A DNA stretch of 64,000 bases from an uncultured Pelagibacteraceae bacterium (GTDB lineage Bacteria; Pseudomonadota; Alphaproteobacteria; Pelagibacterales; Pelagibacteraceae): contig CACGFJ010000002.1 of assembly GCA_902572225.1 (NCBI GenBank), positions 1 through 64,000 of the forward strand, written 5' to 3'. Shown here one piece after another: positions 1-64,000 of the stretch; position 1 is the stretch's first letter, and each line of letters opens with the position of its first letter. The position numbers were made by a program, and so were the translations under genes. Below the pieces are notes generated by a model. That model was not told the origin of the DNA and ran no database searches. It saw only the letters and a program-made list of their open reading frames with translations.

Positions 1-418
1 TTGATACACCGTGAGTAGCCCTTAAACCACCAAAATTATGTCTTTTCATTGCGCCTGCAAATCCTTTACCAATAGTCTTAGATTTAACATCAACAAATTT
101 TACATTCTCGAATATTTCTAATCCAATTTCATTTCCTTCTTTGAAACTTTCAGTATTTTCTAACCTAAACTCTTTAAGTGTTTTTTTTGGCTCTGTATTC
201 TTTTTGGCAAAATAACCTTTCATAGCCTTGGTTAATTTTGAGTTTTTTATTTTTCCAAATCCTATTTGGACTGCGTTATATCCTCTGTTTTCTTTGTTAA
301 TGACGTTTATTACTCTTCCAGTCTCCATTTTTAATACGGTAACTGGAACTGATTGGCCAGTTTTAAAAAACTCTCTAGACATTCCTATTTTTTTTCCAAT
401 TAAAGCTAAATTTTCCAT
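1..418 (-). CDS. rplC: 50S ribosomal protein L3 (uL3), 5' part
   Basis: N-terminal ~139 codons of ribosomal protein L3; the gene runs off the left edge, so the ORF track omits it. L3 binds 23S rRNA and reaches toward the peptidyl-transferase centre; it is an early 50S assembly protein. The translation begins [17 protein letters not shown], the usual L3 start, and the distal part (GKGFAGAMKRHNFGG) is the conserved core loop. The ATG shares one base with the rpsJ stop codon (TAATG), so translation is probably coupled. The order rpsJ-rplC is the start of a standard S10 operon. No oddity is seen in the visible part. Confidence 0.95.
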   Translation of the reverse strand, partial: MENLALIGKKIGMSREFFKTGQSVPVTVLKMETGRVINVINKENRGYNAVQIGFGKIKNSKLTKAMKGYFAKKNTEPKKTLKEFRLENTESFKEGNEIGLEIFENVKFVDVKSKTIGKGFAGAMKRHNFGGLRATHGVS

Positions 419-726
419 TATATTTTAATCTCCACATCTACTCCTGAAGCTAAATCAAGTTTCATTAGAGCTTCAACTGTTGCAGGTGTAGGCTCTATAA
501 TATCAATTAATCTTTTGTGAGTTCTTGTTTCGAATTGTTCTCTACTTTTTTTATCAATATGTGGTGATCTTAAAACAGTATATCTTTCTATTTTTGTAGG
601 TAAGGGAATTGGTCCTTTAATATTAGCACCTGTTCTTTTAACAGTATTTACGATCTCTTCAGTGGACTGATCCAAAACCTTGTTGTCGTACGCTCTTAGT
701 TTTATTCTAATGTTTTGTTTATCCAT
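418..726 (-). CDS. rpsJ: 30S ribosomal protein S10 (uS10)
   Basis: Complete S10, 102 residues, the normal length. It has the family N-terminus ([18 protein letters not shown]), the [21 protein letters not shown] loop that enters the 30S head, and the C-terminal SGVDVEIKI strand. S10 works in the ribosome and, as NusE, in antitermination with NusB/NusG. It lies two bases after fusA and overlaps rplC by one base. In many bacteria a tuf gene separates fusA and rpsJ; here none does, so the str and S10 operons are directly fused. Start ATG is unambiguous. Confidence 0.97.
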
Positions 727-728
727 AA

Positions 729-2804
729 TTAACCTGTTTTCTTAGTTACCTCATCTTGCACATTTTGTGGAACCTTGTCGTAATGATCAAAAAACATTGA
801 GTATTGAGCTCTACCTTGTGACATAGATCTTAAGCTATTTATGTAACCAAACATATTTGCTAATGGCACCATTGCAGTTATTACTGTTGCATTTCCTCTT
901 TGTTCTTGTGTACTTATTTGGCCCCTTCTACTATTTAAATCACCTATTACATCTCCCATATAATCTTCTGGAGTAACAACTTCTACTCTCATTACTGGCT
1001 CTAAAAGTTTTAGAGTTCCTCGATTACATGCTTCTTTAAAACATTGTCTTGAAGCAAGCTCGAATGCTAATACACTTGAATCAACATCATGGTGCAAGCC
1101 ATCTAATATAGTAACTTTGTAATCTATTAGAGGAAATCCAGCTAAAATTCCTCCATCTGCTATTGTTTCTACACCTTTTTCAACTCCTGGTATAAATTCT
1201 TTAGGTATTGCTCCACCTTTAATTTTACTTTCAATTTCCCGTCCTTTTCCAGGTTCTAAAGGTTCAACAGATAATTTTACTCTAGCAAACTGTCCTGCTC
1301 CACCACTCTGCTTTTTATGAGTATAATCAAATTCAGCTGCACTCAATATTGTTTCTCTGTAAGCAACTTGAGGTGCACCTACATTTGCTTCAACTTTGAA
1401 TTCTCTTTTCATTCTATCAACAATAATATCTAGATGTAATTCACCCATACCTTTAATTATTGTTTGACCTGACTCTTCGTCTGATGATACTCTAAATGAT
1501 GGATCTTCTTTAGCTAGTCTTCCTAATGCTTCACCCATTTTTTCTTGATCAGCTTTTGATTTAGGCTCAACTGCAATTTCTATAACTGGATCTGGAAACT
1601 CCATTGGCTCAAGTAATACTGGTGCATCTTTATTTGCCAATGTATGGCCTGTTATTGTATTTTTTAATCCAGCGAGCGCAACTATATCCCCTGCGCTTGC
1701 TTCTTTGATATCTTCTCTTGAATTAGCATGCATCAGAAGCATTCTTCCAACTCTTTCTTCTTTATCTGAAGAAGTGTTATAAACTCCAGTTCCAGATTTA
1801 ACTGTACCTGAATAAATTCTAATAAATGTAAGACTTCCTACAAATGGATCTGTTGCTACTTTAAAAGCTAAAGCTGAAAAAGGCGCACTATCCTCAAATT
1901 TCATTTCAATTTCCTCATCAGATCCTGGTTTTGTACCCATTATAGATCCAAGATCCTCTGGACTAGGCAAGTAATCTACAACTGCATCTAATAGTGGTTG
2001 AACACCTTTATTTTTGAAAGCTGAACCAGTTAAAACTGGTACAAATTCGAAATTCAAACATCCTTTTCGAACACATTTAATCAAATCTTCTTGTTTAATT
2101 TCTTCACCACCTAAATAGGCTTCCATTAGTTTTTCATCTTGCTCAACAGCTGTTTCAACTAATTCTTGTCTATATTTATCACATGTCTCTTTGAGATCAT
2201 CTGGAATATCTTTTTCTTCCCATTCAGCGCCAAGGTCCTCATTTTTCCAAACAATTGCTTTCATTTTAACTAAATCAACAACACCTTGTAATGATGCCTC
2301 TATTCCAATAGGCACCTGCATAACTAAAGGTTTAGCTCCAAGTCTATCTTTAATCATATCCACGCATCTAAAGAAATCTGCACCAGTTCTATCAAGTTTA
2401 TTAACAAAACAAATTCTAGGAACTTTATATTTGTCAGCTTGTCTCCAAACTGTTTCAGATTGTGGTTCGACACCAGCAACACCATCAAATACTGCAACGG
2501 CACCATCTAGAACTTTTAAAGATCTTTCTACTTCAATAGTAAAATCTACGTGACCTGGAGTATCAATAATATTAATTCTATGCTCTCTCCAAAAACAAGT
2601 GGTAGCAGCTGATGTTATTGTAATACCTCTTTCCTGCTCTTGTTCCATCCAATCCATTGTGGCAGCACCATCATGAACCTCCCCAATTTTATGACTCTTT
2701 CCTGTATAATATAAAATTCTTTCTGTAGTTGTAGTTTTACCAGCATCTATGTGGGCCATAATACCTATATTTCTATATTTATTTAGTGAATGAGTTTTTG
2801 CCAT
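729..2804 (-). CDS. fusA: Elongation factor G
   Basis: GTPase that drives ribosomal translocation and, with RRF, recycling. G-domain motifs are in order: [12 protein letters not shown] (P loop), the RGITI switch, [15 protein letters not shown] domains III-V follow, including the GGAGQFARV and [11 protein letters not shown] stretches. The track's start (2816) would overlap rpsG by 7 bases and add MVIN; I prefer the ATG at 2804, giving [23 protein letters not shown] (691 residues), which matches the usual EF-G start. Part of the str operon rpsL-rpsG-fusA. No second tuf follows. Ordinary in every visible respect. Confidence 0.96.
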
Positions 2805-2809
2805 ATTAA

Positions 2810-3280
2810 TTACCATCTAAAATGGGCAAAAGCTTTATTTGACTCTGCCATTTTATGTGTATCTTCTTTCTTTTTTATTGCTGAACCTCTATTCTGATAT
2901 GCATCAAAAATTTCATTAAATAACTTATCAGACATTTTTTTATCTTTCCTTTTTCTTGATGCATCAATAATCCATCTTAATGCTAATGCTTGTGATCTTT
3001 TTGATTTAACTTCTACAGGAACTTGATAGGTAGCTCCACCAACACGTCTTGATCTAACTTCTACAGTTGGTCTTACATTATTAATTGCGTCATTAAATAC
3101 TGTTAAAGGTTCGTCTTTTGATTTTGATTTAATTTTATCAATAGCGTCATAAACAATTTTTTCTGCGATAGTTTTTTTACCATCTAGCATTATTGAATTA
3201 ATTAATTTTGGAATTATTACTGATTTATATTTAGGATCTACAATCGGAATTTTTTTAGGAGCTTTTCTTTTTCTAGACAT
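2810..3280 (-). CDS. rpsG: 30S ribosomal protein S7 (uS7)
   Basis: Primary 16S rRNA-binding protein that nucleates assembly of the 30S head; it also regulates the str operon in E. coli. 156 residues, normal length. Recognisable blocks are [10 protein letters not shown], the [18 protein letters not shown] helix, [11 protein letters not shown] and [13 protein letters not shown]. The C-terminus is [15 protein letters not shown], typical of the family. It starts two bases after the rpsL stop, and the fusA start follows its stop by five bases. No E. coli-like S7 site in the rpsL-rpsG gap is possible because that gap is only two bases. Confidence 0.97.
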
Positions 3281-3282
3281 TC

Positions 3283-3654
3283 TTATTTACCTTTTTTCGT
3301 TCCATACAAAGAACGTCTCTGTTTTCTGTTTGCAACTCCTTGCGTATCTAAATTGCCACGAAGTATATGATATCTTACACCGGGCAAATCTTTAACTCGT
3401 CCACCTCTAATCATTACTACTGAGTGCTCTTGTAGATTGTGTCCCTCTCCAGGAATATATGCCGTAACTTCAAAACCATTTGATAATCTGACTCTTGCAA
3501 CTTTTCTTAATGCTGAGTTTGGTTTCTTAGGAGTAGTAGTATAAACTTTTACACAAACACCCCTTTTTAAAGGTTGTTTTTGTAATGCAGGAACTTTATT
3601 CCTAGCAATTTGTTTTTCCCGACCTTTTCTTAACAACTGGTTAATTGTTGGCAT
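3283..3654 (-). CDS. rpsL: 30S ribosomal protein S12 (uS12)
   Basis: Decoding-centre ribosomal protein, 123 residues. The [12 protein letters not shown] start, the [19 protein letters not shown] loop and [17 protein letters not shown] are all canonical; both lysines that are changed in streptomycin-resistant mutants of other bacteria are wild type here. First gene of the str operon. The 155-base space before it (toward rpoC) carries a good -35/-10 pair and a leader of roughly 90 bases with two inverted repeats, so the gene probably has its own promoter in addition to read-through from rpoBC. Confidence 0.97.
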
Positions 3655-3682
3655 AAAATTTAAATAAGTTTGATTTTAGATG

Positions 3683-3723
3683 AAATAACTGTCAGGTTAT
3701 TTGTGGCAGTGTTTAGTGCACTA
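3683..3723 (-). promoter_or_regulatory. Inverted repeats in the rpsL leader
   Basis: Two inverted repeats lie in the predicted 5' leader of rpsL-rpsG-fusA. One is AAATAAC / GTTATTT, seven perfect pairs with a six-base loop (3683-3702), ending 29 bases before the ATG. The other is the perfect palindrome TAGTGCACTA (3714-3723), which could also pair with a nearby TAGTG/CACTG copy. No T-run follows either, so they are not terminators. Ribosomal-protein leaders often bind their own product; that role here is inference. Confidence 0.4.
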
Positions 3724-3752
3724 GTCACTACATTCCAACCAAAAACACGCAC

Positions 3753-3780
3753 AAAATACTATAGAATTTCCATTTGTCAA
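3753..3780 (-). promoter_or_regulatory. Predicted sigma-70 promoter for rpsL-rpsG-fusA
   Basis: On the minus strand a perfect TTGACA (3775-3780) is followed after 16 bases by TATTTT (3753-3758). It sits between the rpoC stop and the rpsL start, the only sizeable gap in this block. A start about seven bases downstream would give a leader of about 90 bases. Confidence 0.6.
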
Positions 3781-3809
3781 ATTAAAAGACATGGAAAATT
3801 AACGTTTTT

Positions 3810-6800
3810 TTATTGATTTACGGGGCTTTCTGCTTGCTCAATTTTCTCGTTCTCAGCTATGAATTTTTCATCATCTAAACGAGCTTTCTTGTTCCACAAA
3901 TTTTTAACAGATCCAGTTCCAGCAGGAACTAATCGACCAACAATTACATTTTCTTTTAATCCTGATAGTTTATCTACTTTACCTTTAATCGCCGCGTCTG
4001 TTAAAACTCTTGTTGTTTCTTGGAAAGAAGCAGCTGAAATAAATGATTCTGTTTGAAGTGAAGCTTTAGTTATTCCCATTAAAACTCTTTCTCCTACTGC
4101 TGGATTTTTACCATCTTTAATGAGCTGCTCATTCATATTTTCAAATCTTATTCTATCGATAATTTCTCCAGGAAGTAATGAGCTGTCACCTTGTGTTTTA
4201 ACTTCAATTTTTTTCAACATTTGTCTTAAAATAACTTCAATGTGCTTATCATTGATAATTACACCTTGGAGTCTATAGACATCTTGAACTTGGTTAACAA
4301 AGTATTCAGTTAATTCTTCTATACCTAATATTCTTAGAATGTCATGAGGTAATGGTTGACCATCTAATAGGTACTCACCTTTTTTTATTTTTTCTCCTTG
4401 ATTAAAATTAATATGTTTTCCTTTTGGAATTAAATAACTTGAAGTATCACCATTTTCAGATTCAATTGTTACTCTTTGCTTACCTCTTACCTCTTTACCA
4501 AATATTACTTTACCATCATTCTCTGCGATAATTGCGCTATCTTTTGCTTTTCTTGCTTCAAATAATTCAGCTACTCTCGGTAGACCTCCTGTAATATCTT
4601 TAGTCTTTGTAGTCTCTTTAGGCAATCTAGCTATTACATCACCCGCCGAAATTTTTTGTCCGTCTTTAACGGATAAAATTGAGTCTGGAACTAGGTAGTA
4701 TCTCGCTTCATTATCATCAGCTTTTTTAACAACATTTCCTTTTGAATCTCTTAAAGTAATTCTTGGTTTTAAATCTGTATTTTTAGATTGAGTTTTCCAA
4801 TCTACAACTGCTTTAGTAGAAATCCCAGTCGCATCATCAGTTGTTTCCGCAATAGATACACCATCTATTAAATCTACATAGTTTGCTATTCCGTCTTTTT
4901 CGGCAATAACTGGTGTTGTGTATGGATCCCACTCGCATATTTTAGAACCCTTTTTGACTTTATCTCCATTCTCAAAGAAAAGCTTTGATCCATATGGAAC
5001 TTTATATGCAGCTACTTGTAATCCATTATCATCTTCTATTGATAATTCAGTATTTCTACCCATTACAATTAAATTCTTTTTCGAATCTACTAATAGATTT
5101 GTATTAACAATTTTCAATATACCATCATTATTAGATACAATTTGAGAGTCTTGTTTAACTGATGCTGTTCCTCCAACGTGAAAAGTTCTCATTGTAAGCT
5201 GAGTTCCTGGTTCACCGATAGATTGGGCAGATATCATTCCAATCGCCTCACCAACATGAACCATTTTACCTCTTGATAAATCTCTACCATAACAAGTGGC
5301 GCATACACCTTCTTTTAAACTACATGTCATTACTGAATAAACATTCAAGTTTTTTACACCTGCAGAGTCAATTTTTTCGCATGCAGCCTCATCGATCATG
5401 CTATTTTTCTTTATTAAAACTTCACCAGTTAATGGATTTTTAACGTCTTTTGCGGTTACTCTTCCAAGGGCTCTTTCTGATAAACTGACCATTATATTTC
5501 CACCCTCTAAGACCTCGGTAAGTTTAATAAAGCTTGGGTTATCACATTTTACTTGAGTGATAGTTAAATCTTGGGCAACATCACAAAGTCTTCTAGTTAA
5601 GTATCCTGAGCTTGCAGTCTTCAATGCAGTATCAGCTAGTCCTTTTCTTGCTCCGTGTGTTGAATTAAAATATTCTAATGCAGTTAACCCTTCTTTAAAG
5701 TTTGATGTAATTGGAGATTCTATAATTTCTCCAGATGGTTTAGCAATTAATCCTCTCATACCTGCCAACTGTTTCATTTGGGCAGCAGAACCTCTTGCTC
5801 CACTGTCTGCCATCATAAATACTGAATTAATTTTTAGGCCATCTTCTGTCATTTCTGTAGCAGAAATTCTTTTCATCATTTCAGATGCAACTTTATCTGT
5901 ACATTTTGACCATGCATCAATAACTTTATTGTATTTCTCACCTCTAGTTATTAATCCTTCTGCATATTGATTTTCATAATCAGAAATTAATTTTTTAGTT
6001 TCATCAATTAATTGTTGTTTATTATCTGGAATTACTAAATCGTCTTTACCGAATGATATTCCTGCTTTAAAGGCATGTTTGAAGCCAAGATCTTTTAATT
6101 TATCACAAAAAATTACTGTACTTTTTTGGCCAGAAAATCTGAAAACATGATCAATAACCTCAGATACTATTTTCTTAGGCAATAATCTGTCAATTAGAGA
6201 AAATTTATTATTTATATTTTTAGGAATTAAATTTGCTAAAAGAAATCTTCCAGCTGTACTTATATGTTTTTCATATTTTGTATTACCTTTTTCATCAACT
6301 GTTGCAAATCTTGAGACAATTCTTGAGTGAACTTTGATCTGACCAATTTCTAAAGCATGCTCAATCTCAGAGGTGTTTACAAAATATCCTTCAACTCTAT
6401 CAGTTTGATATGGTGGTTGAGAAAGATAATATATACCTAAAATCATATCCTGACTTGGAACAATTATAGGTTTTCCATTTGATGGGCTTAAAATATTGTT
6501 TGTAGACATCATTAAAACTCTTGCTTCTAATTGTGCCTCTAAACTTAATGGCACGTGCACTGCCATTTGATCACCATCAAAATCTGCATTGAATGCAGCA
6601 CAAGTTAGTGGATGTAATTCAATTGCATTACCTTCAATTAATTTCGGTTCAAATGCCTGAACACCTAGTCTATGTAGCGTTGGTGCTCTATTTAATATAA
6701 CTGGATGTTCTCTAACAATTAATTCTAAAGCATCCCAAACTTCATTTCTTTCTCTTTCAACAAGTTTTTTAGCTTGCTTGATTGTAGAAGCTAATCCAAG

Positions 6801-7973
6801 TTTATTTAATCTTGCATATAAAAATGGTTTAAATAATTCTAAAGCCATTTTTTTTGGCAAACCGCATTCATGTAATTTTAAGTCTGGTCCAACTACTATT
6901 ACTGATCTTCCAGAATAATCGACCCTTTTACCCAATAAATTTTGTCTAAATCGTCCTTGTTTACCTTTTAACATCTCTGCTAAAGATTTTAATGGTCTTT
7001 TACCTGTGCCTGTAATTACTCTTCCTCTTCTACCATTGTCAAATAATGCATCTACTGACTCTTGAAGCATTCGCTTTTCATTTCTTACAATTATGTCTGG
7101 GGCTTTTAGATCCATTAATCTTTTTAAACGGTTGTTTCTATTTATAACTCTTCTATATAAGTCATTTAAATCAGAAGTAGCAAATCTACCTCCATCTAAA
7201 GGAACTAATGGTCTTAACTCAGGAGGGATTACTGGTATCGTGGTTAAAATCATCCATTCTGGTTTATTTCCAGTCTCTATAAAAGACTCAATAAGTTTTA
7301 ATCTTTTAATTGATCTTTCTTCTGAAACTTTCGATTTTGTCTCTTTAATAGATTTGATTAAGGTCTCTTTTTCTTGTTCTAAATTTATTGATTTTAAAAT
7401 TTCTAGAATTGCTTCAGCTCCAATACCAGCGGTAAATGACTCTTCACCATACTCATCTTGATATTTTATAAGTTCTTCTTCACCTAGAAGCTGGTTCTTC
7501 TTTAGACCAGTTAAACCTGGTTCAATAACTATGAAGTTTTCAAAATAGAGTACTCTTTCTACCTCTTTAAGCTTCATATCTATCGCAAGGGATATTCTAC
7601 TTGGTAACGATTTTAAGAACCATATGTGAGCAACTGGAGTTGCTAAATTAATGTGACCCATTCTTTCACGTCTGACATTTGACTTAGTAACCTCAACACC
7701 ACATTTTTCGCATATAATTCCTCTGAATTTCATTCGCTTATACTTTCCACAAAGACATTCATAATCTTTTATAGGTCCAAATATTCTTGCACAAAATAAT
7801 CCATCCTTTTCAGGTCTAAAAGTTCTGTAATTTATTGTTTCAGGCTTTTTAATTTCTCCATAAGTCCAAGATTTGATTTTCTCTGGACTAGCAAGAGTTA
7901 TTTTGATGCTATTAAAATTTTGAGCTTCTGAAATTTCTGAAGATTTAAATAGATCTGTTAATTCTTTACTCAT
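3810..7973 (-). CDS. rpoC: RNA polymerase subunit beta'
   Basis: Catalytic largest RNA polymerase subunit, 1387 residues, typical for proteobacteria. The N-terminal zinc ribbon [20 protein letters not shown] is intact, as is the catalytic [12 protein letters not shown] motif that holds the Mg2+ aspartates. The trigger-loop/bridge-helix region ([22 protein letters not shown]) and the second zinc site ([11 protein letters not shown]) follow. The C-terminus has a short acidic, glutamate-rich tail. It starts two bases after the rpoB stop, so the pair is cotranscribed. No obvious intrinsic terminator follows; the str operon promoter lies downstream in the next gap. Confidence 0.98.
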
Positions 7974-7974
7974 A

Positions 7975-10900
7975 TTAATTTAGCTCCACATTTAGTGCAA
8001 GAGATTTAATTTCTTTAACTAGTACATTAAATGACTCTGGTATTCCTGACTCAAAATTTTCTTCACCTTTAACTATAGTTTCATAAACTTTAACTCTTCC
8101 AGCTACATCATCTGACTTAACAGTAAGAATTTCTTGTAATGTATACGAAGCTCCATAAGCCTCTAATGCCCAAACTTCCATTTCACCAAAACGCTGACCT
8201 CCTAATTGTGCTTTACCTCCAAGAGGTTGTTGTGTTACTAAGCTGTAAGGTCCAGTAGACCTTGCATGAATTTTATCTTCAACAAGGTGATGAAGTTTTA
8301 ACATATAAATCGTTCCGACTGTAACAGGTCTATCAAATTTTTCGCCAGTTCTTCCATCCCAAAGTGTAGTTTGACCTGAGTTTGGCAATTCAGCTAATTC
8401 TAACATTTTGGTAACATCGTTTTCTTTAGCGCCATCAAAAACTGGTGTAGCTATTGGAACACCATATCTTATGTTTGAACATAAATCCTCAAATTCAGAT
8501 TGATTTAATTTTTCAATTTCTTCATCATAAATTTCTTTACCATATACATTCTTCAAAAATGATTTAATCTTCTCTGTCTTTTCAATTTTCTTTTGGTTTT
8601 CGTTTACTAACTGATTTAACTGCTCACCTAACTCTGTGCAGGACCATCCTAAGTGTGTCTCTAATATTTGACCAACATTCATCCTACTCGGAACACCTAA
8701 TGGGTTAAGAACTATATCAACTGGTTTACCATTTTCTCTGTAGGGCATATCTTCAACTGGAACTATTTTACTTACAACACCTTTATTTCCATGTCTTCCA
8801 GACATTTTATCTCCTGGTCTTAGTCTTCTTTTTATAGCAACAAAAACTTTAACCATTTTCATAACACTAGGTAATAAATCATCACCTTGTCTAATTTTTA
8901 AAACTTTATCTTCAAATCTTTCTTGAATATCTTGTTTAGCGCTGTTGTACTGATCTTTAATTTGAGACAATGAAGATACTTTATCTTGCTCATCGACTGA
9001 TATTTTAAATAAATCAGAAACAGGTAAATTATTAATTATCTCCTCAGATATAATTGTATTAGCCTCAACATCTTTAACTTTTTTATTAGTTTTTGTTCCA
9101 TTTAATATTGATGATAATCTCTGTTTTATACTTCTTTCTAAAATTTCTTCTTCAACTTTTTTATCTTCTTGAACACTCTCGATTTCTGCTCGCTCAATAG
9201 TTATTGATCTTTCATCTTTATCAATACCATGTCTATTAAATACCCTTACATCAACTACTATACCACCGCTTCCACTTGGCATTTTTAATGATGTATCAGT
9301 AACATCAATTGCTTTTTCTCCAAATATTGATCTTAATAGTTTTTCTTCAGGGCCTGATGCAGTATCTCCTTTAGGAGTAACCTTACCAACCAAAATATCT
9401 CCTGGTTTAACTTCAGCACCAATATAAACTATTCCTGACTCATCTAAGTTTTTTAAAGATTCCTCATTAACATTTGGAATATCTCTTGTAATATCTTCCT
9501 CACCCAATTTTGTATCTCTAGCCATTACTTCGTATTCTTCTATATGTATAGATGTAAATACATCATCTGTTACACATCTCTCTGAAATTAATATTGAATC
9601 TTCAAAGTTGTAACCTTGCCAAGGCATGAAGGCTACAGTTACATTTTTACCTAAAGCTAATTCACCAACTTTAGTAGATGGGCCATCAGCAATGATATCT
9701 CCAGATTTAACTTTATCTCCAACTCGTACTAAAGGTTTTTGATTTATGCAGGTGTTTTGATTTGATCTTTTAAACTTTTGTAAATTATATATATCAACCC
9801 CTGATTTAGAGTAATCTTTTTCACTTGATGCCTTAATAACTATCCTTTTACCATCAATTTTATCTACAACTCCATCTCTTCTCGCAACTATTGTTACTCC
9901 TGAATCTAAAGCAACATCACTTTCTATACCTGTACCTACAAGTGGGGCCTCTGGTTTTAACAACGGAACTGCTTGTCTCATCATATTAGAGCCCATTAGT
10001 GCTCTATTAGCATCATCATTTTCTAAAAAAGGTATTAAAGAGGCAGCAACTGATACTAGTTGCTTTGGAGAAACATCGATATAATCTATGCTATCTGGTT
10101 TAGCTAAAATGAAATTTAAATTTTGTCTACAAGAAACTAATTCTTCAGTAAACTTACCATTTTTATCAATAAGAGAATTAGCTTGTGCAATAGTAAATTT
10201 GGTCTCTTCCATGGCAGATAAATATTCAATATTATTTTGCACGATACCATCTTTTACCTTTTTATATGGGCTTTCAATGAAACCATATTTATTTATTTTT
10301 GAATATGTAGATAAACTATTAATTAGACCAATGTTCGGTCCCTCTGGTGTTTCAATTGGACAAATTCTTCCATAATGAGTTGGATGAACATCTCTGACTT
10401 CAAACCCTGCTCTTTCTCTTGTTAAACCACCTGGTCCTAAAGCAGACACTCTTCTTTTATGAGTGATTTCGGAAAGTGGATTAGTTTGATCCATAAACTG
10501 AGAAAGTTGTGAGGTAGCAAAGAAATCTTTGAGAGAAATAGTCAAAGGTTTTGCATTTATTAAATCTTGAGGCATTGCTGACTCAACATCTAGGGTAGTC
10601 ATTTTCTCTTTTATAGCTCTTTCCATTCTATAAACACCTATTCTTGCCTGATTTTCCACAAGTTCACCAACTGACCTTACTCTTCTATTTCCTAAATGAT
10701 CTATGTCGTCAACTTCATCTTTACCATCTCTTAAGTCTAACATTTTTTGAATTATTGCTAGTATGTCATCATTTCTTAAAATTGTAATTTTATCAGAACA
10801 AGTCAGTTCTAATCTTGAATTCATTTTTACTCTTCCAACATCTGATAAATCATATCTGTCAGAGCTAAAAAATAGGTTATTAAATATCTGAGTAGCTATT

Positions 10901-12057
10901 TCTATTGTTGGAGGTTCTCCTGGTCTTAAAACCTTATAAATTTCTGTAATTGCATCATTTTTATTTTCATTTTTATCATTAAAAATACTTAATAATAAGT
11001 ATGGACCTTTATTTATTGAGTTAGTTCTAGAAATATCTAAAGATTTAATATCAGCTTCAATGATTTTACTTATTATAGTCTCATTTATTTCAGTTCCAAT
11101 TTTAAATACATCTTCACCAATTGTAATATCTCTATGTAAAAATTTACCGTATAAAGACTCACTAGAAACAAAAATTTCTTTTAGACCATCATTTGAGAGT
11201 TTTTTTGCGGTTAAAAAATTTATTTTTTCACCTAATTTTACAACTACTTTATTATTTTTTGCATCAATCACTTCTTCTGAAAAGTTTTTGGCCTTATAAT
11301 TTTCTGGATCAAATTTAGTTTTCCACTTATTTAAATTTTTATCATAATTTAATGTTTCTTTTTGATAGAATTCATCTACAATATCGTTTTTTGAAAATCC
11401 TAAAGCTTGTAATAAGGTAGAAACTAATATTTTCTTTTTTCTATCAATTCTAAAATATAACAAATCCTTTACATCAAATTCAAAGTCTAACCAGGATCCA
11501 CGATTAGGAATCACACGACAATTAAATAATAATTTACCACTAGCGTGTGATTTACCCTTGTCATGATCAAAAAATACACCTGGACTTCTGTGCATCTGGT
11601 TAACAACAACTCTTTGAACTCCATTGGTTATAAAAGTTCCACTATTTGTCATCATTGGAACTTCCCCCATGTAAACTTCTTGTTCTTTTGCAGATAAAAT
11701 GTCTTTTGTATTATTTTCTTGATCAATCTCATAGACAACTAGTCTAAGAGTACATTTGAGAGCTGCAGAATAAGTTAACCCTCTAGATATACATTCCTCA
11801 ACATCAAATTTAGGTTTTTCTAATTTATAAGATACATACTCTAATGTTGCTTTATCATTTAAGTCTTCTATCGGAAAAATGCTTTTAAAAACTCTATCAA
11901 AACCTTTAACAAGATGTTGTTCAACATCTTGTTTAAATTCTGTAAGTTCTTTATAAGAATTCTTCTGCACCTCGATAAGATTTGGGATAGATAAACTCTC
12001 CTTAAGTTTTCCGAAGCTTTTTCTTATATTTTTCTTTTCTGTAAAAGATAATTGCAT
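7975..12057 (-). CDS. rpoB: RNA polymerase subunit beta
   Basis: Second catalytic RNA polymerase subunit. The rifampicin-pocket cluster ([21 protein letters not shown]) and the following [18 protein letters not shown] are canonical, as is the [13 protein letters not shown] motif near the active centre. The track starts at a GTG (12066), but that codon lies inside a hairpin, and the ATG nine bases on (12057) gives [17 protein letters not shown], aligning with family N-termini. From this ATG the protein has 1360 residues. Upstream neighbour is rplL (40-50 base gap), downstream rpoC (2 bases). Confidence 0.97.
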
Positions 12058-12064
12058 CTCAACC

Positions 12065-12089
12065 ACTGATTAAAAAATAATTAACCAGT
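12065..12089 (-). promoter_or_regulatory. Hairpin between rplL and rpoB
   Basis: ACTGGTTAA / TTAATCAGT on the minus strand: nine pairs (one G-U) with a seven-base loop, ending eight bases before the preferred rpoB ATG. No T-run follows, so it is not a classical terminator. Position matches where other bacteria place an attenuator or RNase processing site between rplL and rpoB; that role is inference. Confidence 0.4.
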
Positions 12090-12106
12090 AAAAAATCCTA
12101 TCTAAT

Positions 12107-12475
12107 TTATTTTAGTTCTACTTTTGCGCCAGCTGCTTCGAGCTTTTGTTTTATCTCTTCTGCCTCTTTTTTATTAACACCTGTTTTGACTTCTTTTGGT
12201 GCTCCTTCAACTAAATCCTTTGCTTCTTTAAGACCTAATGCAGTAATAGCTCTTACTTCTTTAATAACATTAATTTTTTTATCGCCTGCTGCAGTAAGCA
12301 TAATTGTGAATTCATCTTTTTCTTCTGCTGGTGCTGCGCCACCTGCTGCTGGTGCAGCTGCTACAGCTGCTGCTGCAGTCACACCCCATTTTTCTTCTAA
12401 TTGTTTTGAAAGTTCAGCTGCTTCTACAACAGTTAAACTTGATAAGTCATCGATAATTTTATTTAAGTCAGCCAT
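12107..12475 (-). CDS. rplL: 50S ribosomal protein L7/L12 (bL12)
   Basis: Stalk protein that recruits translation GTPases; forms dimers bound to L10. 122 residues: an N-terminal dimerisation helix ([28 protein letters not shown]), an Ala/Gly/Pro-rich hinge ([19 protein letters not shown]), and the C-terminal factor-binding domain with [15 protein letters not shown]. The Ala-rich hinge is a local GC-rich island, caused by alanine codons. A short AGGGAC precedes the ATG. Placed between rplJ and rpoB as in most bacteria. Confidence 0.97.
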
Positions 12476-12493
12476 ATTAAAACTTGTCCCTAG

Positions 12494-13003
12494 TTATTTT
12501 TTTGATTTTTCGAGCGCTAAAATAGCGATTTTTGACGCCGGCGCAAGTAAAATACTTGCTATTTTTTGTGCTGGAGACCTCAATATTCCCACAATTTTAG
12601 CTCTAGCTTCATCTAAAGAAGGTAAAGTAGCTACATTTTTGACGCCAGCAACATCCAAAATATCAGAGCCCATGATTCCACCTAGAATCTTTAAATTTTC
12701 ATTTTCTTTTGAAAAATTTGTTAAAATCTTTGCAGATGTTATTGCATCCTCGGAAAGTGCTACAGCTGTAGGACCCGAAAACAGATTTGATAATTCTTTA
12801 CATCTTGTCTTTTCTAATGCCAATTTTGTTATTCTATTATTTGTAATTTTAAATTTTATACCATGTTCTCTCATTTTAGCTCTTAGGTCATCAAGTTGGT
12901 TCATTGTCAAACCTTGATAATGAGTAACAATTACAGCTTCAGATTTTTCAAACTGATTTGTCATGTCGGATATATACTGTTTCTTTTGTTCTTTATTCAT
13001 CAT
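12494..13003 (-). CDS. rplJ: 50S ribosomal protein L10 (uL10)
   Basis: Base of the L12 stalk; binds 23S rRNA with L11 and carries L12 dimers on its C-terminal helix. 169 residues with the family pattern: N-terminal KKQYISDMTNQFEKSEAVIVTHYQGL, KITNNRITKLALEKT, FSGPTAVALSED, and a C-terminal alpha helix (KIASILLAPASKIAILALEKSKK). The start is a tandem ATG-ATG two bases after rplA; either could be used. No L10 leader can exist upstream because the spacing is two bases, so any autoregulation must act differently from E. coli. Confidence 0.95.
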   Translation of the reverse strand: MMNKEQKKQYISDMTNQFEKSEAVIVTHYQGLTMNQLDDLRAKMREHGIKFKITNNRITKLALEKTRCKELSNLFSGPTAVALSEDAITSAKILTNFSKENENLKILGGIMGSDILDVAGVKNVATLPSLDEARAKIVGILRSPAQKIASILLAPASKIAILALEKSKK

Positions 13004-13005
13004 AA

Positions 13006-13695
13006 CTAAATACTCTTACCTAACTTTATTCTATATGAAACGCCCATAGTTGAAGTTAAAAAGGCTTGTTTAATCAAATCTCCTTTAATTGTATTATTTG
13101 ATTTTTCCTTTTCTAATGCATCAATTACTGCATTAAAATTCATTATCAATTTATCGTTTGCAAAAGATTTATTTCCTATGCTTAAACCAATGTTACCATC
13201 TTTGTCGTTTCTTATTTCAACTTGGCCTGATTTTGCATCGGTCACAGCTTTTTTTATATCATTTGTAACTGATCCTAATTTTGGATTAGGCATTAATCCT
13301 TTTGGACCGAGAACTTTTCCCAATTTTGAAAGTTTAATCATCATACCTGGGGTACATATTAATTTTTCAAAGTTTATACTTCCTGACTTTATTTCATCTA
13401 TAAGCTCATCTCCACCAACAACTTCGGCTCCAGCATCTTTTGCTTCTTGTGATTTATTCTCTTCACAAACAACACCTACTTTTACTTTTTTTGAACTACC
13501 ACCTGGTAAATTTATTACAGTTCTAATATTAATTTCACTTTTTTTTTGTTTGTTATTTATTTGTAAATTTAAATCTAAAGACTCATCGAATTTTGTTGTA
13601 CAATTTTGTTTTAAAATAGGAATTAATTTATCAACTTCCTCTGACTCCAAGTCTCTAGTTTTTTTTGGTAAATTTTTGTATCTTTTTGATGACAT
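13006..13695 (-). CDS. rplA: 50S ribosomal protein L1 (uL1)
   Basis: L1 stalk protein that helps release deacylated tRNA; often a translational repressor of its own operon. 229 residues. Family blocks include the GLMPNPKLGSVTNDIKKAV motif, GGDELIDEIKSG and the C-terminal AFLTSTMGVSYRIKL. Start ATG overlaps the rplK stop by one base (TAATG). Co-operonic with rplK upstream and rplJ downstream. Ordinary length and content. Confidence 0.96.
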   Translation of the reverse strand: MSSKRYKNLPKKTRDLESEEVDKLIPILKQNCTTKFDESLDLNLQINNKQKKSEINIRTVINLPGGSSKKVKVGVVCEENKSQEAKDAGAEVVGGDELIDEIKSGSINFEKLICTPGMMIKLSKLGKVLGPKGLMPNPKLGSVTNDIKKAVTDAKSGQVEIRNDKDGNIGLSIGNKSFANDKLIMNFNAVIDALEKEKSNNTIKGDLIKQAFLTSTMGVSYRIKLGKSI

Positions 13696-14123
13696 TATTC
13701 TACTACCTCAATACCCATAGATCTTGCCGATCCAGCAATTATTTTTGCAGCTTCATCAACATCATGAGCATTCAAATCAGCCATTTTCTTTTCAGCAATC
13801 TCCTTTAATTGTTTTTTTGAAATCTTTGCAACTATATTTCTGCCTGGTTCTTTTGATCCACTCTTTAATTTTACTGCTTCTTTTATAAAATGAGATGCAG
13901 GAGGTGATTTAATTATAAAATCAAATTTTTTATCTTTATAAACTGTAATTATTACTGGAACTGGTTTTCCTGCAAAAGATTTTGTTTTTTCATTAAAAGC
14001 CTTACAAAAATCCATAATATTTATTCCTCTTTGTCCTAATGCTGGTCCAACTGGTGGTGCTGGGTTTGCTTGACCACCATTAATTTGTAATTTTATATAA
14101 CCAGTTATTTCTTTTTTTGCCAT
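13695..14123 (-). CDS. rplK: 50S ribosomal protein L11 (uL11)
   Basis: Forms the GTPase-associated centre with 23S rRNA and L10. 142 residues, normal. The N-terminus has the proline-rich [29 protein letters not shown] block, the middle has [15 protein letters not shown], and the C-terminal RNA-binding domain ends [15 protein letters not shown]. Overlaps nusG stop and rplA start by one base each (TAATG at both junctions). Standard secE-nusG-rplK-rplA order. Confidence 0.97.
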
Positions 14124-14653
14124 TAACTTGCCTTTTCTACTTGACTATATTCTAAATCAACAGGTGTAGGTCTTCCAAATATTGATACTGAAACTTTTAA
14201 TCTTAATTTCTCTTCATCAATATCTTCAACAAGTCCACTAAATGAAGCAAAAGGTCCATCAATAACTTGTACCTTTTCACCTACATTATATTCTATACCT
14301 GATTTAGGTTGAACAACACCATCTTTAATTTGTCCAAGAATTTTTTCGATTTCTTTTTCGGATACCGGTATAGGGGTTCCTTTAGTTCCCAAAAAACCAC
14401 TCACCTTTTTTAGATTTTTAATCATATGATAAATTGTATTATCCATTTCACTTTTTAATAAGATATATCCTGGAAAGTATTTCTTTTTTCTTTGAACTCT
14501 TTTTCCTCTTTTGACCTCTGTTATATCATGAGTTGGTACAATAATTTCTTCAATTTTGTCTGATATATTAGCTTTTACCGCTTCATCTTTAATCTCTTGA
14601 GCTACCTTATTTTCAAAACTTGAGTGAGATTGAACTATATACCAATTTTTCAT
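14123..14653 (-). CDS. nusG: Transcription factor NusG
   Basis: Elongation factor that binds the RNA polymerase clamp and links to Rho or S10. 176 residues. The NGN domain is clear ([19 protein letters not shown] at the start; [15 protein letters not shown] in the middle; [12 protein letters not shown]), and the C-terminal KOW domain reads [23 protein letters not shown]. One-base overlaps with both secE and rplK suggest coupled translation. Sits in the conserved secE-nusG pair. Confidence 0.97.
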
Positions 14654-14844
14654 TAAAAACTTACCTTTAAAATTAGTTCTAAAAAAAACTGTAGAACTTG
14701 ATCTAATAAAAGAAAAAACAACGCAGCCACTATAGCCATAGCTACTACCATTAAAGATCCTTGAATTACCTCTTTGCTAGTTGGCCAAGTAACTTTGAAA
14801 GCCTCTTGCTTTACATCTTGAATAAATTTTAATGGATTTTTCAT
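14653..14844 (-). CDS. secE: Preprotein translocase subunit SecE
   Basis: Small essential SecYEG subunit in the inner membrane. 63 residues with one membrane helix (GSLMVVAMAIVAALFFLLLDQVLQFFLELIL), preceded by the amphipathic segment FIQDVKQEAFKVTWPTSKEV, where the TWP motif is diagnostic of the short SecE form. Lies between tRNA-Trp (11 bases upstream) and nusG (one-base overlap). The tRNA directly in front means its mRNA 5' end is likely produced by tRNA 3' processing. Confidence 0.95.
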   Translation of the reverse strand: MKNPLKFIQDVKQEAFKVTWPTSKEVIQGSLMVVAMAIVAALFFLLLDQVLQFFLELILKVSF

Positions 14845-14855
14845 AATTTAAATTT

Positions 14856-14931
14856 TGGCAGGAGCGGAGGGAATCGAACCCCCAACCTCCGGTTTTGGAG
14901 ACCGGCGCTCTACCAATTGAGCTACACTCCT
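14856..14931 (-). tRNA. tRNA-Trp (CCA)
   Basis: Full cloverleaf on the minus strand: acceptor AGGAGTG / CGCTCCT, G73, encoded CCA, D arm, T arm GGGGGTTCGATTCCC. The anticodon loop is CTCCAAA, anticodon CCA. 76 bases including CCA. Lies between tuf (7 bases upstream) and secE, the usual alphaproteobacterial placement, so it is probably cut from a tuf-secE-nusG transcript. Confidence 0.97.
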
Positions 14932-14938
14932 ATGGAGT

Positions 14939-16129
14939 TTACTCTATAATCTTAGTTACTACTCCAGCTCCTACGGTTCTACCACCTTCTCTGATAGCGA
15001 AGTTTAACTTTTCAGCCATCGCAATTGGTGTAATTAATTTTACTGTAAATTTAGCATCATCACCTGGCATAACCATCTCTGTGCCAGCAGGTAATTCTAC
15101 TTCACCTGTTACATCTGTTGTTCTAAAATAAAATTGAGGTCTATATTTTGTGAAAAAAGGAGTGTGTCTTCCACCTTCTTCTTTTTTCAATACATATGCT
15201 TGGGCTTCAAATTTAGTATGTGGAGTTATTGAGCCAGGTTTACATAATACTTGACCTCTTTCAACATCAGTTCTTTCAACACCTCTTAAAAGTGCTCCAA
15301 TGTTATCGCCTGCTTCACCAGAATCTAAAAGTTTTCTAAACATTTCTACACCCGTACAGACTGTTTTTTTTGTTTCTCTTATTCCAACAATTTCTATTTC
15401 ATCACCAGTTTTAATTACTCCAGACTCTACTCTTCCTGTAACAACTGTACCTCTTCCTGAGATTGAGAATACATCCTCAACAGGCATCAAGAAGTCTTTG
15501 TCTTTCGGTCTATCTGGTTGTGGAATAAATTCATCAACAGATTTCATAAGTTCCATTATTGAATTTTTTCCAATTTCATCATCTCTACCTTCAACAGCAG
15601 CTAATGCTGAACCTTTGATAATTGGAGTTTTATCACCAGGAAATTTATATGAAGTTAATAAATCTTTTATTTCTTCTTCAACAAGCTCAATCATTTCTTT
15701 ATCGTCAACTTGATCAACTTTATTTAAGTAAACAACTATAGCTGGAACACCAACCTGTCTTGCTAAAAGAATATGTTCTCTAGTTTGAGGCATTGGTCCG
15801 TCTGCAGCATTTACAACTAAAATAGCTCCATCCATTTGTGCAGCTCCTGTAATCATATTTTTTACATAATCTGCGTGTCCAGGACAATCTACGTGTGCAT
15901 AGTGTCTCTTTTCTGTTTCATATTCTACGTGCGCAGTTGAAATTGTAATACCTCTCTCTTTTTCTTCTGGAGCTTTATCAATTTGATCATAAGCAGTAAA
16001 TTGTGCACCACCTGACTCTGCTAATACCTTTGTGATCGCAGCAGTTAATGTTGTTTTACCATGATCGACGTGACCTATAGTTCCAATATTACAGTGCGGT
16101 TTATTTCTTACGAACTTTTCTTTTGACAT
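14939..16129 (-). CDS. tuf: Elongation factor Tu
   Basis: GTPase that delivers aminoacyl-tRNA to the ribosome. 396 residues: [15 protein letters not shown] (P loop), RGITI switch with [33 protein letters not shown] and SALAA guanine-binding motifs, then beta-barrel domains II and III ([18 protein letters not shown]). A GAGG sequence lies ~10 bases before the ATG, one of the clearer SD sites in the window. It is at the tufB-type position (tRNAs-tuf-tRNA-secE); the tufA-type position after fusA is empty, so this is probably the only tuf gene. Confidence 0.98.
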
Positions 16130-16167
16130 TACTTATTTACCTCTTTTTTTTTCTTAATTTAATTTTT

Positions 16168-16241
16168 TGGAGCGGGTAAAGGGAATCGAACCCTTACATC
16201 CAGCTTGGAAGGCTAGCGTTCTACCATTGAACTACACCCGC
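16168..16241 (-). tRNA. tRNA-Gly (TCC)
   Basis: Minus-strand cloverleaf: acceptor GCGGGTG / TACCCGC, T73, encoded CCA, D arm TTCAATGGTAGAA, anticodon loop CTTCCAA (anticodon TCC), T arm AGGGTTCGATTCCCT. 74 bases. Lies between tRNA-Tyr and tuf, as in the tRNA-Tyr/Gly-tufB cluster of enterobacteria. Confidence 0.97.
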
Positions 16242-16282
16242 AACACCCAAGTATACTCCATGTCATAAAAAAAATTATTGAA

Positions 16283-16368
<86 letters not shown>

Positions 16369-16426
16369 TTAATATAACTTTAGGGGGAAGCACCCCATGT
16401 TCAATAAAGCTTTAAACAACATGCGT

Positions 16427-16454
16427 TTTATATATTTTTATTGTACAAATGCAA
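16427..16454 (-). promoter_or_regulatory. Predicted promoter for tRNA-Tyr-tRNA-Gly-tuf
   Basis: Minus strand TTGCAT (16449-16454), 16-base spacer, TATAAA (16427-16432), about 60 bases ahead of tRNA-Tyr. A short GGGG/CCCC hairpin (around 16384-16396) lies in the leader between this promoter and the tRNA. The promoter lies in the region the ORF track wrongly gives to an extended rlmB. Confidence 0.4.
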
Positions 16455-16507
16455 TACGTGAAATATATGAAAATAGCTTAATAAATACTGTAAATTCTAC
16501 AATTATC

Positions 16508-17251
16508 ATGAACAAGTCATCTTTTTTTATAGTTGGAAAACATGCGGTCATCGAAGCATTAAAAAACCCAAAAAGAAAAGTTTTAAAAATATTTCTCACA
16601 GAAGAAAGTAAAAAAAATATACATAGGGTAAGTTCCAGAAAAAATTTACTTAAAGATTTAAAAATTTATTACAAAACAAGGAAAGAGTTAGACAAATATT
16701 GTTCAAAAGATGGGGTTACCCATCAGGGCTATGTAGCTGAAATTGAGCATTTTGAAAAAAATAATTTAAAAGAATTTATTAAAACAAAAAAAAATTTGAC
16801 AATTGCATGCTTAGATGAAGTAACAGATCCCAGAAATATTGGTTCGTTAATAAGAAGTGCTGCATCATTTGAAATTGATGGAATAATTATTAAAGAGAGA
16901 CATTTTCCGTCAGAAAGTAAACTTATGTATAAATCTGCAAGTGGATGTATGGAGCATATCAATATTTTTGAAGTATCTAATATAAATACTACTCTTAAAT
17001 TTCTAAGAGAAAATAATTTTTGGATTTATGGATTCGAGGCAAAAAGTGAAAAAAGATTTAACAATATCAAATGGGAAGGAAATAATATTTTACTTTTTGG
17101 ATCAGAAGGATTTGGTATGAGAGAACATACTAAAAAATATACAGATTTCTCAGTAAAAATAGATATAAATAAAAATATTGAAAGTTTAAATATATCTAAT
17201 AGTGCAGCAATAGTTTTTCATCATATAAATCAATACAAAAATAAAACTTGA
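16508..17251 (+). CDS. rlmB: SpoU-family rRNA/tRNA 2'-O-methyltransferase (RlmB-like)
   Basis: SAM-dependent 2'-O-ribose methyltransferase, most likely acting on 23S rRNA G2251. The N-terminal substrate-binding domain starts FFIVGKHAVIEALKNPKRK, and the knotted SPOUT domain has the three SpoU motifs: DEVTDPRNIGSLIRSAASF, ILLFGSEGFGMRE and SLNISNSAAIVFHH. The track begins at 16397; I choose the ATG at 16508 because it gives the usual RlmB N-terminus and length (247 residues) and because the earlier part overlaps promoter sequence for the tRNAs. Followed by tRNA-Thr on the same strand. TrmH-type activity cannot be excluded. Confidence 0.85.
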   Translation: MNKSSFFIVGKHAVIEALKNPKRKVLKIFLTEESKKNIHRVSSRKNLLKDLKIYYKTRKELDKYCSKDGVTHQGYVAEIEHFEKNNLKEFIKTKKNLTIACLDEVTDPRNIGSLIRSAASFEIDGIIIKERHFPSESKLMYKSASGCMEHINIFEVSNINTTLKFLRENNFWIYGFEAKSEKRFNNIKWEGNNILLFGSEGFGMREHTKKYTDFSVKIDINKNIESLNISNSAAIVFHHINQYKNKT

Positions 17252-17284
17252 TAATCTTAAAATTCGTAATAAAAAACTCATCAT

Positions 17285-17360
17285 GCCCTTGTAGCTCAGC
17301 TGGTAGAGCAATTGATTTGTAATCAATAGGTCCGCGGTTCGAGTCCGTGCGGGGGCACCA
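17285..17360 (+). tRNA. tRNA-Thr (TGT)
   Basis: Plus-strand cloverleaf of 76 bases with encoded CCA: acceptor GCCCTTG / CGGGGGC (two T-G pairs), A73, D arm GCTCAGCTGGTAGAGC, anticodon loop TTTGTAA (TGT), T arm GCGGTTCGAGTCCGT. Its last base is immediately next to the nadK stop codon on the other strand, so the two transcripts must overlap or end within each other. Confidence 0.97.
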
Positions 17361-18131
17361 TTAATTTATTTCATTTCTTAATTGCTCGATTTTAATCTTT
17401 TTTTGAAGACTTCTATTTTTATCAAATATTAAATTAAATTTAATTTTTTTGTTAGTTTTGATTGATATTGATTTTGCATTCCTTATCTCTATGTTATCTG
17501 CAACAGCACTTATAGGTCTCTTTATATAATTTAAATTCTTAATTGTGATTTTAGACTTATCACTAACTATTTTTCCTTTCCATCTTCTTGGTCTAAAAGG
17601 ACTTATTGGACTTATTGATAACTTATTGGAGTCTAGGCTAAGAATAGGACCATGGACAGAGAGATTATAAGCCGTACTACCTGCTGGAGTTGAGACTAAA
17701 ACACCATCGGAAATTAAATGTTTTATTATTTGTTTTTTACCATTTGAAATAGTTAATGATGCAGTTTGTCTACTTTGTCTAAGAACTGAAATTTCGTTAA
17801 TTGCTATACATGTTTTAATAATGTTTGATTTATTTTTTACAATCATCTCTAATGGAGATATTGAGACTAATCTTCCTTTGGTCAAATTTTTATAGTTTGT
17901 TTTTTCAGAAAATTTATTCATAAGGAAACCATAGTTTCCTGAATTTATTCCATAAAATGGTTTTTTGTATTTATTATATTTTTTTAATGTTTCGAGCATA
18001 AAACCGTCACCACCTATCACAATTATTAAATTAGATTTTGATAAAGAGTGTGTCTTTATTTTTTTTAAAAGTGTATTTTTAATTTTAGATGATCTAGAGT
18101 TTTTGTCTGAAACTACAAAAGGGTTAAGCAT
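17361..18131 (-). CDS. nadK: NAD kinase
   Basis: Phosphorylates NAD+ to NADP+ using ATP or polyphosphate. Key motifs: IVIGGDGFMLETLKKY (GGDG nucleotide site), YGINSGNYGFLMN, NEISVLRQSRQTASLTI, and ISDGVLVSTPAGSTAYNLS. The track's start (18170) lies inside tRNA-Leu; the first ATG beyond the tRNA, at 18131, gives MLNPFVVSDKNS and a normal 256-residue protein. Only three bases separate that ATG from the tRNA-Leu CCA end, so the mRNA after tRNA processing is almost leaderless. It ends flush against tRNA-Thr. Confidence 0.93.
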   Translation of the reverse strand: MLNPFVVSDKNSRSSKIKNTLLKKIKTHSLSKSNLIIVIGGDGFMLETLKKYNKYKKPFYGINSGNYGFLMNKFSEKTNYKNLTKGRLVSISPLEMIVKNKSNIIKTCIAINEISVLRQSRQTASLTISNGKKQIIKHLISDGVLVSTPAGSTAYNLSVHGPILSLDSNKLSISPISPFRPRRWKGKIVSDKSKITIKNLNYIKRPISAVADNIEIRNAKSISIKTNKKIKFNLIFDKNRSLQKKIKIEQLRNEIN

Positions 18132-18134
18132 TAG

Positions 18135-18220
18135 TGGTGCCCTCGGCCAGACTCGAACTGGCACTCCCAAAAGGGCAAGGATTTTAAGTCCTTTGTGTCT
18201 ACCAATTTCACCACGAGGGC
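18135..18220 (-). tRNA. tRNA-Leu (TAA)
   Basis: Minus-strand class II tRNA of 86 bases with encoded CCA: acceptor GCCCTCG / CGAGGGC, A73, D arm GTGAAATTGGTAGAC, anticodon loop CTTAAAA (TAA), variable arm TGCCCTTTTGGGAGT, T arm GCCAGTTCGAGTCTGGC. Reads UUA/UUG, the commonest leucine codons in such an AT-rich genome. nadK begins three bases after the CCA. Confidence 0.97.
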
Positions 18221-18236
18221 ATTTGTAAAGTTCATC

Positions 18237-18264
18237 GTTATATATATTAAAATTTATATCTCAA
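18237..18264 (-). promoter_or_regulatory. Predicted promoter for tRNA-Leu-nadK
   Basis: Minus strand TTGAGA (18259-18264), 16-base spacer, TATAAC (18237-18242); a start about ten bases before the tRNA would result. The -35 hexamer begins right after the stop codon of the upstream dehydrogenase gene. Confidence 0.55.
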
Positions 18265-19557
18265 CTATATTAAATTGTATTGATATTCTCTAGCTTCAAT
18301 TATTTGTTTTGGTAAATTAAGCTCAACATCATCTAATCTTATAAATTGATCTTTCATTATGTCATTCTTTAAAACTGCATTATCAGTATAACCCATAGGT
18401 AAAATTCTCTCTTGTTTAGATCTTTTTGAAGAAATCAATCTTCCTCTTGCACAATAACCACCTTCTCCATCTAATTTTTCCCCTGCTTTTAAATCTTTCT
18501 TTGCAACACTAGCTATTTCAGCATTAAAATTTTTTGTATGACCTGTAGCCTTATTATCAAGCAATATGGAATAAATTGATTGAGCTAATTCTAATCCAAT
18601 ATAATGATAAGGCCTCCAAATGGCTGAATAACTTCCCGAAGTGTCAGTTACCATTCCATAGTCTTTAAAACAGTTTTTCACATACTCATTTTGAGCTTTA
18701 ATAACAATATACACTCCCCATCTAAGATCATTAGGGATATCTTTTTTATCTAAATCAATACTTGAAATCACTTCTACTTGACCTGAATAATCTAATAATC
18801 CTCCCTCAGATTTTGGAATTAATTTTTTAGCAATATCGTAAACTCCGATTGGAGGATAGGTTAATCCACTTTTTGGGCATTTTAAGTCAGTAGCATTACT
18901 AACAGCACACATTTCTATTGATGATTTATCCCCGCACAAAAAACTATTAAACATTTTAGGATTCATCCCAGATTCATTTTCAGCTCTTTCTTTAGTTAAA
19001 CCATAGTGTCCCCAAACAGTTTCTGGTGTCGAATATTCAAATGATGGATGATATTTTGTTCCTTTACCTGCACATATAACTTCAAAACCGTTTAATTTTG
19101 CCCATTCAATTTGTTCTAATATTAATGATGGCTGATCACCATAAGCCATTGAACAGATCACATTATTTTTTTTTGCTAAATCAGACAAATACTTTCCACA
19201 TAAAACATCTGCCTCAACATTAACCATTATTACATGCTTTTTACTTTCTATGATTTTCTTTGCATGTAATGTGCCGGCTATAGGGTTGCCTGTAGCCTCA
19301 ATAAATACATCAATTTCTCTATTAAAAACCTCGTCTAAATTGTCTGTAAAATTAATTTTGTCTATAGTTTCATTAGATAATCCACTGTTTAGACAATTTT
19401 TTTTTGCTCTCTCAATATCAAGCTCTATGATTGAATCTAAAATGATTTTGTTTAATTGATTATATTGAGCGAGAAACATTGAAACAAATTTCCCACAGCC
19501 AACAAAAGCAACTCTAATTGGTTTTTTTAAATTTTGAAGCTTTGAATATAAATACAT
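18265..19557 (-). CDS. Homoserine-dehydrogenase-like oxidoreductase with SAF domain (COG4091 type)
   Basis: 430-residue cytosolic NAD(P)-binding protein. A Rossmann fold starts near residue 15 (IRVAFVGCGKFVSMFLAQ), with VFIEATGNPIAGTLHAKKII and MVNVEADVLCGKYLSDLAKK typical of the predicted homoserine-dehydrogenase group. The C-terminal part (VAKKDLKAGEKLDGEGGY) is an SAF/AFP-like domain as found in sialate synthase and altronate dehydratase. True homoserine dehydrogenase lacks SAF, so I do not call it hom. Substrate unknown; a sugar acid or C4/C5 oxo-compound is plausible. Single gene upstream of tRNA-Leu; no pathway partner adjacent. Confidence 0.75.
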   Translation of the reverse strand: MYLYSKLQNLKKPIRVAFVGCGKFVSMFLAQYNQLNKIILDSIIELDIERAKKNCLNSGLSNETIDKINFTDNLDEVFNREIDVFIEATGNPIAGTLHAKKIIESKKHVIMVNVEADVLCGKYLSDLAKKNNVICSMAYGDQPSLILEQIEWAKLNGFEVICAGKGTKYHPSFEYSTPETVWGHYGLTKERAENESGMNPKMFNSFLCGDKSSIEMCAVSNATDLKCPKSGLTYPPIGVYDIAKKLIPKSEGGLLDYSGQVEVISSIDLDKKDIPNDLRWGVYIVIKAQNEYVKNCFKDYGMVTDTSGSYSAIWRPYHYIGLELAQSIYSILLDNKATGHTKNFNAEIASVAKKDLKAGEKLDGEGGYCARGRLISSKRSKQERILPMGYTDNAVLKNDIMKDQFIRLDDVELNLPKQIIEAREYQYNLI

Positions 19558-19647
19558 TTGATTTTAAATATAAATTATAATTAAGTTTATATTATTAGAT
19601 AATGTTTATTTATTAAAAAATAATTATAATTATTATATAAATTGATT

Positions 19648-20001
19648 ATGAGATACGTAAAAATAATTGTTGTTTTTGCTTTAATTTATGCAGCTTACAT
19701 AGGATTAAGTAAATTTATGGATTCAAGCGTAGATGTTGCAAAAAAAGTAACAGAAATAGAAGATTTAGAAAATACAAATAAAGTAAATAGTAAGGAAGTT
19801 GTAGGATTAATGATGTTTCTAGGAAACCCTCCCGAAATGAAAGAACATCTATTAACAAAACATATCGATGATTGCTCGTTTAAAAAAGAGCTCGCCGAGA
19901 TGAATTCTAATGCAATGTACAAATGTATATTGGTTGATGCTGAAGTAAAAGATGAAAAAATAGTGAGAGTCTTAAAAGAACTAGAAGTTTTAGAAGAATA
20001 G
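19648..20001 (+). CDS. Small membrane-anchored protein of unknown function
   Basis: 117 residues from the ATG at 19648 (the track's TTG two codons earlier is less likely). The N-terminus is one hydrophobic helix (YVKIIVVFALIYAAYIGLSKF), then a charged stalk, and a C-terminal domain with two cysteines (DDCSFKKEL, MYKCILVD) that could form a disulphide outside the cytoplasmic membrane. I recognise no family. It is an isolated plus-strand gene: divergent from the COG4091 gene across 90 AT-only-looking bases and convergent with azlD. No homology claim is made. Confidence 0.6.
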   Translation: MRYVKIIVVFALIYAAYIGLSKFMDSSVDVAKKVTEIEDLENTNKVNSKEVVGLMMFLGNPPEMKEHLLTKHIDDCSFKKELAEMNSNAMYKCILVDAEVKDEKIVRVLKELEVLEE

Positions 20002-20003
20002 TT

Positions 20004-20069
20004 TAATTTTAAAATATTTAATATTTCTAATCATTATTTATAAAAGTTAATAATATTATTTTAAAATTA
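20004..20069. repeat. AT-only inverted repeat between convergent genes
   Basis: TAATTTTAAAATA (20004-20016) and its exact complement TATTTTAAAATTA (20057-20069) face each other with a 40-base loop, between the stop of the orphan gene and the azlD stop. Each arm is itself nearly palindromic. It may help end both transcripts, but in such AT-rich DNA chance is a serious alternative. Confidence 0.35.
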
Positions 20070-20373
20070 TAAAAATAATAAACCAATAAGATAATAATCC
20101 TGAAACAATAGTAGCAATTACACTCCTTGAGTAAAATCCAATAACTAAAGCAACAATTGCACCATAAATTTTTGGATCTGTGATTTCTACAAACAAACCA
20201 AAATCATTAAAAAAAACACCAGGAAATATTATTGCTGGAAATACAGCTGCTGGAACATAATTAAGAACTTCTTTAACTTTTGTTCCAAGCATTTCTCTAT
20301 CAATTAAAGCGACCATGGCCATCCTTGAAAAATAAGTAACAATTCCAGAAATAATAATTGATAACCAGGTCAT
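20056..20373 (-). CDS. azlD: AzlD family branched-chain amino acid transport protein
   Basis: 105-residue inner-membrane protein with three to four helices (LSIIISGIVTYFSRMAMVAL, FPAIIFPGVFF, YGAIVALVIGFYSRSVIATIVSGLLSYW). AzlD is the small partner of AzlC in efflux of branched-chain or other neutral amino acids. The ATG overlaps the azlC stop by four bases (ATGA), so the pair is coupled. Family is clear from size, hydrophobicity and the azlC neighbour; the actual substrate is not known here. Confidence 0.85.
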   Translation of the reverse strand: MTWLSIIISGIVTYFSRMAMVALIDREMLGTKVKEVLNYVPAAVFPAIIFPGVFFNDFGLFVEITDPKIYGAIVALVIGFYSRSVIATIVSGLLSYWFIIFIILK

Positions 20374-21056
20374 TTTTTCAGCCTCAGCATTATAAAAGCT
20401 GCAATTAAAGCAACAATTGGAGATAATATTATGTAAGATTTGAATGGGGCATCAAATAATATTAGTGAAGCAAATCCAGATACCAACATTACAAAAACAT
20501 GATCTAATTTTCTCAAGTCATTTACAATAATTGCTAAAAAAGTAAGAGGGATCGCAAATTTTAAACCTAATTCTTCAGGAATAAATGAGCCTAATATAAT
20601 TCCACTAATTGTCGATAATTGCCAACAAAACCACAATGTTACTCCTGTACCAAGAACATAATAATGTGGATTAGATAAATTTTTATTTTGTCTTAAATAC
20701 TTATTAGATTCTGCAAAACCTTGGTCCACGATAAAATAAGATATAATTAATTTTTTAATCAAGCTCAGTTTTTCTAAATACTCAGATAAAACTGCCCCAT
20801 ATAATAAATGTCTCGAGTTTATTACTCCAACTGATGTAATTGCTACTAATGATGACGCTCCACCTGACAAAAGTTGCATAAATATTATCTGTGAAGCACC
20901 GCCAAAAATAATCAAGGAAGTTGCATAAACTAAAATTGGGTCAAAACCTAATTCAACACCAATGGCTCCAGTTATAATTCCAAAAGGAATTACTGATAAC
21001 ATATGAGGTAAAACAGCAACTATACCTTTAAAAAATATTTTTGATTTTGAAATCAT
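20370..21056 (-). CDS. azlC: AzlC family branched-chain amino acid permease
   Basis: 228-residue polytopic membrane protein, the large subunit of the AzlCD exporter. The N-terminal signature is clear: LPHMLSVIPFGIITGAIGVELGF and SLIIFGGASQIIFMQLLSGGA, then GVINSRHLLYGAVLSEYL. About six membrane helices. The gene starts three bases after the GGCT-like gene's stop, and azlD overlaps by four bases, so cinA-like, GGCT-like, azlC and azlD form one operon. Substrate inferred from family only. Confidence 0.88.
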   Translation of the reverse strand: MISKSKIFFKGIVAVLPHMLSVIPFGIITGAIGVELGFDPILVYATSLIIFGGASQIIFMQLLSGGASSLVAITSVGVINSRHLLYGAVLSEYLEKLSLIKKLIISYFIVDQGFAESNKYLRQNKNLSNPHYYVLGTGVTLWFCWQLSTISGIILGSFIPEELGLKFAIPLTFLAIIVNDLRKLDHVFVMLVSGFASLILFDAPFKSYIILSPIVALIAAFIMLRLKK

Positions 21057-21059
21057 TAA

Positions 21060-21464
21060 TTAAAAATTCACTAAAGCTTTTTTGAGATATTTTTTATCTA
21101 ATTTACAATCTTTATAGCCCTGCTTAACAACGTTTAGATATCTTTCTGTTGGATATCTAAAAATTGTTTTTTTAGGCATGATATAAGTCATCACAGTATT
21201 GTTGTAATACTTAAAATACATTTTATTATAAAGAATTGGATAATCTTCATAAATATCAAGTTTTTTTTCATCACTTTTTGATATCTCGTACAATCCACCA
21301 GGTACAATGGAATTGTTTTTCTTTTCTATATCTGCTGCACGATACTTACTTCTGAAATTAAGTGTATATCCTTTTAAATTTATCTTTTTAATAAATTTGG
21401 AATCTTTACATCTTCTTTTCATTTGAAAATGATTTAAATTACTTCCGTAAGCAAAATAAAGCAT
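21060..21464 (-). CDS. Gamma-glutamylcyclotransferase-like protein
   Basis: 134 residues with the GGCT fold signature at the N-terminus (LYFAYGSNLNHFQMKRRC) and the DIYEDYPILYNKMYF stretch where the family's catalytic glutamate lies. Members cyclise gamma-glutamyl amino acids or gamma-glutamylamines to 5-oxoproline. Located between the CinA-like gene (2 bases) and azlC (3 bases), which could hint at amino-acid turnover, but this is only proximity. Exact substrate not assignable. Confidence 0.75.
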   Translation of the reverse strand: MLYFAYGSNLNHFQMKRRCKDSKFIKKINLKGYTLNFRSKYRAADIEKKNNSIVPGGLYEISKSDEKKLDIYEDYPILYNKMYFKYYNNTVMTYIMPKKTIFRYPTERYLNVVKQGYKDCKLDKKYLKKALVNF

Positions 21465-21466
21465 AA

Positions 21467-22216
21467 CTATCTTTCAACTATTTCAATTTCTTTATCTTTA
21501 ACAAACTTAAGTATTTCTGAATTGCATTTATCAATTTTTGTTTTATCAGCTGATCGAACAACAATAGATACTCCTAATTTTCCAGCTTTAAAAAAAGGAT
21601 AACTTCCTATTTCAACTTCAGAATTATTATTTTGAACTTCTGTTAAAGATTTAGCTATTTCACTCTCAACAGTTCTTAAATTAATTGTTTCACTTAATAT
21701 TGGCTCCCCTCCAACCAAAAGATTATTTAAACTTCCAAGCATAGCCTTCATAATTGATGGAACTCCTGGGAGACAAAATACATTTTCAACATAAAAACCA
21801 GGTGCACCACTAGATGGATTTAAAATTAAATTAGCACTAACAGGCATTTTAGCCATCTTTTGTCTACCTTCATTAAATTCACCTGGCTTATAATAATTTT
21901 CTAGTATTGAAAAAGCCTCTTTATGAAAACCGTATTCGATATTAAACGCTTTAGATACAGACTCTGCAGTAATATCATCGTGAGTTGGCCCTATTCCACC
22001 TGTTGTAAATATATATGAATATTTTTTTCTAAGTTCGTTAATTGTATTTATAATAATATTTTCATCATCAGGAATTACACGAACTTCTGCGACAGGTATG
22101 CCTAATGAATTTAACCAAATTGCCAATGTACTTGTATTAACATCTTGCGTTCTGCCAGATAGAACTTCGTTACCGATAATTAAAATACCAGCATTTATCT
22201 CTTTTTTATTTTGCAT
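21467..22216 (-). CDS. CinA N-terminal / molybdopterin-binding domain protein
   Basis: 249 residues of the COG1058 family (MoaB/MogA-like fold). It has AGILIIGNEVLSGRTQDVNTS at the start and FTTGGIGPTHDDITAESVSKAF, the characteristic motifs; FCLPGVPSIMKAML is also conserved. The C-terminal nicotinamide-mononucleotide deamidase domain (PncC) of full CinA is absent. Members of the N-terminal family are reported as nucleotide-sugar/ADP-ribose-type pyrophosphatases, so a NAD-repair role is possible. Its ATG is only 22 bases from that of the divergent sfsA. Confidence 0.82.
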   Translation of the reverse strand: MQNKKEINAGILIIGNEVLSGRTQDVNTSTLAIWLNSLGIPVAEVRVIPDDENIIINTINELRKKYSYIFTTGGIGPTHDDITAESVSKAFNIEYGFHKEAFSILENYYKPGEFNEGRQKMAKMPVSANLILNPSSGAPGFYVENVFCLPGVPSIMKAMLGSLNNLLVGGEPILSETINLRTVESEIAKSLTEVQNNNSEVEIGSYPFFKAGKLGVSIVVRSADKTKIDKCNSEILKFVKDKEIEIVER

Positions 22217-22238
22217 ATGTAAATATAAGTAAATTTAT

Positions 22239-22925
22239 ATGAAATTTACAAATAGCCTTATTAAAGGAAAATTATTAAAAAGATATAAGAGATTTTTCGC
22301 CGATATAAAAGTAAATAACAAGATTGTAACGGCACATTGTCCTAACACTGGATCTATGCAGGGTCTTTTAGATCAAGGCAATGAGGTTTTGCTTACAGAA
22401 CACAATGATCCAAAAAGAAAACTGAAGTTTACTTTAGAGATAATAAAAGCAAAAAAAAGATTTGTTGGGGTAAATACTCATAGAGCTAATAAAATTGTTA
22501 ATCATGGACTAGAAAATAAATTAATATCAGAATTTAAAAATATCAAAAATATTAAACCAGAATTTAAATTTAGTGATGATACAAGATTTGATTTTTTATG
22601 TGACAGCAATTTAATAGAAGTGAAGAATGTTACATTATTTAGAGAAAATGATATTGCAGAATTTCCTGATGCTATTACATCAAGAGGAACAAAACACCTA
22701 AATATGTTAATTAAATCAATTAAAAAAGGATATAAGCCGTATGTCTTATTTTTAACGCAAATTCAAAATATAAATAATTTTAGAATTGCAAAAGATATTG
22801 ACCGTATTTATTTTGAAAATTACAAAAAAGCAAAAAAAGCAGGAGTAAATTTTCTGGCTTATAGATGTAAACTTAGCTCTAAAGAGATTAAGATAGAAAA
22901 AAAAATTAATATTTTAGATGAGTGA
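22239..22925 (+). CDS. sfsA: SfsA family protein
   Basis: 228 residues. Typical features: VTAHCPNTGSMQGLLDQGNEVLLTEH, the VGVNTHRAN block, DFLCDSNLIEVKNVTLFRE (nuclease-like E-x-K), FPDAITSRGTKHLNMLI and GYKPYVLFLTQ. SfsA was found as a sugar-fermentation stimulation protein; its fold suggests nucleic-acid binding or a nuclease, but function is unsettled. The last eight bases overlap the map start. It heads the map-pur operon and starts 22 bases from the divergent CinA-like gene. Confidence 0.88.
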   Translation: MKFTNSLIKGKLLKRYKRFFADIKVNNKIVTAHCPNTGSMQGLLDQGNEVLLTEHNDPKRKLKFTLEIIKAKKRFVGVNTHRANKIVNHGLENKLISEFKNIKNIKPEFKFSDDTRFDFLCDSNLIEVKNVTLFRENDIAEFPDAITSRGTKHLNMLIKSIKKGYKPYVLFLTQIQNINNFRIAKDIDRIYFENYKKAKKAGVNFLAYRCKLSSKEIKIEKKINILDE

Positions 22926-23688
22926 TTATAAAGAAAAATTCGAAAAGATGAGAGTTGCTGGAAAGCTTGCATCTAAAACTTTAGACATGCTTACAGGTTA
23001 CATTAAACCAGGAGTATCAACAGATAAAATTGATAAGTTGGCTTATGAATATATAAAAGATAACGGTGGCTATTCAGCTCCGTTATTTTATCGAGGATTT
23101 AAAAAATCACTTTGTACTTCATTAAATCATGTGGTTTGTCATGGAATACCTTCTGAGAGAATTTTAGAAGATGGTGATGCAGTTAATATTGATGTGACAG
23201 CAGTTGTTGATGATTATTATGGGGATACAAGTAGAATGTATGAAATTGGAAATGTGCCAGTTAAGGCAAAAAATTTAATTGAAGCAACTTATGACTCATT
23301 AATGAAAGCAATATCAATTTTACAACCAGGTAAAAAACTTGGTGATATAGGATTTGAAATTCAATCTTATGTTGAAAGCAAAGGTTATTCAGTTGTAAGA
23401 GATTTTTGTGGTCACGGAATAAGTAATGTTTTTCATGAACCTCCCAATATTCTTCATTATGGATCTAAAAATACTGGTAAAGAACTATTACCTGGTATGA
23501 CGTTTACTATTGAACCAATGATAAATTATGGAAAATATGACACAAAAGTTTTAAATGATGGGTGGACTGCAGTAACTAAAGATAAATCATTATCAGCACA
23601 ATTTGAGCATACTGTTGGTATCACAGAAGATTCATATGAAATTTTCACAGAATCTGTTAAAGATTATACAAGGCCCCCTTATAATTAA
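22918..23688 (+). CDS. map: Methionine aminopeptidase, type I
   Basis: Removes initiator methionine from nascent proteins; two-metal enzyme. 256 residues. Metal and active-site motifs are present: CHGIPSERILEDGDAVNIDVTAVVDDYYGDTSRMY (two Asp ligands), GHGISNVFHEPPNI (His ligand), TIEPMI and QFEHTVGITEDSYEIFT (Glu ligands). Overlaps sfsA by eight bases and purB by one (TAATG). Placement in front of purine genes is a lineage operon feature rather than a functional link. Confidence 0.96.
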   Translation: MSDYKEKFEKMRVAGKLASKTLDMLTGYIKPGVSTDKIDKLAYEYIKDNGGYSAPLFYRGFKKSLCTSLNHVVCHGIPSERILEDGDAVNIDVTAVVDDYYGDTSRMYEIGNVPVKAKNLIEATYDSLMKAISILQPGKKLGDIGFEIQSYVESKGYSVVRDFCGHGISNVFHEPPNILHYGSKNTGKELLPGMTFTIEPMINYGKYDTKVLNDGWTAVTKDKSLSAQFEHTVGITEDSYEIFTESVKDYTRPPYN

Positions 23689-24980
23689 TGATATCAAGAT
23701 ATTCTAGAAAAGAACTTGTCAGTATTTGGTCTGAAGAAAACAAATATAAAATTTGGCTAGATGTAGAAATTGCAGCAGCTGAGGCAATGGAGAAATATAA
23801 AATTATTCCTAAAGGAGTTGCGTCATTAGTTAAAAAAAAAGGCAAAATCAAAGTTAAAAGGATTCATGATATAGAGGCAAAAGTTAAGCATGATGTAATT
23901 GCTTTTTTGACATCAATTACAGAACAAACGGGTCTGAAAGCAAGATACCTTCATCAAGGAATGACGTCATCCGATGTTTTAGATACAACTTTAAATATTC
24001 AATTGGTTCAATCAGGAAATATATTATTAAGAGATATTGATAAAATATTATCTGTTCTAAAAAAACAGGCAAAAAAATATAAATTAACTCCTTGCATTGG
24101 AAGAAGTCATGGAATTCATGCAGAACCGATTACATTTGGACTAAAACTAGCATCATTTTATGAAGAATTTAAAAGAAACAAATTAAGATTAAAAGATGCA
24201 ATAGAAAATGTATCTACATGTGCAATTTCTGGGGCTGTAGGAACGTTTGCAAATATAGATCCTAAAATTGAAACCTATGTTGCAAAAAAATTAAAATTGA
24301 AAGCTGAGCCAATTTCAACTCAAATTATACCAAGAGATAGACATGCACATTATTTTTCAGTTCTCGGGATTATTGCTGGATCTGTTGAAAGAGTAGCTAC
24401 AGAAATAAGACATTTGCAAAGATCTGAAGTTTATGAATTACAGGAATACTTTTCAAAAGATCAAAAGGGTTCTTCTGCTATGCCTCATAAAAAAAATCCA
24501 ATATTAAGTGAAAATCTTACAGGACTTGCAAGAATGGTAAGAAGCTATGTAATTCCAGCTTTAGAAAATATTTCTTTGTGGCATGAAAGAGATATTTCTC
24601 ATTCTAGTGTTGAAAGAAATATTGGTCCAGACGCAAACATAACTTTAGATTTTGCTTTAGTTAGATTGTCAGGAATTTTAGATAAAATGATTGTTTATCC
24701 AAAAACGATGATAAAAAATTTAAATTTAACAAGAGGTCTTGTTTTTTCTCAAGAGGTAATGTTAGAACTTACTAAATCAGGTATCGCTAGAGAGAAAGCG
24801 TATAAATTGGTTCAATCTCATGCAAAAGCTAGTTTTGCAAAAAATATAAACCTATTAACACTTTTAAAAAGTGATAAATCAATCACTGGTAAAATAAGTG
24901 AAAAAAGATTAGATAAAATCTTTACATATGACAAACATTTAAAAAATGTAAATTATATTTTTAAAAGAGTATTCAAATAA
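23688..24980 (+). CDS. purB: Adenylosuccinate lyase
   Basis: Catalyses two fumarate-releasing steps in purine synthesis (SAICAR to AICAR; adenylosuccinate to AMP). 430 residues, fumarase/aspartase superfamily. Diagnostic: RYLHQGMTSSDVLDTTLNIQ, GRSHGIHAEPITFG, and the catalytic-serine loop KGSSAMPHKKNPILSENLTG. ISLWHERDISHSSVERN follows. One-base overlaps with map and purC. Its product chain sits with purC, purS, purQ and purL, so the operon supplies the middle of the IMP pathway. Confidence 0.97.
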   Translation: MISRYSRKELVSIWSEENKYKIWLDVEIAAAEAMEKYKIIPKGVASLVKKKGKIKVKRIHDIEAKVKHDVIAFLTSITEQTGLKARYLHQGMTSSDVLDTTLNIQLVQSGNILLRDIDKILSVLKKQAKKYKLTPCIGRSHGIHAEPITFGLKLASFYEEFKRNKLRLKDAIENVSTCAISGAVGTFANIDPKIETYVAKKLKLKAEPISTQIIPRDRHAHYFSVLGIIAGSVERVATEIRHLQRSEVYELQEYFSKDQKGSSAMPHKKNPILSENLTGLARMVRSYVIPALENISLWHERDISHSSVERNIGPDANITLDFALVRLSGILDKMIVYPKTMIKNLNLTRGLVFSQEVMLELTKSGIAREKAYKLVQSHAKASFAKNINLLTLLKSDKSITGKISEKRLDKIFTYDKHLKNVNYIFKRVFK

Positions 24981-25765
24981 TGAAAAAAGGAAAAAAATTA
25001 TACGAAGGTAAAGCAAAAATAATTTTTGCAAGTAACGATAAAAAATATGTTATCCAACATTTTAAAGATGATGCAACCGCATTTAATAATCAAAAAAAAG
25101 CAGTGATGGATGGTAAAGGAATTTTAAACAATAGAATTTCTGAACATATATTAACTCAATTAAACAATGTTGGTATCAAAAATCATTTAGTAAAACGTTT
25201 AAATATGAGAGAGCAACTCGTTCAGCATGTTGAAATTATACCTATTGAATTTATTGTGAGAAATATTGCAACTGGATCATTAACTAAAAGATTGGGAATT
25301 GAAGATGGAACTGTTTTAGAAAATCCATTAATAGAGTATTGCTTGAAAGATGATGATTTAGGAGATCCCTTAGTAAGTACTGAACACATCTTAGCTTTTA
25401 AATGGATGGAAAAAGATGAATTAAACTTAATAAATAAAGAATTAAATAGAATTAACGATTTTCTTCAAGGCATGTTTAGAGGTGTTGGAATTAAACTTGT
25501 AGATTTTAAAGTAGAATTTGGAAGATATGAAAAAAATGGAAAACAAGAGATCATACTTGCGGATGAAATAAGTCCTGATACCTGCAGACTATGGGATGTA
25601 AATAGTGATAAAAAATTAGATAAAGATAGATTTAGAAAAGGTCTTGGTAATCTAATTGAGGCTTATCAAGAAGTTGCAAGAAGATTAGATATACTTCATG
25701 AACAATCAAATATAAGACCATTAAAATACACTAAACCACAAGCAGTAAAGATTAAAAAAAAATAA
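24980..25765 (+). CDS. purC: SAICAR synthase
   Basis: Joins CAIR and aspartate with ATP. 261 residues; starts KKGKKLYEGKAKIIFAS, with IPIEFIVRNIATGSLTKR and LADEISPDTCRLWD, all conserved. Slightly longer than the ~240-residue type, with a C-terminal extension (EQSNIRPLKYTKPQAVKIKKK) rich in lysine as in other alphaproteobacteria. One-base overlaps on both sides (purB, purS). Confidence 0.97.
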   Translation: MKKGKKLYEGKAKIIFASNDKKYVIQHFKDDATAFNNQKKAVMDGKGILNNRISEHILTQLNNVGIKNHLVKRLNMREQLVQHVEIIPIEFIVRNIATGSLTKRLGIEDGTVLENPLIEYCLKDDDLGDPLVSTEHILAFKWMEKDELNLINKELNRINDFLQGMFRGVGIKLVDFKVEFGRYEKNGKQEIILADEISPDTCRLWDVNSDKKLDKDRFRKGLGNLIEAYQEVARRLDILHEQSNIRPLKYTKPQAVKIKKK

Positions 25766-25998
25766 TGAAAATTAAAGTAATCGTAACTCTTAAAAATGGA
25801 GTTTTAGATCCTCAGGGAAAGGCTATTCAACAAACACTTAATGGAATGAACTTTGGAAATGTAGAAGATGTGAGACAAGGTAAATATTTTGAAATTGAGG
25901 TTAAAGAGAAAGATGAAAAAAAAGCAAAGTCTTTAGTAGATGATATGTGTAAAAAACTATTGGCCAATCTTGTTATTGAGGATTACAAAATAGTTTAA
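25765..25998 (+). CDS. purS: FGAM synthase subunit PurS
   Basis: 77-residue small subunit that bridges PurQ and PurL and helps channel ammonia. The family signature is LKNGVLDPQGKAIQQTLNGMNF and VRQGKYFEIEV, ending NLVIEDYKI. Presence of PurS with small PurL and separate PurQ shows the three-part enzyme type rather than the single-chain form of gammaproteobacteria. Shares one base with purC; three bases before purQ. Confidence 0.95.
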   Translation: MKIKVIVTLKNGVLDPQGKAIQQTLNGMNFGNVEDVRQGKYFEIEVKEKDEKKAKSLVDDMCKKLLANLVIEDYKIV

Positions 25999-26001
25999 TA
26001 A

Positions 26002-26685
26002 ATGAGATCATCAGTCATTATTTTTCCTGGATCAAATTGCGATAGAGACATGGATGTGGCTCTAAGAAAATTTGGTTTTAAAAATCAAATGGTTTGGCAC
26101 AATGATAAATCTATTCCAAAATCAGATTTGATAGTATTGCCTGGTGGCTTTTCTTACGGTGATTACTTAAGGTGTGGAAGCATTGCTTCTAAATCAAATA
26201 TTATTAAATCAGTAATTGATTTTGCTAATTCTGGAGGACTAGTATTAGGTATTTGTAATGGATTTCAAATCTTAACTGAAACAGGCCTACTAAAAGGAAT
26301 ATTGCAACAAAATAAGTTTCTTAATTTTATATGCAGAAATGTTTTTGTAAAAGTTAAAGATAAACAAAATAAATATTTTAAAGATTTAAAAAAAGATCTT
26401 TTAGAACTTCATATTGCCCATAATGAAGGAAATTATTTTTGCAGTGATGACGAATTAAAATCATTAGAAGATAATAATCAAATAGCCGTAACGTATTGTG
26501 GAGAAGATGGTACAGAAGATGAAACAACTAATCCAAACGGAGCAATTAAAAATATAGCTGGAATTTTTAATAATAATAAAAATGTTCTTGGAATGATGCC
26601 ACATCCTGAGAGAATGATAGACAAATATTTATCAGGTGAAGATGGTTCATTATTTTTCAAAAATATTATAGATAATTTTAAATAA
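26002..26685 (+). CDS. purQ: FGAM synthase glutaminase subunit PurQ
   Basis: Class I glutamine amidotransferase giving ammonia to PurL. 227 residues. Nucleophile cysteine in LVLGICNGFQILTETGLL; the catalytic His-Glu pair in GMMPHPERMID. PGGFSYGDYLRCGSIA is the usual oxyanion region. Downstream purL overlaps by one base (TAATG). Works only with purS and purL next to it. Confidence 0.97.
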   Translation: MRSSVIIFPGSNCDRDMDVALRKFGFKNQMVWHNDKSIPKSDLIVLPGGFSYGDYLRCGSIASKSNIIKSVIDFANSGGLVLGICNGFQILTETGLLKGILQQNKFLNFICRNVFVKVKDKQNKYFKDLKKDLLELHIAHNEGNYFCSDDELKSLEDNNQIAVTYCGEDGTEDETTNPNGAIKNIAGIFNNNKNVLGMMPHPERMIDKYLSGEDGSLFFKNIIDNFK

Positions 26686-28877
26686 TGGAAGTCACGGAAG
26701 CAGTTGCAATAGACCACGGATTAAAAAAAGAAGAATTTTCTAAAATATGTGAACTTCTTAATAGAACACCAAATTTAACTGAGCTTGCAATATTTTCTGC
26801 AATGTGGAACGAACATTGCTCTTATAAGTCCTCTAGAAAACATTTAAAAAAAATGCACACAAAAGGAAAACAGGTCATCCAAGGACCTGGAGAAAATGCT
26901 GGTGTTATTGATATTGGAGATGATGATGCAATTGTATTTAAAATTGAAAGCCACAATCATCCTTCATTTATTGAACCTTATCAAGGTGCGGCAACTGGAG
27001 TTGGTGGGATTATGCGGGATGTATTTACAATGGGAGCAAGACCAATAGCAAATCTAAATTCAATTCATTTTGGTTCGCCACAACATAAAAAAACAAGAAA
27101 CTTATTAAGAGGAGTTGTTAAGGGGATTGGTGGATATGGAAATTGTATTGGAGTTCCAACGATTGCTGGCCAAACAACTTTTGATGAGTCTTACAATGGA
27201 AATATATTAGTAAATGCTATGACTCTTGGTTTAGTAAATAAAAATAAGATTTTTTATTCAAAAGCAGCTGGATTAAATAAACCAGTAATATACGTAGGTT
27301 CAAAAACTGGGAGAGATGGAATTCATGGTGCCAGTATGGCATCTGCAACTTTCGATGACAAAATTGAAGAAAAAAAACCAACAGTTCAAGTCGGAGACCC
27401 ATTTACTGAAAAATTGTTACTTGAAGCGTGCCTAGAATTAATGGCTGATAATTCAATCATTGCAATTCAAGATATGGGTGCAGCAGGATTAACATCTTCA
27501 AGTGTTGAAATGGCATCAAAAGGAAACCTTGGAATTGAATTAAATCTTAGTGAGGTTCCTTGTAGGGAAGAAAAAATGACTCCATACGAAATAATGTTGT
27601 CTGAAAGTCAAGAGAGAATGCTTATAGTTCTTGAAAAAGGAAAAGAAAAACATGCAAAGAAAATATTTGATAAATGGAACCTAGATTTTGCAGTTATAGG
27701 TAAAACAACTAATTCAAAAAAAATAGAATTAATATTTGATGATAAAAAAGTTGCTGAATTACCGATTGATCTTCTTGCTGAAAATGCTCCAATCTATGAT
27801 CGTCCTTGGAAAAAAACTAAATTACCTCAAAAATTAAAATTTGATAAAGACGAATTTAAATCTCTAAAATTATCAGATTGCTTGAAGAAGATTTTAAGTA
27901 ATTCAAACATTTCAGACAAAAAATGGATATGGGATCAATACGATCATACAGTAATGGGTGACACAATTCAAAAACCTGGAGGTGATGCTGGTGTTATTAG
28001 AGTTCATGGGACCACTAAAGCGATAGCAGCATCAGTGGATTCATCCGCATTATATTGTTTCTCGCATCCATTAACTGGAGGAAAACAAATAGTTTGTGAG
28101 AGCTATAGAAATCTTATTTCGGTAGGAGCTAAACCTATTGCTATTACAAATTGTTTAAACTTTGGAAATCCAGAAAAAGAAAAAAATATGGGTGAATTCG
28201 TAGAATGCGTTGAAGGAATTACAGAAGCAAGTAAGTATCTAGATTTTCCAGTAGTATCTGGAAATGTATCATTTTATAACGAAACAAAAGATAAAGGTAT
28301 CAAGCCTACGCCAACAATAGGAGGTGTTGGACTAATCTCTGACTATCAACAAATGCTTACTATGGATTTTAAAACTGAAGGAAACTTAGTTTACGTAATT
28401 GGTAAAACCGATGGACATTTAGATCAAAGTATTTTTGCAAGAGAGATTTTAAATGAAAAAAAAGGTCCACCACCAACTGTTAATTTATTTAATGAAAAAA
28501 ACATTGGTGAAACTGTATTAGATTTATCTAGAAAAAATCTTATTGTGAGTTGCCATGATGTATCATTAGGTGGAATTTTAACAGCAGTATCAAAAATGTG
28601 TATTAAAGGAAAAAAAGGAATAACAATTAATACACTTAAGGGTTTAACAAATAAATATGAATATTTTTTTGGTGAAGATCAGGCTCGTTATATTATCGAA
28701 ATACCTAAGGCTAGTTTGAAGAAAGTAAATGATATTTTAAACAAATATTCTGTACATTTCGATGAATTAGGGACAGTTAATGGACAATCCATCGAATATA
28801 AAGATGACATCAATTTGCCTATTGAAGAATTGGCAGATGCACATAAATATTGGTTAAAGAAGTATATGGATAGCTAA
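26685..28877 (+). CDS. purL: FGAM synthase subunit PurL (small type)
   Basis: ATP-dependent synthetase subunit, 730 residues, the normal size for small PurL. N-terminus has FSAMWNEHCSYKSSRKHLKKM; KIESHNHPSFIEPYQGAATGVGGI is the ATP-binding loop; DMGAAGLTSSSVEMASKGN and GVIRVHGTTKAIAASVDSS mark the two halves of the internal duplication. No glutaminase domain, consistent with separate PurQ. One-base overlaps with purQ and bolA. Confidence 0.97.
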   Translation: MEVTEAVAIDHGLKKEEFSKICELLNRTPNLTELAIFSAMWNEHCSYKSSRKHLKKMHTKGKQVIQGPGENAGVIDIGDDDAIVFKIESHNHPSFIEPYQGAATGVGGIMRDVFTMGARPIANLNSIHFGSPQHKKTRNLLRGVVKGIGGYGNCIGVPTIAGQTTFDESYNGNILVNAMTLGLVNKNKIFYSKAAGLNKPVIYVGSKTGRDGIHGASMASATFDDKIEEKKPTVQVGDPFTEKLLLEACLELMADNSIIAIQDMGAAGLTSSSVEMASKGNLGIELNLSEVPCREEKMTPYEIMLSESQERMLIVLEKGKEKHAKKIFDKWNLDFAVIGKTTNSKKIELIFDDKKVAELPIDLLAENAPIYDRPWKKTKLPQKLKFDKDEFKSLKLSDCLKKILSNSNISDKKWIWDQYDHTVMGDTIQKPGGDAGVIRVHGTTKAIAASVDSSALYCFSHPLTGGKQIVCESYRNLISVGAKPIAITNCLNFGNPEKEKNMGEFVECVEGITEASKYLDFPVVSGNVSFYNETKDKGIKPTPTIGGVGLISDYQQMLTMDFKTEGNLVYVIGKTDGHLDQSIFAREILNEKKGPPPTVNLFNEKNIGETVLDLSRKNLIVSCHDVSLGGILTAVSKMCIKGKKGITINTLKGLTNKYEYFFGEDQARYIIEIPKASLKKVNDILNKYSVHFDELGTVNGQSIEYKDDINLPIEELADAHKYWLKKYMDS

Positions 28878-29107
28878 TGGCAATGGATTTAAAAGAAATT
28901 GAGAGTTTAATTAAGGAAGGATTACCTGACGCAAAAGTTGAAATTCAAGATTTAGCGGGTGATGGAAATCACTATTCTGCTACAGTGACATCATCTGAAT
29001 TTTCAGGTAAGAGTAAAATAGAACAACACAAAATGGTATATAATTCTCTAAAAGGTAAAATGGGAAATGAGCTTCACGCTTTAGCAATTAAAACAAAGGA
29101 AATTTAA
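28877..29107 (+). CDS. bolA: BolA family protein
   Basis: 76 residues: IESLIKEGLPDAKVEIQDLAGDGNHYSATVTSSEFSGKS and a final QHKMVYNSLKGKMGNELHALAIKT. BolA proteins bind monothiol glutaredoxins through a shared [2Fe-2S] cluster; the invariant C-terminal His (LHAL) is present. The gene is directly followed by grxD, the usual partner. Closer to the IbaG/YrbA subtype by length. One-base overlap with purL. Confidence 0.93.
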   Translation: MAMDLKEIESLIKEGLPDAKVEIQDLAGDGNHYSATVTSSEFSGKSKIEQHKMVYNSLKGKMGNELHALAIKTKEI

Positions 29108-29446
29108 ATGGAACAAGAAACAAATGATTTAATAAAAAGTGAAATTGAAAATAACGATGTATGTCTTTTTATGAAAGGTACACCTGATGCACCTCAGTGT
29201 GGATTTTCAATGGCAACTTCAAATATTTTGAAGGTTCTTGAAGTAAATTTTAAAGGTGTAAATGTTTTAGCAGATCAAAAGCTAAGAGAAGGTATAAAAG
29301 TATTTAGTGATTGGCCAACCATTCCTCAACTATATGTTAAAAATGAGTTTATTGGTGGATGCGATATCGTAAAAGAAATGTATGAGAGCGGAGAACTTGC
29401 TAAACTCTTTGAGTCTAAAGGAATAAATTTTAAATCAAAAAATTAA
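29108..29446 (+). CDS. grxD: Monothiol glutaredoxin (CGFS type)
   Basis: 112 residues with the CGFS active site (GTPDAPQCGFSMATSNIL), the cis-proline motif DWPTIPQLYVKNEFIGGCDIV and C-terminal glutathione site. CGFS glutaredoxins carry and transfer [2Fe-2S] clusters and act with BolA in iron sensing; bolA ends at the base before its ATG. Last gene of the sfsA-to-grxD operon; its stop is one base from the convergent autotransporter gene stop, leaving no room for a separate terminator. Confidence 0.96.
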   Translation: MEQETNDLIKSEIENNDVCLFMKGTPDAPQCGFSMATSNILKVLEVNFKGVNVLADQKLREGIKVFSDWPTIPQLYVKNEFIGGCDIVKEMYESGELAKLFESKGINFKSKN

Positions 29447-29447
29447 T

Positions 29448-31985
29448 TTAAAACTTTTTAATCATTGAGATTTTAGCGTTTTTATCAAGATTTTCATTAA
29501 ATTCTTGGTCTAATTTGAAATTGAAATCTAGGCCATAAATATTTTTTGCAACATTAAGTCCAGCAGAAAAATCTTCAGTTCCTCCAAATTGCATTGCATA
29601 TTCTGTTTCACGTTTAGATTTAAAGTTTAAACCAAATGAAAATGTATCCGTATGTTCGTGTTTTTCACCTTGAATACGTTTGTAGCTAGTATTGATTGAT
29701 AAGTTATTTTTGGAGTCGTAACTAAAACCAACTTCAGATGTTAACATATAATCTGATATTGTATCTTGTGTATAGGTATAAGTTGTGCTGGTATCAGACA
29801 CGTAATTTAATTTGGTTACAGACGAGTCGGAAAAATCTAACCCAAATTCAATTAAGCCAAATGGTTTTATTTTACTGTCATTGAATTTAACAAGATTATT
29901 TACACCAAATTCTAAAGATAAAAGTCCACTTTTTACTTCTTGATCATCATAAGAAAGAGCGTTCGTTCCAACCTCTTGGTATCCCTCAAGTTCTGTATAT
30001 CCAAGATCTACTCTTAAAGCTGGAACTAAATTAAAGTTTCCTTTGTCAATTGTTTTTCCAAAATTAACTGATCCAAATATTTGATTTCCATCTCTTGAAG
30101 CAGTTAATGTATTAGAATCAGACTTTCGCTCAATATCGCTTTTAATTTTTCCAATTCCGATTGATCCTTCGATAAAATTATTATCGTCTAATGGTCTTGT
30201 TCTGTACATTGAAATATTATAATTTTTGCTATCGATACCACTTCCGTTAGATCCTATATCAGTATCGCTTTGCCCATATTGAATAGCAAAACCATAAATA
30301 TCATTATCATTTATTTTTTTATCAAATCCAAAAGCAATACCTTGGCTATCTATTTCCTTTTCAGATGATGTGCTAGTATCACCAATTTTAGTAACACTTA
30401 TTGAGCCTTCTGACCAAGTAGACCAATTATCAGACAAATTTAAATTTTCATTTATATCAATCGATGCCGTAATAACATTTGATAATGATGCAAGCATTGC
30501 ATTTGAAAATTGAAATTTAATATTCTGGTTGGTTAAATTAGTTTCTTTTCTATGATGTCTTAACCATTGCATACGATTAATTACTGGAGTTGTAACGTAT
30601 TGCAAAATTCTCTTTGGTGCTTCTGTTTGTGCTTCAATTGATCCAACAACATCTTTATCGGTCAATGGATCAATAGATGAAGTAGTTTCAACTGTTGTAA
30701 AGTTAAGAGTGGTAGAATTAGTAAACCCTGCATAAGACGCGCTATCAACATCATCAAAAGCGGTAGCAGCAATAGTAATATAATAACCAGTATCCCCATC
30801 TAGTGTGCTTGAGGGGTTAATTGTAATAATGGTTGAACCAGAACCGGATACCAATCCGCCTGCAACATTGATTGTCTCAACGGTTGAATTATCGGATGAT
30901 TTTTTAATTAATATATTTCCACTTTCAGCATCAACAGCTTCAGAGAATGTTAAAACAATATTATCATTTACTCCAACACTAGTTGCGCCGTCACTAGGGG
31001 AAGAAGAAGATAGAGTTGGTGCGGTATTGATTAATTCAAAACCTGTAGTTAATGTATATTCATCCACACTGTGTGTGCCAGGAGTTCCTGACTGGTCCGT
31101 AATAAACATTTTTGTTCCATCATTATTAAAGGTAATGCCTGTAGGAGTAGTACCTTGAGAACTCACATCAAAACTACCCACAAAAGAAGCGGTGGAAACA
31201 TCAAAGCCCGTAGAGAGCGTATATTCGTTAATATCATCTCCCGTATCGCCGGCAACAAACATTTTTTTTCCGTCGTTGCTAAATGCTATGCCTTGAGGTG
31301 AAGTATCTTGGGACTGGGTTACAAAGCTACTATCATAGGAGGCGGTGGAAACATCAAAGCCGGTCGATAGTGTGTATTCAACAACTTCATCAGAAGAATT
31401 ATCACAATTAACAAACATTTTTGTACCATCTGAATTGAATGCTAAACCTTTTGAACCACTTGCATTGGAGGAAATACTTAAATTACTATCATAGGATGCG
31501 GTAGAAATATCGAAGCCTGTAGTGAGATGGTATTCAAAAACTCTTTGATTCTTCCACCCTGCTACAAACATTTTTGTTCCATCGTTGTTAAATGCTAAGC
31601 CTCTTGGGTTGGTATCTTGGGAATTAACACTAAATAAACTATCATAGGAAGCGGTTGAAATATCGAAGCCTGTAGTGAGATGGTATTCTCGAATGGCATT
31701 GGAATTATCTCCAACAACAAACATTTTTGTACCATCGTTGTTAAATTTTATGTCTTGTGGGTATCCTCCTTGATAACCGCTTAAGATGTAAACGTTGATA
31801 CTATCAACATATGTAACTCCCGCAAAAACTTTAGATGATGATAGTATTAAAATAATGAAAAGAATACTCGAACTCTTAATAAAATTTTTAATTAAAATAA
31901 GTATATAGTCTGTAGTTTGCTGACTAAAACAAAGAGCTAAAAAATTTTTAGATAGTTTGTATGTTTTATAAAATAATGTATTCAT
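29448..31985 (-). CDS. Autotransporter-like surface protein with beta-propeller repeats
   Basis: 845 residues. A long N-terminal region ends in a signal peptide (SSSILFIILILSSSKVFA, cut after residue ~55). Residues ~71-320 hold five 51/52-residue repeats (FNNDGTKMFVAG..., EY.LTTGFDISTASYDS), probably blades of a propeller or YVTN-like fold. An Ig-like (Big/SbsA type) domain covers ~321-432 (TLSSSSPSDGATSVGVNDNI). From ~520 an amphipathic beta-barrel runs to a terminal phenylalanine (NAKISMIKKF), as in outer-membrane autotransporters. So the repeats are likely shown on the cell surface; ligand unknown. The tail has no obvious cleavage site. Convergent with grxD; 166 bases from rpsD. Confidence 0.75.
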   Translation of the reverse strand: MNTLFYKTYKLSKNFLALCFSQQTTDYILILIKNFIKSSSILFIILILSSSKVFAGVTYVDSINVYILSGYQGGYPQDIKFNNDGTKMFVVGDNSNAIREYHLTTGFDISTASYDSLFSVNSQDTNPRGLAFNNDGTKMFVAGWKNQRVFEYHLTTGFDISTASYDSNLSISSNASGSKGLAFNSDGTKMFVNCDNSSDEVVEYTLSTGFDVSTASYDSSFVTQSQDTSPQGIAFSNDGKKMFVAGDTGDDINEYTLSTGFDVSTASFVGSFDVSSQGTTPTGITFNNDGTKMFITDQSGTPGTHSVDEYTLTTGFELINTAPTLSSSSPSDGATSVGVNDNIVLTFSEAVDAESGNILIKKSSDNSTVETINVAGGLVSGSGSTIITINPSSTLDGDTGYYITIAATAFDDVDSASYAGFTNSTTLNFTTVETTSSIDPLTDKDVVGSIEAQTEAPKRILQYVTTPVINRMQWLRHHRKETNLTNQNIKFQFSNAMLASLSNVITASIDINENLNLSDNWSTWSEGSISVTKIGDTSTSSEKEIDSQGIAFGFDKKINDNDIYGFAIQYGQSDTDIGSNGSGIDSKNYNISMYRTRPLDDNNFIEGSIGIGKIKSDIERKSDSNTLTASRDGNQIFGSVNFGKTIDKGNFNLVPALRVDLGYTELEGYQEVGTNALSYDDQEVKSGLLSLEFGVNNLVKFNDSKIKPFGLIEFGLDFSDSSVTKLNYVSDTSTTYTYTQDTISDYMLTSEVGFSYDSKNNLSINTSYKRIQGEKHEHTDTFSFGLNFKSKRETEYAMQFGGTEDFSAGLNVAKNIYGLDFNFKLDQEFNENLDKNAKISMIKKF
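31026..31775 (-). repeat. Five in-frame 153/156-base tandem repeats
   Basis: The block ACAAAAATGTTTG-like sequence (coding TKMFV) recurs at plus-strand positions 31106, 31259, 31415, 31568 and 31721, i.e. at spacings of 153, 156, 153 and 153 bases. The two N-terminal units are nearly identical over about 40 bases (…gaagcctgtagtgagatgg…), suggesting recent duplication or gene conversion. Confidence 0.85.
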
Positions 31986-32151
31986 TTTTTAATAACAACA
32001 ACGTAAAATAAAAAAATAAATTTTTTAATAATAATTCTGGATATAAAATTTTAGTTAATTAAAAAACTTTAAATAAGTTTATTTTGGGTTTTAATTGTTC
32101 AAAAATATCTAAATTGCTTAATTTTCCTTTAACAGTAATTTTAAAAAGGTG

Positions 32152-32769
32152 TTATCTAGAATAATATTCGATTACTAGATTTGGCTCCATCACAACTGGG
32201 TATGGAACTTCTTCGAAAGATGGAACTCTTACAAATTTAACTTTTTTATTCTTTTCATCTAATTGTAGATATTCTGGAACTTCTCTCTCTTTGTTAGCAA
32301 GAGCAATATCAATTAAAGCAAGTTGTTTAGATTTATCTCTAATTTCAATCGTATCTTCTTCTTTGACCTGATAACTCGCAATATTTACTTTTTTTCCATT
32401 AACTTTAACATGACCATGATTAATAAGCTGCCTTGATGAAAAAATAGTGTTTGATAACTTTGATCTATAAATTACAGCATCCAATCTTCTCTCTAATAAT
32501 CCAATTAAATTTTCAGCTGTATCGCCTTTTTTCATGATTGCTTTTTTGTAAACATTTCTAAACTGTCTCTCATTCATGTTTCCATAATAAGACTTCAATT
32601 TCTGTTTTGCTTGAAGTTGAATTCCGTAGTCTGAAGGTTTGCCAGCTTTTGTTTGTCCATGCTGTCCTGGAGGATAGGCTCTTGTATTAAAAGGACTTTT
32701 GGGCCTCCCCCATAAATTTACTTTTAATCTTCTATCTACTTTATGTTTAGAGTTTAATCTTTTTGTCAT
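32152..32769 (-). CDS. rpsD: 30S ribosomal protein S4 (uS4)
   Basis: 16S rRNA-binding assembly protein, 205 residues. [39 protein letters not shown] is the alphaproteobacterial N-terminus without zinc cysteines; the S4 RNA-binding domain ([41 protein letters not shown]) follows. It stands apart from the alpha operon, as is usual in alphaproteobacteria. A strong promoter lies so close that the mRNA would have only about five leader bases. The 166 bases after its stop hold no gene and no clear terminator. Confidence 0.97.
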
Positions 32770-32780
32770 TAGTATGAGGT

Positions 32781-32808
32781 CTTATAAGCCTAAGTTATGT
32801 TTTGTCAA
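32781..32808 (-). promoter_or_regulatory. Strong promoter for rpsD
   Basis: Minus strand TTGACA (32803-32808), 16-base spacer, TATAAG (32781-32786), then ACCTCATACT and the rpsD ATG. The -35 overlaps the trmJ stop codon. The -10 lies within the palindrome CTTATAAG. Predicted start near 32774, five bases before the ATG. Confidence 0.7.
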
Positions 32809-33524
32809 TCAACCTTTTCCTTACTTAAACCAGCAAATACACTCGATAAAATACGAGTTTCTTTTTCTGAAAGATTGAGTTTATAGAAAATACTTCTTAG
32901 ATTTTCCATCATGATTGGTTTTTTTTCAGGTGGGTGAAAAAAATTCTTATTTTCTAAATTATTAATGCACAAATTTAACATTCTTTGAATGTCATTCTTA
33001 TTTGCACTTTTAATTTTTTTTGACTTTTCAAAGGAAAACTTTTTATTTGAAATTAGTCCACTTACTATTTGAGCTACTATAATTAGACTATGAGACAAAT
33101 TTAAAGATCTAAAATTCCTATTACTTGGAATTTGTAAAGTATAATCAGCATAACTAACTTCATTATTTGATAATCCAGATGCTTCTGATCCAAAAAGAAA
33201 ACCAACCTTTTTTTTGTAATTAATCTTATTTAGATCAGTTATTGATATATGTTTAATATTTTTATTTCTAAATCTTGCAGATGTTGCAACTAATATATCC
33301 AAATTACTTAATGATGTTTCTAAATTTTCATATACTTTTGCTTTTTTAACAATATCCTTTGCCCCTACAGATGTTGCAATAATTTTATCATTTGGAAATG
33401 AGGGTTTTGGATTAACAATTGATAGATTATTAAAATTAAAGTTTTTTAAAGCTCTAGCACAGGCTCCTATATTTTCTGATAGTTGAGGTTTGTGTAAAAT
33501 AAAAGTTATATTTCTTAATGACAT
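32805..33524 (-). CDS. trmJ: tRNA 2'-O-methyltransferase TrmJ-like (SpoU family)
   Basis: SPOUT methyltransferase acting on tRNA position 32 in characterised TrmJ. Motifs: ITFILHKPQLSENIGACARALKNFNF (motif 1), VGFLFGSEASGLSNNEVSYADYTLQIPSN (motif 2), RSLNLSHSLIIVAQIV (motif 3). A C-terminal helical extension follows. The track's TTG start at 33527 adds one residue; the ATG at 33524 overlaps the cimA stop by one base (TGATG) and is preferred, 239 residues. End overlaps the rpsD -35 element. Confidence 0.88.
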   Translation of the reverse strand: MSLRNITFILHKPQLSENIGACARALKNFNFNNLSIVNPKPSFPNDKIIATSVGAKDIVKKAKVYENLETSLSNLDILVATSARFRNKNIKHISITDLNKINYKKKVGFLFGSEASGLSNNEVSYADYTLQIPSNRNFRSLNLSHSLIIVAQIVSGLISNKKFSFEKSKKIKSANKNDIQRMLNLCINNLENKNFFHPPEKKPIMMENLRSIFYKLNLSEKETRILSSVFAGLSKEKVD

Positions 33525-35125
33525 CAAGTACTAGCAGGAGCATTATCCTTGAAAAGCTTATAATCCAAACTATCAACTAAAGCTTTAAAAGATGCATCAA
33601 TAATATTTGGAGAAACTCCTATTGTGAACCAATTACCATGTTTTGAGTCTGCGCTTTCTATAGAAACTCTAGTAACGGCTCCAGTTCCTGTATTTAAAAT
33701 TCTAACTTTGTAATCAACAAGCTTTAAATCTTTTAAATATTCTGAATATTTTTCAAGTTTATTTACATTTTTTCTTATAGCATTATCTAATGCATTAACG
33801 GGTCCATTGCCCTCGCCTTCACATAGTATTTCATGACCATCTACTTCAAGTTTTGCTTTTGCAAATGATACAACTTCACCAGTTGAATCTTTCTTAACAG
33901 AAACATCATACTCATTAATTGAAATATATCTTGGTATTTCCCCCATCAATCTTCTAGCCAATAGTTCAAAAGATGCATCGGCACCATCGTAACTATATCC
34001 TATGAACTCTCTATCCTTTACTTCATGAAGAAGTTTTTTAATTTTTGGATCGTCTTTTTTAATATTAATGCCAATTGCATTTAATCTAGACATTATATTA
34101 GATTGTCCGGATTGATCAGAAACAACAATATTCCTAGTATTGCCTACTTCATCAGGATTAATATGTTCGTAAGTTTTTGGATCTTTTTGGACAGCTGATA
34201 CATGCATTCCACCTTTGTGTGAAAATGCAGAAGCACCTACATAAGGTAAATGTTTGTTTGGTTTTCTATTAAGTATTTCATCTAATAATCTTGAGCATTG
34301 TGTTAAATTTTTAATATTTTCAGGCTTAATATTAATTTCATATTTGTCTGAAAAATCTTTTTTTAAATAAAAAGTTGGGATCAAAGACATTAAATTTGCA
34401 TTACCACATCTTTCTCCAAGTCCATTTATTGTACCCTGAACTTGTCTAACTCCTGCCTGCACAGCTACTAGACTATTAGCAACTGCATTTTCTGTATCGT
34501 TATGGGCATGAATTCCAAGGTTTTTACCTGGTATATACTTTGTTACTTCTTCAACAATTTTAGAAATTTCATGAGGCAATGTACCTCCATTAGTATCACA
34601 TAATACAATCCATCTTGCACCATTATCAAATGCTGCTTTTAAACATGATATTGCGTATTCAGGATTTGATTTATAACCATCAAAAAAATGTTCAGCATCA
34701 AACATAAATTCTTTACCTGAATTAACTATATGTTTTGCGCTCTCACTTATATTTTCTAAATTTTGATCATTTGAAATACCTAAGGCAACATCAACATGAA
34801 AATCCCAACTTTTACCAAATAAACAAATTGATGAACTCTTTGAATTAATCAAAGATGATAACATCGGGTCGTTTTTTGCGCTATGCTCAGATTTTTTAGT
34901 CATACCAAAAGCTGTAAGATTTGCATTTTTAAAGTTTTGATCTTTATTAAAAAATTCTGTATCTGTTGGATTTGCTCCTGGCCAACCACCCTCTATATAA
35001 TCAACTCCTAGGTTATCTAAAGATATAGCGATTTTTTCTTTTTCATTTAATGAAAAGTCAACGCCTTGAGTTTGTGCCCCATCCCTAAGCGTAGTATCAA
35101 ATATAAAGATTTTTTCTTTGCTCAT
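33524..35125 (-). CDS. cimA: Citramalate synthase
   Basis: Condenses acetyl-CoA and pyruvate to (R)-citramalate, a threonine-independent route to 2-oxobutyrate and isoleucine. 533 residues from the ATG at 35125 (overlapping cysS stop as ATGA; the track's GTG at 35137 is less likely). HMGL-like barrel: DTTLRDGAQTQGVDFS, YIEGGWPGANPTDTEFF, GIHAHNDTENAVANSLVAV, QGTINGLGERCGNANL. A LeuA-type regulatory domain occupies the C-terminus (VDYKVRILNTGTGAVTRVSIES). The GGWPG-N motif separates CimA from isopropylmalate and homocitrate synthases. Confidence 0.88.
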   Translation of the reverse strand: MSKEKIFIFDTTLRDGAQTQGVDFSLNEKEKIAISLDNLGVDYIEGGWPGANPTDTEFFNKDQNFKNANLTAFGMTKKSEHSAKNDPMLSSLINSKSSSICLFGKSWDFHVDVALGISNDQNLENISESAKHIVNSGKEFMFDAEHFFDGYKSNPEYAISCLKAAFDNGARWIVLCDTNGGTLPHEISKIVEEVTKYIPGKNLGIHAHNDTENAVANSLVAVQAGVRQVQGTINGLGERCGNANLMSLIPTFYLKKDFSDKYEINIKPENIKNLTQCSRLLDEILNRKPNKHLPYVGASAFSHKGGMHVSAVQKDPKTYEHINPDEVGNTRNIVVSDQSGQSNIMSRLNAIGINIKKDDPKIKKLLHEVKDREFIGYSYDGADASFELLARRLMGEIPRYISINEYDVSVKKDSTGEVVSFAKAKLEVDGHEILCEGEGNGPVNALDNAIRKNVNKLEKYSEYLKDLKLVDYKVRILNTGTGAVTRVSIESADSKHGNWFTIGVSPNIIDASFKALVDSLDYKLFKDNAPAST

Positions 35126-36483
35126 TTTAATTTCCACGAGGTTGTACCATCTTTATCTTCAATTAAAATACCCTTATCTAAAAGATCTTTTCTAATTTTG
35201 TCAGCTAATTCATAATTTTTTTCATCTCTTGCTTTATTTCTCTCAACTATTTTTGAGTTAATTTCATCCTCTGATATAGAAATTGTATTTTTTTTTGTTT
35301 GAAGCCACTCTTCAGAATTATCAGTTAATAGACCTATAAAGTTGCAGGCTTTTACAAAAGTTGCTTTATCCTCGTTCGTTCCGGTTGAAGCTTTACTATA
35401 TAAAGAATGTAAATTAGCAATATAGCCTGGAGTGTTTAAATCGTCATATAAAGGATCTAATAATTCATCTGGTAATTTTGTACTTTTATAAACATCAGAA
35501 TAGGCTGAATACCATTTGCTTAAAGTCTTTTCACACTCTGTTATTAGTTTTTCATTCCAATCTAATCCTTGTCTATAGTGAGCACTAATTAATGCCAATC
35601 TTAAAACTTGACCATTATATTTATTTTTAAAATCTTTTATTTTTAATATGTTTCCTTGAGATTTTGCCATTTTTTCATTTGAAAGAGTTATAAATCCATT
35701 ATGAACCCAATAATTTGCAAACGAATTTGTTTCATTTGCACATCTTGATTGAGCAATCTCATTTTCATGATGAGGAAAAATTAAGTCTCTACCACCACCA
35801 TGAATATCAAATTCTTCCCCTAAATATCTTTTTGACATAACCGAACATTCTAAATGCCAACCAGGTCTACCTTTGCCCCAAGGAGAGTCCCATGAAGGCT
35901 CTTTGTCTGTTGATGGTTTCCATAATACAAAATCTTCAGGATTTTTTTTTATTTCTGAAACCTCTACTCGTGAACCAGCTATTAATTCATCTAATTTTTT
36001 ATTAGATAGTTTTCCATAATCACTAAATTTTTTAACTTCAAAATAAACATGCCTATCCTTTGGATATGCAAACCCTTTTTTCTCTAGTTCAGTGATCATT
36101 TCAATCATTTGTTTTATATTTTCTGTTGCCTTTGGTTCACTGTTTGGTGTTTCACATTTTAAGTACTTACAATCTTCATGAAAGTTTTCAGTAATTTTTG
36201 AAGTTAAATCTTTTATAGAAATATTTTGGTCATTGGATGCTTTAATTATTTTGTCATCAATATCTGTTATATTCCTGATATAATTTACATGTGATGATCC
36301 ATATTTATTTTTTAGAATTTTATAAAGAATATCAAAAACAACTAATGGTCTAGCATTACCAATATGTGGATCATCATAAACAGTAGGACCACAAACATAC
36401 ATCCCTATGGATTTGTCATTTTTGGGTGTAAATTTTTCTTTCTTACCACCAAGACTATTAGTTAAAAATATATCTTTAGCCAT
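35122..36483 (-). CDS. cysS: Cysteinyl-tRNA synthetase
   Basis: Class I aminoacyl-tRNA synthetase, 453 residues. HIGH-type motif in CGPTVYDDPHIGNARPLVVFD with the zinc Cys; GWHLECSVMSKRYLGEEFDIHGGGRDLIFPHHENEIAQS holds the remaining zinc ligands; the KMSKS loop is KMAKSQGN. C-terminal DALR-like anticodon-binding region is compact. Four-base overlap with cimA. Sits 45 bases after nadE on the same strand. Confidence 0.96.
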   Translation of the reverse strand: MAKDIFLTNSLGGKKEKFTPKNDKSIGMYVCGPTVYDDPHIGNARPLVVFDILYKILKNKYGSSHVNYIRNITDIDDKIIKASNDQNISIKDLTSKITENFHEDCKYLKCETPNSEPKATENIKQMIEMITELEKKGFAYPKDRHVYFEVKKFSDYGKLSNKKLDELIAGSRVEVSEIKKNPEDFVLWKPSTDKEPSWDSPWGKGRPGWHLECSVMSKRYLGEEFDIHGGGRDLIFPHHENEIAQSRCANETNSFANYWVHNGFITLSNEKMAKSQGNILKIKDFKNKYNGQVLRLALISAHYRQGLDWNEKLITECEKTLSKWYSAYSDVYKSTKLPDELLDPLYDDLNTPGYIANLHSLYSKASTGTNEDKATFVKACNFIGLLTDNSEEWLQTKKNTISISEDEINSKIVERNKARDEKNYELADKIRKDLLDKGILIEDKDGTTSWKLK

Positions 36484-36507
36484 ACAACTAGGAATATACT
36501 TAAATTT

Positions 36508-36523
36508 TAGATTTGTGAATCTA
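36508..36523 (-). other. Small hairpin after nadE
   Basis: TAGATT / AATCTA with a four-base loop in the 45-base gap between nadE and cysS. Six perfect pairs but no T-run in the transcribed direction, so at most a weak transcript-stabilising or pausing element. Confidence 0.25.
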
Positions 36524-36528
36524 TTTGA

Positions 36529-37266
36529 TTAATTAGGAATTTTGCATACTGGAATAGGTTCCATTTTATGCAAATTTGCACTTCGAATTGAATTATATTT
36601 ATCTCGATTTACAGAATTTTCATTATCCATCGCTTCTTCTAATTCTTTATATGACAAACCAAGCTGTCCCTCATCAGTACGACCATCATCCCATAAACCA
36701 TCTGTAGGAGGAGCATCAATAATCTCTTTTAAAATTCCAAGTTCTTTACCAAGTTCCCATACCTCAGTTTTATTACAATCTGCTATTGGAGAAATATCTA
36801 CTCCACCATCACCATATTTTGTATAAAAACCAACTCCAAAATCTTCTACTTTATTTCCTGTTCCAACGACTATTCCATTATTTGCGGCAGCTACTTGATA
36901 AAGCGTTGTCATTCTTAATCTTGCTCTAGAGTTTGCCATCCCGTGTTCACTACCAAAATTGTTTAGTGTTCCTTCAAATGTTTTGAATAAACTATCTAAT
37001 TCTAATGTGTGTCCCTCTACATTGCTAAAATTCTTCTTTAACCATTCTTGATGCGCCAAACTTAGATCATGTTGTGCAGATTTTTGTTTAATAGGCATTG
37101 ATAAAACAATTGTTTTTAAACCAGTCATTGCACTTAATGTACTTGAGACAGAAGAGTCTATTCCACCAGAAATACCAATCACTAAAGATTGAGCTTTTTT
37201 TGGCATAGAATTCACATAATCTGAAATCCAGTTTTTAATATGATTCACTTTATCTTTAGGTGTCAT
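36529..37266 (-). CDS. nadE: Ammonia-dependent NAD+ synthetase
   Basis: Last step of NAD synthesis: amidates deamido-NAD. 245 residues containing only the synthetase domain; the P-loop-like SGGIDSS motif (LVIGISGGIDSSVSSTLSA) and GTGNKVEDFGVGFYTKYGDGGVDISPIADCNKTEV are diagnostic. The N-terminal glutaminase domain of many bacterial NadE proteins is absent, so ammonia itself is the donor, a reasonable economy for an ammonium-using oligotroph. Lies between aroG and cysS; nadK is 19 kb away. Confidence 0.93.
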   Translation of the reverse strand: MTPKDKVNHIKNWISDYVNSMPKKAQSLVIGISGGIDSSVSSTLSAMTGLKTIVLSMPIKQKSAQHDLSLAHQEWLKKNFSNVEGHTLELDSLFKTFEGTLNNFGSEHGMANSRARLRMTTLYQVAAANNGIVVGTGNKVEDFGVGFYTKYGDGGVDISPIADCNKTEVWELGKELGILKEIIDAPPTDGLWDDGRTDEGQLGLSYKELEEAMDNENSVNRDKYNSIRSANLHKMEPIPVCKIPN

Positions 37267-37303
37267 AATTTAAATATAAGAAAAAAAATTTATTTTTAAA
37301 CTG

Positions 37304-38683
37304 TTAAGATGCCGCTTTAATTGCAGATTTAGAATACAAACTATTCTTTTTTATCTCATCTGAAATTAAAAACGCTAATTCTATAGCTTGATCAGAGTTC
37401 AATCTTGGATCGCAGTGCGTATGATATCTGCTTGATAAATCTGCGTCTGATATTTTTTTTGCTCCGCCAGTACACTCTGTCACATCTTGTCCTGTCATTT
37501 CAACATGAAGACCTCCTGCATAGGAACCTTCTGCTTGATGAACTGCAAATACATTTTTAACTTCGCTTACAACATCATTAAACGGTCTAGTTTTAAAACC
37601 AGTAGTTGATTTAATTGTATTACCATGCATTGGATCACATGACCAAACAACATTTAATCCTTCTTTTTTAATACCTCTAATTAATTTTGGTAAGAATTTT
37701 TCAACGTTTTGATGACCAAATCTTGAAATTAGAGTAATTTTTCCTTTTTCATTTTTTGGATTTATAACTTCACATATTTTTGCAATCTCATCAGGTTTTG
37801 ATGTAGGACCACACTTGATGCCAATTGGATTTTCTATTCCTTTACAAAATTCAACATGTCCTCCATCTAATTGTCTTGTTCTATCTCCTATCCAAACAAA
37901 GTGTGCTGAAGTATCGTGGTATTCACCTGTGGTTGAGTCTACTCTTGTCATGCTTTCCTCAAAAGGTAAGTGTAAAGCTTCATGAGAAGTCCAAAAGTTA
38001 ACTGTGTATAATCTATTATTAAAATCAGATGTAATTCCGCAAGCATCCATAAACGCTAATGCATCTGCTATTTTATCTTCTAACTCTTTAAACTTCTTAG
38101 CTTGAGGACTTTTCTTAATATAATCTAAATTCCATAAATGAACCTTGTTTAGGTCAGCAAAACCACCTTTTGAAAATGCTCTTAAAAGGTTTAAAGTTGA
38201 TGCAGATTGAGAATATGCCTTAAACATTCTTTTTGGATCAGGTCTTCTAGCTTTTTCAGTAAAATCTATTGCATTTATATTGTCTCCCAAATAACTTGGT
38301 AATTCCTTATCACCTTGTTTTTCGGTTGGTGCACTTCTTGGTTTTGAAAATTGTCCAGCAATTCTTCCAAGTTTTACAATTGGTAAAGATGCTGAATATG
38401 TCATTACTAATGCCATTTGAAGAATAACCTTAAATGTATCTCTTATATTATCAGGATGGAATTCTGCAAAACTTTCTGCACAATCACCACCTTGTAATAG
38501 AAATGCTTTTCCATCATTGACCATTGCCAACTGATCTTTCAAATGTCTTGTTTCTCCTGCAAAAACTAGTGGAGGAAAGGTTTTCAATTTATTTAAAACC
38601 ATCTCTAATTCCTTTTCATCTTCATAATGAGGAATATGTTTGACGGGGTATTTTCTCCAACTATTTATTTTCCAATTTTTCAT
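37304..38683 (-). CDS. aroG: 3-deoxy-7-phosphoheptulonate synthase, class II
   Basis: First step of the shikimate pathway (PEP + erythrose-4-phosphate). 459 residues of the plant-like class II: PLVFAGETRHLKDQLAMVNDGKAFLLQGGDCAESF, RIAGQFSKPRSAPTE, VWSCDPMHGNTI and GGLHVEMTGQDVTECTGGAK. The ends KLGRIAGQ and STTGFKTRPF are substrate-binding. Class I AroFGH-type sequences are unrelated at sequence level. Between glmS (upstream, 34 bases) and nadE (37 bases). Confidence 0.94.
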   Translation of the reverse strand: MKNWKINSWRKYPVKHIPHYEDEKELEMVLNKLKTFPPLVFAGETRHLKDQLAMVNDGKAFLLQGGDCAESFAEFHPDNIRDTFKVILQMALVMTYSASLPIVKLGRIAGQFSKPRSAPTEKQGDKELPSYLGDNINAIDFTEKARRPDPKRMFKAYSQSASTLNLLRAFSKGGFADLNKVHLWNLDYIKKSPQAKKFKELEDKIADALAFMDACGITSDFNNRLYTVNFWTSHEALHLPFEESMTRVDSTTGEYHDTSAHFVWIGDRTRQLDGGHVEFCKGIENPIGIKCGPTSKPDEIAKICEVINPKNEKGKITLISRFGHQNVEKFLPKLIRGIKKEGLNVVWSCDPMHGNTIKSTTGFKTRPFNDVVSEVKNVFAVHQAEGSYAGGLHVEMTGQDVTECTGGAKKISDADLSSRYHTHCDPRLNSDQAIELAFLISDEIKKNSLYSKSAIKAAS

Positions 38684-38717
38684 TTCAACTCAGAATTGTT
38701 TTAACAGACTTTATTAT

Positions 38718-40538
38718 TTATTCAACAGTGACAGATTTAGCTAAGTTTCTTGGTTTATCTATATCGTATCCTTTATCTAATGCAGAGTAATAAGCTAACT
38801 TTTGCAAAGGTATAGTGGTCAAAAAAGGAATGAGTTCATCTGATATATGCTCAACTTCTATTTGCTCCCAAATATTTTCTGAATAAATCTCATCAGTACT
38901 TTTATTTGTTATTAGTAAAACTTTTGCGCCTCTAGATATAACTTCTTGCATATTTGAAATTGTTTTTTTGTAATGCTCATCTCTTGGAGCAATTACCACT
39001 ACAGGCATACCTTCTTCTATTAGTGCAAGAGGTCCATGTTTCATTTCACCTGCTGGATAACCTTCGGCATGAACATAAGCAAGCTCTTTTAGTTTTAAAG
39101 CGCCTTCAAGTGCAATTGGATATGAATAACCTCTCCCCAAAAACATTGATCCTTTAGAATTAGCAAAATCTTTTCCAAGTGTTTGAATTTTATCCTCAAT
39201 ATTTAGTGTATTTTTTGCTGATTTAGATAAAGATAACAAATCTTTTATCTTCTTTTGATAATCCTTTTTATTAATTGATTTTTGCTCATAAGAAAGTTTA
39301 GTACACAATAAATAAAGAACTAACATTTGTCCTAAAAAAGCCTTTGTAGAAGCAACTCCAACTTCTGGACCACAATGAATTGGCAAAACTAGATCTGCGT
39401 CTCTTGCAATTGAACTTTCAACAACATTTATGACAGCACATGTTTTGACATTATTTTTTTTGCACAAATCTAACGCAGCAAATGTATCTGCAGTTTCTCC
39501 TGATTGAGAAACAAACACATAAAGACAATCTTTTTTAAATTTAATTTTTCGATATCTAAACTCAGATGCTATATCAACACTAGCATCTAAACTTGTATTT
39601 TGTTCAAACCAATACTTAGCAATAAGGCATGAGTGATAGGCTGTTCCACATCCAATTAAAACTACCGATGAAATTTCACTTATTTTCCATGGAAAATTGT
39701 AGATATTTATATCCTTATTATGTTTGTCTATGTACTCATTAATACAATTTTTTAAAGTGATTGGCTGCTCGTCTATTTCTTTGGCCATATAATATTTGTA
39801 ATCTCCTTTTTCATAATTTTGATCATCTTTAGAAAGATTTAAAATTTTTTTGTTTACTTTAGTTCCATCAGCATCAAAAAATTCAACTTGATCTTTTTTT
39901 AATATGCAAAATTCTCCATCATTTAAATATGAAATTTTATTAGTCATTGACTTTAATGCATAAGAATCTGAACCAAGGTAGTGTTCGTTAGGACCATAAC
40001 CAACTGCAAGAGGGGATCCTCTTCTTGCCCCAACTATTAAGTCTGGTTGGTCTTTGAATATTATTCCTAGTGCAAAACTACCGTGTAATTTTTTTAAAAC
40101 TTTTATAATTGTATTTTTAAGGTTATTTTTTTTTAAATAATCAGTTACTAAATGAACTATTACTTCTGTATCTGTTTGAGATTTAAACTTATAACCTTTA
40201 TTTTCTAATACCTTTTTTAGAATAGTTGAATTCTCAATTATACCATTGTGAACTACGGATACATCTTCTGATGAATGAGGATGTGCATTAATTGAACTAG
40301 GTTTTCCATGTGTGGCCCATCTAACGTGTCCGATACCAATAGAGCCAGATATTTTAGTTTGTATAATGTTTTTCTCTAAGGCGTCTACTCTACCCTCACA
40401 TTTGACCTCATTTATGTTTCCATTTGAAAGTGTTGCTAAACCTGCAGAGTCGTAGCCTCTATACTCAAGTTTTTTTAATGAACTTATAATTCTGGGAATG
40501 ACCTCTTTAGAGCTTGTAATTCCAACTATTCCACACAT
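38718..40538 (-). CDS. glmS: Glucosamine-6-phosphate synthase (isomerising)
   Basis: Makes glucosamine-6-phosphate from fructose-6-phosphate and glutamine, opening the UDP-GlcNAc pathway. 606 residues. N-terminal nucleophile Cys2 (MCGIVGITSS) with the glutaminase domain (VRWATHGKPSSINAHPHSS), then two SIS domains (VSQSGETADTFAALDLCKK; LGRGYSYPIALEGALKLKELAYVHAEGYPAGEMKHGPLAL) and the C-terminal KPRNLAKSVTVE. No glmS ribozyme-type leader: it starts six bases after the glmU-like gene. Confidence 0.97.
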   Translation of the reverse strand: MCGIVGITSSKEVIPRIISSLKKLEYRGYDSAGLATLSNGNINEVKCEGRVDALEKNIIQTKISGSIGIGHVRWATHGKPSSINAHPHSSEDVSVVHNGIIENSTILKKVLENKGYKFKSQTDTEVIVHLVTDYLKKNNLKNTIIKVLKKLHGSFALGIIFKDQPDLIVGARRGSPLAVGYGPNEHYLGSDSYALKSMTNKISYLNDGEFCILKKDQVEFFDADGTKVNKKILNLSKDDQNYEKGDYKYYMAKEIDEQPITLKNCINEYIDKHNKDINIYNFPWKISEISSVVLIGCGTAYHSCLIAKYWFEQNTSLDASVDIASEFRYRKIKFKKDCLYVFVSQSGETADTFAALDLCKKNNVKTCAVINVVESSIARDADLVLPIHCGPEVGVASTKAFLGQMLVLYLLCTKLSYEQKSINKKDYQKKIKDLLSLSKSAKNTLNIEDKIQTLGKDFANSKGSMFLGRGYSYPIALEGALKLKELAYVHAEGYPAGEMKHGPLALIEEGMPVVVIAPRDEHYKKTISNMQEVISRGAKVLLITNKSTDEIYSENIWEQIEVEHISDELIPFLTTIPLQKLAYYSALDKGYDIDKPRNLAKSVTVE

Positions 40539-40544
40539 TGCTTA

Positions 40545-41153
40545 TTATTTCCTTTTATAATTTTTCTTTTCTTTTTGATTTGATCTGGTTAATGCTAAAG
40601 ACCCTTTGCTAACATTTTTAGTAATTACTGAACCTGCTCCTATAACACTTTTTTCATTTAAAGTAACTGGTGCTACTAAAGATGTATTTGAACCTACAAA
40701 TACTTTATCCTTAATATATGTTTTACTTTTTTTTCTTCCATCATAATTACAAGTTATTGTTCCAGCTCCAATATTAACATTTTTTCCCAGTTGAGCATCA
40801 CCAATGTATGATAAATGATTAACTTTAGAATTTTTATTTATTGTAGTTTTTTTTACCTCGACAAAATTTCCAATTTTTGATCCAGATTTTATTTTTGTTC
40901 CAGGTCTTAAACGAGCATATGGACCAACACTCACGTTACTTTCTATTTTAACACCCTCAAGATGAGAGAAAGACAGAATTTTAACGTTGTTTCCTATTTG
41001 AACTTTATCAGCAAAGACAACATAAGGTTCTATCTCTACATTCTTTCCAATTTTAGTATCTTTAGAAAAAAAAACTGTCTCAGGCCCCTTCATTTTGACA
41101 CCTTTTTTTAAAAATTTATCTCTAAGTTTATTTTGTAAATTTTGACTATTCAT
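40545..41153 (-). CDS. glmU: Stand-alone GlmU acetyltransferase domain (no uridylyltransferase half)
   Basis: 202 residues corresponding only to the C-terminal left-handed beta-helix of GlmU, which acetylates glucosamine-1-phosphate. Residues matching the E. coli acetyltransferase site are present: [22 protein letters not shown] (Arg and Lys), NHLSYIGDA (His, Tyr), [19 protein letters not shown] (Asn, Lys), ending [18 protein letters not shown]. The start ([21 protein letters not shown]) is at the natural domain junction, and only 69 bases separate it from divergent gph with in-frame stops upstream, so no N-terminal half exists here. Six bases before glmS. Alternatives: another hexapeptide N-acetyltransferase, less likely given the motifs. 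Confidence 0.85.
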
Positions 41154-41222
41154 TAGATAGTTGTATATAACTGGGTATTAAATTAATTAACTCACAATTT
41201 ATTTCTTATTAATACTTTTTAA

Positions 41223-41903
41223 ATGACACAAAAATTCACAGTTGTTTTTGATTTAGATGGCACGTTAGTAGACACAGCACCTGATCTAATGCTTGCTCAT
41301 AACCATGTTATGAAGAAATTTGGATACCCCACAAAATCTCTTGATGAACTTAAAAATACTGTTGGTCAAGGAGCTGGGGCAATGATTGGTAGATCTATAT
41401 GGAGCCAGGCCAAAAAAGAATTAACTTCGATTAATGAGAAAATTAAAAATGAAATGACAGATGAATTTATTTCTTATTATGGAAAAAATATTTTAAATGA
41501 AAGTACTCTGATGCCTGGTGTAAAAGATTTTTTAAATTGGTGTAAAAAAGAAAATATATCAATGGCTGTATGTACGAATAAAACGGAACATCTTGCAGTA
41601 GATCTTTTAAAAAAAATTGGGATATATGATTACTTTGAGTATGTTGCGGGTTATAATACTTTTGATTATTGTAAACCTGATCCGAGACATATAACAACAA
41701 TAATAGAAATTTTAGATGGTAGTAAAAATAAATCAATTATGATTGGTGATAGTGAGTCGGATGCAAATGCAGCTAAAGCGGCGGATATTCCAATGATTTT
41801 ATTAGAAGATGGATATACTGAAAAAAATATTGATGAAATTTATCATAATCACTTAATAAAAGACTTTGTAGGTATTGAAAAAATTGTATCTCAATATCTT
41901 TAA
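41223..41903 (+). CDS. gph: Phosphoglycolate phosphatase-like HAD hydrolase
   Basis: 226 residues, HAD superfamily with C1 cap. DLDGTLVDTAPDL holds the nucleophile Asp, AVCTNKTEH the Thr of motif II, and MIGDSESDANAAKAADIPMIL the metal site. This pattern fits Gph, which removes phosphate from 2-phosphoglycolate; related phosphatases for other small phosphates cannot be ruled out. Monocistronic between divergent glmU and prpD 53 bases downstream. Confidence 0.78.
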   Translation: MTQKFTVVFDLDGTLVDTAPDLMLAHNHVMKKFGYPTKSLDELKNTVGQGAGAMIGRSIWSQAKKELTSINEKIKNEMTDEFISYYGKNILNESTLMPGVKDFLNWCKKENISMAVCTNKTEHLAVDLLKKIGIYDYFEYVAGYNTFDYCKPDPRHITTIIEILDGSKNKSIMIGDSESDANAAKAADIPMILLEDGYTEKNIDEIYHNHLIKDFVGIEKIVSQYL

Positions 41904-41956
41904 TATTGATTAATTTATTTTAACTATTAAAACAAAATCACAAATTAGGAGTTATT

Positions 41957-43459
41957 TTGTTATTGCATACAATTAAAGTATATCCGTCAAAAATAAATCT
42001 TCCAAAGAAGAAACAGCTTGCTTGGAAAATAGCAGAGATGGCAAGTGATAATGCTAAATTAAATAAAAATTCAGTAGAAATGGTTATTAATAGAATTATT
42101 GATAACGCTTCTGTTGCTATAGCTTCCTTAAATAGAAGACCTGTAATATCTGCAAGAGAAATGGCAAAAAAACATGTTAGAAAAAATGGAGCTAATCTTT
42201 TTGGCATAAATTCAAAACTTAAATTTGATTGTGAATGGGCTGCGTGGGCAAATGGAACTGCTGTTAGAGAATTAGATTTTCATGATACATTTCTAGCAGC
42301 TGATTACAGTCATCCTGGTGATAATATTCCTGCTCTTTTAGCAGTGGCACAACAATTAAAAAAAAATGGAAATGATTTATTAAGAGGAATTATAACTGCT
42401 TATGAAGTGCAAGTTAATCTTGTAAAAGCTATTTGTCTTCATAAACACAAAGTTGATCATATCGCTCACTTGGGACCAAGTGTTGCTGCTGGTATTGGAT
42501 CTATGTTAAAATTAAATACAGAAACTATTTATCAAGCTGTTCAACAAGCATTACATGTGAGTGTTTCAACAAGACAATCAAGAAAAGGCGAGATTTCAAG
42601 TTGGAAGGCGTATGCTCCAGCTCATGCAGGAAAATTAGCAATTGAAGCTGTAGATAGAACGATGAGAGGTGAAGGGGCTCCGAGTCCTATTTATGAAGGT
42701 GAGGATAGTGTAATTGCAAGGATATTAGATGGAAAAAATGCTAAATATTTTGTTCCTTTGCCTAAAAAAAACGAAGAAAAGAAAGCCATTCTCGAAACAT
42801 ATACAAAAGAATATTCTGCAGAATATCAAGCTCAAGCATTAATTGATATTGCAAAAGCACTTAATAAAAAAATTGATAATTTAAATACAATTAAAAAAAT
42901 AGATATATATACAAGTCATCATACGCATTATGTAATAGGGACAGGAGCTAATGATCCGCAAAAAATGGATCCGAATGCTAGTAGAGAAACTTTAGATCAC
43001 TCAATAATGTATATTTTTGCAGTAGCTTTAGAAGATGCAAATTGGCATCATGTAAAGTCTTATACAAAAAAGAGAGCTAATAAAAAAAGCACAATTAAAA
43101 TATGGAGATCAATTAAAACTCATGAGGATAAAAAATGGACAAAGAAATACCATGATCCTGATCCAAAAAAGAAATCTTTTGGTGCAAAGGTTATAGTAAC
43201 ATTAAATAATGGGAAAAAAATTATTCAGGAATTAGAAAGAGCAGATGCTCATCCTTACGGTAAAAGACCTTTTGAAAGAAAAGATTATATAAATAAATTT
43301 AAAATTTTAACAGAAAATATTATTTCTAAAAAAGAAAGTGATAGATTTTTAAAAGATGTTCAAAATTTAAAAAAATTAAAAAATAATCAGCTTACAAAAC
43401 TAAATATTGAAGTAAGCAGAAGATACTTAAAATCGAATAATAAAAAAGGAATATTCTAG
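41957..43459 (+). CDS. prpD: 2-methylcitrate dehydratase
   Basis: Dehydrates 2-methylcitrate to 2-methyl-cis-aconitate in propionyl-CoA oxidation. 500 residues of the MmgE/PrpD family: [62 protein letters not shown]. The start is a TTG at 41957, five bases after AGGAG, one of the strongest SD sites seen here; a second TTG two codons later is the alternative. First gene of prpD-prpB-prpC; no prpE or regulator gene adjoins. Confidence 0.93.
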
Positions 43460-44355
43460 TGCACTTTGTTGAAAAAAAACCTGAAGAGAAAAGAATTGAT
43501 TTAGATAAAAAACTAAAATCAAATAAAATTTTAAGAATACCAGGTGCATATAATCCATTAACAGCAAAAGTTATTGAAGAAATTGGATACGACGGAGTTT
43601 ATGTATCAGGAGGTGTTATGTCTAATGATTTGGGATATCCTGATATAGGATTAACAACTCTTAATGATGTAAGTAACAGATCAAAGCAAATTGCACGGGT
43701 TACAAATCTTCCAACAGTTGTTGATGTCGATACAGGTTTTAAATCTTGTAAAAAAACTGTTCAAACATTTGAAAATTTTGGTATTTCGGCAATTCATTTA
43801 GAAGATCAGATAGAACAGAAAAGATGTGGTCATCTAGACAATAAAGAATTGATATCAAAAGAGGATATGACAAAAAAAATCAAAGAATGTGTAGAAGCAA
43901 GATCAGACAAAAATTTTAAAATCATCGCACGATCTGATGCTAAAAGCGTAGAGGGTATTGATAAAATGATTGAACGTTGCAAATCTTACATTGATGCTGG
44001 TGCAGAAATTGTTTTTCCAGAAGCATTAAAAGATGAAGCTGAGTTTGAAAAAGTTAGAAAATCCCTGGATTGTTATCTTTTAGCAAATATGACCGAGTTT
44101 GGTAAATCGAAGCTGCTGGATTTTAAACAATTAGAAGAGCTTGGTTACAATATTGTAATTTATCCAGTTACTACACAAAGACTAGCGATGAAAAGTGTTG
44201 AGGATGGTCTACGTGCCATTTTTGCGGATGGACATCAAAATAATATTATAGATAAGATGCAAACCAGAAAAAGATTATATGATCTAGTTGAGTATGAAAA
44301 ATACAACTCTTTAGACGAAAAGATATATAATTTTAGTACTGAGGGACATGAATAA
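43459..44355 (+). CDS. prpB: 2-methylisocitrate lyase
   Basis: Splits 2-methylisocitrate into pyruvate and succinate. 298 residues, isocitrate lyase/PEP mutase family. Key parts: RIPGAYNPLTAKVIEEIGYDGVYVSGG, VVDVDTGF (metal Asp), HLEDQIEQKRCGHLDNKEL with the catalytic KRCGH loop, and NMTEFGKS. Starts with GTG that shares one base with the prpD stop (TAGTG), and ends sharing one base with prpC. Confidence 0.94.
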   Translation: MHFVEKKPEEKRIDLDKKLKSNKILRIPGAYNPLTAKVIEEIGYDGVYVSGGVMSNDLGYPDIGLTTLNDVSNRSKQIARVTNLPTVVDVDTGFKSCKKTVQTFENFGISAIHLEDQIEQKRCGHLDNKELISKEDMTKKIKECVEARSDKNFKIIARSDAKSVEGIDKMIERCKSYIDAGAEIVFPEALKDEAEFEKVRKSLDCYLLANMTEFGKSKLLDFKQLEELGYNIVIYPVTTQRLAMKSVEDGLRAIFADGHQNNIIDKMQTRKRLYDLVEYEKYNSLDEKIYNFSTEGHE

Positions 44356-45479
44356 TGAGTGAAGAAGTAAAAAAAGGTTTATTAGGAATTGTTGTTGATG
44401 AAACAGAAGTTTCTAAAGTTATGCCTGAGATTAATTCATTAACTTATAGGGGTTATGCTGTTCAAGATCTGTGTGAATTTTGCAGATTTGAAGAAGCTGC
44501 ATATCTTATTTTAAAGGGTGATTTACCAAACAGTATAGAGCTAAGACAATTTGAAAAAATTGAAAGAGGACATAGAGATTTATCAAAAAATCTTTACGAA
44601 ATAATCAAACATATGCCAAAAAAGTCTCATCCTATGGATGTTGCTCGAACAGCGGTTAGTGTAATGGGATTAGAGGATAAAGAAACTACAGATAATTCTC
44701 AAGAAGCAAATACAAGAAAAGCTTTAAGAATTTTAGCTAAAACTCCAACCGCTTTAGCAGCTTTTTATAGAATACGAAAAGGTAAGAAGATTATTAAACC
44801 TAAAAAAGAATTAACTTTTGCAGAAAACTTCTTCTATATGTGTTTTGGAAAGGTTCCTCAAAAAGAAATTGTAAAAGCGTTTGATGTATCTTTAATTTTA
44901 TACGCAGAACACAGTTTTAATGTTTCAACTTTTACTGCTAGAACAATAACAAGTAGTTTATCTGATATTCATGGCGCAATAACAGGTGCCATTGCAAGTT
45001 TAAAAGGACCTTTGCATGGAGGCGCTAATGAAGAGGTTATGCATATGATGAATAAAATCAAAAAACCTGAGAATGCCTTAAAATGGATCAATAATGCCTT
45101 AAAGAAAAAAGAGGTTGTGATGGGTTTTGGGCACAGAGTTTATAAAAGTGGTGACTCTAGAGTTCCTACCATGAAAGAGTATTTCAAAAAAGTTGCTAAA
45201 ATTAAAAAAGATAAAAAGTTTTTAAAGATTTACGATATTGTTGAAAAAGTAATGATCAGTAAAAAGAATATTCATCCAAACGTAGATTACCCAACAGGAC
45301 CAACATATCATTTAATGGGTTTTGATACTGATTTCTTTACACCAATATTTGTAATTTCAAGGATTACTGGTTGGTCAGCCCATATAATGGAACAACATTC
45401 ATCAAATAAATTAATTAGACCATTGGCTAAATACAAAGGAAGTAAATACAGAAAAGTAATGCTTCTAAATCAAAGGTAA
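44355..45479 (+). CDS. prpC: 2-methylcitrate synthase
   Basis: Condenses propionyl-CoA with oxaloacetate. 374 residues of the citrate synthase fold, short type without N-terminal extension: LTYRGYAVQDLCEFCRFEEAAYLIL, SLKGPLHGGANEEVMHMM (His), VMGFGHRVYKSGDSR (His), DYPTGPTYHLMGFDTDFFTPIFV (Asp region). Assignment as PrpC rather than GltA rests on length and the prpDB neighbours. Stop lies two bases from the convergent DUF1289 gene. Confidence 0.92.
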   Translation: MSEEVKKGLLGIVVDETEVSKVMPEINSLTYRGYAVQDLCEFCRFEEAAYLILKGDLPNSIELRQFEKIERGHRDLSKNLYEIIKHMPKKSHPMDVARTAVSVMGLEDKETTDNSQEANTRKALRILAKTPTALAAFYRIRKGKKIIKPKKELTFAENFFYMCFGKVPQKEIVKAFDVSLILYAEHSFNVSTFTARTITSSLSDIHGAITGAIASLKGPLHGGANEEVMHMMNKIKKPENALKWINNALKKKEVVMGFGHRVYKSGDSRVPTMKEYFKKVAKIKKDKKFLKIYDIVEKVMISKKNIHPNVDYPTGPTYHLMGFDTDFFTPIFVISRITGWSAHIMEQHSSNKLIRPLAKYKGSKYRKVMLLNQR

Positions 45480-45481
45480 TA

Positions 45482-45730
45482 TTATTTAATTTGCTTTTCT
45501 TTATATAAAGAGACACCTTTTTCAATTTTATTTTTGTAAGACCTTTTAAAGCTCTCTAATTGCCAACCTGAAAGTCTGTTTTCTATTTCTTTTAGATTTT
45601 TATTTTTCCAATTATCAGTTGTTTTAGGGTCTTTCCAGATTTTCTTTTCTTCATCAGATCTACCACATCCGTAACATAGACCTGATACTGGATCAGTCTT
45701 ACAAATACTTATACAGGGACTTACTATCAC
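45482..45730 (-). CDS. DUF1289 small cysteine-motif protein
   Basis: 82 residues. The N-terminal half carries the DUF1289 signature SPCISICKTDPVSGLCYGCGRSDEEKKIW with four cysteines, suited to binding zinc or an Fe-S cluster; the C-terminal half is basic. Starts with GTG, six bases after the nrdB stop, so probably cotranscribed with nrdAB. Function unknown in all members. Confidence 0.8.
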   Translation of the reverse strand: MIVSPCISICKTDPVSGLCYGCGRSDEEKKIWKDPKTTDNWKNKNLKEIENRLSGWQLESFKRSYKNKIEKGVSLYKEKQIK

Positions 45731-45736
45731 TCAATC

Positions 45737-46750
45737 CTAGGAGAAAGCGTCTATCCAGTTGCCTTGTGTAGATGCTTTTGAATATTCAGTGGCTCTACCT
45801 TCAAAGAAGTTCATGTGCTCTACAGCATTTAACATTGTGTCTAACCATGTTAATGGATTCTTCTGAACATCATATATTGGCTCAAGACCTAACTGAGTTA
45901 ATCTTCTATTACCAATGAACCTTATATAATCTTTAACTTCTTGAGCAGTTAAACCTTGCATTGGACCCATTTCAAAAGCCAGATCAATAAATGCATCTTC
46001 ATGTTCAATTATAGTTCTGCAAGCTTCATAAAGTTCTTTTTTAAGTTTCGGAGTCCAAATCTCAGGGTTTTCTTTAATGAACTCTTTAAAAATTCTAATC
46101 ATAGAATTACAATGAAGAGTTTCATCTCTTACTGACCAAGTAACTATCTGACCCATTCCTTTAAGTTTGTTGTGTCTTGGAAAATTTAATAAAATTGCAA
46201 AACTTGCAAACAACTGAAGACCTTCTGTAAAGGCACTAAATACCGCAACAGTTTTTGCGATATCCTCTTTTGAGTTTACATTAAAGTTTTGCATGTAATC
46301 ATATTTATCTTTCATCTCTTTGTATTTCATGAAAGCAGAATATTCAGATTCTGGCATTCCAATTGTATCTAATAGATGTGAATAAGCTGCTACATGAACT
46401 GTTTCCATAGACGCAAATGCAGTCATCATCATTAAAACTTCTGTAGGCTTAAATACAGTTGTGTAATGTCTTAAATAACAGTTATTAACTTCAACATCTG
46501 CTTGAGTAAAAAATCTAAAGATCTGAGTTAATAAATTTTTTTCTGACTCTGAAAGATTTTTTTGCCAATCTCTGACGTCATCACCAAGTGGAACTTCCTC
46601 TGGTAACCAATGAATTCTCTGTTGAGTTAACCAAGCATCATAACACCATGGGTATCTGAATGGTTTATAAACTGGGTTCTCAACTAATAGACCCATTTTT
46701 TTCGGTTCTATAATTTTTTGTTTTGTATCTTTTAGGCTTTCTACTGACAT
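45737..46750 (-). CDS. nrdB: Ribonucleotide reductase class I, beta subunit
   Basis: Houses the metal cofactor that starts the radical for NrdA. 337 residues from the ATG at 46750, chosen because AGGAG lies eight bases before it; the track's GTG is three codons earlier. Metal ligands: FFTQADVEVNNCYLRHY, ASMETVHVAAYSHLL (E, H), AFTEGLQLFASFA (E), RDETLHCNSMI (E, H); the radical Tyr/neighbour region is AAYSHLL. The tail GNWIDAFS docks on NrdA. Overlaps nrdA by ten bases. Confidence 0.95.
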   Translation of the reverse strand: MSVESLKDTKQKIIEPKKMGLLVENPVYKPFRYPWCYDAWLTQQRIHWLPEEVPLGDDVRDWQKNLSESEKNLLTQIFRFFTQADVEVNNCYLRHYTTVFKPTEVLMMMTAFASMETVHVAAYSHLLDTIGMPESEYSAFMKYKEMKDKYDYMQNFNVNSKEDIAKTVAVFSAFTEGLQLFASFAILLNFPRHNKLKGMGQIVTWSVRDETLHCNSMIRIFKEFIKENPEIWTPKLKKELYEACRTIIEHEDAFIDLAFEMGPMQGLTAQEVKDYIRFIGNRRLTQLGLEPIYDVQKNPLTWLDTMLNAVEHMNFFEGRATEYSKASTQGNWIDAFS

Positions 46751-48678
46751 GATAAACACTCCTCATATTCTGGTTGTTGATTTTCTTGTTTTTTTGATTT
46801 GTAAACGTTTGCAGTTACATCTGTAGAATTTGCATCGTTCACGTTTTCCGCTCTTTGTATTGATTTAGATCTGCAGTAATAAAGGCTCTTCAATCCTTTT
46901 TTCCAAGCTTGGAAATGGATTTGATGTAAGTCCCTTTTATGAATATCTGCGGGTATAAATATATTTATTGATTGTGCTTGTGAAATATGAGGTGTTCTAT
47001 CTGCACCTAATTCCACAATCCATTTCTGGTCTAATTCAAAAGCCGTTTTAAATACGTCTTTTTCTTGTTGGGTTAAAAAATCAAGATGAGAAACTGAGCC
47101 TTGATTAGTTGTTATACTTGACCATGTTTCATCATCATTTTTACCGTGTTTCTCTAATAATTTACTTAGATATTTATTTCTAACGTTAAATGATCCAGAC
47201 AAAGTTTTATGTGTATAACTATTTGCTGCAATTGGCTCTACACCTGGAGATGTTCCACCACAAATAATTGAAATTGAAGCAGTAGGAGCTATTGCAGTTT
47301 TATTTGAAAATCTTTCATTAATACCATAATCAGCAGCATCTGGACATGCACCTCTTTCATCAGCCAAATCTTTTGAAGCTTGATCAACTTGTTTTTGGAT
47401 GCTTTCAAATATTTTTTTATTCCAAACTTTACTCATCACTGATTCAAAAGGAATCATTTTTTGTTGGAAGAATGAATGAAGTCCCATAACGCCTAGACCA
47501 ACACTTCTTTCTTTTAATGCTGAATAAACTGCATCACTAAATGACTCGGGTGCTTTTTCAGTAAAATCGGTTAATACATTATCTAAAAATCTCATTACGT
47601 CTGGAACAAAGTTTTCATCGTCTTTCCATTCATCATAAGTTTCTAAATTTAAAGATGATAAACAACATACTGCTGTTCTATCTCTACCCTCTTTATCAAT
47701 TCCTGTTGGTAAAGTTATTTCGCTACACAAGTTGGATGTCTTAACAGTCAAACCAGCAAGCTTATGATGTTGAGGTATCATTCTATTAACTGTATCAATG
47801 AAAACAATATAAGGTTCTCCAGTTTCAATTCTTGCAGTTAATAATCTAATCCATAAATTTCTTGCAGAAACGGTTGCTTGTACTGATTGATCTTTTGGAC
47901 TTTTCAGTGCCCATTGTTCGTCCAACTCAACAGCTCTCATGAATGCATCTGAAACTAATACACCATGGTGTAAATTTAATGATCTTCTGTTTGGATCACC
48001 ACCTGTTGGTCTTCTCATTTCAATAAATTCCTCTATCTCTGGATGATCAATTGGAAGATAACAAGCTGCAGATCCTCTTCTTAAAGAGCCTTGACTGATC
48101 GCCATTGTCAAAGAGTCCATAACTTTGATGAAAGGAATAATGCCTGAAGTTTTTCCAACTCTTCCAATTTTTTCTCCAATGGATCTTAGGTTGCCCCAAT
48201 AACTTCCAATACCTCCCCCTTTAGCAGCCAACCAAACATTTTCACTCCATAGATCTAATATTCCAGTTAAGCTATCCCCCGCTTCATTTAAGAAACAGGA
48301 AATTGGTAAACCTCTTTTTGTTCCACCATTTGATAAAACTGGTGTTGCTGGCATAAACCATAAATTACTAATGTAGTTATAAAGTCTTTGCGCGTGTAAG
48401 TTGTCATCTGCATAATGACTCGCAACTCTTGCAAATAAATCTTGGAAAGACTCGTTTTCTCCAAGGTATCTGTCGCTTAGTGTTGCTCTTCCAAAATCTG
48501 TTAAATTATTATCTCTAGATCTATCTATTTTAATAGTTATCCCTTTAGAATTTTGAAACAACTCAGTGTTGTTATTTAGTGAAAATAAGTCTGGTCTTTT
48601 GTCATTATTGCTGATTTTTTCCGCTGGTTTATAATCAGAGACAGCCTTCCTGATTGCCTGAGACAATATTTTGTTCAT
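46741..48678 (-). CDS. nrdA: Ribonucleotide reductase class I, alpha subunit (no ATP cone)
   Basis: Reduces ribonucleotides to deoxyribonucleotides. 645 residues. Active-site parts: LPISCFLNEAGDSL, the NxCxE motif in KTSNLCSEITLPT, TAVCCLSSLNLETYD, APTASISIICGGTSPGVEP, and the C-terminal thiol pair EECLSCQ that takes electrons from thioredoxin. The protein goes directly from a short polar N-terminus to the barrel (ATLSDRYLGENESFQDLFARVA), with no room for the ~90-residue ATP cone that gives dATP shut-off in E. coli NrdA. Upstream is a 161-base regulatory gap; GGGAG precedes the ATG. Confidence 0.95.
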   Translation of the reverse strand: MNKILSQAIRKAVSDYKPAEKISNNDKRPDLFSLNNNTELFQNSKGITIKIDRSRDNNLTDFGRATLSDRYLGENESFQDLFARVASHYADDNLHAQRLYNYISNLWFMPATPVLSNGGTKRGLPISCFLNEAGDSLTGILDLWSENVWLAAKGGGIGSYWGNLRSIGEKIGRVGKTSGIIPFIKVMDSLTMAISQGSLRRGSAACYLPIDHPEIEEFIEMRRPTGGDPNRRSLNLHHGVLVSDAFMRAVELDEQWALKSPKDQSVQATVSARNLWIRLLTARIETGEPYIVFIDTVNRMIPQHHKLAGLTVKTSNLCSEITLPTGIDKEGRDRTAVCCLSSLNLETYDEWKDDENFVPDVMRFLDNVLTDFTEKAPESFSDAVYSALKERSVGLGVMGLHSFFQQKMIPFESVMSKVWNKKIFESIQKQVDQASKDLADERGACPDAADYGINERFSNKTAIAPTASISIICGGTSPGVEPIAANSYTHKTLSGSFNVRNKYLSKLLEKHGKNDDETWSSITTNQGSVSHLDFLTQQEKDVFKTAFELDQKWIVELGADRTPHISQAQSINIFIPADIHKRDLHQIHFQAWKKGLKSLYYCRSKSIQRAENVNDANSTDVTANVYKSKKQENQQPEYEECLSCQ

Positions 48679-48703
48679 TAAACTCCCTTTTTATCTTTAT
48701 ACT

Positions 48704-48734
48704 AAAAAATCTAGTAAATAACTAGATATAGTGT
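48704..48734 (-). promoter_or_regulatory. Hairpin plus NrdR-box-like site upstream of nrdA
   Basis: On the minus strand ATCTAGT / ACTAGAT forms seven perfect pairs with a five-base loop (48709-48727) and is followed by TTTTTT, a terminator-like layout 25-30 bases before the nrdA ATG. Overlapping it, ACACTATATCTAGTTA (48719-48734) resembles an NrdR repressor box. A second box at the usual spacing is not seen. Either attenuation or operator use is inference. Confidence 0.4.
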
Positions 48735-48839
48735 GTAGATTTACCTGATATACTATATAAATTATAAATCAATAGAACATTTATAGAACTTATTAAATAT
48801 TTATCAATAAAAATTTTAAAAAAATGTACATATATCCAC

Positions 48840-50294
48840 ATGAATAATTCGGGAAAAATTGATCCCTACGGCTTTCGGGAATATGACGCACGATGGGTAT
48901 ACGAAAAAGACATAGATGACGATGGAATCGTTCAACTTGGCAAAGGTCTTGGAACTCAAATAATTAATCATACAAAGAAAAACAATCCAAGAATTATCGT
49001 TGGCCAAGATTACAGGTCTTACAGTGAACATATCAAAGAAAAATTAAAAGAGGGTTTAGTTTCAACTGGGTGCAAAATCGAAGATATAGGATTATCTTTA
49101 TCCCCAATGGTTTACTTCGCTCAATTTAATTTAAATTCAGATGCAATAGCTATGGTTACAGCTAGTCATAATGAAAATGGTTGGACAGGTGTAAAAATGG
49201 GTATCAAAAAAGGACTTACTCATGCACCGGAAGAAATGAAAGAACTAAAAGATATTACTCTCAATCAAAAATTTATTAATGGAGAGGGAAATGTAAAAAA
49301 AATTGACGATTTTCAGAATGTTTATAAAAATGATTTGATAACAAAAAACCCATTAAATAAAAAAATTAAAGCTGTAATTGCTTGTGGCAATGGAACAGCA
49401 GGAATATTTGCACCAGAAATTTTAAGAAGTATTGGGTGCGAGGTAATTGAACTTGATTGTGAACTTGATTGGACTTTTCCAAAATACAACCCAAATCCTG
49501 AAGACTTAGAAATGTTAAATGCAATTTCAAAAGCAGTTAAAGAAAATAATGCTGATATTGGATTTGGTTTTGATGGAGATGGAGATAGAGTTGGGGTTAT
49601 AGATGATAAGGGTAATGAAATCTTTTCTGATAAAATTGGACTTTTAATTGCTAGAAATCTGTCAAAAGATCATAAAAATAGTAAATTTATAGTTGATGTA
49701 AAATCGACAGGACTTTATTCAAATGACAAAATATTAAAAGAAAATAAATGTGAAACAATTTATTGGAAAACTGGTCATTCCCATATCAAAAGAAAGGTAA
49801 ATACCGATAACGCTTTAGCAGGATTTGAAAAAAGTGGTCATTTCTTTTTTAATAAACCTTTAGGATTTGGCTATGATGATGGAATTAATTCAGCAATACA
49901 GGTCTGTAAGTTACTGGATAAAAATAACAAAAAAATGAGTGAAATACTTGATGAATTACCAACTACTTATCAAAGCCCAACTATGGCTCCTTATTGTAAA
50001 GATAGTGAAAAATATGATGTAGTTGAGAATTTAGTTAAAGAAATAACAAATATTAAAGAAAATAAAACTAAAGTAGATGATCAAGAAATTAGAGAAATAT
50101 TAACTGTTAATGGAGTAAGATTTTCTTTTGATGATGGATCTTGGGGATTAATAAGAGCATCTTCTAATAAACCCTCTTTAGTTGTAGTTACTGAGAGTCC
50201 AACCTCTGAAGATAGAAAAAAGAAGATTTTTGACTTTATTGATAATCTGCTTCAACAAACTGGTAAGGTTGGGGATTATGATCAAAAAATTTAA
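48840..50294 (+). CDS. manB: Phosphomannomutase/phosphoglucomutase
   Basis: Alpha-D-phosphohexomutase, 484 residues, interconverting 1- and 6-phosphates of mannose or glucose. Four active-site loops are in order: MVTASHNENGWTG (phosphoserine), GFGFDGDGDRVG (Mg2+), GFEKSGHFFF (sugar), RASSNKPSL (phosphate). The GEXSGH-type loop with EKSGH suggests dual mannose/glucose use; a GlmM role is less likely. Monocistronic, divergent from nrdA, and facing the GC-rich element and TSUP gene at its 3' end. Confidence 0.88.
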   Translation: MNNSGKIDPYGFREYDARWVYEKDIDDDGIVQLGKGLGTQIINHTKKNNPRIIVGQDYRSYSEHIKEKLKEGLVSTGCKIEDIGLSLSPMVYFAQFNLNSDAIAMVTASHNENGWTGVKMGIKKGLTHAPEEMKELKDITLNQKFINGEGNVKKIDDFQNVYKNDLITKNPLNKKIKAVIACGNGTAGIFAPEILRSIGCEVIELDCELDWTFPKYNPNPEDLEMLNAISKAVKENNADIGFGFDGDGDRVGVIDDKGNEIFSDKIGLLIARNLSKDHKNSKFIVDVKSTGLYSNDKILKENKCETIYWKTGHSHIKRKVNTDNALAGFEKSGHFFFNKPLGFGYDDGINSAIQVCKLLDKNNKKMSEILDELPTTYQSPTMAPYCKDSEKYDVVENLVKEITNIKENKTKVDDQEIREILTVNGVRFSFDDGSWGLIRASSNKPSLVVVTESPTSEDRKKKIFDFIDNLLQQTGKVGDYDQKI

Positions 50295-50347
50295 AATTCA
50301 ACTATAAAGAGTTAAGAAAAAATTAGAGAATCGAATAATATGTAATT

Positions 50348-50384
50348 GAGGTGGCGGAGGGAGACTGAAACCACCTCGTCTCCT
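50348..50384. other. GC-rich structured element between convergent genes
   Basis: A 37-base block of about 60% GC in AT-rich surroundings. GAGGTGG (50348-50354) can pair with CCACCTC (50371-50377), and GGAGAC (50360-50365) with GTCTCC (50378-50383); the two stems interleave. On the minus strand they could form an H-type pseudoknot that begins directly after the TSUP stop codon. No T-run follows on either strand, so it is not a standard intrinsic terminator. Confidence 0.55.
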
Positions 50385-51216
50385 AGGTCACTAAAAATCT
50401 ATATAGAAATAAAGTACCAATAACGTAAAGAAAAACACCAAATAATCTTTGTGTTTTAACTCTATCTAGATCTTGAACTGTTTTTGCTCCAATCCTTGCC
50501 ATGAATGTGGTTATTGGAACAAAAATTATAAATGCAGGTATATTAATAAATCCAATACTGAGTGGAATATCGGCATTTAACATCAAGCCAGATGTAAAAA
50601 AACCAATTGATCCAAATAAAGCTATTATAAATCCAATGGCTGCAGAGCTTCCTATTGCTAAGTTAATAGGATAACCAAAGTATCTTAATATAGGAACATT
50701 CATCATAGCTCCTGTTATGCCCATAGGAGCAGATATTAATCCTGACAAGAATCCAAATATTATTCTTGGAAAAATATTAAATTTTTTCTTAATTTTTTTT
50801 TTCTTTTCACTTTGTAACAACAAGTAAGCTCCAAAAAAGTAAACAACAGCAGAAAAAAAGAATAACAATGTTTTAGTATTCATCAAAGCTGCCATCAATG
50901 TTCCAGAGAAAACTCCAATTATTACAAATGTTCCATAATTTTTAATAATATTAAAATCAACAGCATTATACTTTCTATGAGTTAATACTGAGGCTGTAGC
51001 AGTTAAAATTGTTATTGAGAAAGCTGTCCCTACAGATAAATGCATTAAATAATCTTTATCCACGTTAAATGCTTCAAATACAAAAAATAAAAATGGAACT
51101 GAAATTAATCCTCCACCGATACCAAAAAAACCTGCAAAAAAACCAACCGGAACAGCGGCTGCCATCATTAAAAAAATAAAATAGATATTATTAATCTCAA
51201 GAAGAGTATTATTCAA
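50383..51216 (-). CDS. TSUP family (TauE/SafE) membrane permease
   Basis: 277 residues with about eight membrane helices in two similar halves: AAAVPVGFFAGFFGIGGGLISVPFLF near the start and FPRIIFGFLSGLISAPMGITGAMMNVPIL in the middle, the paired glycine-rich motifs of the family. TSUP proteins move sulfite, sulfoacetate, taurine-derived or other small organic anions. Starts with TTG inside the dusA 3' end (eight-base overlap); an internal ATG pair 16 codons on is the alternative. Last gene of the dctPQM-MCD operon, so a carboxylate or CoA-pathway anion is a reasonable but unproved substrate. Confidence 0.82.
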   Translation of the reverse strand: MNNTLLEINNIYFIFLMMAAAVPVGFFAGFFGIGGGLISVPFLFFVFEAFNVDKDYLMHLSVGTAFSITILTATASVLTHRKYNAVDFNIIKNYGTFVIIGVFSGTLMAALMNTKTLLFFFSAVVYFFGAYLLLQSEKKKKIKKKFNIFPRIIFGFLSGLISAPMGITGAMMNVPILRYFGYPINLAIGSSAAIGFIIALFGSIGFFTSGLMLNADIPLSIGFINIPAFIIFVPITTFMARIGAKTVQDLDRVKTQRLFGVFLYVIGTLFLYRFLVT

Positions 51217-52210
51217 TTTGCCCTGCCGATATACTTTGTGGATTAAACTTTACTTTATCCATTATGTGATCAATTTTCTTAACATCGGCATCTCTTACAC
51301 ACATATTCTCACTTAAATATCTTTTCCAAAAACTTGAACCAGTTTGGCCATGAAATAAACCAAGGGTATGTCTCATAATTTGATTTAATCTTGTACCCTT
51401 TTTTATCTCTTCTTTTACATACTCAATTAGTTTCTCAACAACTTCTTGCCTTGTCAAAACTTCACTATTGTTAAAAATTTTATTTTCAATATCCGCTAAC
51501 ATGTAAGGAGAATGGTAAATAGATCTTCCAATCATAACACCATCTACATTATCTAAATGTTCTTTAATTTGATGAGTGGAAGTTATGCCGCCATTTATTA
51601 TTATTTCTAAATTTTGAAAATCTTTCTTTAATTTATTTACGTATTCATATTTCAAAGGTGGAATATTTAAATTTTGTTTAGGTGTAAATTTTCCTAGCAC
51701 TGCCTTTCTTGCATGGATTATAAAAGTTTTAACACCTGTATCTTTCAAAATATTTATAAAATTGTATAAATTTTCATATTGATCAACATTGTCATATCCA
51801 ATTCTAGTTTTGACTGTCACGGGAAGTGACGTTTTTGATATCATGGAACTTAAACAATCAGCTACAAGATTAGGTTCTTGAATTAAACAAGCCCCAAATC
51901 TATTTTTCTGAACTTTTTTACTTGGACAACCTAAATTTAAATTTATTTCATCATAACCAAATTCTTCACCTAAATATGCTGCATTTCCTAATAGTTTTGG
52001 AGAAGAACCACCAAGTTGCAGAGCAACAGGTTTTTCTCTCATATCAAATTCTAATAGTTTCTTTTTGTCTCCTCTATCAATAGCTTCTGAGACAATCATT
52101 TCAGTATAGAGAAGAACGTTTTTACTAATTAGTCTTAAGAAAAATCTTTCATGTTTGTCTGTGCAGTCCATCATAGGAGCAACAGAAACAGTTCTATTTA
52201 ATCTAGACAT
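51209..52210 (-). CDS. dusA: tRNA-dihydrouridine synthase A
   Basis: FMN enzyme that reduces uridine in the tRNA D-loop (positions 20/20a in DusA). 333 residues: VAPMMDCTDKHERFFLRLISK, VALQLGGSSPKLLGNAA, EINLNLGCPSKKVQKNRFGACLI with the catalytic Cys, VKTRIGYDN, IHARKAVLGKFTPKQN and INGGITSTHQIKEHL. The MDCTD-HxR motif points to DusA rather than DusB/C. Eight-base overlaps on both sides tie it into the MCD-dusA-TSUP chain; function is unrelated to its neighbours. Confidence 0.93.
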   Translation of the reverse strand: MSRLNRTVSVAPMMDCTDKHERFFLRLISKNVLLYTEMIVSEAIDRGDKKKLLEFDMREKPVALQLGGSSPKLLGNAAYLGEEFGYDEINLNLGCPSKKVQKNRFGACLIQEPNLVADCLSSMISKTSLPVTVKTRIGYDNVDQYENLYNFINILKDTGVKTFIIHARKAVLGKFTPKQNLNIPPLKYEYVNKLKKDFQNLEIIINGGITSTHQIKEHLDNVDGVMIGRSIYHSPYMLADIENKIFNNSEVLTRQEVVEKLIEYVKEEIKKGTRLNQIMRHTLGLFHGQTGSSFWKRYLSENMCVRDADVKKIDHIMDKVKFNPQSISAGQIE

Positions 52211-53510
52211 ATTTTTTAAGTTTGCTTGATAAATTAATTTTCTTTTCGTTTACATACTCTTGATGATTTTGCTCAATTTTCCCAAGTTCATATTTGTAAT
52301 TAACCATAATTCCAAATGACCTTTTAAATCCTACATCAGAAACATTAGCATTAACCACAATATCATCAATTTCAGCTCCATTTTTTAAATGGAACCTGCA
52401 TACATCATTAATAGGAAAACCTAGATCATTTTTTTGTAAAGCTAAGTAATTTAAAGCAAGTTTTGTTAGTAAATCTTTATTATCTATAAATTTTCTATCT
52501 CCAATTTTAAGATCTAATGATTTTAAAAACTCAACTTTTACAAAATTATCTTTTTGAACTATCTCACTTATTTTGTCATTTTCTGATGATTTTACCCAAT
52601 CAGCAAAACCTTGCATTGGTGATAGGGTTCCAAAATTTTTTACATCAGGTAGTTCTTCCTGCAATTCGTATACAACTCTTTTGATTAAAAAATTACCCAA
52701 TGTAACTCTTGAAAGCCCTTCTTGACAGTTGCTAATTGAATAAAAAGTAGCTGTATCATAATCTTCTTTTTTCCCATCATTGGGTCTTGTTAATTCTTGA
52801 ATAGATTTAGCTAGTCCTTTGGTTAGCGCAATCTCAACAAAAATTATTGGCTCATCTTCTAATGCTGGATGAAAATAAGCAAAAAATCTTCTGTTTTCTC
52901 CTAATCTAATTTTCAATTCATTCATATCTTTCATTGAATGAACTTTTTCATATTTTAATAATTTTTCTAATATTGCAGCTTTTGTGTCCCAGGTTATTTT
53001 TCTTAATTTTAAAAATCCAGGATTGAACCAATTTTTAAAAATATCAATCAAATCGTAATCTAATTCTTTTAATTCAGGATTTTTTAATAAAAACATTTGT
53101 AGATCTTCTCTTAAAGAAACAATCTCAGCTGTTCCATTAGGAGCCATATTTAATCTTATAAACAATTCTTTTCTAATTCCTGATGTAATTCTTGATAAAT
53201 TTAAAATTGATTTACTATTTTTATTTTCTGTATAATCTTTAATGGCATTGTCAATATTTGCTGTATCAGGTTTATATTTTTCATTTACCTGAAGTAAGAA
53301 TTTTAATTTATCTTCATGAGATAAGTTATGATATCTAAAGAGAATATCCCTTGCTAATGTAATTCCAAATGCTGCTCCTTTAGATGATAATAGGTCATCA
53401 CATAGCTCGATCAAATCCCTTTTTTTTGAGAATTTTTTTAAAGATTTTTTCTCTAAAATTTTTTGACCAGCATCAGCAATCGTCTCAAATATTCTTTTTA
53501 TATTTAACAT
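52203..53510 (-). CDS. Malonyl-CoA decarboxylase
   Basis: Converts malonyl-CoA to acetyl-CoA and CO2. 435 residues of the MCD family: an N-terminal helical domain, then the GNAT-like catalytic domain with FYSISNCQEGLSRVTLGNFLIKRVV (conserved serine), NFGTLSPMQGFADWV, and FHLKNGAEIDDIVVNANVSDVGFKRSFGIMVNYKYEL (conserved histidine). Lies 15 bases behind dctM, so the TRAP transporter and the decarboxylase are probably one transcript; together with the divergent CoA-transferase this suggests malonate use. Eight-base overlap with dusA. Confidence 0.9.
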   Translation of the reverse strand: MLNIKRIFETIADAGQKILEKKSLKKFSKKRDLIELCDDLLSSKGAAFGITLARDILFRYHNLSHEDKLKFLLQVNEKYKPDTANIDNAIKDYTENKNSKSILNLSRITSGIRKELFIRLNMAPNGTAEIVSLREDLQMFLLKNPELKELDYDLIDIFKNWFNPGFLKLRKITWDTKAAILEKLLKYEKVHSMKDMNELKIRLGENRRFFAYFHPALEDEPIIFVEIALTKGLAKSIQELTRPNDGKKEDYDTATFYSISNCQEGLSRVTLGNFLIKRVVYELQEELPDVKNFGTLSPMQGFADWVKSSENDKISEIVQKDNFVKVEFLKSLDLKIGDRKFIDNKDLLTKLALNYLALQKNDLGFPINDVCRFHLKNGAEIDDIVVNANVSDVGFKRSFGIMVNYKYELGKIEQNHQEYVNEKKINLSSKLKKYV

Positions 53511-53525
53511 GGTGTTTTTTATATA

Positions 53526-54857
53526 TTAAAAACCTAAACTTTTACCCATTATTTTGTCAGGTAGCCAAGTTACAATCTCAGGAAAAATGCATAAAATAAG
53601 TATAGCTAAAGCCATAATTATCATAAATGGTATAGATCCCTTTAAAATTTCTGATAAACTAACATCAGGTGTTATACCCTTTATTATATAAAGGTTTAAT
53701 CCAACAGGTGGTGTAATAAGACCTATTTCCATATTAATTGTAAATACAATTGCAAACCAGTACGGATCAAATCCCAGTTGAGTTATAACTGGCAATAATA
53801 TTGCTGAAGTCATAACAATTACAGCAACTGGGGGTAAAAAGAAACCTGCAATCAAAAGAAATATATTTATTAAAATAAATACTACCCATTTATTAGAGCT
53901 CATCTCTACCATACTTTGAGCTAATGATTGAGTTACGTAAAGTTGTGATAATGTAAATGCAAAAAGATAAGAAGCTGCGATGATAAACATTATCATTACG
54001 CTTTCTTTCATTGAAACTTTAATAATATTCCATATTTTTTTTGGTTGATAAATTTTGTAGACGACTGCAATCAAAACAAAAACTAAAAAGGCTCCAACCC
54101 CTGAAGCCTCTGATGGAGTAGCAACACCACCATATAAAACATATAAAACACCGGCAATGATTGCTAAGAAAGGAAGTATCCTTGGCAGAACTTCAATTTT
54201 TTCTTTAAAAGTTGGAGGAGTTCTATTCTTTAAAGCTTTAGCGGAGTCTTTATCTATAAAATAACTGTGTATAAGTGCCCAAATAGCAAACATGCCTGCA
54301 AGCATAAATCCAGGTATCAATCCGCTTAAAAATAATCTTCCAATAGATGTTCCAGTTGCAATTCCATAAACGATTAAAACAATGCTTGGAGGAATTAATA
54401 CTCCTAAAGTTCCGCCAGCTGCTATGGTTCCTGTTGCAATTTGATCTGAGTATCCTCGTTTTCTCATTTCAGGAATTCCCATAGTACCGATTGCGGCACA
54501 GGTTGCAGGACTTGATCCACTTAGTGCAGCAAAGATTGAACAAGCTCCTATATTAGAAATAACCAAACCTCCAGGTACCCTCCATAGCCATCTGTCCAAG
54601 CCTGTATATAAATCTTTTCCTGCTGGAGAATTAGCAACTGCCATTCCCATTAAAATAAACATTGGTATCGAAAGCAGGACAAATGAATTTAATCCTGCAT
54701 AGAAAGTTTCAGCAAAAACATCTAACATTTGAAAACCTTCGAAAGCAACTAAAAGAGCTATTGATACAAAGCTTAAACCAAAAGCAATTGGTATTCCGGA
54801 GAACAATACTATCAAAGTAAAAACAGCAACAATTATTGCAATTATTAATGGATCCAT
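53526..54857 (-). CDS. dctM: TRAP transporter large permease (DctM type)
   Basis: 443-residue, ~12-helix channel subunit that couples substrate uptake to a sodium gradient. Features: IAFGLSFVSIALLVAFEG, LLSIPMFILMGMAVANSPAG, ALSGSSPATCAAIGTMGIPEM, GTIAAGGTLGVLIPPSIVLIVYGI, and INMEIGLITPPVGLNLYIIKG. These are standard DctM signatures. Start overlaps dctQ stop by one base (TAATG). Downstream malonyl-CoA decarboxylase suggests a short dicarboxylate substrate. Confidence 0.95.
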   Translation of the reverse strand: MDPLIIAIIVAVFTLIVLFSGIPIAFGLSFVSIALLVAFEGFQMLDVFAETFYAGLNSFVLLSIPMFILMGMAVANSPAGKDLYTGLDRWLWRVPGGLVISNIGACSIFAALSGSSPATCAAIGTMGIPEMRKRGYSDQIATGTIAAGGTLGVLIPPSIVLIVYGIATGTSIGRLFLSGLIPGFMLAGMFAIWALIHSYFIDKDSAKALKNRTPPTFKEKIEVLPRILPFLAIIAGVLYVLYGGVATPSEASGVGAFLVFVLIAVVYKIYQPKKIWNIIKVSMKESVMIMFIIAASYLFAFTLSQLYVTQSLAQSMVEMSSNKWVVFILINIFLLIAGFFLPPVAVIVMTSAILLPVITQLGFDPYWFAIVFTINMEIGLITPPVGLNLYIIKGITPDVSLSEILKGSIPFMIIMALAILILCIFPEIVTWLPDKIMGKSLGF

Positions 54858-55351
54858 TAGTTAGTATCCTTTTCGTCTGTAAGCTTAATAATCTCTGCTA
54901 TATATTGTAAAATCATTAATGCTGCACCTATCATCATTGAAGAATATGGTACCCATAAAGGAGGGTCCCAAACTGTTCCTGTTGAGTAATTTTTAGTAAA
55001 CGCTTCCTCAACCATTAAAAAACCAAAATAAAATAAAATTAAAAAGAATAATAAACTGACTAATGAAGTGAAAATTTTAAGTCTTAAAATATTTTTTTTT
55101 GATAAAAAATCGTAAATCCACTCCATGCTAACATGGGCTTTTTCACTTAAAACATATGCACTTCCAATAAATGTTGAAGCAACTAGAAGCATTGTAACTA
55201 GCTCAGTTTGCCATGTTATTGCTCTTTGAAAAAAGTATCTTTCAAAAACTAATTCTACAATTACAAGAATTGATAACAGTAAAGCTAGAACAGCAAAAGC
55301 TCCGCAAGCTCTTGCAACGTAATCACAGAATTTTAAGTATTTTTCTTTCAT
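54857..55351 (-). CDS. dctQ: TRAP transporter small permease (DctQ type)
   Basis: 164-residue membrane subunit with four helices (FAVLALLLSILVIVELVFERYF; TWQTELVTMLLVASTFIGSAYVL; SLLFFLILFYFGFLMVEEAF; YSSMMIGAALMILQYIAEI). The WQTEL motif is typical. Its ATG comes directly after a seven-base T-run that ends an intrinsic-terminator hairpin; the hairpin's 3' arm GTAGGGG contains the only SD-like sequence. It is therefore probably expressed below dctP. Confidence 0.93.
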   Translation of the reverse strand: MKEKYLKFCDYVARACGAFAVLALLLSILVIVELVFERYFFQRAITWQTELVTMLLVASTFIGSAYVLSEKAHVSMEWIYDFLSKKNILRLKIFTSLVSLLFFLILFYFGFLMVEEAFTKNYSTGTVWDPPLWVPYSSMMIGAALMILQYIAEIIKLTDEKDTN

Positions 55352-55387
55352 AAAAAAACCCCTACTTATAGAGAATAAATAGGGGTT
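55352..55387 (-). terminator. Intrinsic terminator / attenuator between dctP and dctQ
   Basis: Minus strand AACCCCTA / TAGGGGTT, eight perfect pairs (55357-55364 with 55380-55387), plus four more pairs inside after one mismatch, four-base loop, then TTTTTTT. It begins 14 bases after the dctP stop; the dctQ ATG directly follows the T-run. Works as a partial stop so the binding protein is made in excess. Confidence 0.85.
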
Positions 55388-55401
55388 CTTTATATATTAT
55401 T

Positions 55402-56412
55402 TTATTTAACTGCTAAAGCCATTTCCATTAGCTTATCGCCACCTGGAACTTTTTCAGCAAAAGCTTTGTGGGATGATTTTATTGCAATATCAACCCATGC
55501 AGCATGATCATCAGCATCCATATACACTAATTTAACACCTGCAGCTTTGTATGCTTCCTCAAACTTTTTATCTAAGTTTTCTACTTGAGCTGTCATATAT
55601 TTCTCAGCAACTTTTCCTGCTTTCATTAAAGCCACTTGCTGGCTTGAATTTAATGCATTGTAGCTTTTCTTAGACATTAAAATTGGCTCATACATAAACC
55701 ATAAACCAAATTTCCCTGGAGGAGTTGCACATTTTACTTGTTCATAAATTTTGTAACTTACAAAACTTCCTGAACTAGTATTTGCACCTGTTAATACACC
55801 AGTTTGTAATCCAGTATAAATTTCAGATGATGGCATACTTTGAATACCTGCACCAGCAGCCTCTAACATTTGGTTGAAAGCTTTTCCTGCAGCTCTCATC
55901 ACTTGTCCTTTAGCATCACTTGGATTCTTGATACATTTAGTTTTTGACGCGAAACCACCTCCTAACCATGCATCAGAAAGTACTACAACACCAGCATCAC
56001 TGATTATTTTTTTAATCTCAGTCATCATTGGACCTTTATTAAATCTCAATGCATGCTCATGATTTTTTACGGTTCCTGGCATTAATGTAGCATCAAACTC
56101 TGGATGGAATTTTGATGCATAAGCTAATGGGAAAGCAGAAATATCTAATTGACCTGTAGTCATAGGTTTCCACTGTTCTTTTGGCTTATAAAGTGACTTA
56201 GCTGGATAAATTCTAATTTCTAAATCAACGTTTGCTTTTTTTACTTCATCAGCAATAATTTGAACCATTTCATGACGAGGGTCATAAGAGCCATCAGCTC
56301 TAGGTGTTCCTGGCCATTGGTGACTTGCTTTTAATGTAACTGCATATGCAGATCCTACGATTGAAAAAGCTATAATTATTGAAGACAAATATAATGTTAT
56401 TTTTCTTAACAT
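55402..56412 (-). CDS. dctP: TRAP transporter substrate-binding protein (DctP type)
   Basis: 336-residue periplasmic solute receptor. Signal peptide MLRKITLYLSSIIIAFSIVGSAYA, then VTLKASHQWPGTPRADG. The carboxylate-binding arginine lies in GQVMRAAGKAFNQMLEAAG, followed by the family's SSEIYTGLQTGVLTGAN. ISAFPLAYASKFHPEFD is also typical. The Arg supports an organic-acid ligand; malonate is suggested only by neighbours. AGGGG lies eight to nine bases before the ATG. Terminator follows. Divergent from the CoA-transferase across 82 bases. Confidence 0.94.
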   Translation of the reverse strand: MLRKITLYLSSIIIAFSIVGSAYAVTLKASHQWPGTPRADGSYDPRHEMVQIIADEVKKANVDLEIRIYPAKSLYKPKEQWKPMTTGQLDISAFPLAYASKFHPEFDATLMPGTVKNHEHALRFNKGPMMTEIKKIISDAGVVVLSDAWLGGGFASKTKCIKNPSDAKGQVMRAAGKAFNQMLEAAGAGIQSMPSSEIYTGLQTGVLTGANTSSGSFVSYKIYEQVKCATPPGKFGLWFMYEPILMSKKSYNALNSSQQVALMKAGKVAEKYMTAQVENLDKKFEEAYKAAGVKLVYMDADDHAAWVDIAIKSSHKAFAEKVPGGDKLMEMALAVK

Positions 56413-56448
56413 AGTTTTCCCCTTTTTATTTATAATGATGATATTAAA

Positions 56449-56477
56449 TTGAACTTGAGCAGAAGAGTCAATATAAG
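56449..56477 (+). promoter_or_regulatory. Promoter of the CoA-transferase gene, overlapping a dctP -35
   Basis: Plus strand TTGAAC (56449-56454), 17-base spacer, TATAAG (56472-56477), with the ATG 17 bases after the -10. Inside the spacer, on the minus strand, TTGACT (56466-56471) could be the -35 for dctP with an AT-rich -10 (TTTAAT, 17 bases further). The two promoters would share the same DNA, so a single regulator or polymerase competition could link them. Confidence 0.55.
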
Positions 56478-56494
56478 GAAATGACGTACTTATT

Positions 56495-57637
56495 ATGGAT
56501 GGTCCTTTAAAAAATTTATTAGTTGTTGATCTTACTAGGGTTTTAGTAGGTCCATATTGTACAATGATTTTATCTGATCTCGGTGCACGTGTAATTAAAG
56601 TAGAAGCACCAGAAATTGGTGACGATTCAAGAAAGTTTGGACCTTTTGTAAAAGACTATTCGGCATATTTTATGTCACTGAATAGAGGAAAAGAAAGTAT
56701 TGCTCTTAATTTAAAAAATGAAGATGATAAAAAAATCTTTGATAAAATTTTAACTAAAGCAGATATTTTAGTAGAAAATTTTAAACCAGGCACTTTAGAA
56801 AAATGGGGATATGGTTGGAAAGATGTAAGTAAAAAATATCCAAAATTAATATATGCGTCTGCATCTGGTTTTGGTCAAACCGGACCTTTAAAAGAATTAC
56901 CGGCTTATGACATGGTCGTTCAGGGAATGGGTGGACTGATGAGTGTTACAGGTCATCCAAATAGTGAACCAACAAGAGTTGGAACATCAATTGGTGATAT
57001 TACGGCAGGCCTTTTTACTGCAATCGGAATTAATGCAGCTTTGTATGATAGACAAAAAACAGGTAAGGGAATGTTTATAGATGTTTCAATGTTAGACTGC
57101 CAAATTGCGATTTTAGAAAATGCAATTGCAAGATATTTATCTAAAAATGAAATTCCTAAACCAATGGGATCTAGACATCCTTCAATCGCTCCGTTTGAGG
57201 CATTTAAAACAAAAGATAGTTATATAATCATTGCTGCAGGTAACGATAAATTATATGAAAAACTTTGTGAAGTATTAGGAATACCTGAAATGGTCAGTGA
57301 TAAAAGATTTAATACCAATTCACTCAGATGTGAAAATATGAATGAACTAAAATCAATTTTTGAAGATAAACTTTCTGCAAAAAATACTTCTGAATGGGTA
57401 AGTGAAATGGAAAAATTAAAGATACCTTGTGGACCAATATTTAATATTAAAGAAGCAGTAGAAAATCCTCAAGTCGAAGCAAGAAACATGATTGTTAAGG
57501 CCTATCATAAAGTAGTTGGTGATTTTAGATTAGCAGGCAATCCAATAAAGATGTCTTCATACGAGGATAAAAGTACTAGAGGGGATATTCCTGATCTTGA
57601 TGAACACAGGGAAAAAATACTAAAAGAGTTTTCTTAA
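56495..57637 (+). CDS. Family III CoA-transferase (CaiB/Frc type)
   Basis: 380 residues. LKNLLVVDLTRVLVGPYCTMILSDLGARVIKVE at the start, SLNRGKESIALNLKN, VENFKPGTLEKWGYGW, ASASGFGQTGPLKELPAYDMVVQGMGGLMSVTG, and the catalytic Asp in TSIGDITAGLF are all canonical. Moves CoA between carboxylic acids through aspartyl thioesters. Divergent from dctP and next to malonyl-CoA decarboxylase, so it could make malonyl-CoA from malonate with succinyl-CoA or acetyl-CoA as donor; that substrate is inference. Stop codon adjoins the rpoZ stop. Confidence 0.88.
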   Translation: MDGPLKNLLVVDLTRVLVGPYCTMILSDLGARVIKVEAPEIGDDSRKFGPFVKDYSAYFMSLNRGKESIALNLKNEDDKKIFDKILTKADILVENFKPGTLEKWGYGWKDVSKKYPKLIYASASGFGQTGPLKELPAYDMVVQGMGGLMSVTGHPNSEPTRVGTSIGDITAGLFTAIGINAALYDRQKTGKGMFIDVSMLDCQIAILENAIARYLSKNEIPKPMGSRHPSIAPFEAFKTKDSYIIIAAGNDKLYEKLCEVLGIPEMVSDKRFNTNSLRCENMNELKSIFEDKLSAKNTSEWVSEMEKLKIPCGPIFNIKEAVENPQVEARNMIVKAYHKVVGDFRLAGNPIKMSSYEDKSTRGDIPDLDEHREKILKEFS

Positions 57638-57644
57638 CTAAGAA
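57631..57644. terminator. Minimal inverted repeat holding two facing stop codons
   Basis: TTCTTAACTAAGAA: five-pair stem with an AACT loop that contains the CoA-transferase TAA and the rpoZ stop (CTA on plus). A T-rich stretch (TTATTTTCTTCTT) follows on the plus strand. Possible short terminator for the CoA-transferase; too weak to be sure. Confidence 0.3.
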
Positions 57645-58165
57645 TTATTTTCTTCTTCGTTTACGTTTTCTGAAACTTGTTCTTCTGCTTCTGAAACCTG
57701 ATCTAGTGAAACGTCATCATTTTCTTCAGCCTCACTTGGAGCTTCTACATTAACATCAGGTTGAGCTGATGGTGATAATTCAGCAAGATCTTCTTTTGAA
57801 ACTTGAATTTTTTCAGGAATTTTTCTAGCTCTTTTAGAAGGAAGAATTGGTACACCACTCTTTGAAATTTCACCTTTGTATAAATTCTCAAAATCATCAC
57901 CAATATCTTCATCTTCTTCAGCAGTATCATCAATTTGTTCTACATGTTTTCTTAGTTTGTAAACTGCAGCTTCAGTTAAATCTGGAACTTTAATTGTTTC
58001 TTCAGCTATTTCTCTTAAAGCAATAACTGTATGTTTATCGTTATCTCTATCTAATGTAGGTTCAATTCCTGAATTCAGTTGAGTAGCTCTTTCTTTAGCA
58101 ACCAAAACTAATTCATAAGGGCTATCTACTTTATCTATACAGTCTTCAACGGTAACTCTTGCCAT
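57638..58165 (-). CDS. rpoZ: RNA polymerase omega subunit with long acidic tail
   Basis: 175 residues. The first ~70 are the conserved omega domain: [48 protein letters not shown]. Omega helps fold and hold beta'. The remaining ~100 residues are low-complexity and strongly acidic ([44 protein letters not shown]), well beyond the ~90-130 residues usual in proteobacteria. The tail is probably disordered. No spoT or gmk next to it. Ends against the CoA-transferase stop. Confidence 0.9.
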
Positions 58166-58206
58166 GGGCGATTAAATATACTCCAAGATCAACAAAATCA
58201 AGTGTT

Positions 58207-59415
58207 TTATACTAAAATTGGATTTAATTTTTTTCTAACTAAAAAAAGAAGAATAAAAGAAATAAGTATATAAAGTGCAGATATTATAGCAATTTTCTCA
58301 ATTGAAAATCCGATATCAATTAAAATACCAAAAAGAGCAGTTCCTAAAGCTGTTGAAAAAACCATAAGTGCAGTGGTCAAAGCTTTAATAGATCCAATAT
58401 GCTTTACACCATAAACCTCAGCCCAAGTGGAAGATCCCAAAACGTTTGCCAAACCATTTGATATTCCAATTAAACCTAAAAATATAAATGCAGTTAATTG
58501 TGCATCAAAATAAATAATTACAAAAGTCGATAGAAATAAAGGAATATTCATAAAAATTAAAAGTTTTCGACTTGTGAATTTATCAATTAAAAAACCAGAT
58601 ATTAAAAGAGTTATTACTGAAAATACTGAATAAGACATAAAAGACTGAGCAATTACAAATTGTCCCCAGTTTTTTGACTCAGTAATAAATGACTGATAAA
58701 CAAATACACCAGTTGCAATCCAAGGCATAGCTAACATATTCATGCTTACAATATAAAATTTGTAATCTTTTATTACTTCAACTCTTTTCCATTGCTTAAT
58801 ATTTTCCTCTTTAAATACTTCACCTTCAGTACTTTCTCTCGTATCAAGTTTAACAGTTCGAACTAAAAAGAATGATGCAATCGGTAAAAATATTAAAATT
58901 AATAAAGCAATTACTATCCAAATATTTTGCCAAGTTGTTAATGATAACAAAAATACCATTAAAACAGGTAAAATAAATTCAGCACTAGATAAACCAAACC
59001 AGCAAATACTTAATGCCCTACCCCTTGATTTTGTGAAATATCTTGAAACTGTTGTTGTTGCTGTGTGAGACATCATTCCTTGACCTGAAAATCTCATTAA
59101 AAAAATTGCAATGAATAAAAAAATGATTGATGAAATTTTTGAAAAGAAAAAACAGGAAAAAGATAAAAGTAATGTTACATAGACTGCAAATCGGAAAATA
59201 TTTATATCATCAATTTTCTTTCCAACCCAAATAAGTAATAGACTACTGCACAATGTTGCAGATGCATATATTGAGCCAAATTGTCCGTGAGTTATCGAGA
59301 GTGTCTCTCTTATACTTGTATTGAATATTCCAAGAAAAAAACTCTGTCCAAAGCTTGAAAAAAATGTAAATATAAAACCAAATACAATTACTTTTAAACT
59401 TAAATTTTTAAACAT
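58207..59415 (-). CDS. Major facilitator superfamily transporter
   Basis: 402 residues, about 12 membrane helices in two halves. FFLGIFNTSIRETLSITHGQFGSIYASATLCSSLLLIWVGKKIDD covers helices 1-2 with the loop 2-3 motif (GKKIDD); FLMRFSGQGMMSHTATTTVSRYFTKSRGRALSICWFG is the helix 4-5 region typical of the oxalate/monocarboxylate-like MFS group. Substrate not assignable; small organic acid is plausible. Its ATG is only eight bases from that of the divergent dehydrogenase gene. Confidence 0.85.
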   Translation of the reverse strand: MFKNLSLKVIVFGFIFTFFSSFGQSFFLGIFNTSIRETLSITHGQFGSIYASATLCSSLLLIWVGKKIDDINIFRFAVYVTLLLSFSCFFFSKISSIIFLFIAIFLMRFSGQGMMSHTATTTVSRYFTKSRGRALSICWFGLSSAEFILPVLMVFLLSLTTWQNIWIVIALLILIFLPIASFFLVRTVKLDTRESTEGEVFKEENIKQWKRVEVIKDYKFYIVSMNMLAMPWIATGVFVYQSFITESKNWGQFVIAQSFMSYSVFSVITLLISGFLIDKFTSRKLLIFMNIPLFLSTFVIIYFDAQLTAFIFLGLIGISNGLANVLGSSTWAEVYGVKHIGSIKALTTALMVFSTALGTALFGILIDIGFSIEKIAIISALYILISFILLFLVRKKLNPILV

Positions 59416-59423
59416 AAAAAAAT

Positions 59424-60299
59424 ATGACTTCTAAAGTTGCTTTCATAGGTCTTGGTGTAATGGGTTATCCAATGGCAGGATATATATCAAAAGCAGGACA
59501 TAATGTAACTGTTTTTAACAGAACAAAATCAAAAGCAGAAAAATGGATTGGTGAATACAAAGGTAATATGGCTGATACACCATCTGAAGCTGCTAAAGAT
59601 GCTGATTTTATTTTTACGTGTGTTGGGAATGATGACGATTTAAGACAAGTTTCTTTAGGTGATAATGGGTTATTTCATAATGCTAAAGAGGGATGTGTAT
59701 ATATAGATAATTCAACAGTGTCTGCTGAAATTTCTAGAGAACTTTATAAAGCTGCAAAAGATAAAGGATTTGGTTTTTTAGATGCTCCTATATCAGGAGG
59801 ACAATCGGGTGCTGAAGGTGGGATATTAACTGTTATGGTTGGTGGAGATGAAAATGATTTTAAAAAAGCAGAGCCAATAATTGATTGTTACAGTAAAAAA
59901 GTAACTTTAATCGGACCATCAGGAAGTGGACAATTAACTAAGATGGTTAATCAAATGTGTATTGGTGGTTTAGTTCAAGGTTTATCTGAAGCAGTAAATT
60001 TTGGAATTAATGCAGGATTAGATATGGATAAAGTTATGGAAACTATTTCAAAAGGTGCAGCTCAATCTTGGCAAATGGAAAATAGATATAAAACTATGGT
60101 AGCAGATAAATTTGATTATGGATTTGCAGTGGATTGGATGAGAAAAGATTTAAAAATTTGTATTGAAGAAGCAAAAAGAAATGGTTCGCCTGTTCCAGTA
60201 ACTGAAATTGTTGATAGCTATTATGCAGAAGTTCAGAAAATGGGTGGAAACCGTTGGGATAGCTCTAGCTTAATAGCTAGATTAAAAAAGAAAAAGTAA
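59424..60299 (+). CDS. 3-hydroxyisobutyrate dehydrogenase family protein
   Basis: 291 residues of the beta-hydroxyacid dehydrogenase family. KVAFIGLGVMGYPMAGYISKAGHNVTVFNRT is the NAD(P) site; FLDAPISGGQSGAEGGILTVMVGG is the substrate motif; MVNQMCIGGLVQGLSEAVNFG contains the catalytic lysine-type helix (GQLTKMVNQ). Candidate substrates are 3-hydroxyisobutyrate, tartronate semialdehyde or succinic semialdehyde; sequence alone does not decide. Divergent from the MFS gene (8 bases) and followed two bases later by the PNPOx-like gene. Confidence 0.87.
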   Translation: MTSKVAFIGLGVMGYPMAGYISKAGHNVTVFNRTKSKAEKWIGEYKGNMADTPSEAAKDADFIFTCVGNDDDLRQVSLGDNGLFHNAKEGCVYIDNSTVSAEISRELYKAAKDKGFGFLDAPISGGQSGAEGGILTVMVGGDENDFKKAEPIIDCYSKKVTLIGPSGSGQLTKMVNQMCIGGLVQGLSEAVNFGINAGLDMDKVMETISKGAAQSWQMENRYKTMVADKFDYGFAVDWMRKDLKICIEEAKRNGSPVPVTEIVDSYYAEVQKMGGNRWDSSSLIARLKKKK

Positions 60300-60301
60300 T
60301 T

Positions 60302-60907
60302 GTGTCTACCACTGTTCCCTACTACGAGGATTTTTCCGAAATAAAAAAGAAAATTTGGTTAATGTTAACTGATGCAGTTACTAATAGATCCTCACCTTTT
60401 AGAATACCTGTTTTTTCATGTGGGAGTGAGAATGAAGTCGAGAGTAGAATTGTTGTTCTTAGAAAATCAGATGAACAAAATAATTTAGTACAATTCCACA
60501 GCGATATTAGATCTGATAAAATTAAAATCTTAGAAAAAAACCCAAATTCATCGATGTTATTTTATGATAAAGATGAAAAAATTCAGGTTAGATTAAAAGT
60601 TGAAGCAATTATCAATCACAATAATGATATAACAAAACAATCTTGGGAAAAAACTCAACATATAAGTCGTAAATGTTACTTGGTAGATAATGGACCAGGT
60701 ACAGAGTCTGATATTCCAACATCTGGTTTAAAACCTGAATTAGATAATTTTGATTATACAAAAGAGCAAAGCGAAGAAGGATATAAAAACTTTACTGTTA
60801 TACAGTGTAAAATTAAATCTATAGAATGGTTATATTTAGCTGCAAAAGGTCATCGAAGAGCTAGATTTGACATTAATAATAATAAAGATACTTGGTTGGT
60901 ACCATAA
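60302..60907 (+). CDS. Pyridoxamine-5'-phosphate-oxidase-like flavoprotein
   Basis: 201 residues with a split-barrel FMN-binding fold: RSSPFRIPVFSCGSENEVESRIVVLRKSDEQNNLVQFHSDIRSDKIKILEKNPNSSMLFYD, and the C-terminal IEWLYLAAKGHRRARFDI seen in the PNPOx-like group of general-stress/Alr4036-type proteins. True PdxH has a different C-terminus, so vitamin B6 activity is not assumed. GTG start, two bases after the dehydrogenase stop; one-base overlap with the next gene. Confidence 0.75.
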   Translation: MSTTVPYYEDFSEIKKKIWLMLTDAVTNRSSPFRIPVFSCGSENEVESRIVVLRKSDEQNNLVQFHSDIRSDKIKILEKNPNSSMLFYDKDEKIQVRLKVEAIINHNNDITKQSWEKTQHISRKCYLVDNGPGTESDIPTSGLKPELDNFDYTKEQSEEGYKNFTVIQCKIKSIEWLYLAAKGHRRARFDINNNKDTWLVP

Positions 60908-61302
60908 TGAAAAAATATGAAGCTATGGTTTTGTCATGTATTGATCCAAGGTTTCAGCCAAAAGTTTTTAATTACTTAAAAAAAAAGAAATTAACTGGAA
61001 AATATAGCTCATTTACTATTGCTGGAGCAGCCATTGGTGTAACTTCTAAAAAATTTAAAAAATGGCAATCAACCTTTTTGGATAATTTATCAACTTCGAT
61101 AAAGTTGCATAATATTAATAAATTAATAGTAATCAGTCACGAAGATTGTGGTGCGGCTAAAATAGTGAATGGAAAGAAAGAATTTAATTCAACTATTGAA
61201 AAGAAAATTCACAAGGACTCTTTTAAAAAAATTAAATTAATTATAGATAGAAAATTCCCAGAGTTGAAAATAAATTTTAAAATTTTGCCGCTAAAAGATT
61301 AA
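60907..61302 (+). CDS. Beta-carbonic-anhydrase-like small protein
   Basis: 131 residues from the ATG at 60907 (TAATG overlap with the previous stop; the track's start five codons earlier is unlikely). VLSCIDPRFQPKVF carries the CxDxR motif and VISHEDCGAAKIV the HxxC motif, i.e. all zinc ligands plus the Asp-Arg pair of beta-carbonic anhydrases. The protein is much shorter than the usual ~200+ residues and lacks the C-terminal dimer region. May hydrate CO2 or be a diverged relative. Faces the DUF1330 gene, four bases apart. Confidence 0.7.
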   Translation: MKKYEAMVLSCIDPRFQPKVFNYLKKKKLTGKYSSFTIAGAAIGVTSKKFKKWQSTFLDNLSTSIKLHNINKLIVISHEDCGAAKIVNGKKEFNSTIEKKIHKDSFKKIKLIIDRKFPELKINFKILPLKD

Positions 61303-61306
61303 TATT

Positions 61307-61597
61307 TCAAAGTCCTTTAATTATTATGTTTGTCCCCTCAGAATTATCCAATCTTATTTGTTTTATTGGTCTATATTCCTCTGAATTATACCATTCCAAA
61401 GCCCTCTCATAACTTGGAAATTTTAGAATAATTATTCTTGGAAATTTAGTTTCACCATCAAATATTTGATACTCACCATTTCTTACTAAAAACTCACCAT
61501 CAAATTTTTTTACAATTGGATTAACTTTTTCAATATACTCTTTGTAATTTTCTGGATTAGTTACTCTTAATTGTGCAATTACATACCCAGCTGGCAT
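61307..61597 (-). CDS. DUF1330 protein
   Basis: 96 residues, ferredoxin-like alpha/beta barrel family: AGYVIAQLRVTNPENYKEYIEKVNPIVKKFDGEFLVRNGEYQIFDGE, then RIIILKFPSYERALEWYNSEEYRPIKQIR, both family hallmarks. Related to dimeric monooxygenase-like folds but without a known reaction. Lies one base after the gamma-class carbonic-anhydrase-like gene stop, so the two are cotranscribed. Confidence 0.85.
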   Translation of the reverse strand: MPAGYVIAQLRVTNPENYKEYIEKVNPIVKKFDGEFLVRNGEYQIFDGETKFPRIIILKFPSYERALEWYNSEEYRPIKQIRLDNSEGTNIIIKGL

Positions 61598-61598
61598 A

Positions 61599-62111
61599 TT
61601 AAAAAACTGTTTTTACGTATCTTTTCCAATTGTCTTGGTAATGTTTTGCGTTCTCAGTAATTTTACCTATTTCTTCGTCAGTAAGTTTTCTTACTACTCT
61701 TCCTGGCGCTCCAACTACTAATGAGTTATCTGGGATCTCTTTATTTTCAGTTATTAATGCTTTAGCACCTATGATGCAGTTTTTACCTATTTTTGCATTA
61801 TTTAAAATGACAGCCCCAATACCAATTAAACTATTATCTCCAATCGTACATCCATGAAGCATAACGATATGACCGATGGTTACATCTTTACCTATTCTTA
61901 ATGGACAGCCTGGGTCAGTATGCAGAACGCTCCCATCTTGAACATTTGAACCTTCTCCAACATGAATATTTTCATTATCTCCTCTAATTACAGCATTAAA
62001 CCAAACACTGGAGTTTTTTTCTAACGTGACATCTCCAATAATAGTTGCATTTGGCGCTACCCAATTTTCGCCAGAGTTTTTTGGTTTTTTATCTTCCAAA
62101 TCGTAAAACAT
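61599..62111 (-). CDS. Gamma-carbonic-anhydrase-like hexapeptide protein
   Basis: 170 residues, left-handed beta-helix made of hexapeptide repeats: WVAPNATIIGDVTLEKNSSVWFNAVIRGD, NVQDGSVLHTDPGCPLRIGKDVTIGHIVMLHGCTIGDNSLIGIGA. The three metal-binding histidines (LHTD, GHIVMLHG) are present. Belongs to the YrdA/PaaY/CaiE group, whose members bind zinc and sometimes hydrate CO2. Its ATG is 20 bases from the divergent thioredoxin-fold gene. Specific role not assignable. Confidence 0.85.
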   Translation of the reverse strand: MFYDLEDKKPKNSGENWVAPNATIIGDVTLEKNSSVWFNAVIRGDNENIHVGEGSNVQDGSVLHTDPGCPLRIGKDVTIGHIVMLHGCTIGDNSLIGIGAVILNNAKIGKNCIIGAKALITENKEIPDNSLVVGAPGRVVRKLTDEEIGKITENAKHYQDNWKRYVKTVF

Positions 62112-62131
62112 AATTTATATATTATTACATT

Positions 62132-62686
62132 ATGCCTATTAAAACACCAGTATGTGATTTCGGAAAAAAAGCAGAAAACTTTGAATTAAAATCTACAGAG
62201 AACAAATTAATATCATTAAATGATATCAAAGGTGAAAATGGAACGTTGATAATGTTTATTTGCAATCATTGTCCTTATGTAAAAGCAATTATAAAAGATG
62301 TGGTGGAGGATTGTACTAAACTTAATGATTTAGGAATAAATTCAGTTGCAATATGCTCTAATGATCCAATCAATTATCCAGAAGACTCATTTGAAAAAAT
62401 GATTGAATTTGCAATTAAACATAAATTTAATTTTCCTTATCTGATTGATGAAACCCAAGATATTGCAAGAAAATATGATGCTGTATGTACTCCTGATTTT
62501 TTTGGTTATGATAAAGATTTTGGCCTTCAATATAGAGGAAGAATAAGAGAATTAAGAGAACTAAAACCTGTAAGATCTGGAGATAGTGATTTATTTATTG
62601 CCATGAAACAAGTTTCAGAAACAGGTAAAGGTCCTGAAGAACAATTCCCAAGCATGGGTTGTGGTATTAAATGGTCTTCTAATTAA
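62132..62686 (+). CDS. Thioredoxin-fold protein, AhpC/TSA-related
   Basis: 184 residues. MPIKTPVCDFGKKAENFELKSTENKLISLNDIKG begins the redoxin fold; the active site is FICNHCPYVKAI (CxxC), followed by VAICSNDPINYPEDSFEKM and FPYLIDETQDIARKYDAVCTPDFF with the cis-proline. The form is common in marine bacteria as a predicted thioredoxin-like peroxiredoxin. No signal peptide, so cytosolic. Overlaps the glycosyltransferase start by one base. Confidence 0.82.
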   Translation: MPIKTPVCDFGKKAENFELKSTENKLISLNDIKGENGTLIMFICNHCPYVKAIIKDVVEDCTKLNDLGINSVAICSNDPINYPEDSFEKMIEFAIKHKFNFPYLIDETQDIARKYDAVCTPDFFGYDKDFGLQYRGRIRELRELKPVRSGDSDLFIAMKQVSETGKGPEEQFPSMGCGIKWSSN

Positions 62687-63768
62687 TGTATTTAATAATA
62701 ACTAGAACTTTTCCACCTGAGGTTGGTGGTATGCAAAATCTGATGTGGGGATTAGCAAGATCTTTATCAAAGTTAGATTTGGTTAAAGTTTTTGCAGATT
62801 ATCACGAAGATCATAAAAAATTTGATGATAAAGTTTCATTTACAATTGAAAGAGTTAGTGGAGTTAAATTATTAAGAAAATATAGAAAATCTCTACTAAT
62901 AAATGAATATTTAAATGAAAATAAAAATGTAAATTGTATTATTGCAGATCACTGGAAAAGTTTAGAACTTATAAAATCCCCAAAAAAGAAAATATGTTTA
63001 ATTCATTCTAAAGAAATTAATCACCCTAAAGGATCAAGATTAAACAAAAAAGTTTTAGAAGTGTTAAATAATGTTGATCATGTGGTGGCAAATTCAAACT
63101 TTACAAAAAATTTAGCGGTTAGTCTTGGAGTTGAAGATAAAAGATTAATAGTTATAAATCCAGGTGTAGATCCTGTTGAAGAAATTCCAAAAGATGACCT
63201 TAAACAAGCAGAAGAGATGCTAAAAGGAAAAAAACAAAGGCTAATTACTGTCTCAAGGTTTGACAAAAGAAAAAATCATGAAAAAGTTATAATGGCTATT
63301 AGGAATTTAAAAGAGAAATATCCTGATATTACTTACACCTGTATAGGATACGGAGATGAGGAAGAAAATTTAAAAAAATTAGTGATAGAATTAAAACTTG
63401 ATAAATATGTAAATTTTTTAAGCGATATACCTAACGAATTAAAAAATGCATTAATTGCAAAATCAAATATTTTTATAATGCCATCAATAATTCACAAAAC
63501 CTCAGTTGAAGGGTTTGGCATTTCTTTTATTGAGGCAGCACAATATGGGATTCCATCTATAGGTGGTAAAGATGGTGGTGCTTCTGATGCAATTGTTCAT
63601 AATAAAACAGGATTAATTTGCGATGGCAATAGCTTAGATGATATTTATTCAAGCATAGATAATTTATTTGTAGGTAATAAATATATTGAGTTTGGAAAAG
63701 AGTGCAAAACACACTCTGAAAATTTTCTTTGGGATAAGATAATTGAAAACTACAAAAGAATCCTATAA
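62686..63768 (+). CDS. Glycosyltransferase family 4-type
   Basis: 360 residues, GT-B fold. N-terminal YLIITRTFPPEVGGMQNLMWGLARSL is the acceptor-side glycine loop; LITVSRFDKRKNHEKVIMAI starts the nucleotide-sugar domain and MPSIIHKTSVEGFGISFIEAAQYGIPSIGGKDGGASDAIV contains the E-x7-E retaining-enzyme motif. Probably adds a sugar to a lipid or surface polysaccharide; donor unknown. Cytosolic or peripheral. Followed nine bases later by a membrane-protein gene. Confidence 0.87.
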   Translation: MYLIITRTFPPEVGGMQNLMWGLARSLSKLDLVKVFADYHEDHKKFDDKVSFTIERVSGVKLLRKYRKSLLINEYLNENKNVNCIIADHWKSLELIKSPKKKICLIHSKEINHPKGSRLNKKVLEVLNNVDHVVANSNFTKNLAVSLGVEDKRLIVINPGVDPVEEIPKDDLKQAEEMLKGKKQRLITVSRFDKRKNHEKVIMAIRNLKEKYPDITYTCIGYGDEEENLKKLVIELKLDKYVNFLSDIPNELKNALIAKSNIFIMPSIIHKTSVEGFGISFIEAAQYGIPSIGGKDGGASDAIVHNKTGLICDGNSLDDIYSSIDNLFVGNKYIEFGKECKTHSENFLWDKIIENYKRIL

Positions 63769-63777
63769 AATTATAAT

Positions 63778-64000
63778 ATGTTAGATAAATTTAATGGAAT
63801 AATTTATTTAAGTATATTTATTGTACATTTTCTTGTTTATGCCGTTTATGCTTTTAGAACAGTTGTTGCAACAAAGTCTTTTTTAGATCAATACAATATA
63901 GATCACTCTGCAGCTGTAATGGTTAGATTTTTTGGGGCACCGTTTATTGCATCAATTTTAGTAGCACTATATATAATGTTAATCAAAACGGATGGTTTAA
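63778..64000 (+). CDS. Membrane protein of unknown function, 5' part
   Basis: Open reading frame running off the right edge, absent from the track. 74 codons are visible: MLDKFNGIIYLSIFIVHFLVYAVYAFRTVVATKSFLDQ..., with a first helix (IIYLSIFIVHFLVYAVYAF) and a second near residue 55 (FFGAPFIASILVALYIMLI). Starts nine bases after the glycosyltransferase stop, so likely the same transcript. No family recognised from this fragment. Confidence 0.65.
   Translation, partial: MLDKFNGIIYLSIFIVHFLVYAVYAFRTVVATKSFLDQYNIDHSAAVMVRFFGAPFIASILVALYIMLIKTDGL

Follow-up and report, generated by a model that had tools for sequence, protein, structure and literature searches.

A candidate stand-alone hairpin RNA gene of SAR11 bacteria with a predicted GcrA/CcrM-type promoter and a loop motif recurring in SAR11 phages

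Described systems closest to the element

SAR11 bacteria are among the sea's most abundant, with very streamlined genomes and few described regulatory RNAs. The rhtB element of 'Candidatus Pelagibacter ubique', described by Meyer et al. in 2009, is followed by a poly-U run in about half of its examples (PMC2704228). Like the element analyzed here, it is a SAR11 intergenic hairpin with a conserved loop, but the two lie at different loci and differ in sequence in HTCC1062, and our covariance model of the whole element (model R1) has no match to rhtB, leading us to reject rhtB as its identity. In the same survey, the HTCC1062 spacer 1142870-1143031 (COG0659/HIT) drew 29 BLAST hits, below the 200-hit cut, and was assigned no RNA (PMC2704228). 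We found no report of the element in SAR11 or pelagiphages in a literature search outside which most subscription journals lay, nor any mention of it in the main text of PMC5069720, and Rfam matched it to no known family at either gathering or permissive thresholds. Elsewhere on the stretch of DNA under study, 64,000 nucleotides from an uncultured Pelagibacteraceae bacterium (hereafter the window), an rpsL-leader RNA (RF01823) lies at 3670-3755 on the minus strand, above its Rfam gathering score.

A second point of reference is the promoter class controlled by GcrA and CcrM in Caulobacter, where protection of ctrAP1 between -35 and -10 by GcrA depends on methylation (PMC3667746) and the extended GcrA motif is YGAKTCK (PMC7987155). 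The SAR11 element likewise has GANTC between its predicted -35 and -10, in an extended form, MGAATCR, that is the reverse complement of YGAKTCK. The Caulobacter promoters drive protein genes, whereas the SAR11 element would drive a tiny RNA.

Here we describe what appears to be a previously unnamed, tiny hairpin RNA gene that is carried by most sampled SAR11. Positions 50298-50385 of the window (plus strand) very probably constitute a small RNA gene that stands alone and has a promoter of its own. On balance, we also favor a fuller reading, in which this independent tiny RNA would be under GcrA/CcrM control and would share its loop motif, and probably a protein partner, with phage mRNAs.

A covarying hairpin and its strand

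In the window, an 88-base spacer separates the convergent pgm (48840-50294, +) and TauE/TSUP (50383-51216, -) genes. The GC-rich patch that a preliminary description had noticed in this AT-rich spacer is plainly there: GC content reaches 64% in 50348-50383, against 19% in 50295-50347 and 31% window-wide, and equally GC-rich 37-mers make up 0.14% of those in the window. So are the two interleaved perfect stems, with GAGGTGG (50348-50354) pairing with CCACCTC (50371-50377) in stem 1 and GGAGAC (50360-50365) with GTCTCC (50378-50383) in stem 2, although the minus-strand GGAGAC, placed by that description just after the TSUP stop codon, has the G of the TAG itself (50383) as its first base. Folding energy alone is unremarkable (z = -1.3), with modest z-scores throughout, so the significance of the element lies in conservation, stem 1 covarying across SAR11 and stem 2 not. 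Alignment of relatives revealed three conserved plus-strand parts, namely the box TCAAYTAWWAMGWGTT, the block MGAATCRNNTA and a hairpin with the loop NKAGGGAGACURAR, of which AGGGAGACURA forms a near-invariant core (Table 1).

Table 1. Predicted parts of the element, in window coordinates
Feature	Position	Strand	Basis or remark
Upstream box TCAAYTAWWAMGWGTT	50298..50313	+	Column frequencies in 184 distinct elements; alignments
Predicted -35, TTNANA (TTAAGA in window)	50312..50317	+	18 nt before -10
CcrM-type GANTC site, extended form MGAATCR, between -35 and -10	50327..50333	+	
Predicted -10, TANNNT (TAATAT in window)	50336..50341	+	
RNA hairpin, 7-bp stem plus Y.R eighth pair (C.A at 50355/50370)	50348..50377	+	Covariation, consensus fold, single-sequence folds
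Hairpin core: 3x3 internal loop GGA/GAA, G.U, G-C, GAGA tetraloop	50361..50364 (tetraloop)	+	
3' tail	50378..50385	+	T-run in most relatives; GTCTCCTA in window's clade

In a set of 41 distinct host hairpins, pairing in stem 1 reaches 94.8%, seven of its eight pairs show two-sided changes, and no shuffle attained its covariation score; a pyrimidine invariably faces a purine in the eighth pair (U.G, U-A, C.A or C-G). When the inner six pairs of the stem are read on the plus strand, G.U outnumbers A.C by 27 to 1, an excess that argues for a plus-strand RNA. TTTTT follows closely 3' of the stem in 118 of 184 distinct elements, while about a third, including that of the window, have no T5 run. A small RNA or 3'-end RNA structure, one of the options raised initially, was thus the right class; the minus-strand reading was not, since both the G.U excess and the 3' T-runs point to the plus strand. 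An alternative in which the element acts as DNA, serving replication, integration or the control of methylation as a hairpin or a site bound by protein, would accommodate its single copy per genome, strict core sequence and CcrM site, but these same pair counts are those expected of a plus-strand RNA and the promoter and T-run are positioned for transcription, making a DNA role very unlikely.

Stem 2, by contrast, is 63% paired in the same 41 hairpins, which does not exceed the level of slid controls, and shows no double-sided change. Its presence in the window is explained by the window's clade having GTCTCC where most relatives have the T-run. Because stem 2 arose only in this clade, which has lost the terminator T-run, the ideas built on it fail: a minus-strand pseudoknot or an element for read-through of the TSUP stop codon, suggested by the two interleaved perfect stems, is scarcely credible given the clade-restricted stem, the contrary pair counts and the different genes that adjoin the element in many relatives, and a tRNA remnant is unlikely, as neither ARAGORN nor Rfam gave a match. 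The covariation analysis that had been proposed for both stems therefore bore out one and not the other.

The core is best read, from modeling of the fold, as a 3x3 GA-rich internal loop followed by a G.U pair, a G-C pair and a GAGA tetraloop. Phage EXVC025P carries GCGAGAGU, in which the G-C pair is swapped and the GAGA loop kept. Mimicry of a Shine-Dalgarno sequence by the loop (GGAGG) was considered and rejected because that part varies (AGAGGG, GTAGGG, GGCGGG). A window-wide scan for MGANTCRNNTANNNT returned two matches, the number expected by chance, and the motif alone is therefore no evidence elsewhere.

Predicted promoter, distribution and gene neighborhood

Promoter columns were compiled from 184 distinct elements anchored on GAATC, with GAATC, but not its flanks, forming part of the collecting criterion. 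These flanks are A/C and A/G in 181 of the 184, compared with 28% of other GAATC sites. In the -10 columns, TA occurs in 98-99% of elements and T fills the sixth position of TANNNT in 76%, versus ~40% at neighboring positions; in the second genus alone, it does so in 15 of 18. From the end of the -10 to the stem there are 6-10 nt in 171 of 180 elements, which puts the predicted transcript start on the hairpin's first base (50348) or just before it. The upstream box, probably an activator site abutting the -35, is not universal, having been lost in one clade (L229-L233, L239 and L240). That clade has TTTTAAAAAAAATATTTTGATTCG in its place, together with a second GANTC site.

Two features expected of GcrA/CcrM promoters are found here at the level of prediction: an extended GANTC within the putative core promoter, and an organism that encodes GcrA and CcrM. 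GcrA, which matches a solved structure, is encoded in 20 of 21 genomes; in the genome of the window one N6/N4 methylase was found, and it matches CcrM, again in a solved structure, over nearly its whole length. We consider it somewhat more likely than not that the promoter is under GcrA/CcrM control. With a methylation-type promoter and a single copy in about two-thirds of sampled genomes, the RNA gene offers a concrete candidate GcrA/CcrM target in SAR11.

When 40 relatives were searched with the spacer, many members of the genus matched at ~50324-50377, including some whose flanks could no longer be aligned. Within the genus, model R1 detected the element in 231 of 399 genomes, almost always as a single copy, and across the family in 187 of 298 genomes, confined to two of ten genera. 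A model of the hairpin only (R2) recovered a very similar set and found nothing in 21 genomes that R1 had left unmatched. In a class-wide alphaproteobacterial sample, R2 matched 3 of 386 genomes, all from the window's genus, and no other alphaproteobacterium among the 386; a scan of named genomes likewise had only Pelagibacteraceae/Pelagibacterales among the matches listed. One of the genomes with the element, at 1142942-1143038, we take to be HTCC1062, an assignment to which the coordinates and gene neighbors point; the element thus falls in the spacer that Meyer et al. listed without analyzing it. The corresponding sites are ~1,142,997 (+) in HTCC1062 and ~765,734 (-) in HTCC7211. In genome G405 the RNA gene occurs twice, with 480 bases between the copies (L222 2310-2405 and 2790-2885).

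The surroundings of the element are far from constant. At 151 distinct loci, the upstream gene may be pgm (+), a charged coiled-coil-like gene (-), a small lipoprotein-like gene (+) or another, and the downstream gene TSUP (-), DUF2061 (+), HIT (-) or another. Neighbors thus vary in identity and strand on both sides, divergent upstream genes included, and the element would accordingly need its own promoter. In the second genus it occupies an unrelated locus, with NlpC/P60 and a transporter downstream and a variable gene upstream, such as a glycosyltransferase. About a third of near-complete genomes do not have the element; in several genomes without it, the pgm and TSUP stop codons lie only a few bases apart, and a pgm tree requires at least four changes between presence and absence, which may reflect repeated loss. 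Together, the varied loci, the absences and the state changes indicate a dispensable, stand-alone unit able to occupy different loci.

These observations also bear on a simpler explanation, in which the hairpin is a conserved intrinsic terminator or 3'-end stabilizing structure of the upstream gene and its loop is favored only for stable folding. The element often lies 3' of a stop codon with a T-run after it in most species, its phage copies (below) are intergenic too, and Meyer et al. raised the same idea for the rhtB element (PMC2704228). A generic terminator would, however, recur within a genome rather than occur once, would not be preceded immediately by a conserved promoter, and would not so often follow a gene that points away from it; we regard this explanation as unlikely. 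For the independent RNA gene, comparison supports a scheme in which sigma-70 RNA polymerase would start at or next to the first hairpin base, from a promoter with the CcrM (GANTC) site in its spacer, and transcription would end soon after the stem, at the T-run in most species. Control by GcrA and CcrM methylation would couple expression of the gene to replication and the cell cycle, and the resulting RNA of ~35-40 nt would act in trans, presenting its core to a SAR11 RNA-binding protein or nuclease.

Copies of the hairpin in SAR11 phages

Phages T4, MS2 and T7 carry translational operators or mRNA-processing hairpins that are intergenic and combine a fixed loop with a free stem. Hairpins with the SAR11 core follow the same plan, but differ in that one hairpin stands before different genes in unrelated phages and also in a candidate host RNA gene. 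A pattern scan of IMG/VR recovered at least 120 marine phage contigs with the same core, where we estimate that chance would give about one match or fewer. Comparing the 89-mer directly with phage sequences returned nothing useful, because stems and flanks differ between host and phage. Isolated SAR11 phages with the hairpin include HTVC019P, HTVC031P and HTVC201P, with variants in HTVC011P and others; it was not found in HTVC010P, nor in the region of HTVC200P that was examined. The genes on either side are those of phages: sites include the spacers lysozyme|primase, capsid|tail tube A and phrog_2402 protein|primase, and others adjoin, for example, 2OG oxygenase or late-promoter regulator genes. 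All 20 matching phage records that were searched whole contain exactly one hairpin.

Phage copies have neither the GAATC promoter nor the T-run, so what host and phage share is the hairpin itself. The core is common to both while the stems vary freely, which makes a shared recognition motif the most likely explanation. The presence of the same hairpin in SAR11 and in many of their phages suggests one common partner that reads host and viral RNAs, and the simplest purpose of the hairpin in the intergenic stretches of phage transcripts would be to exploit or titrate that partner. Whether host RNA and phage hairpins truly have a partner in common we judge an even call on the sequence evidence. 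Convergence on a very stable loop is a possible source of the likeness, against which the rarity of the hairpin elsewhere speaks. More tentatively, host and phage may be engaged in RNA mimicry, in which a methylation-timed tiny RNA and single hairpins in transcripts of unrelated SAR11 phages compete for one RNA-binding factor; a host regulatory RNA circuit would then be hijacked or titrated by the phages, or expression of phage genes dampened by the host RNA.

The relationship could also run the other way, with the host RNA, modeled on the operator hairpin of a phage, serving as an antiviral decoy and titrating an RNA-binding protein of the phage. The recurrence of the core in several kinds of phage, once per genome and near replication or structural genes, would fit such a device, as would repeated loss in hosts, which suits a defense trait. 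Yet the binding protein would have to be common to unrelated phages, and HTCC1062 and HTCC7211 have the RNA gene and still host such phages, which leaves the decoy an improbable option. In either direction, the common loop provides a defined bait for a factor that both sides may use, and thereby an entry point to the study of phage-host regulation in the ocean.

Behind their major capsid gene, SAR11 phages have a second hairpin, whose loop ATTAACACAGACAAT is conserved (L391 21056-21136, L395 21227-21307 and L394 20577-20762); in HTVC011P it adjoins the GGGAGAC hairpin, and a search for its loop motif in hosts gave chance-level matches only. In lysozyme|primase spacers of the HTVC019P type, a long perfect GAAA-loop hairpin followed by TTTC precedes the GGGAGAC hairpin (L391 8867-8900 and equivalents).
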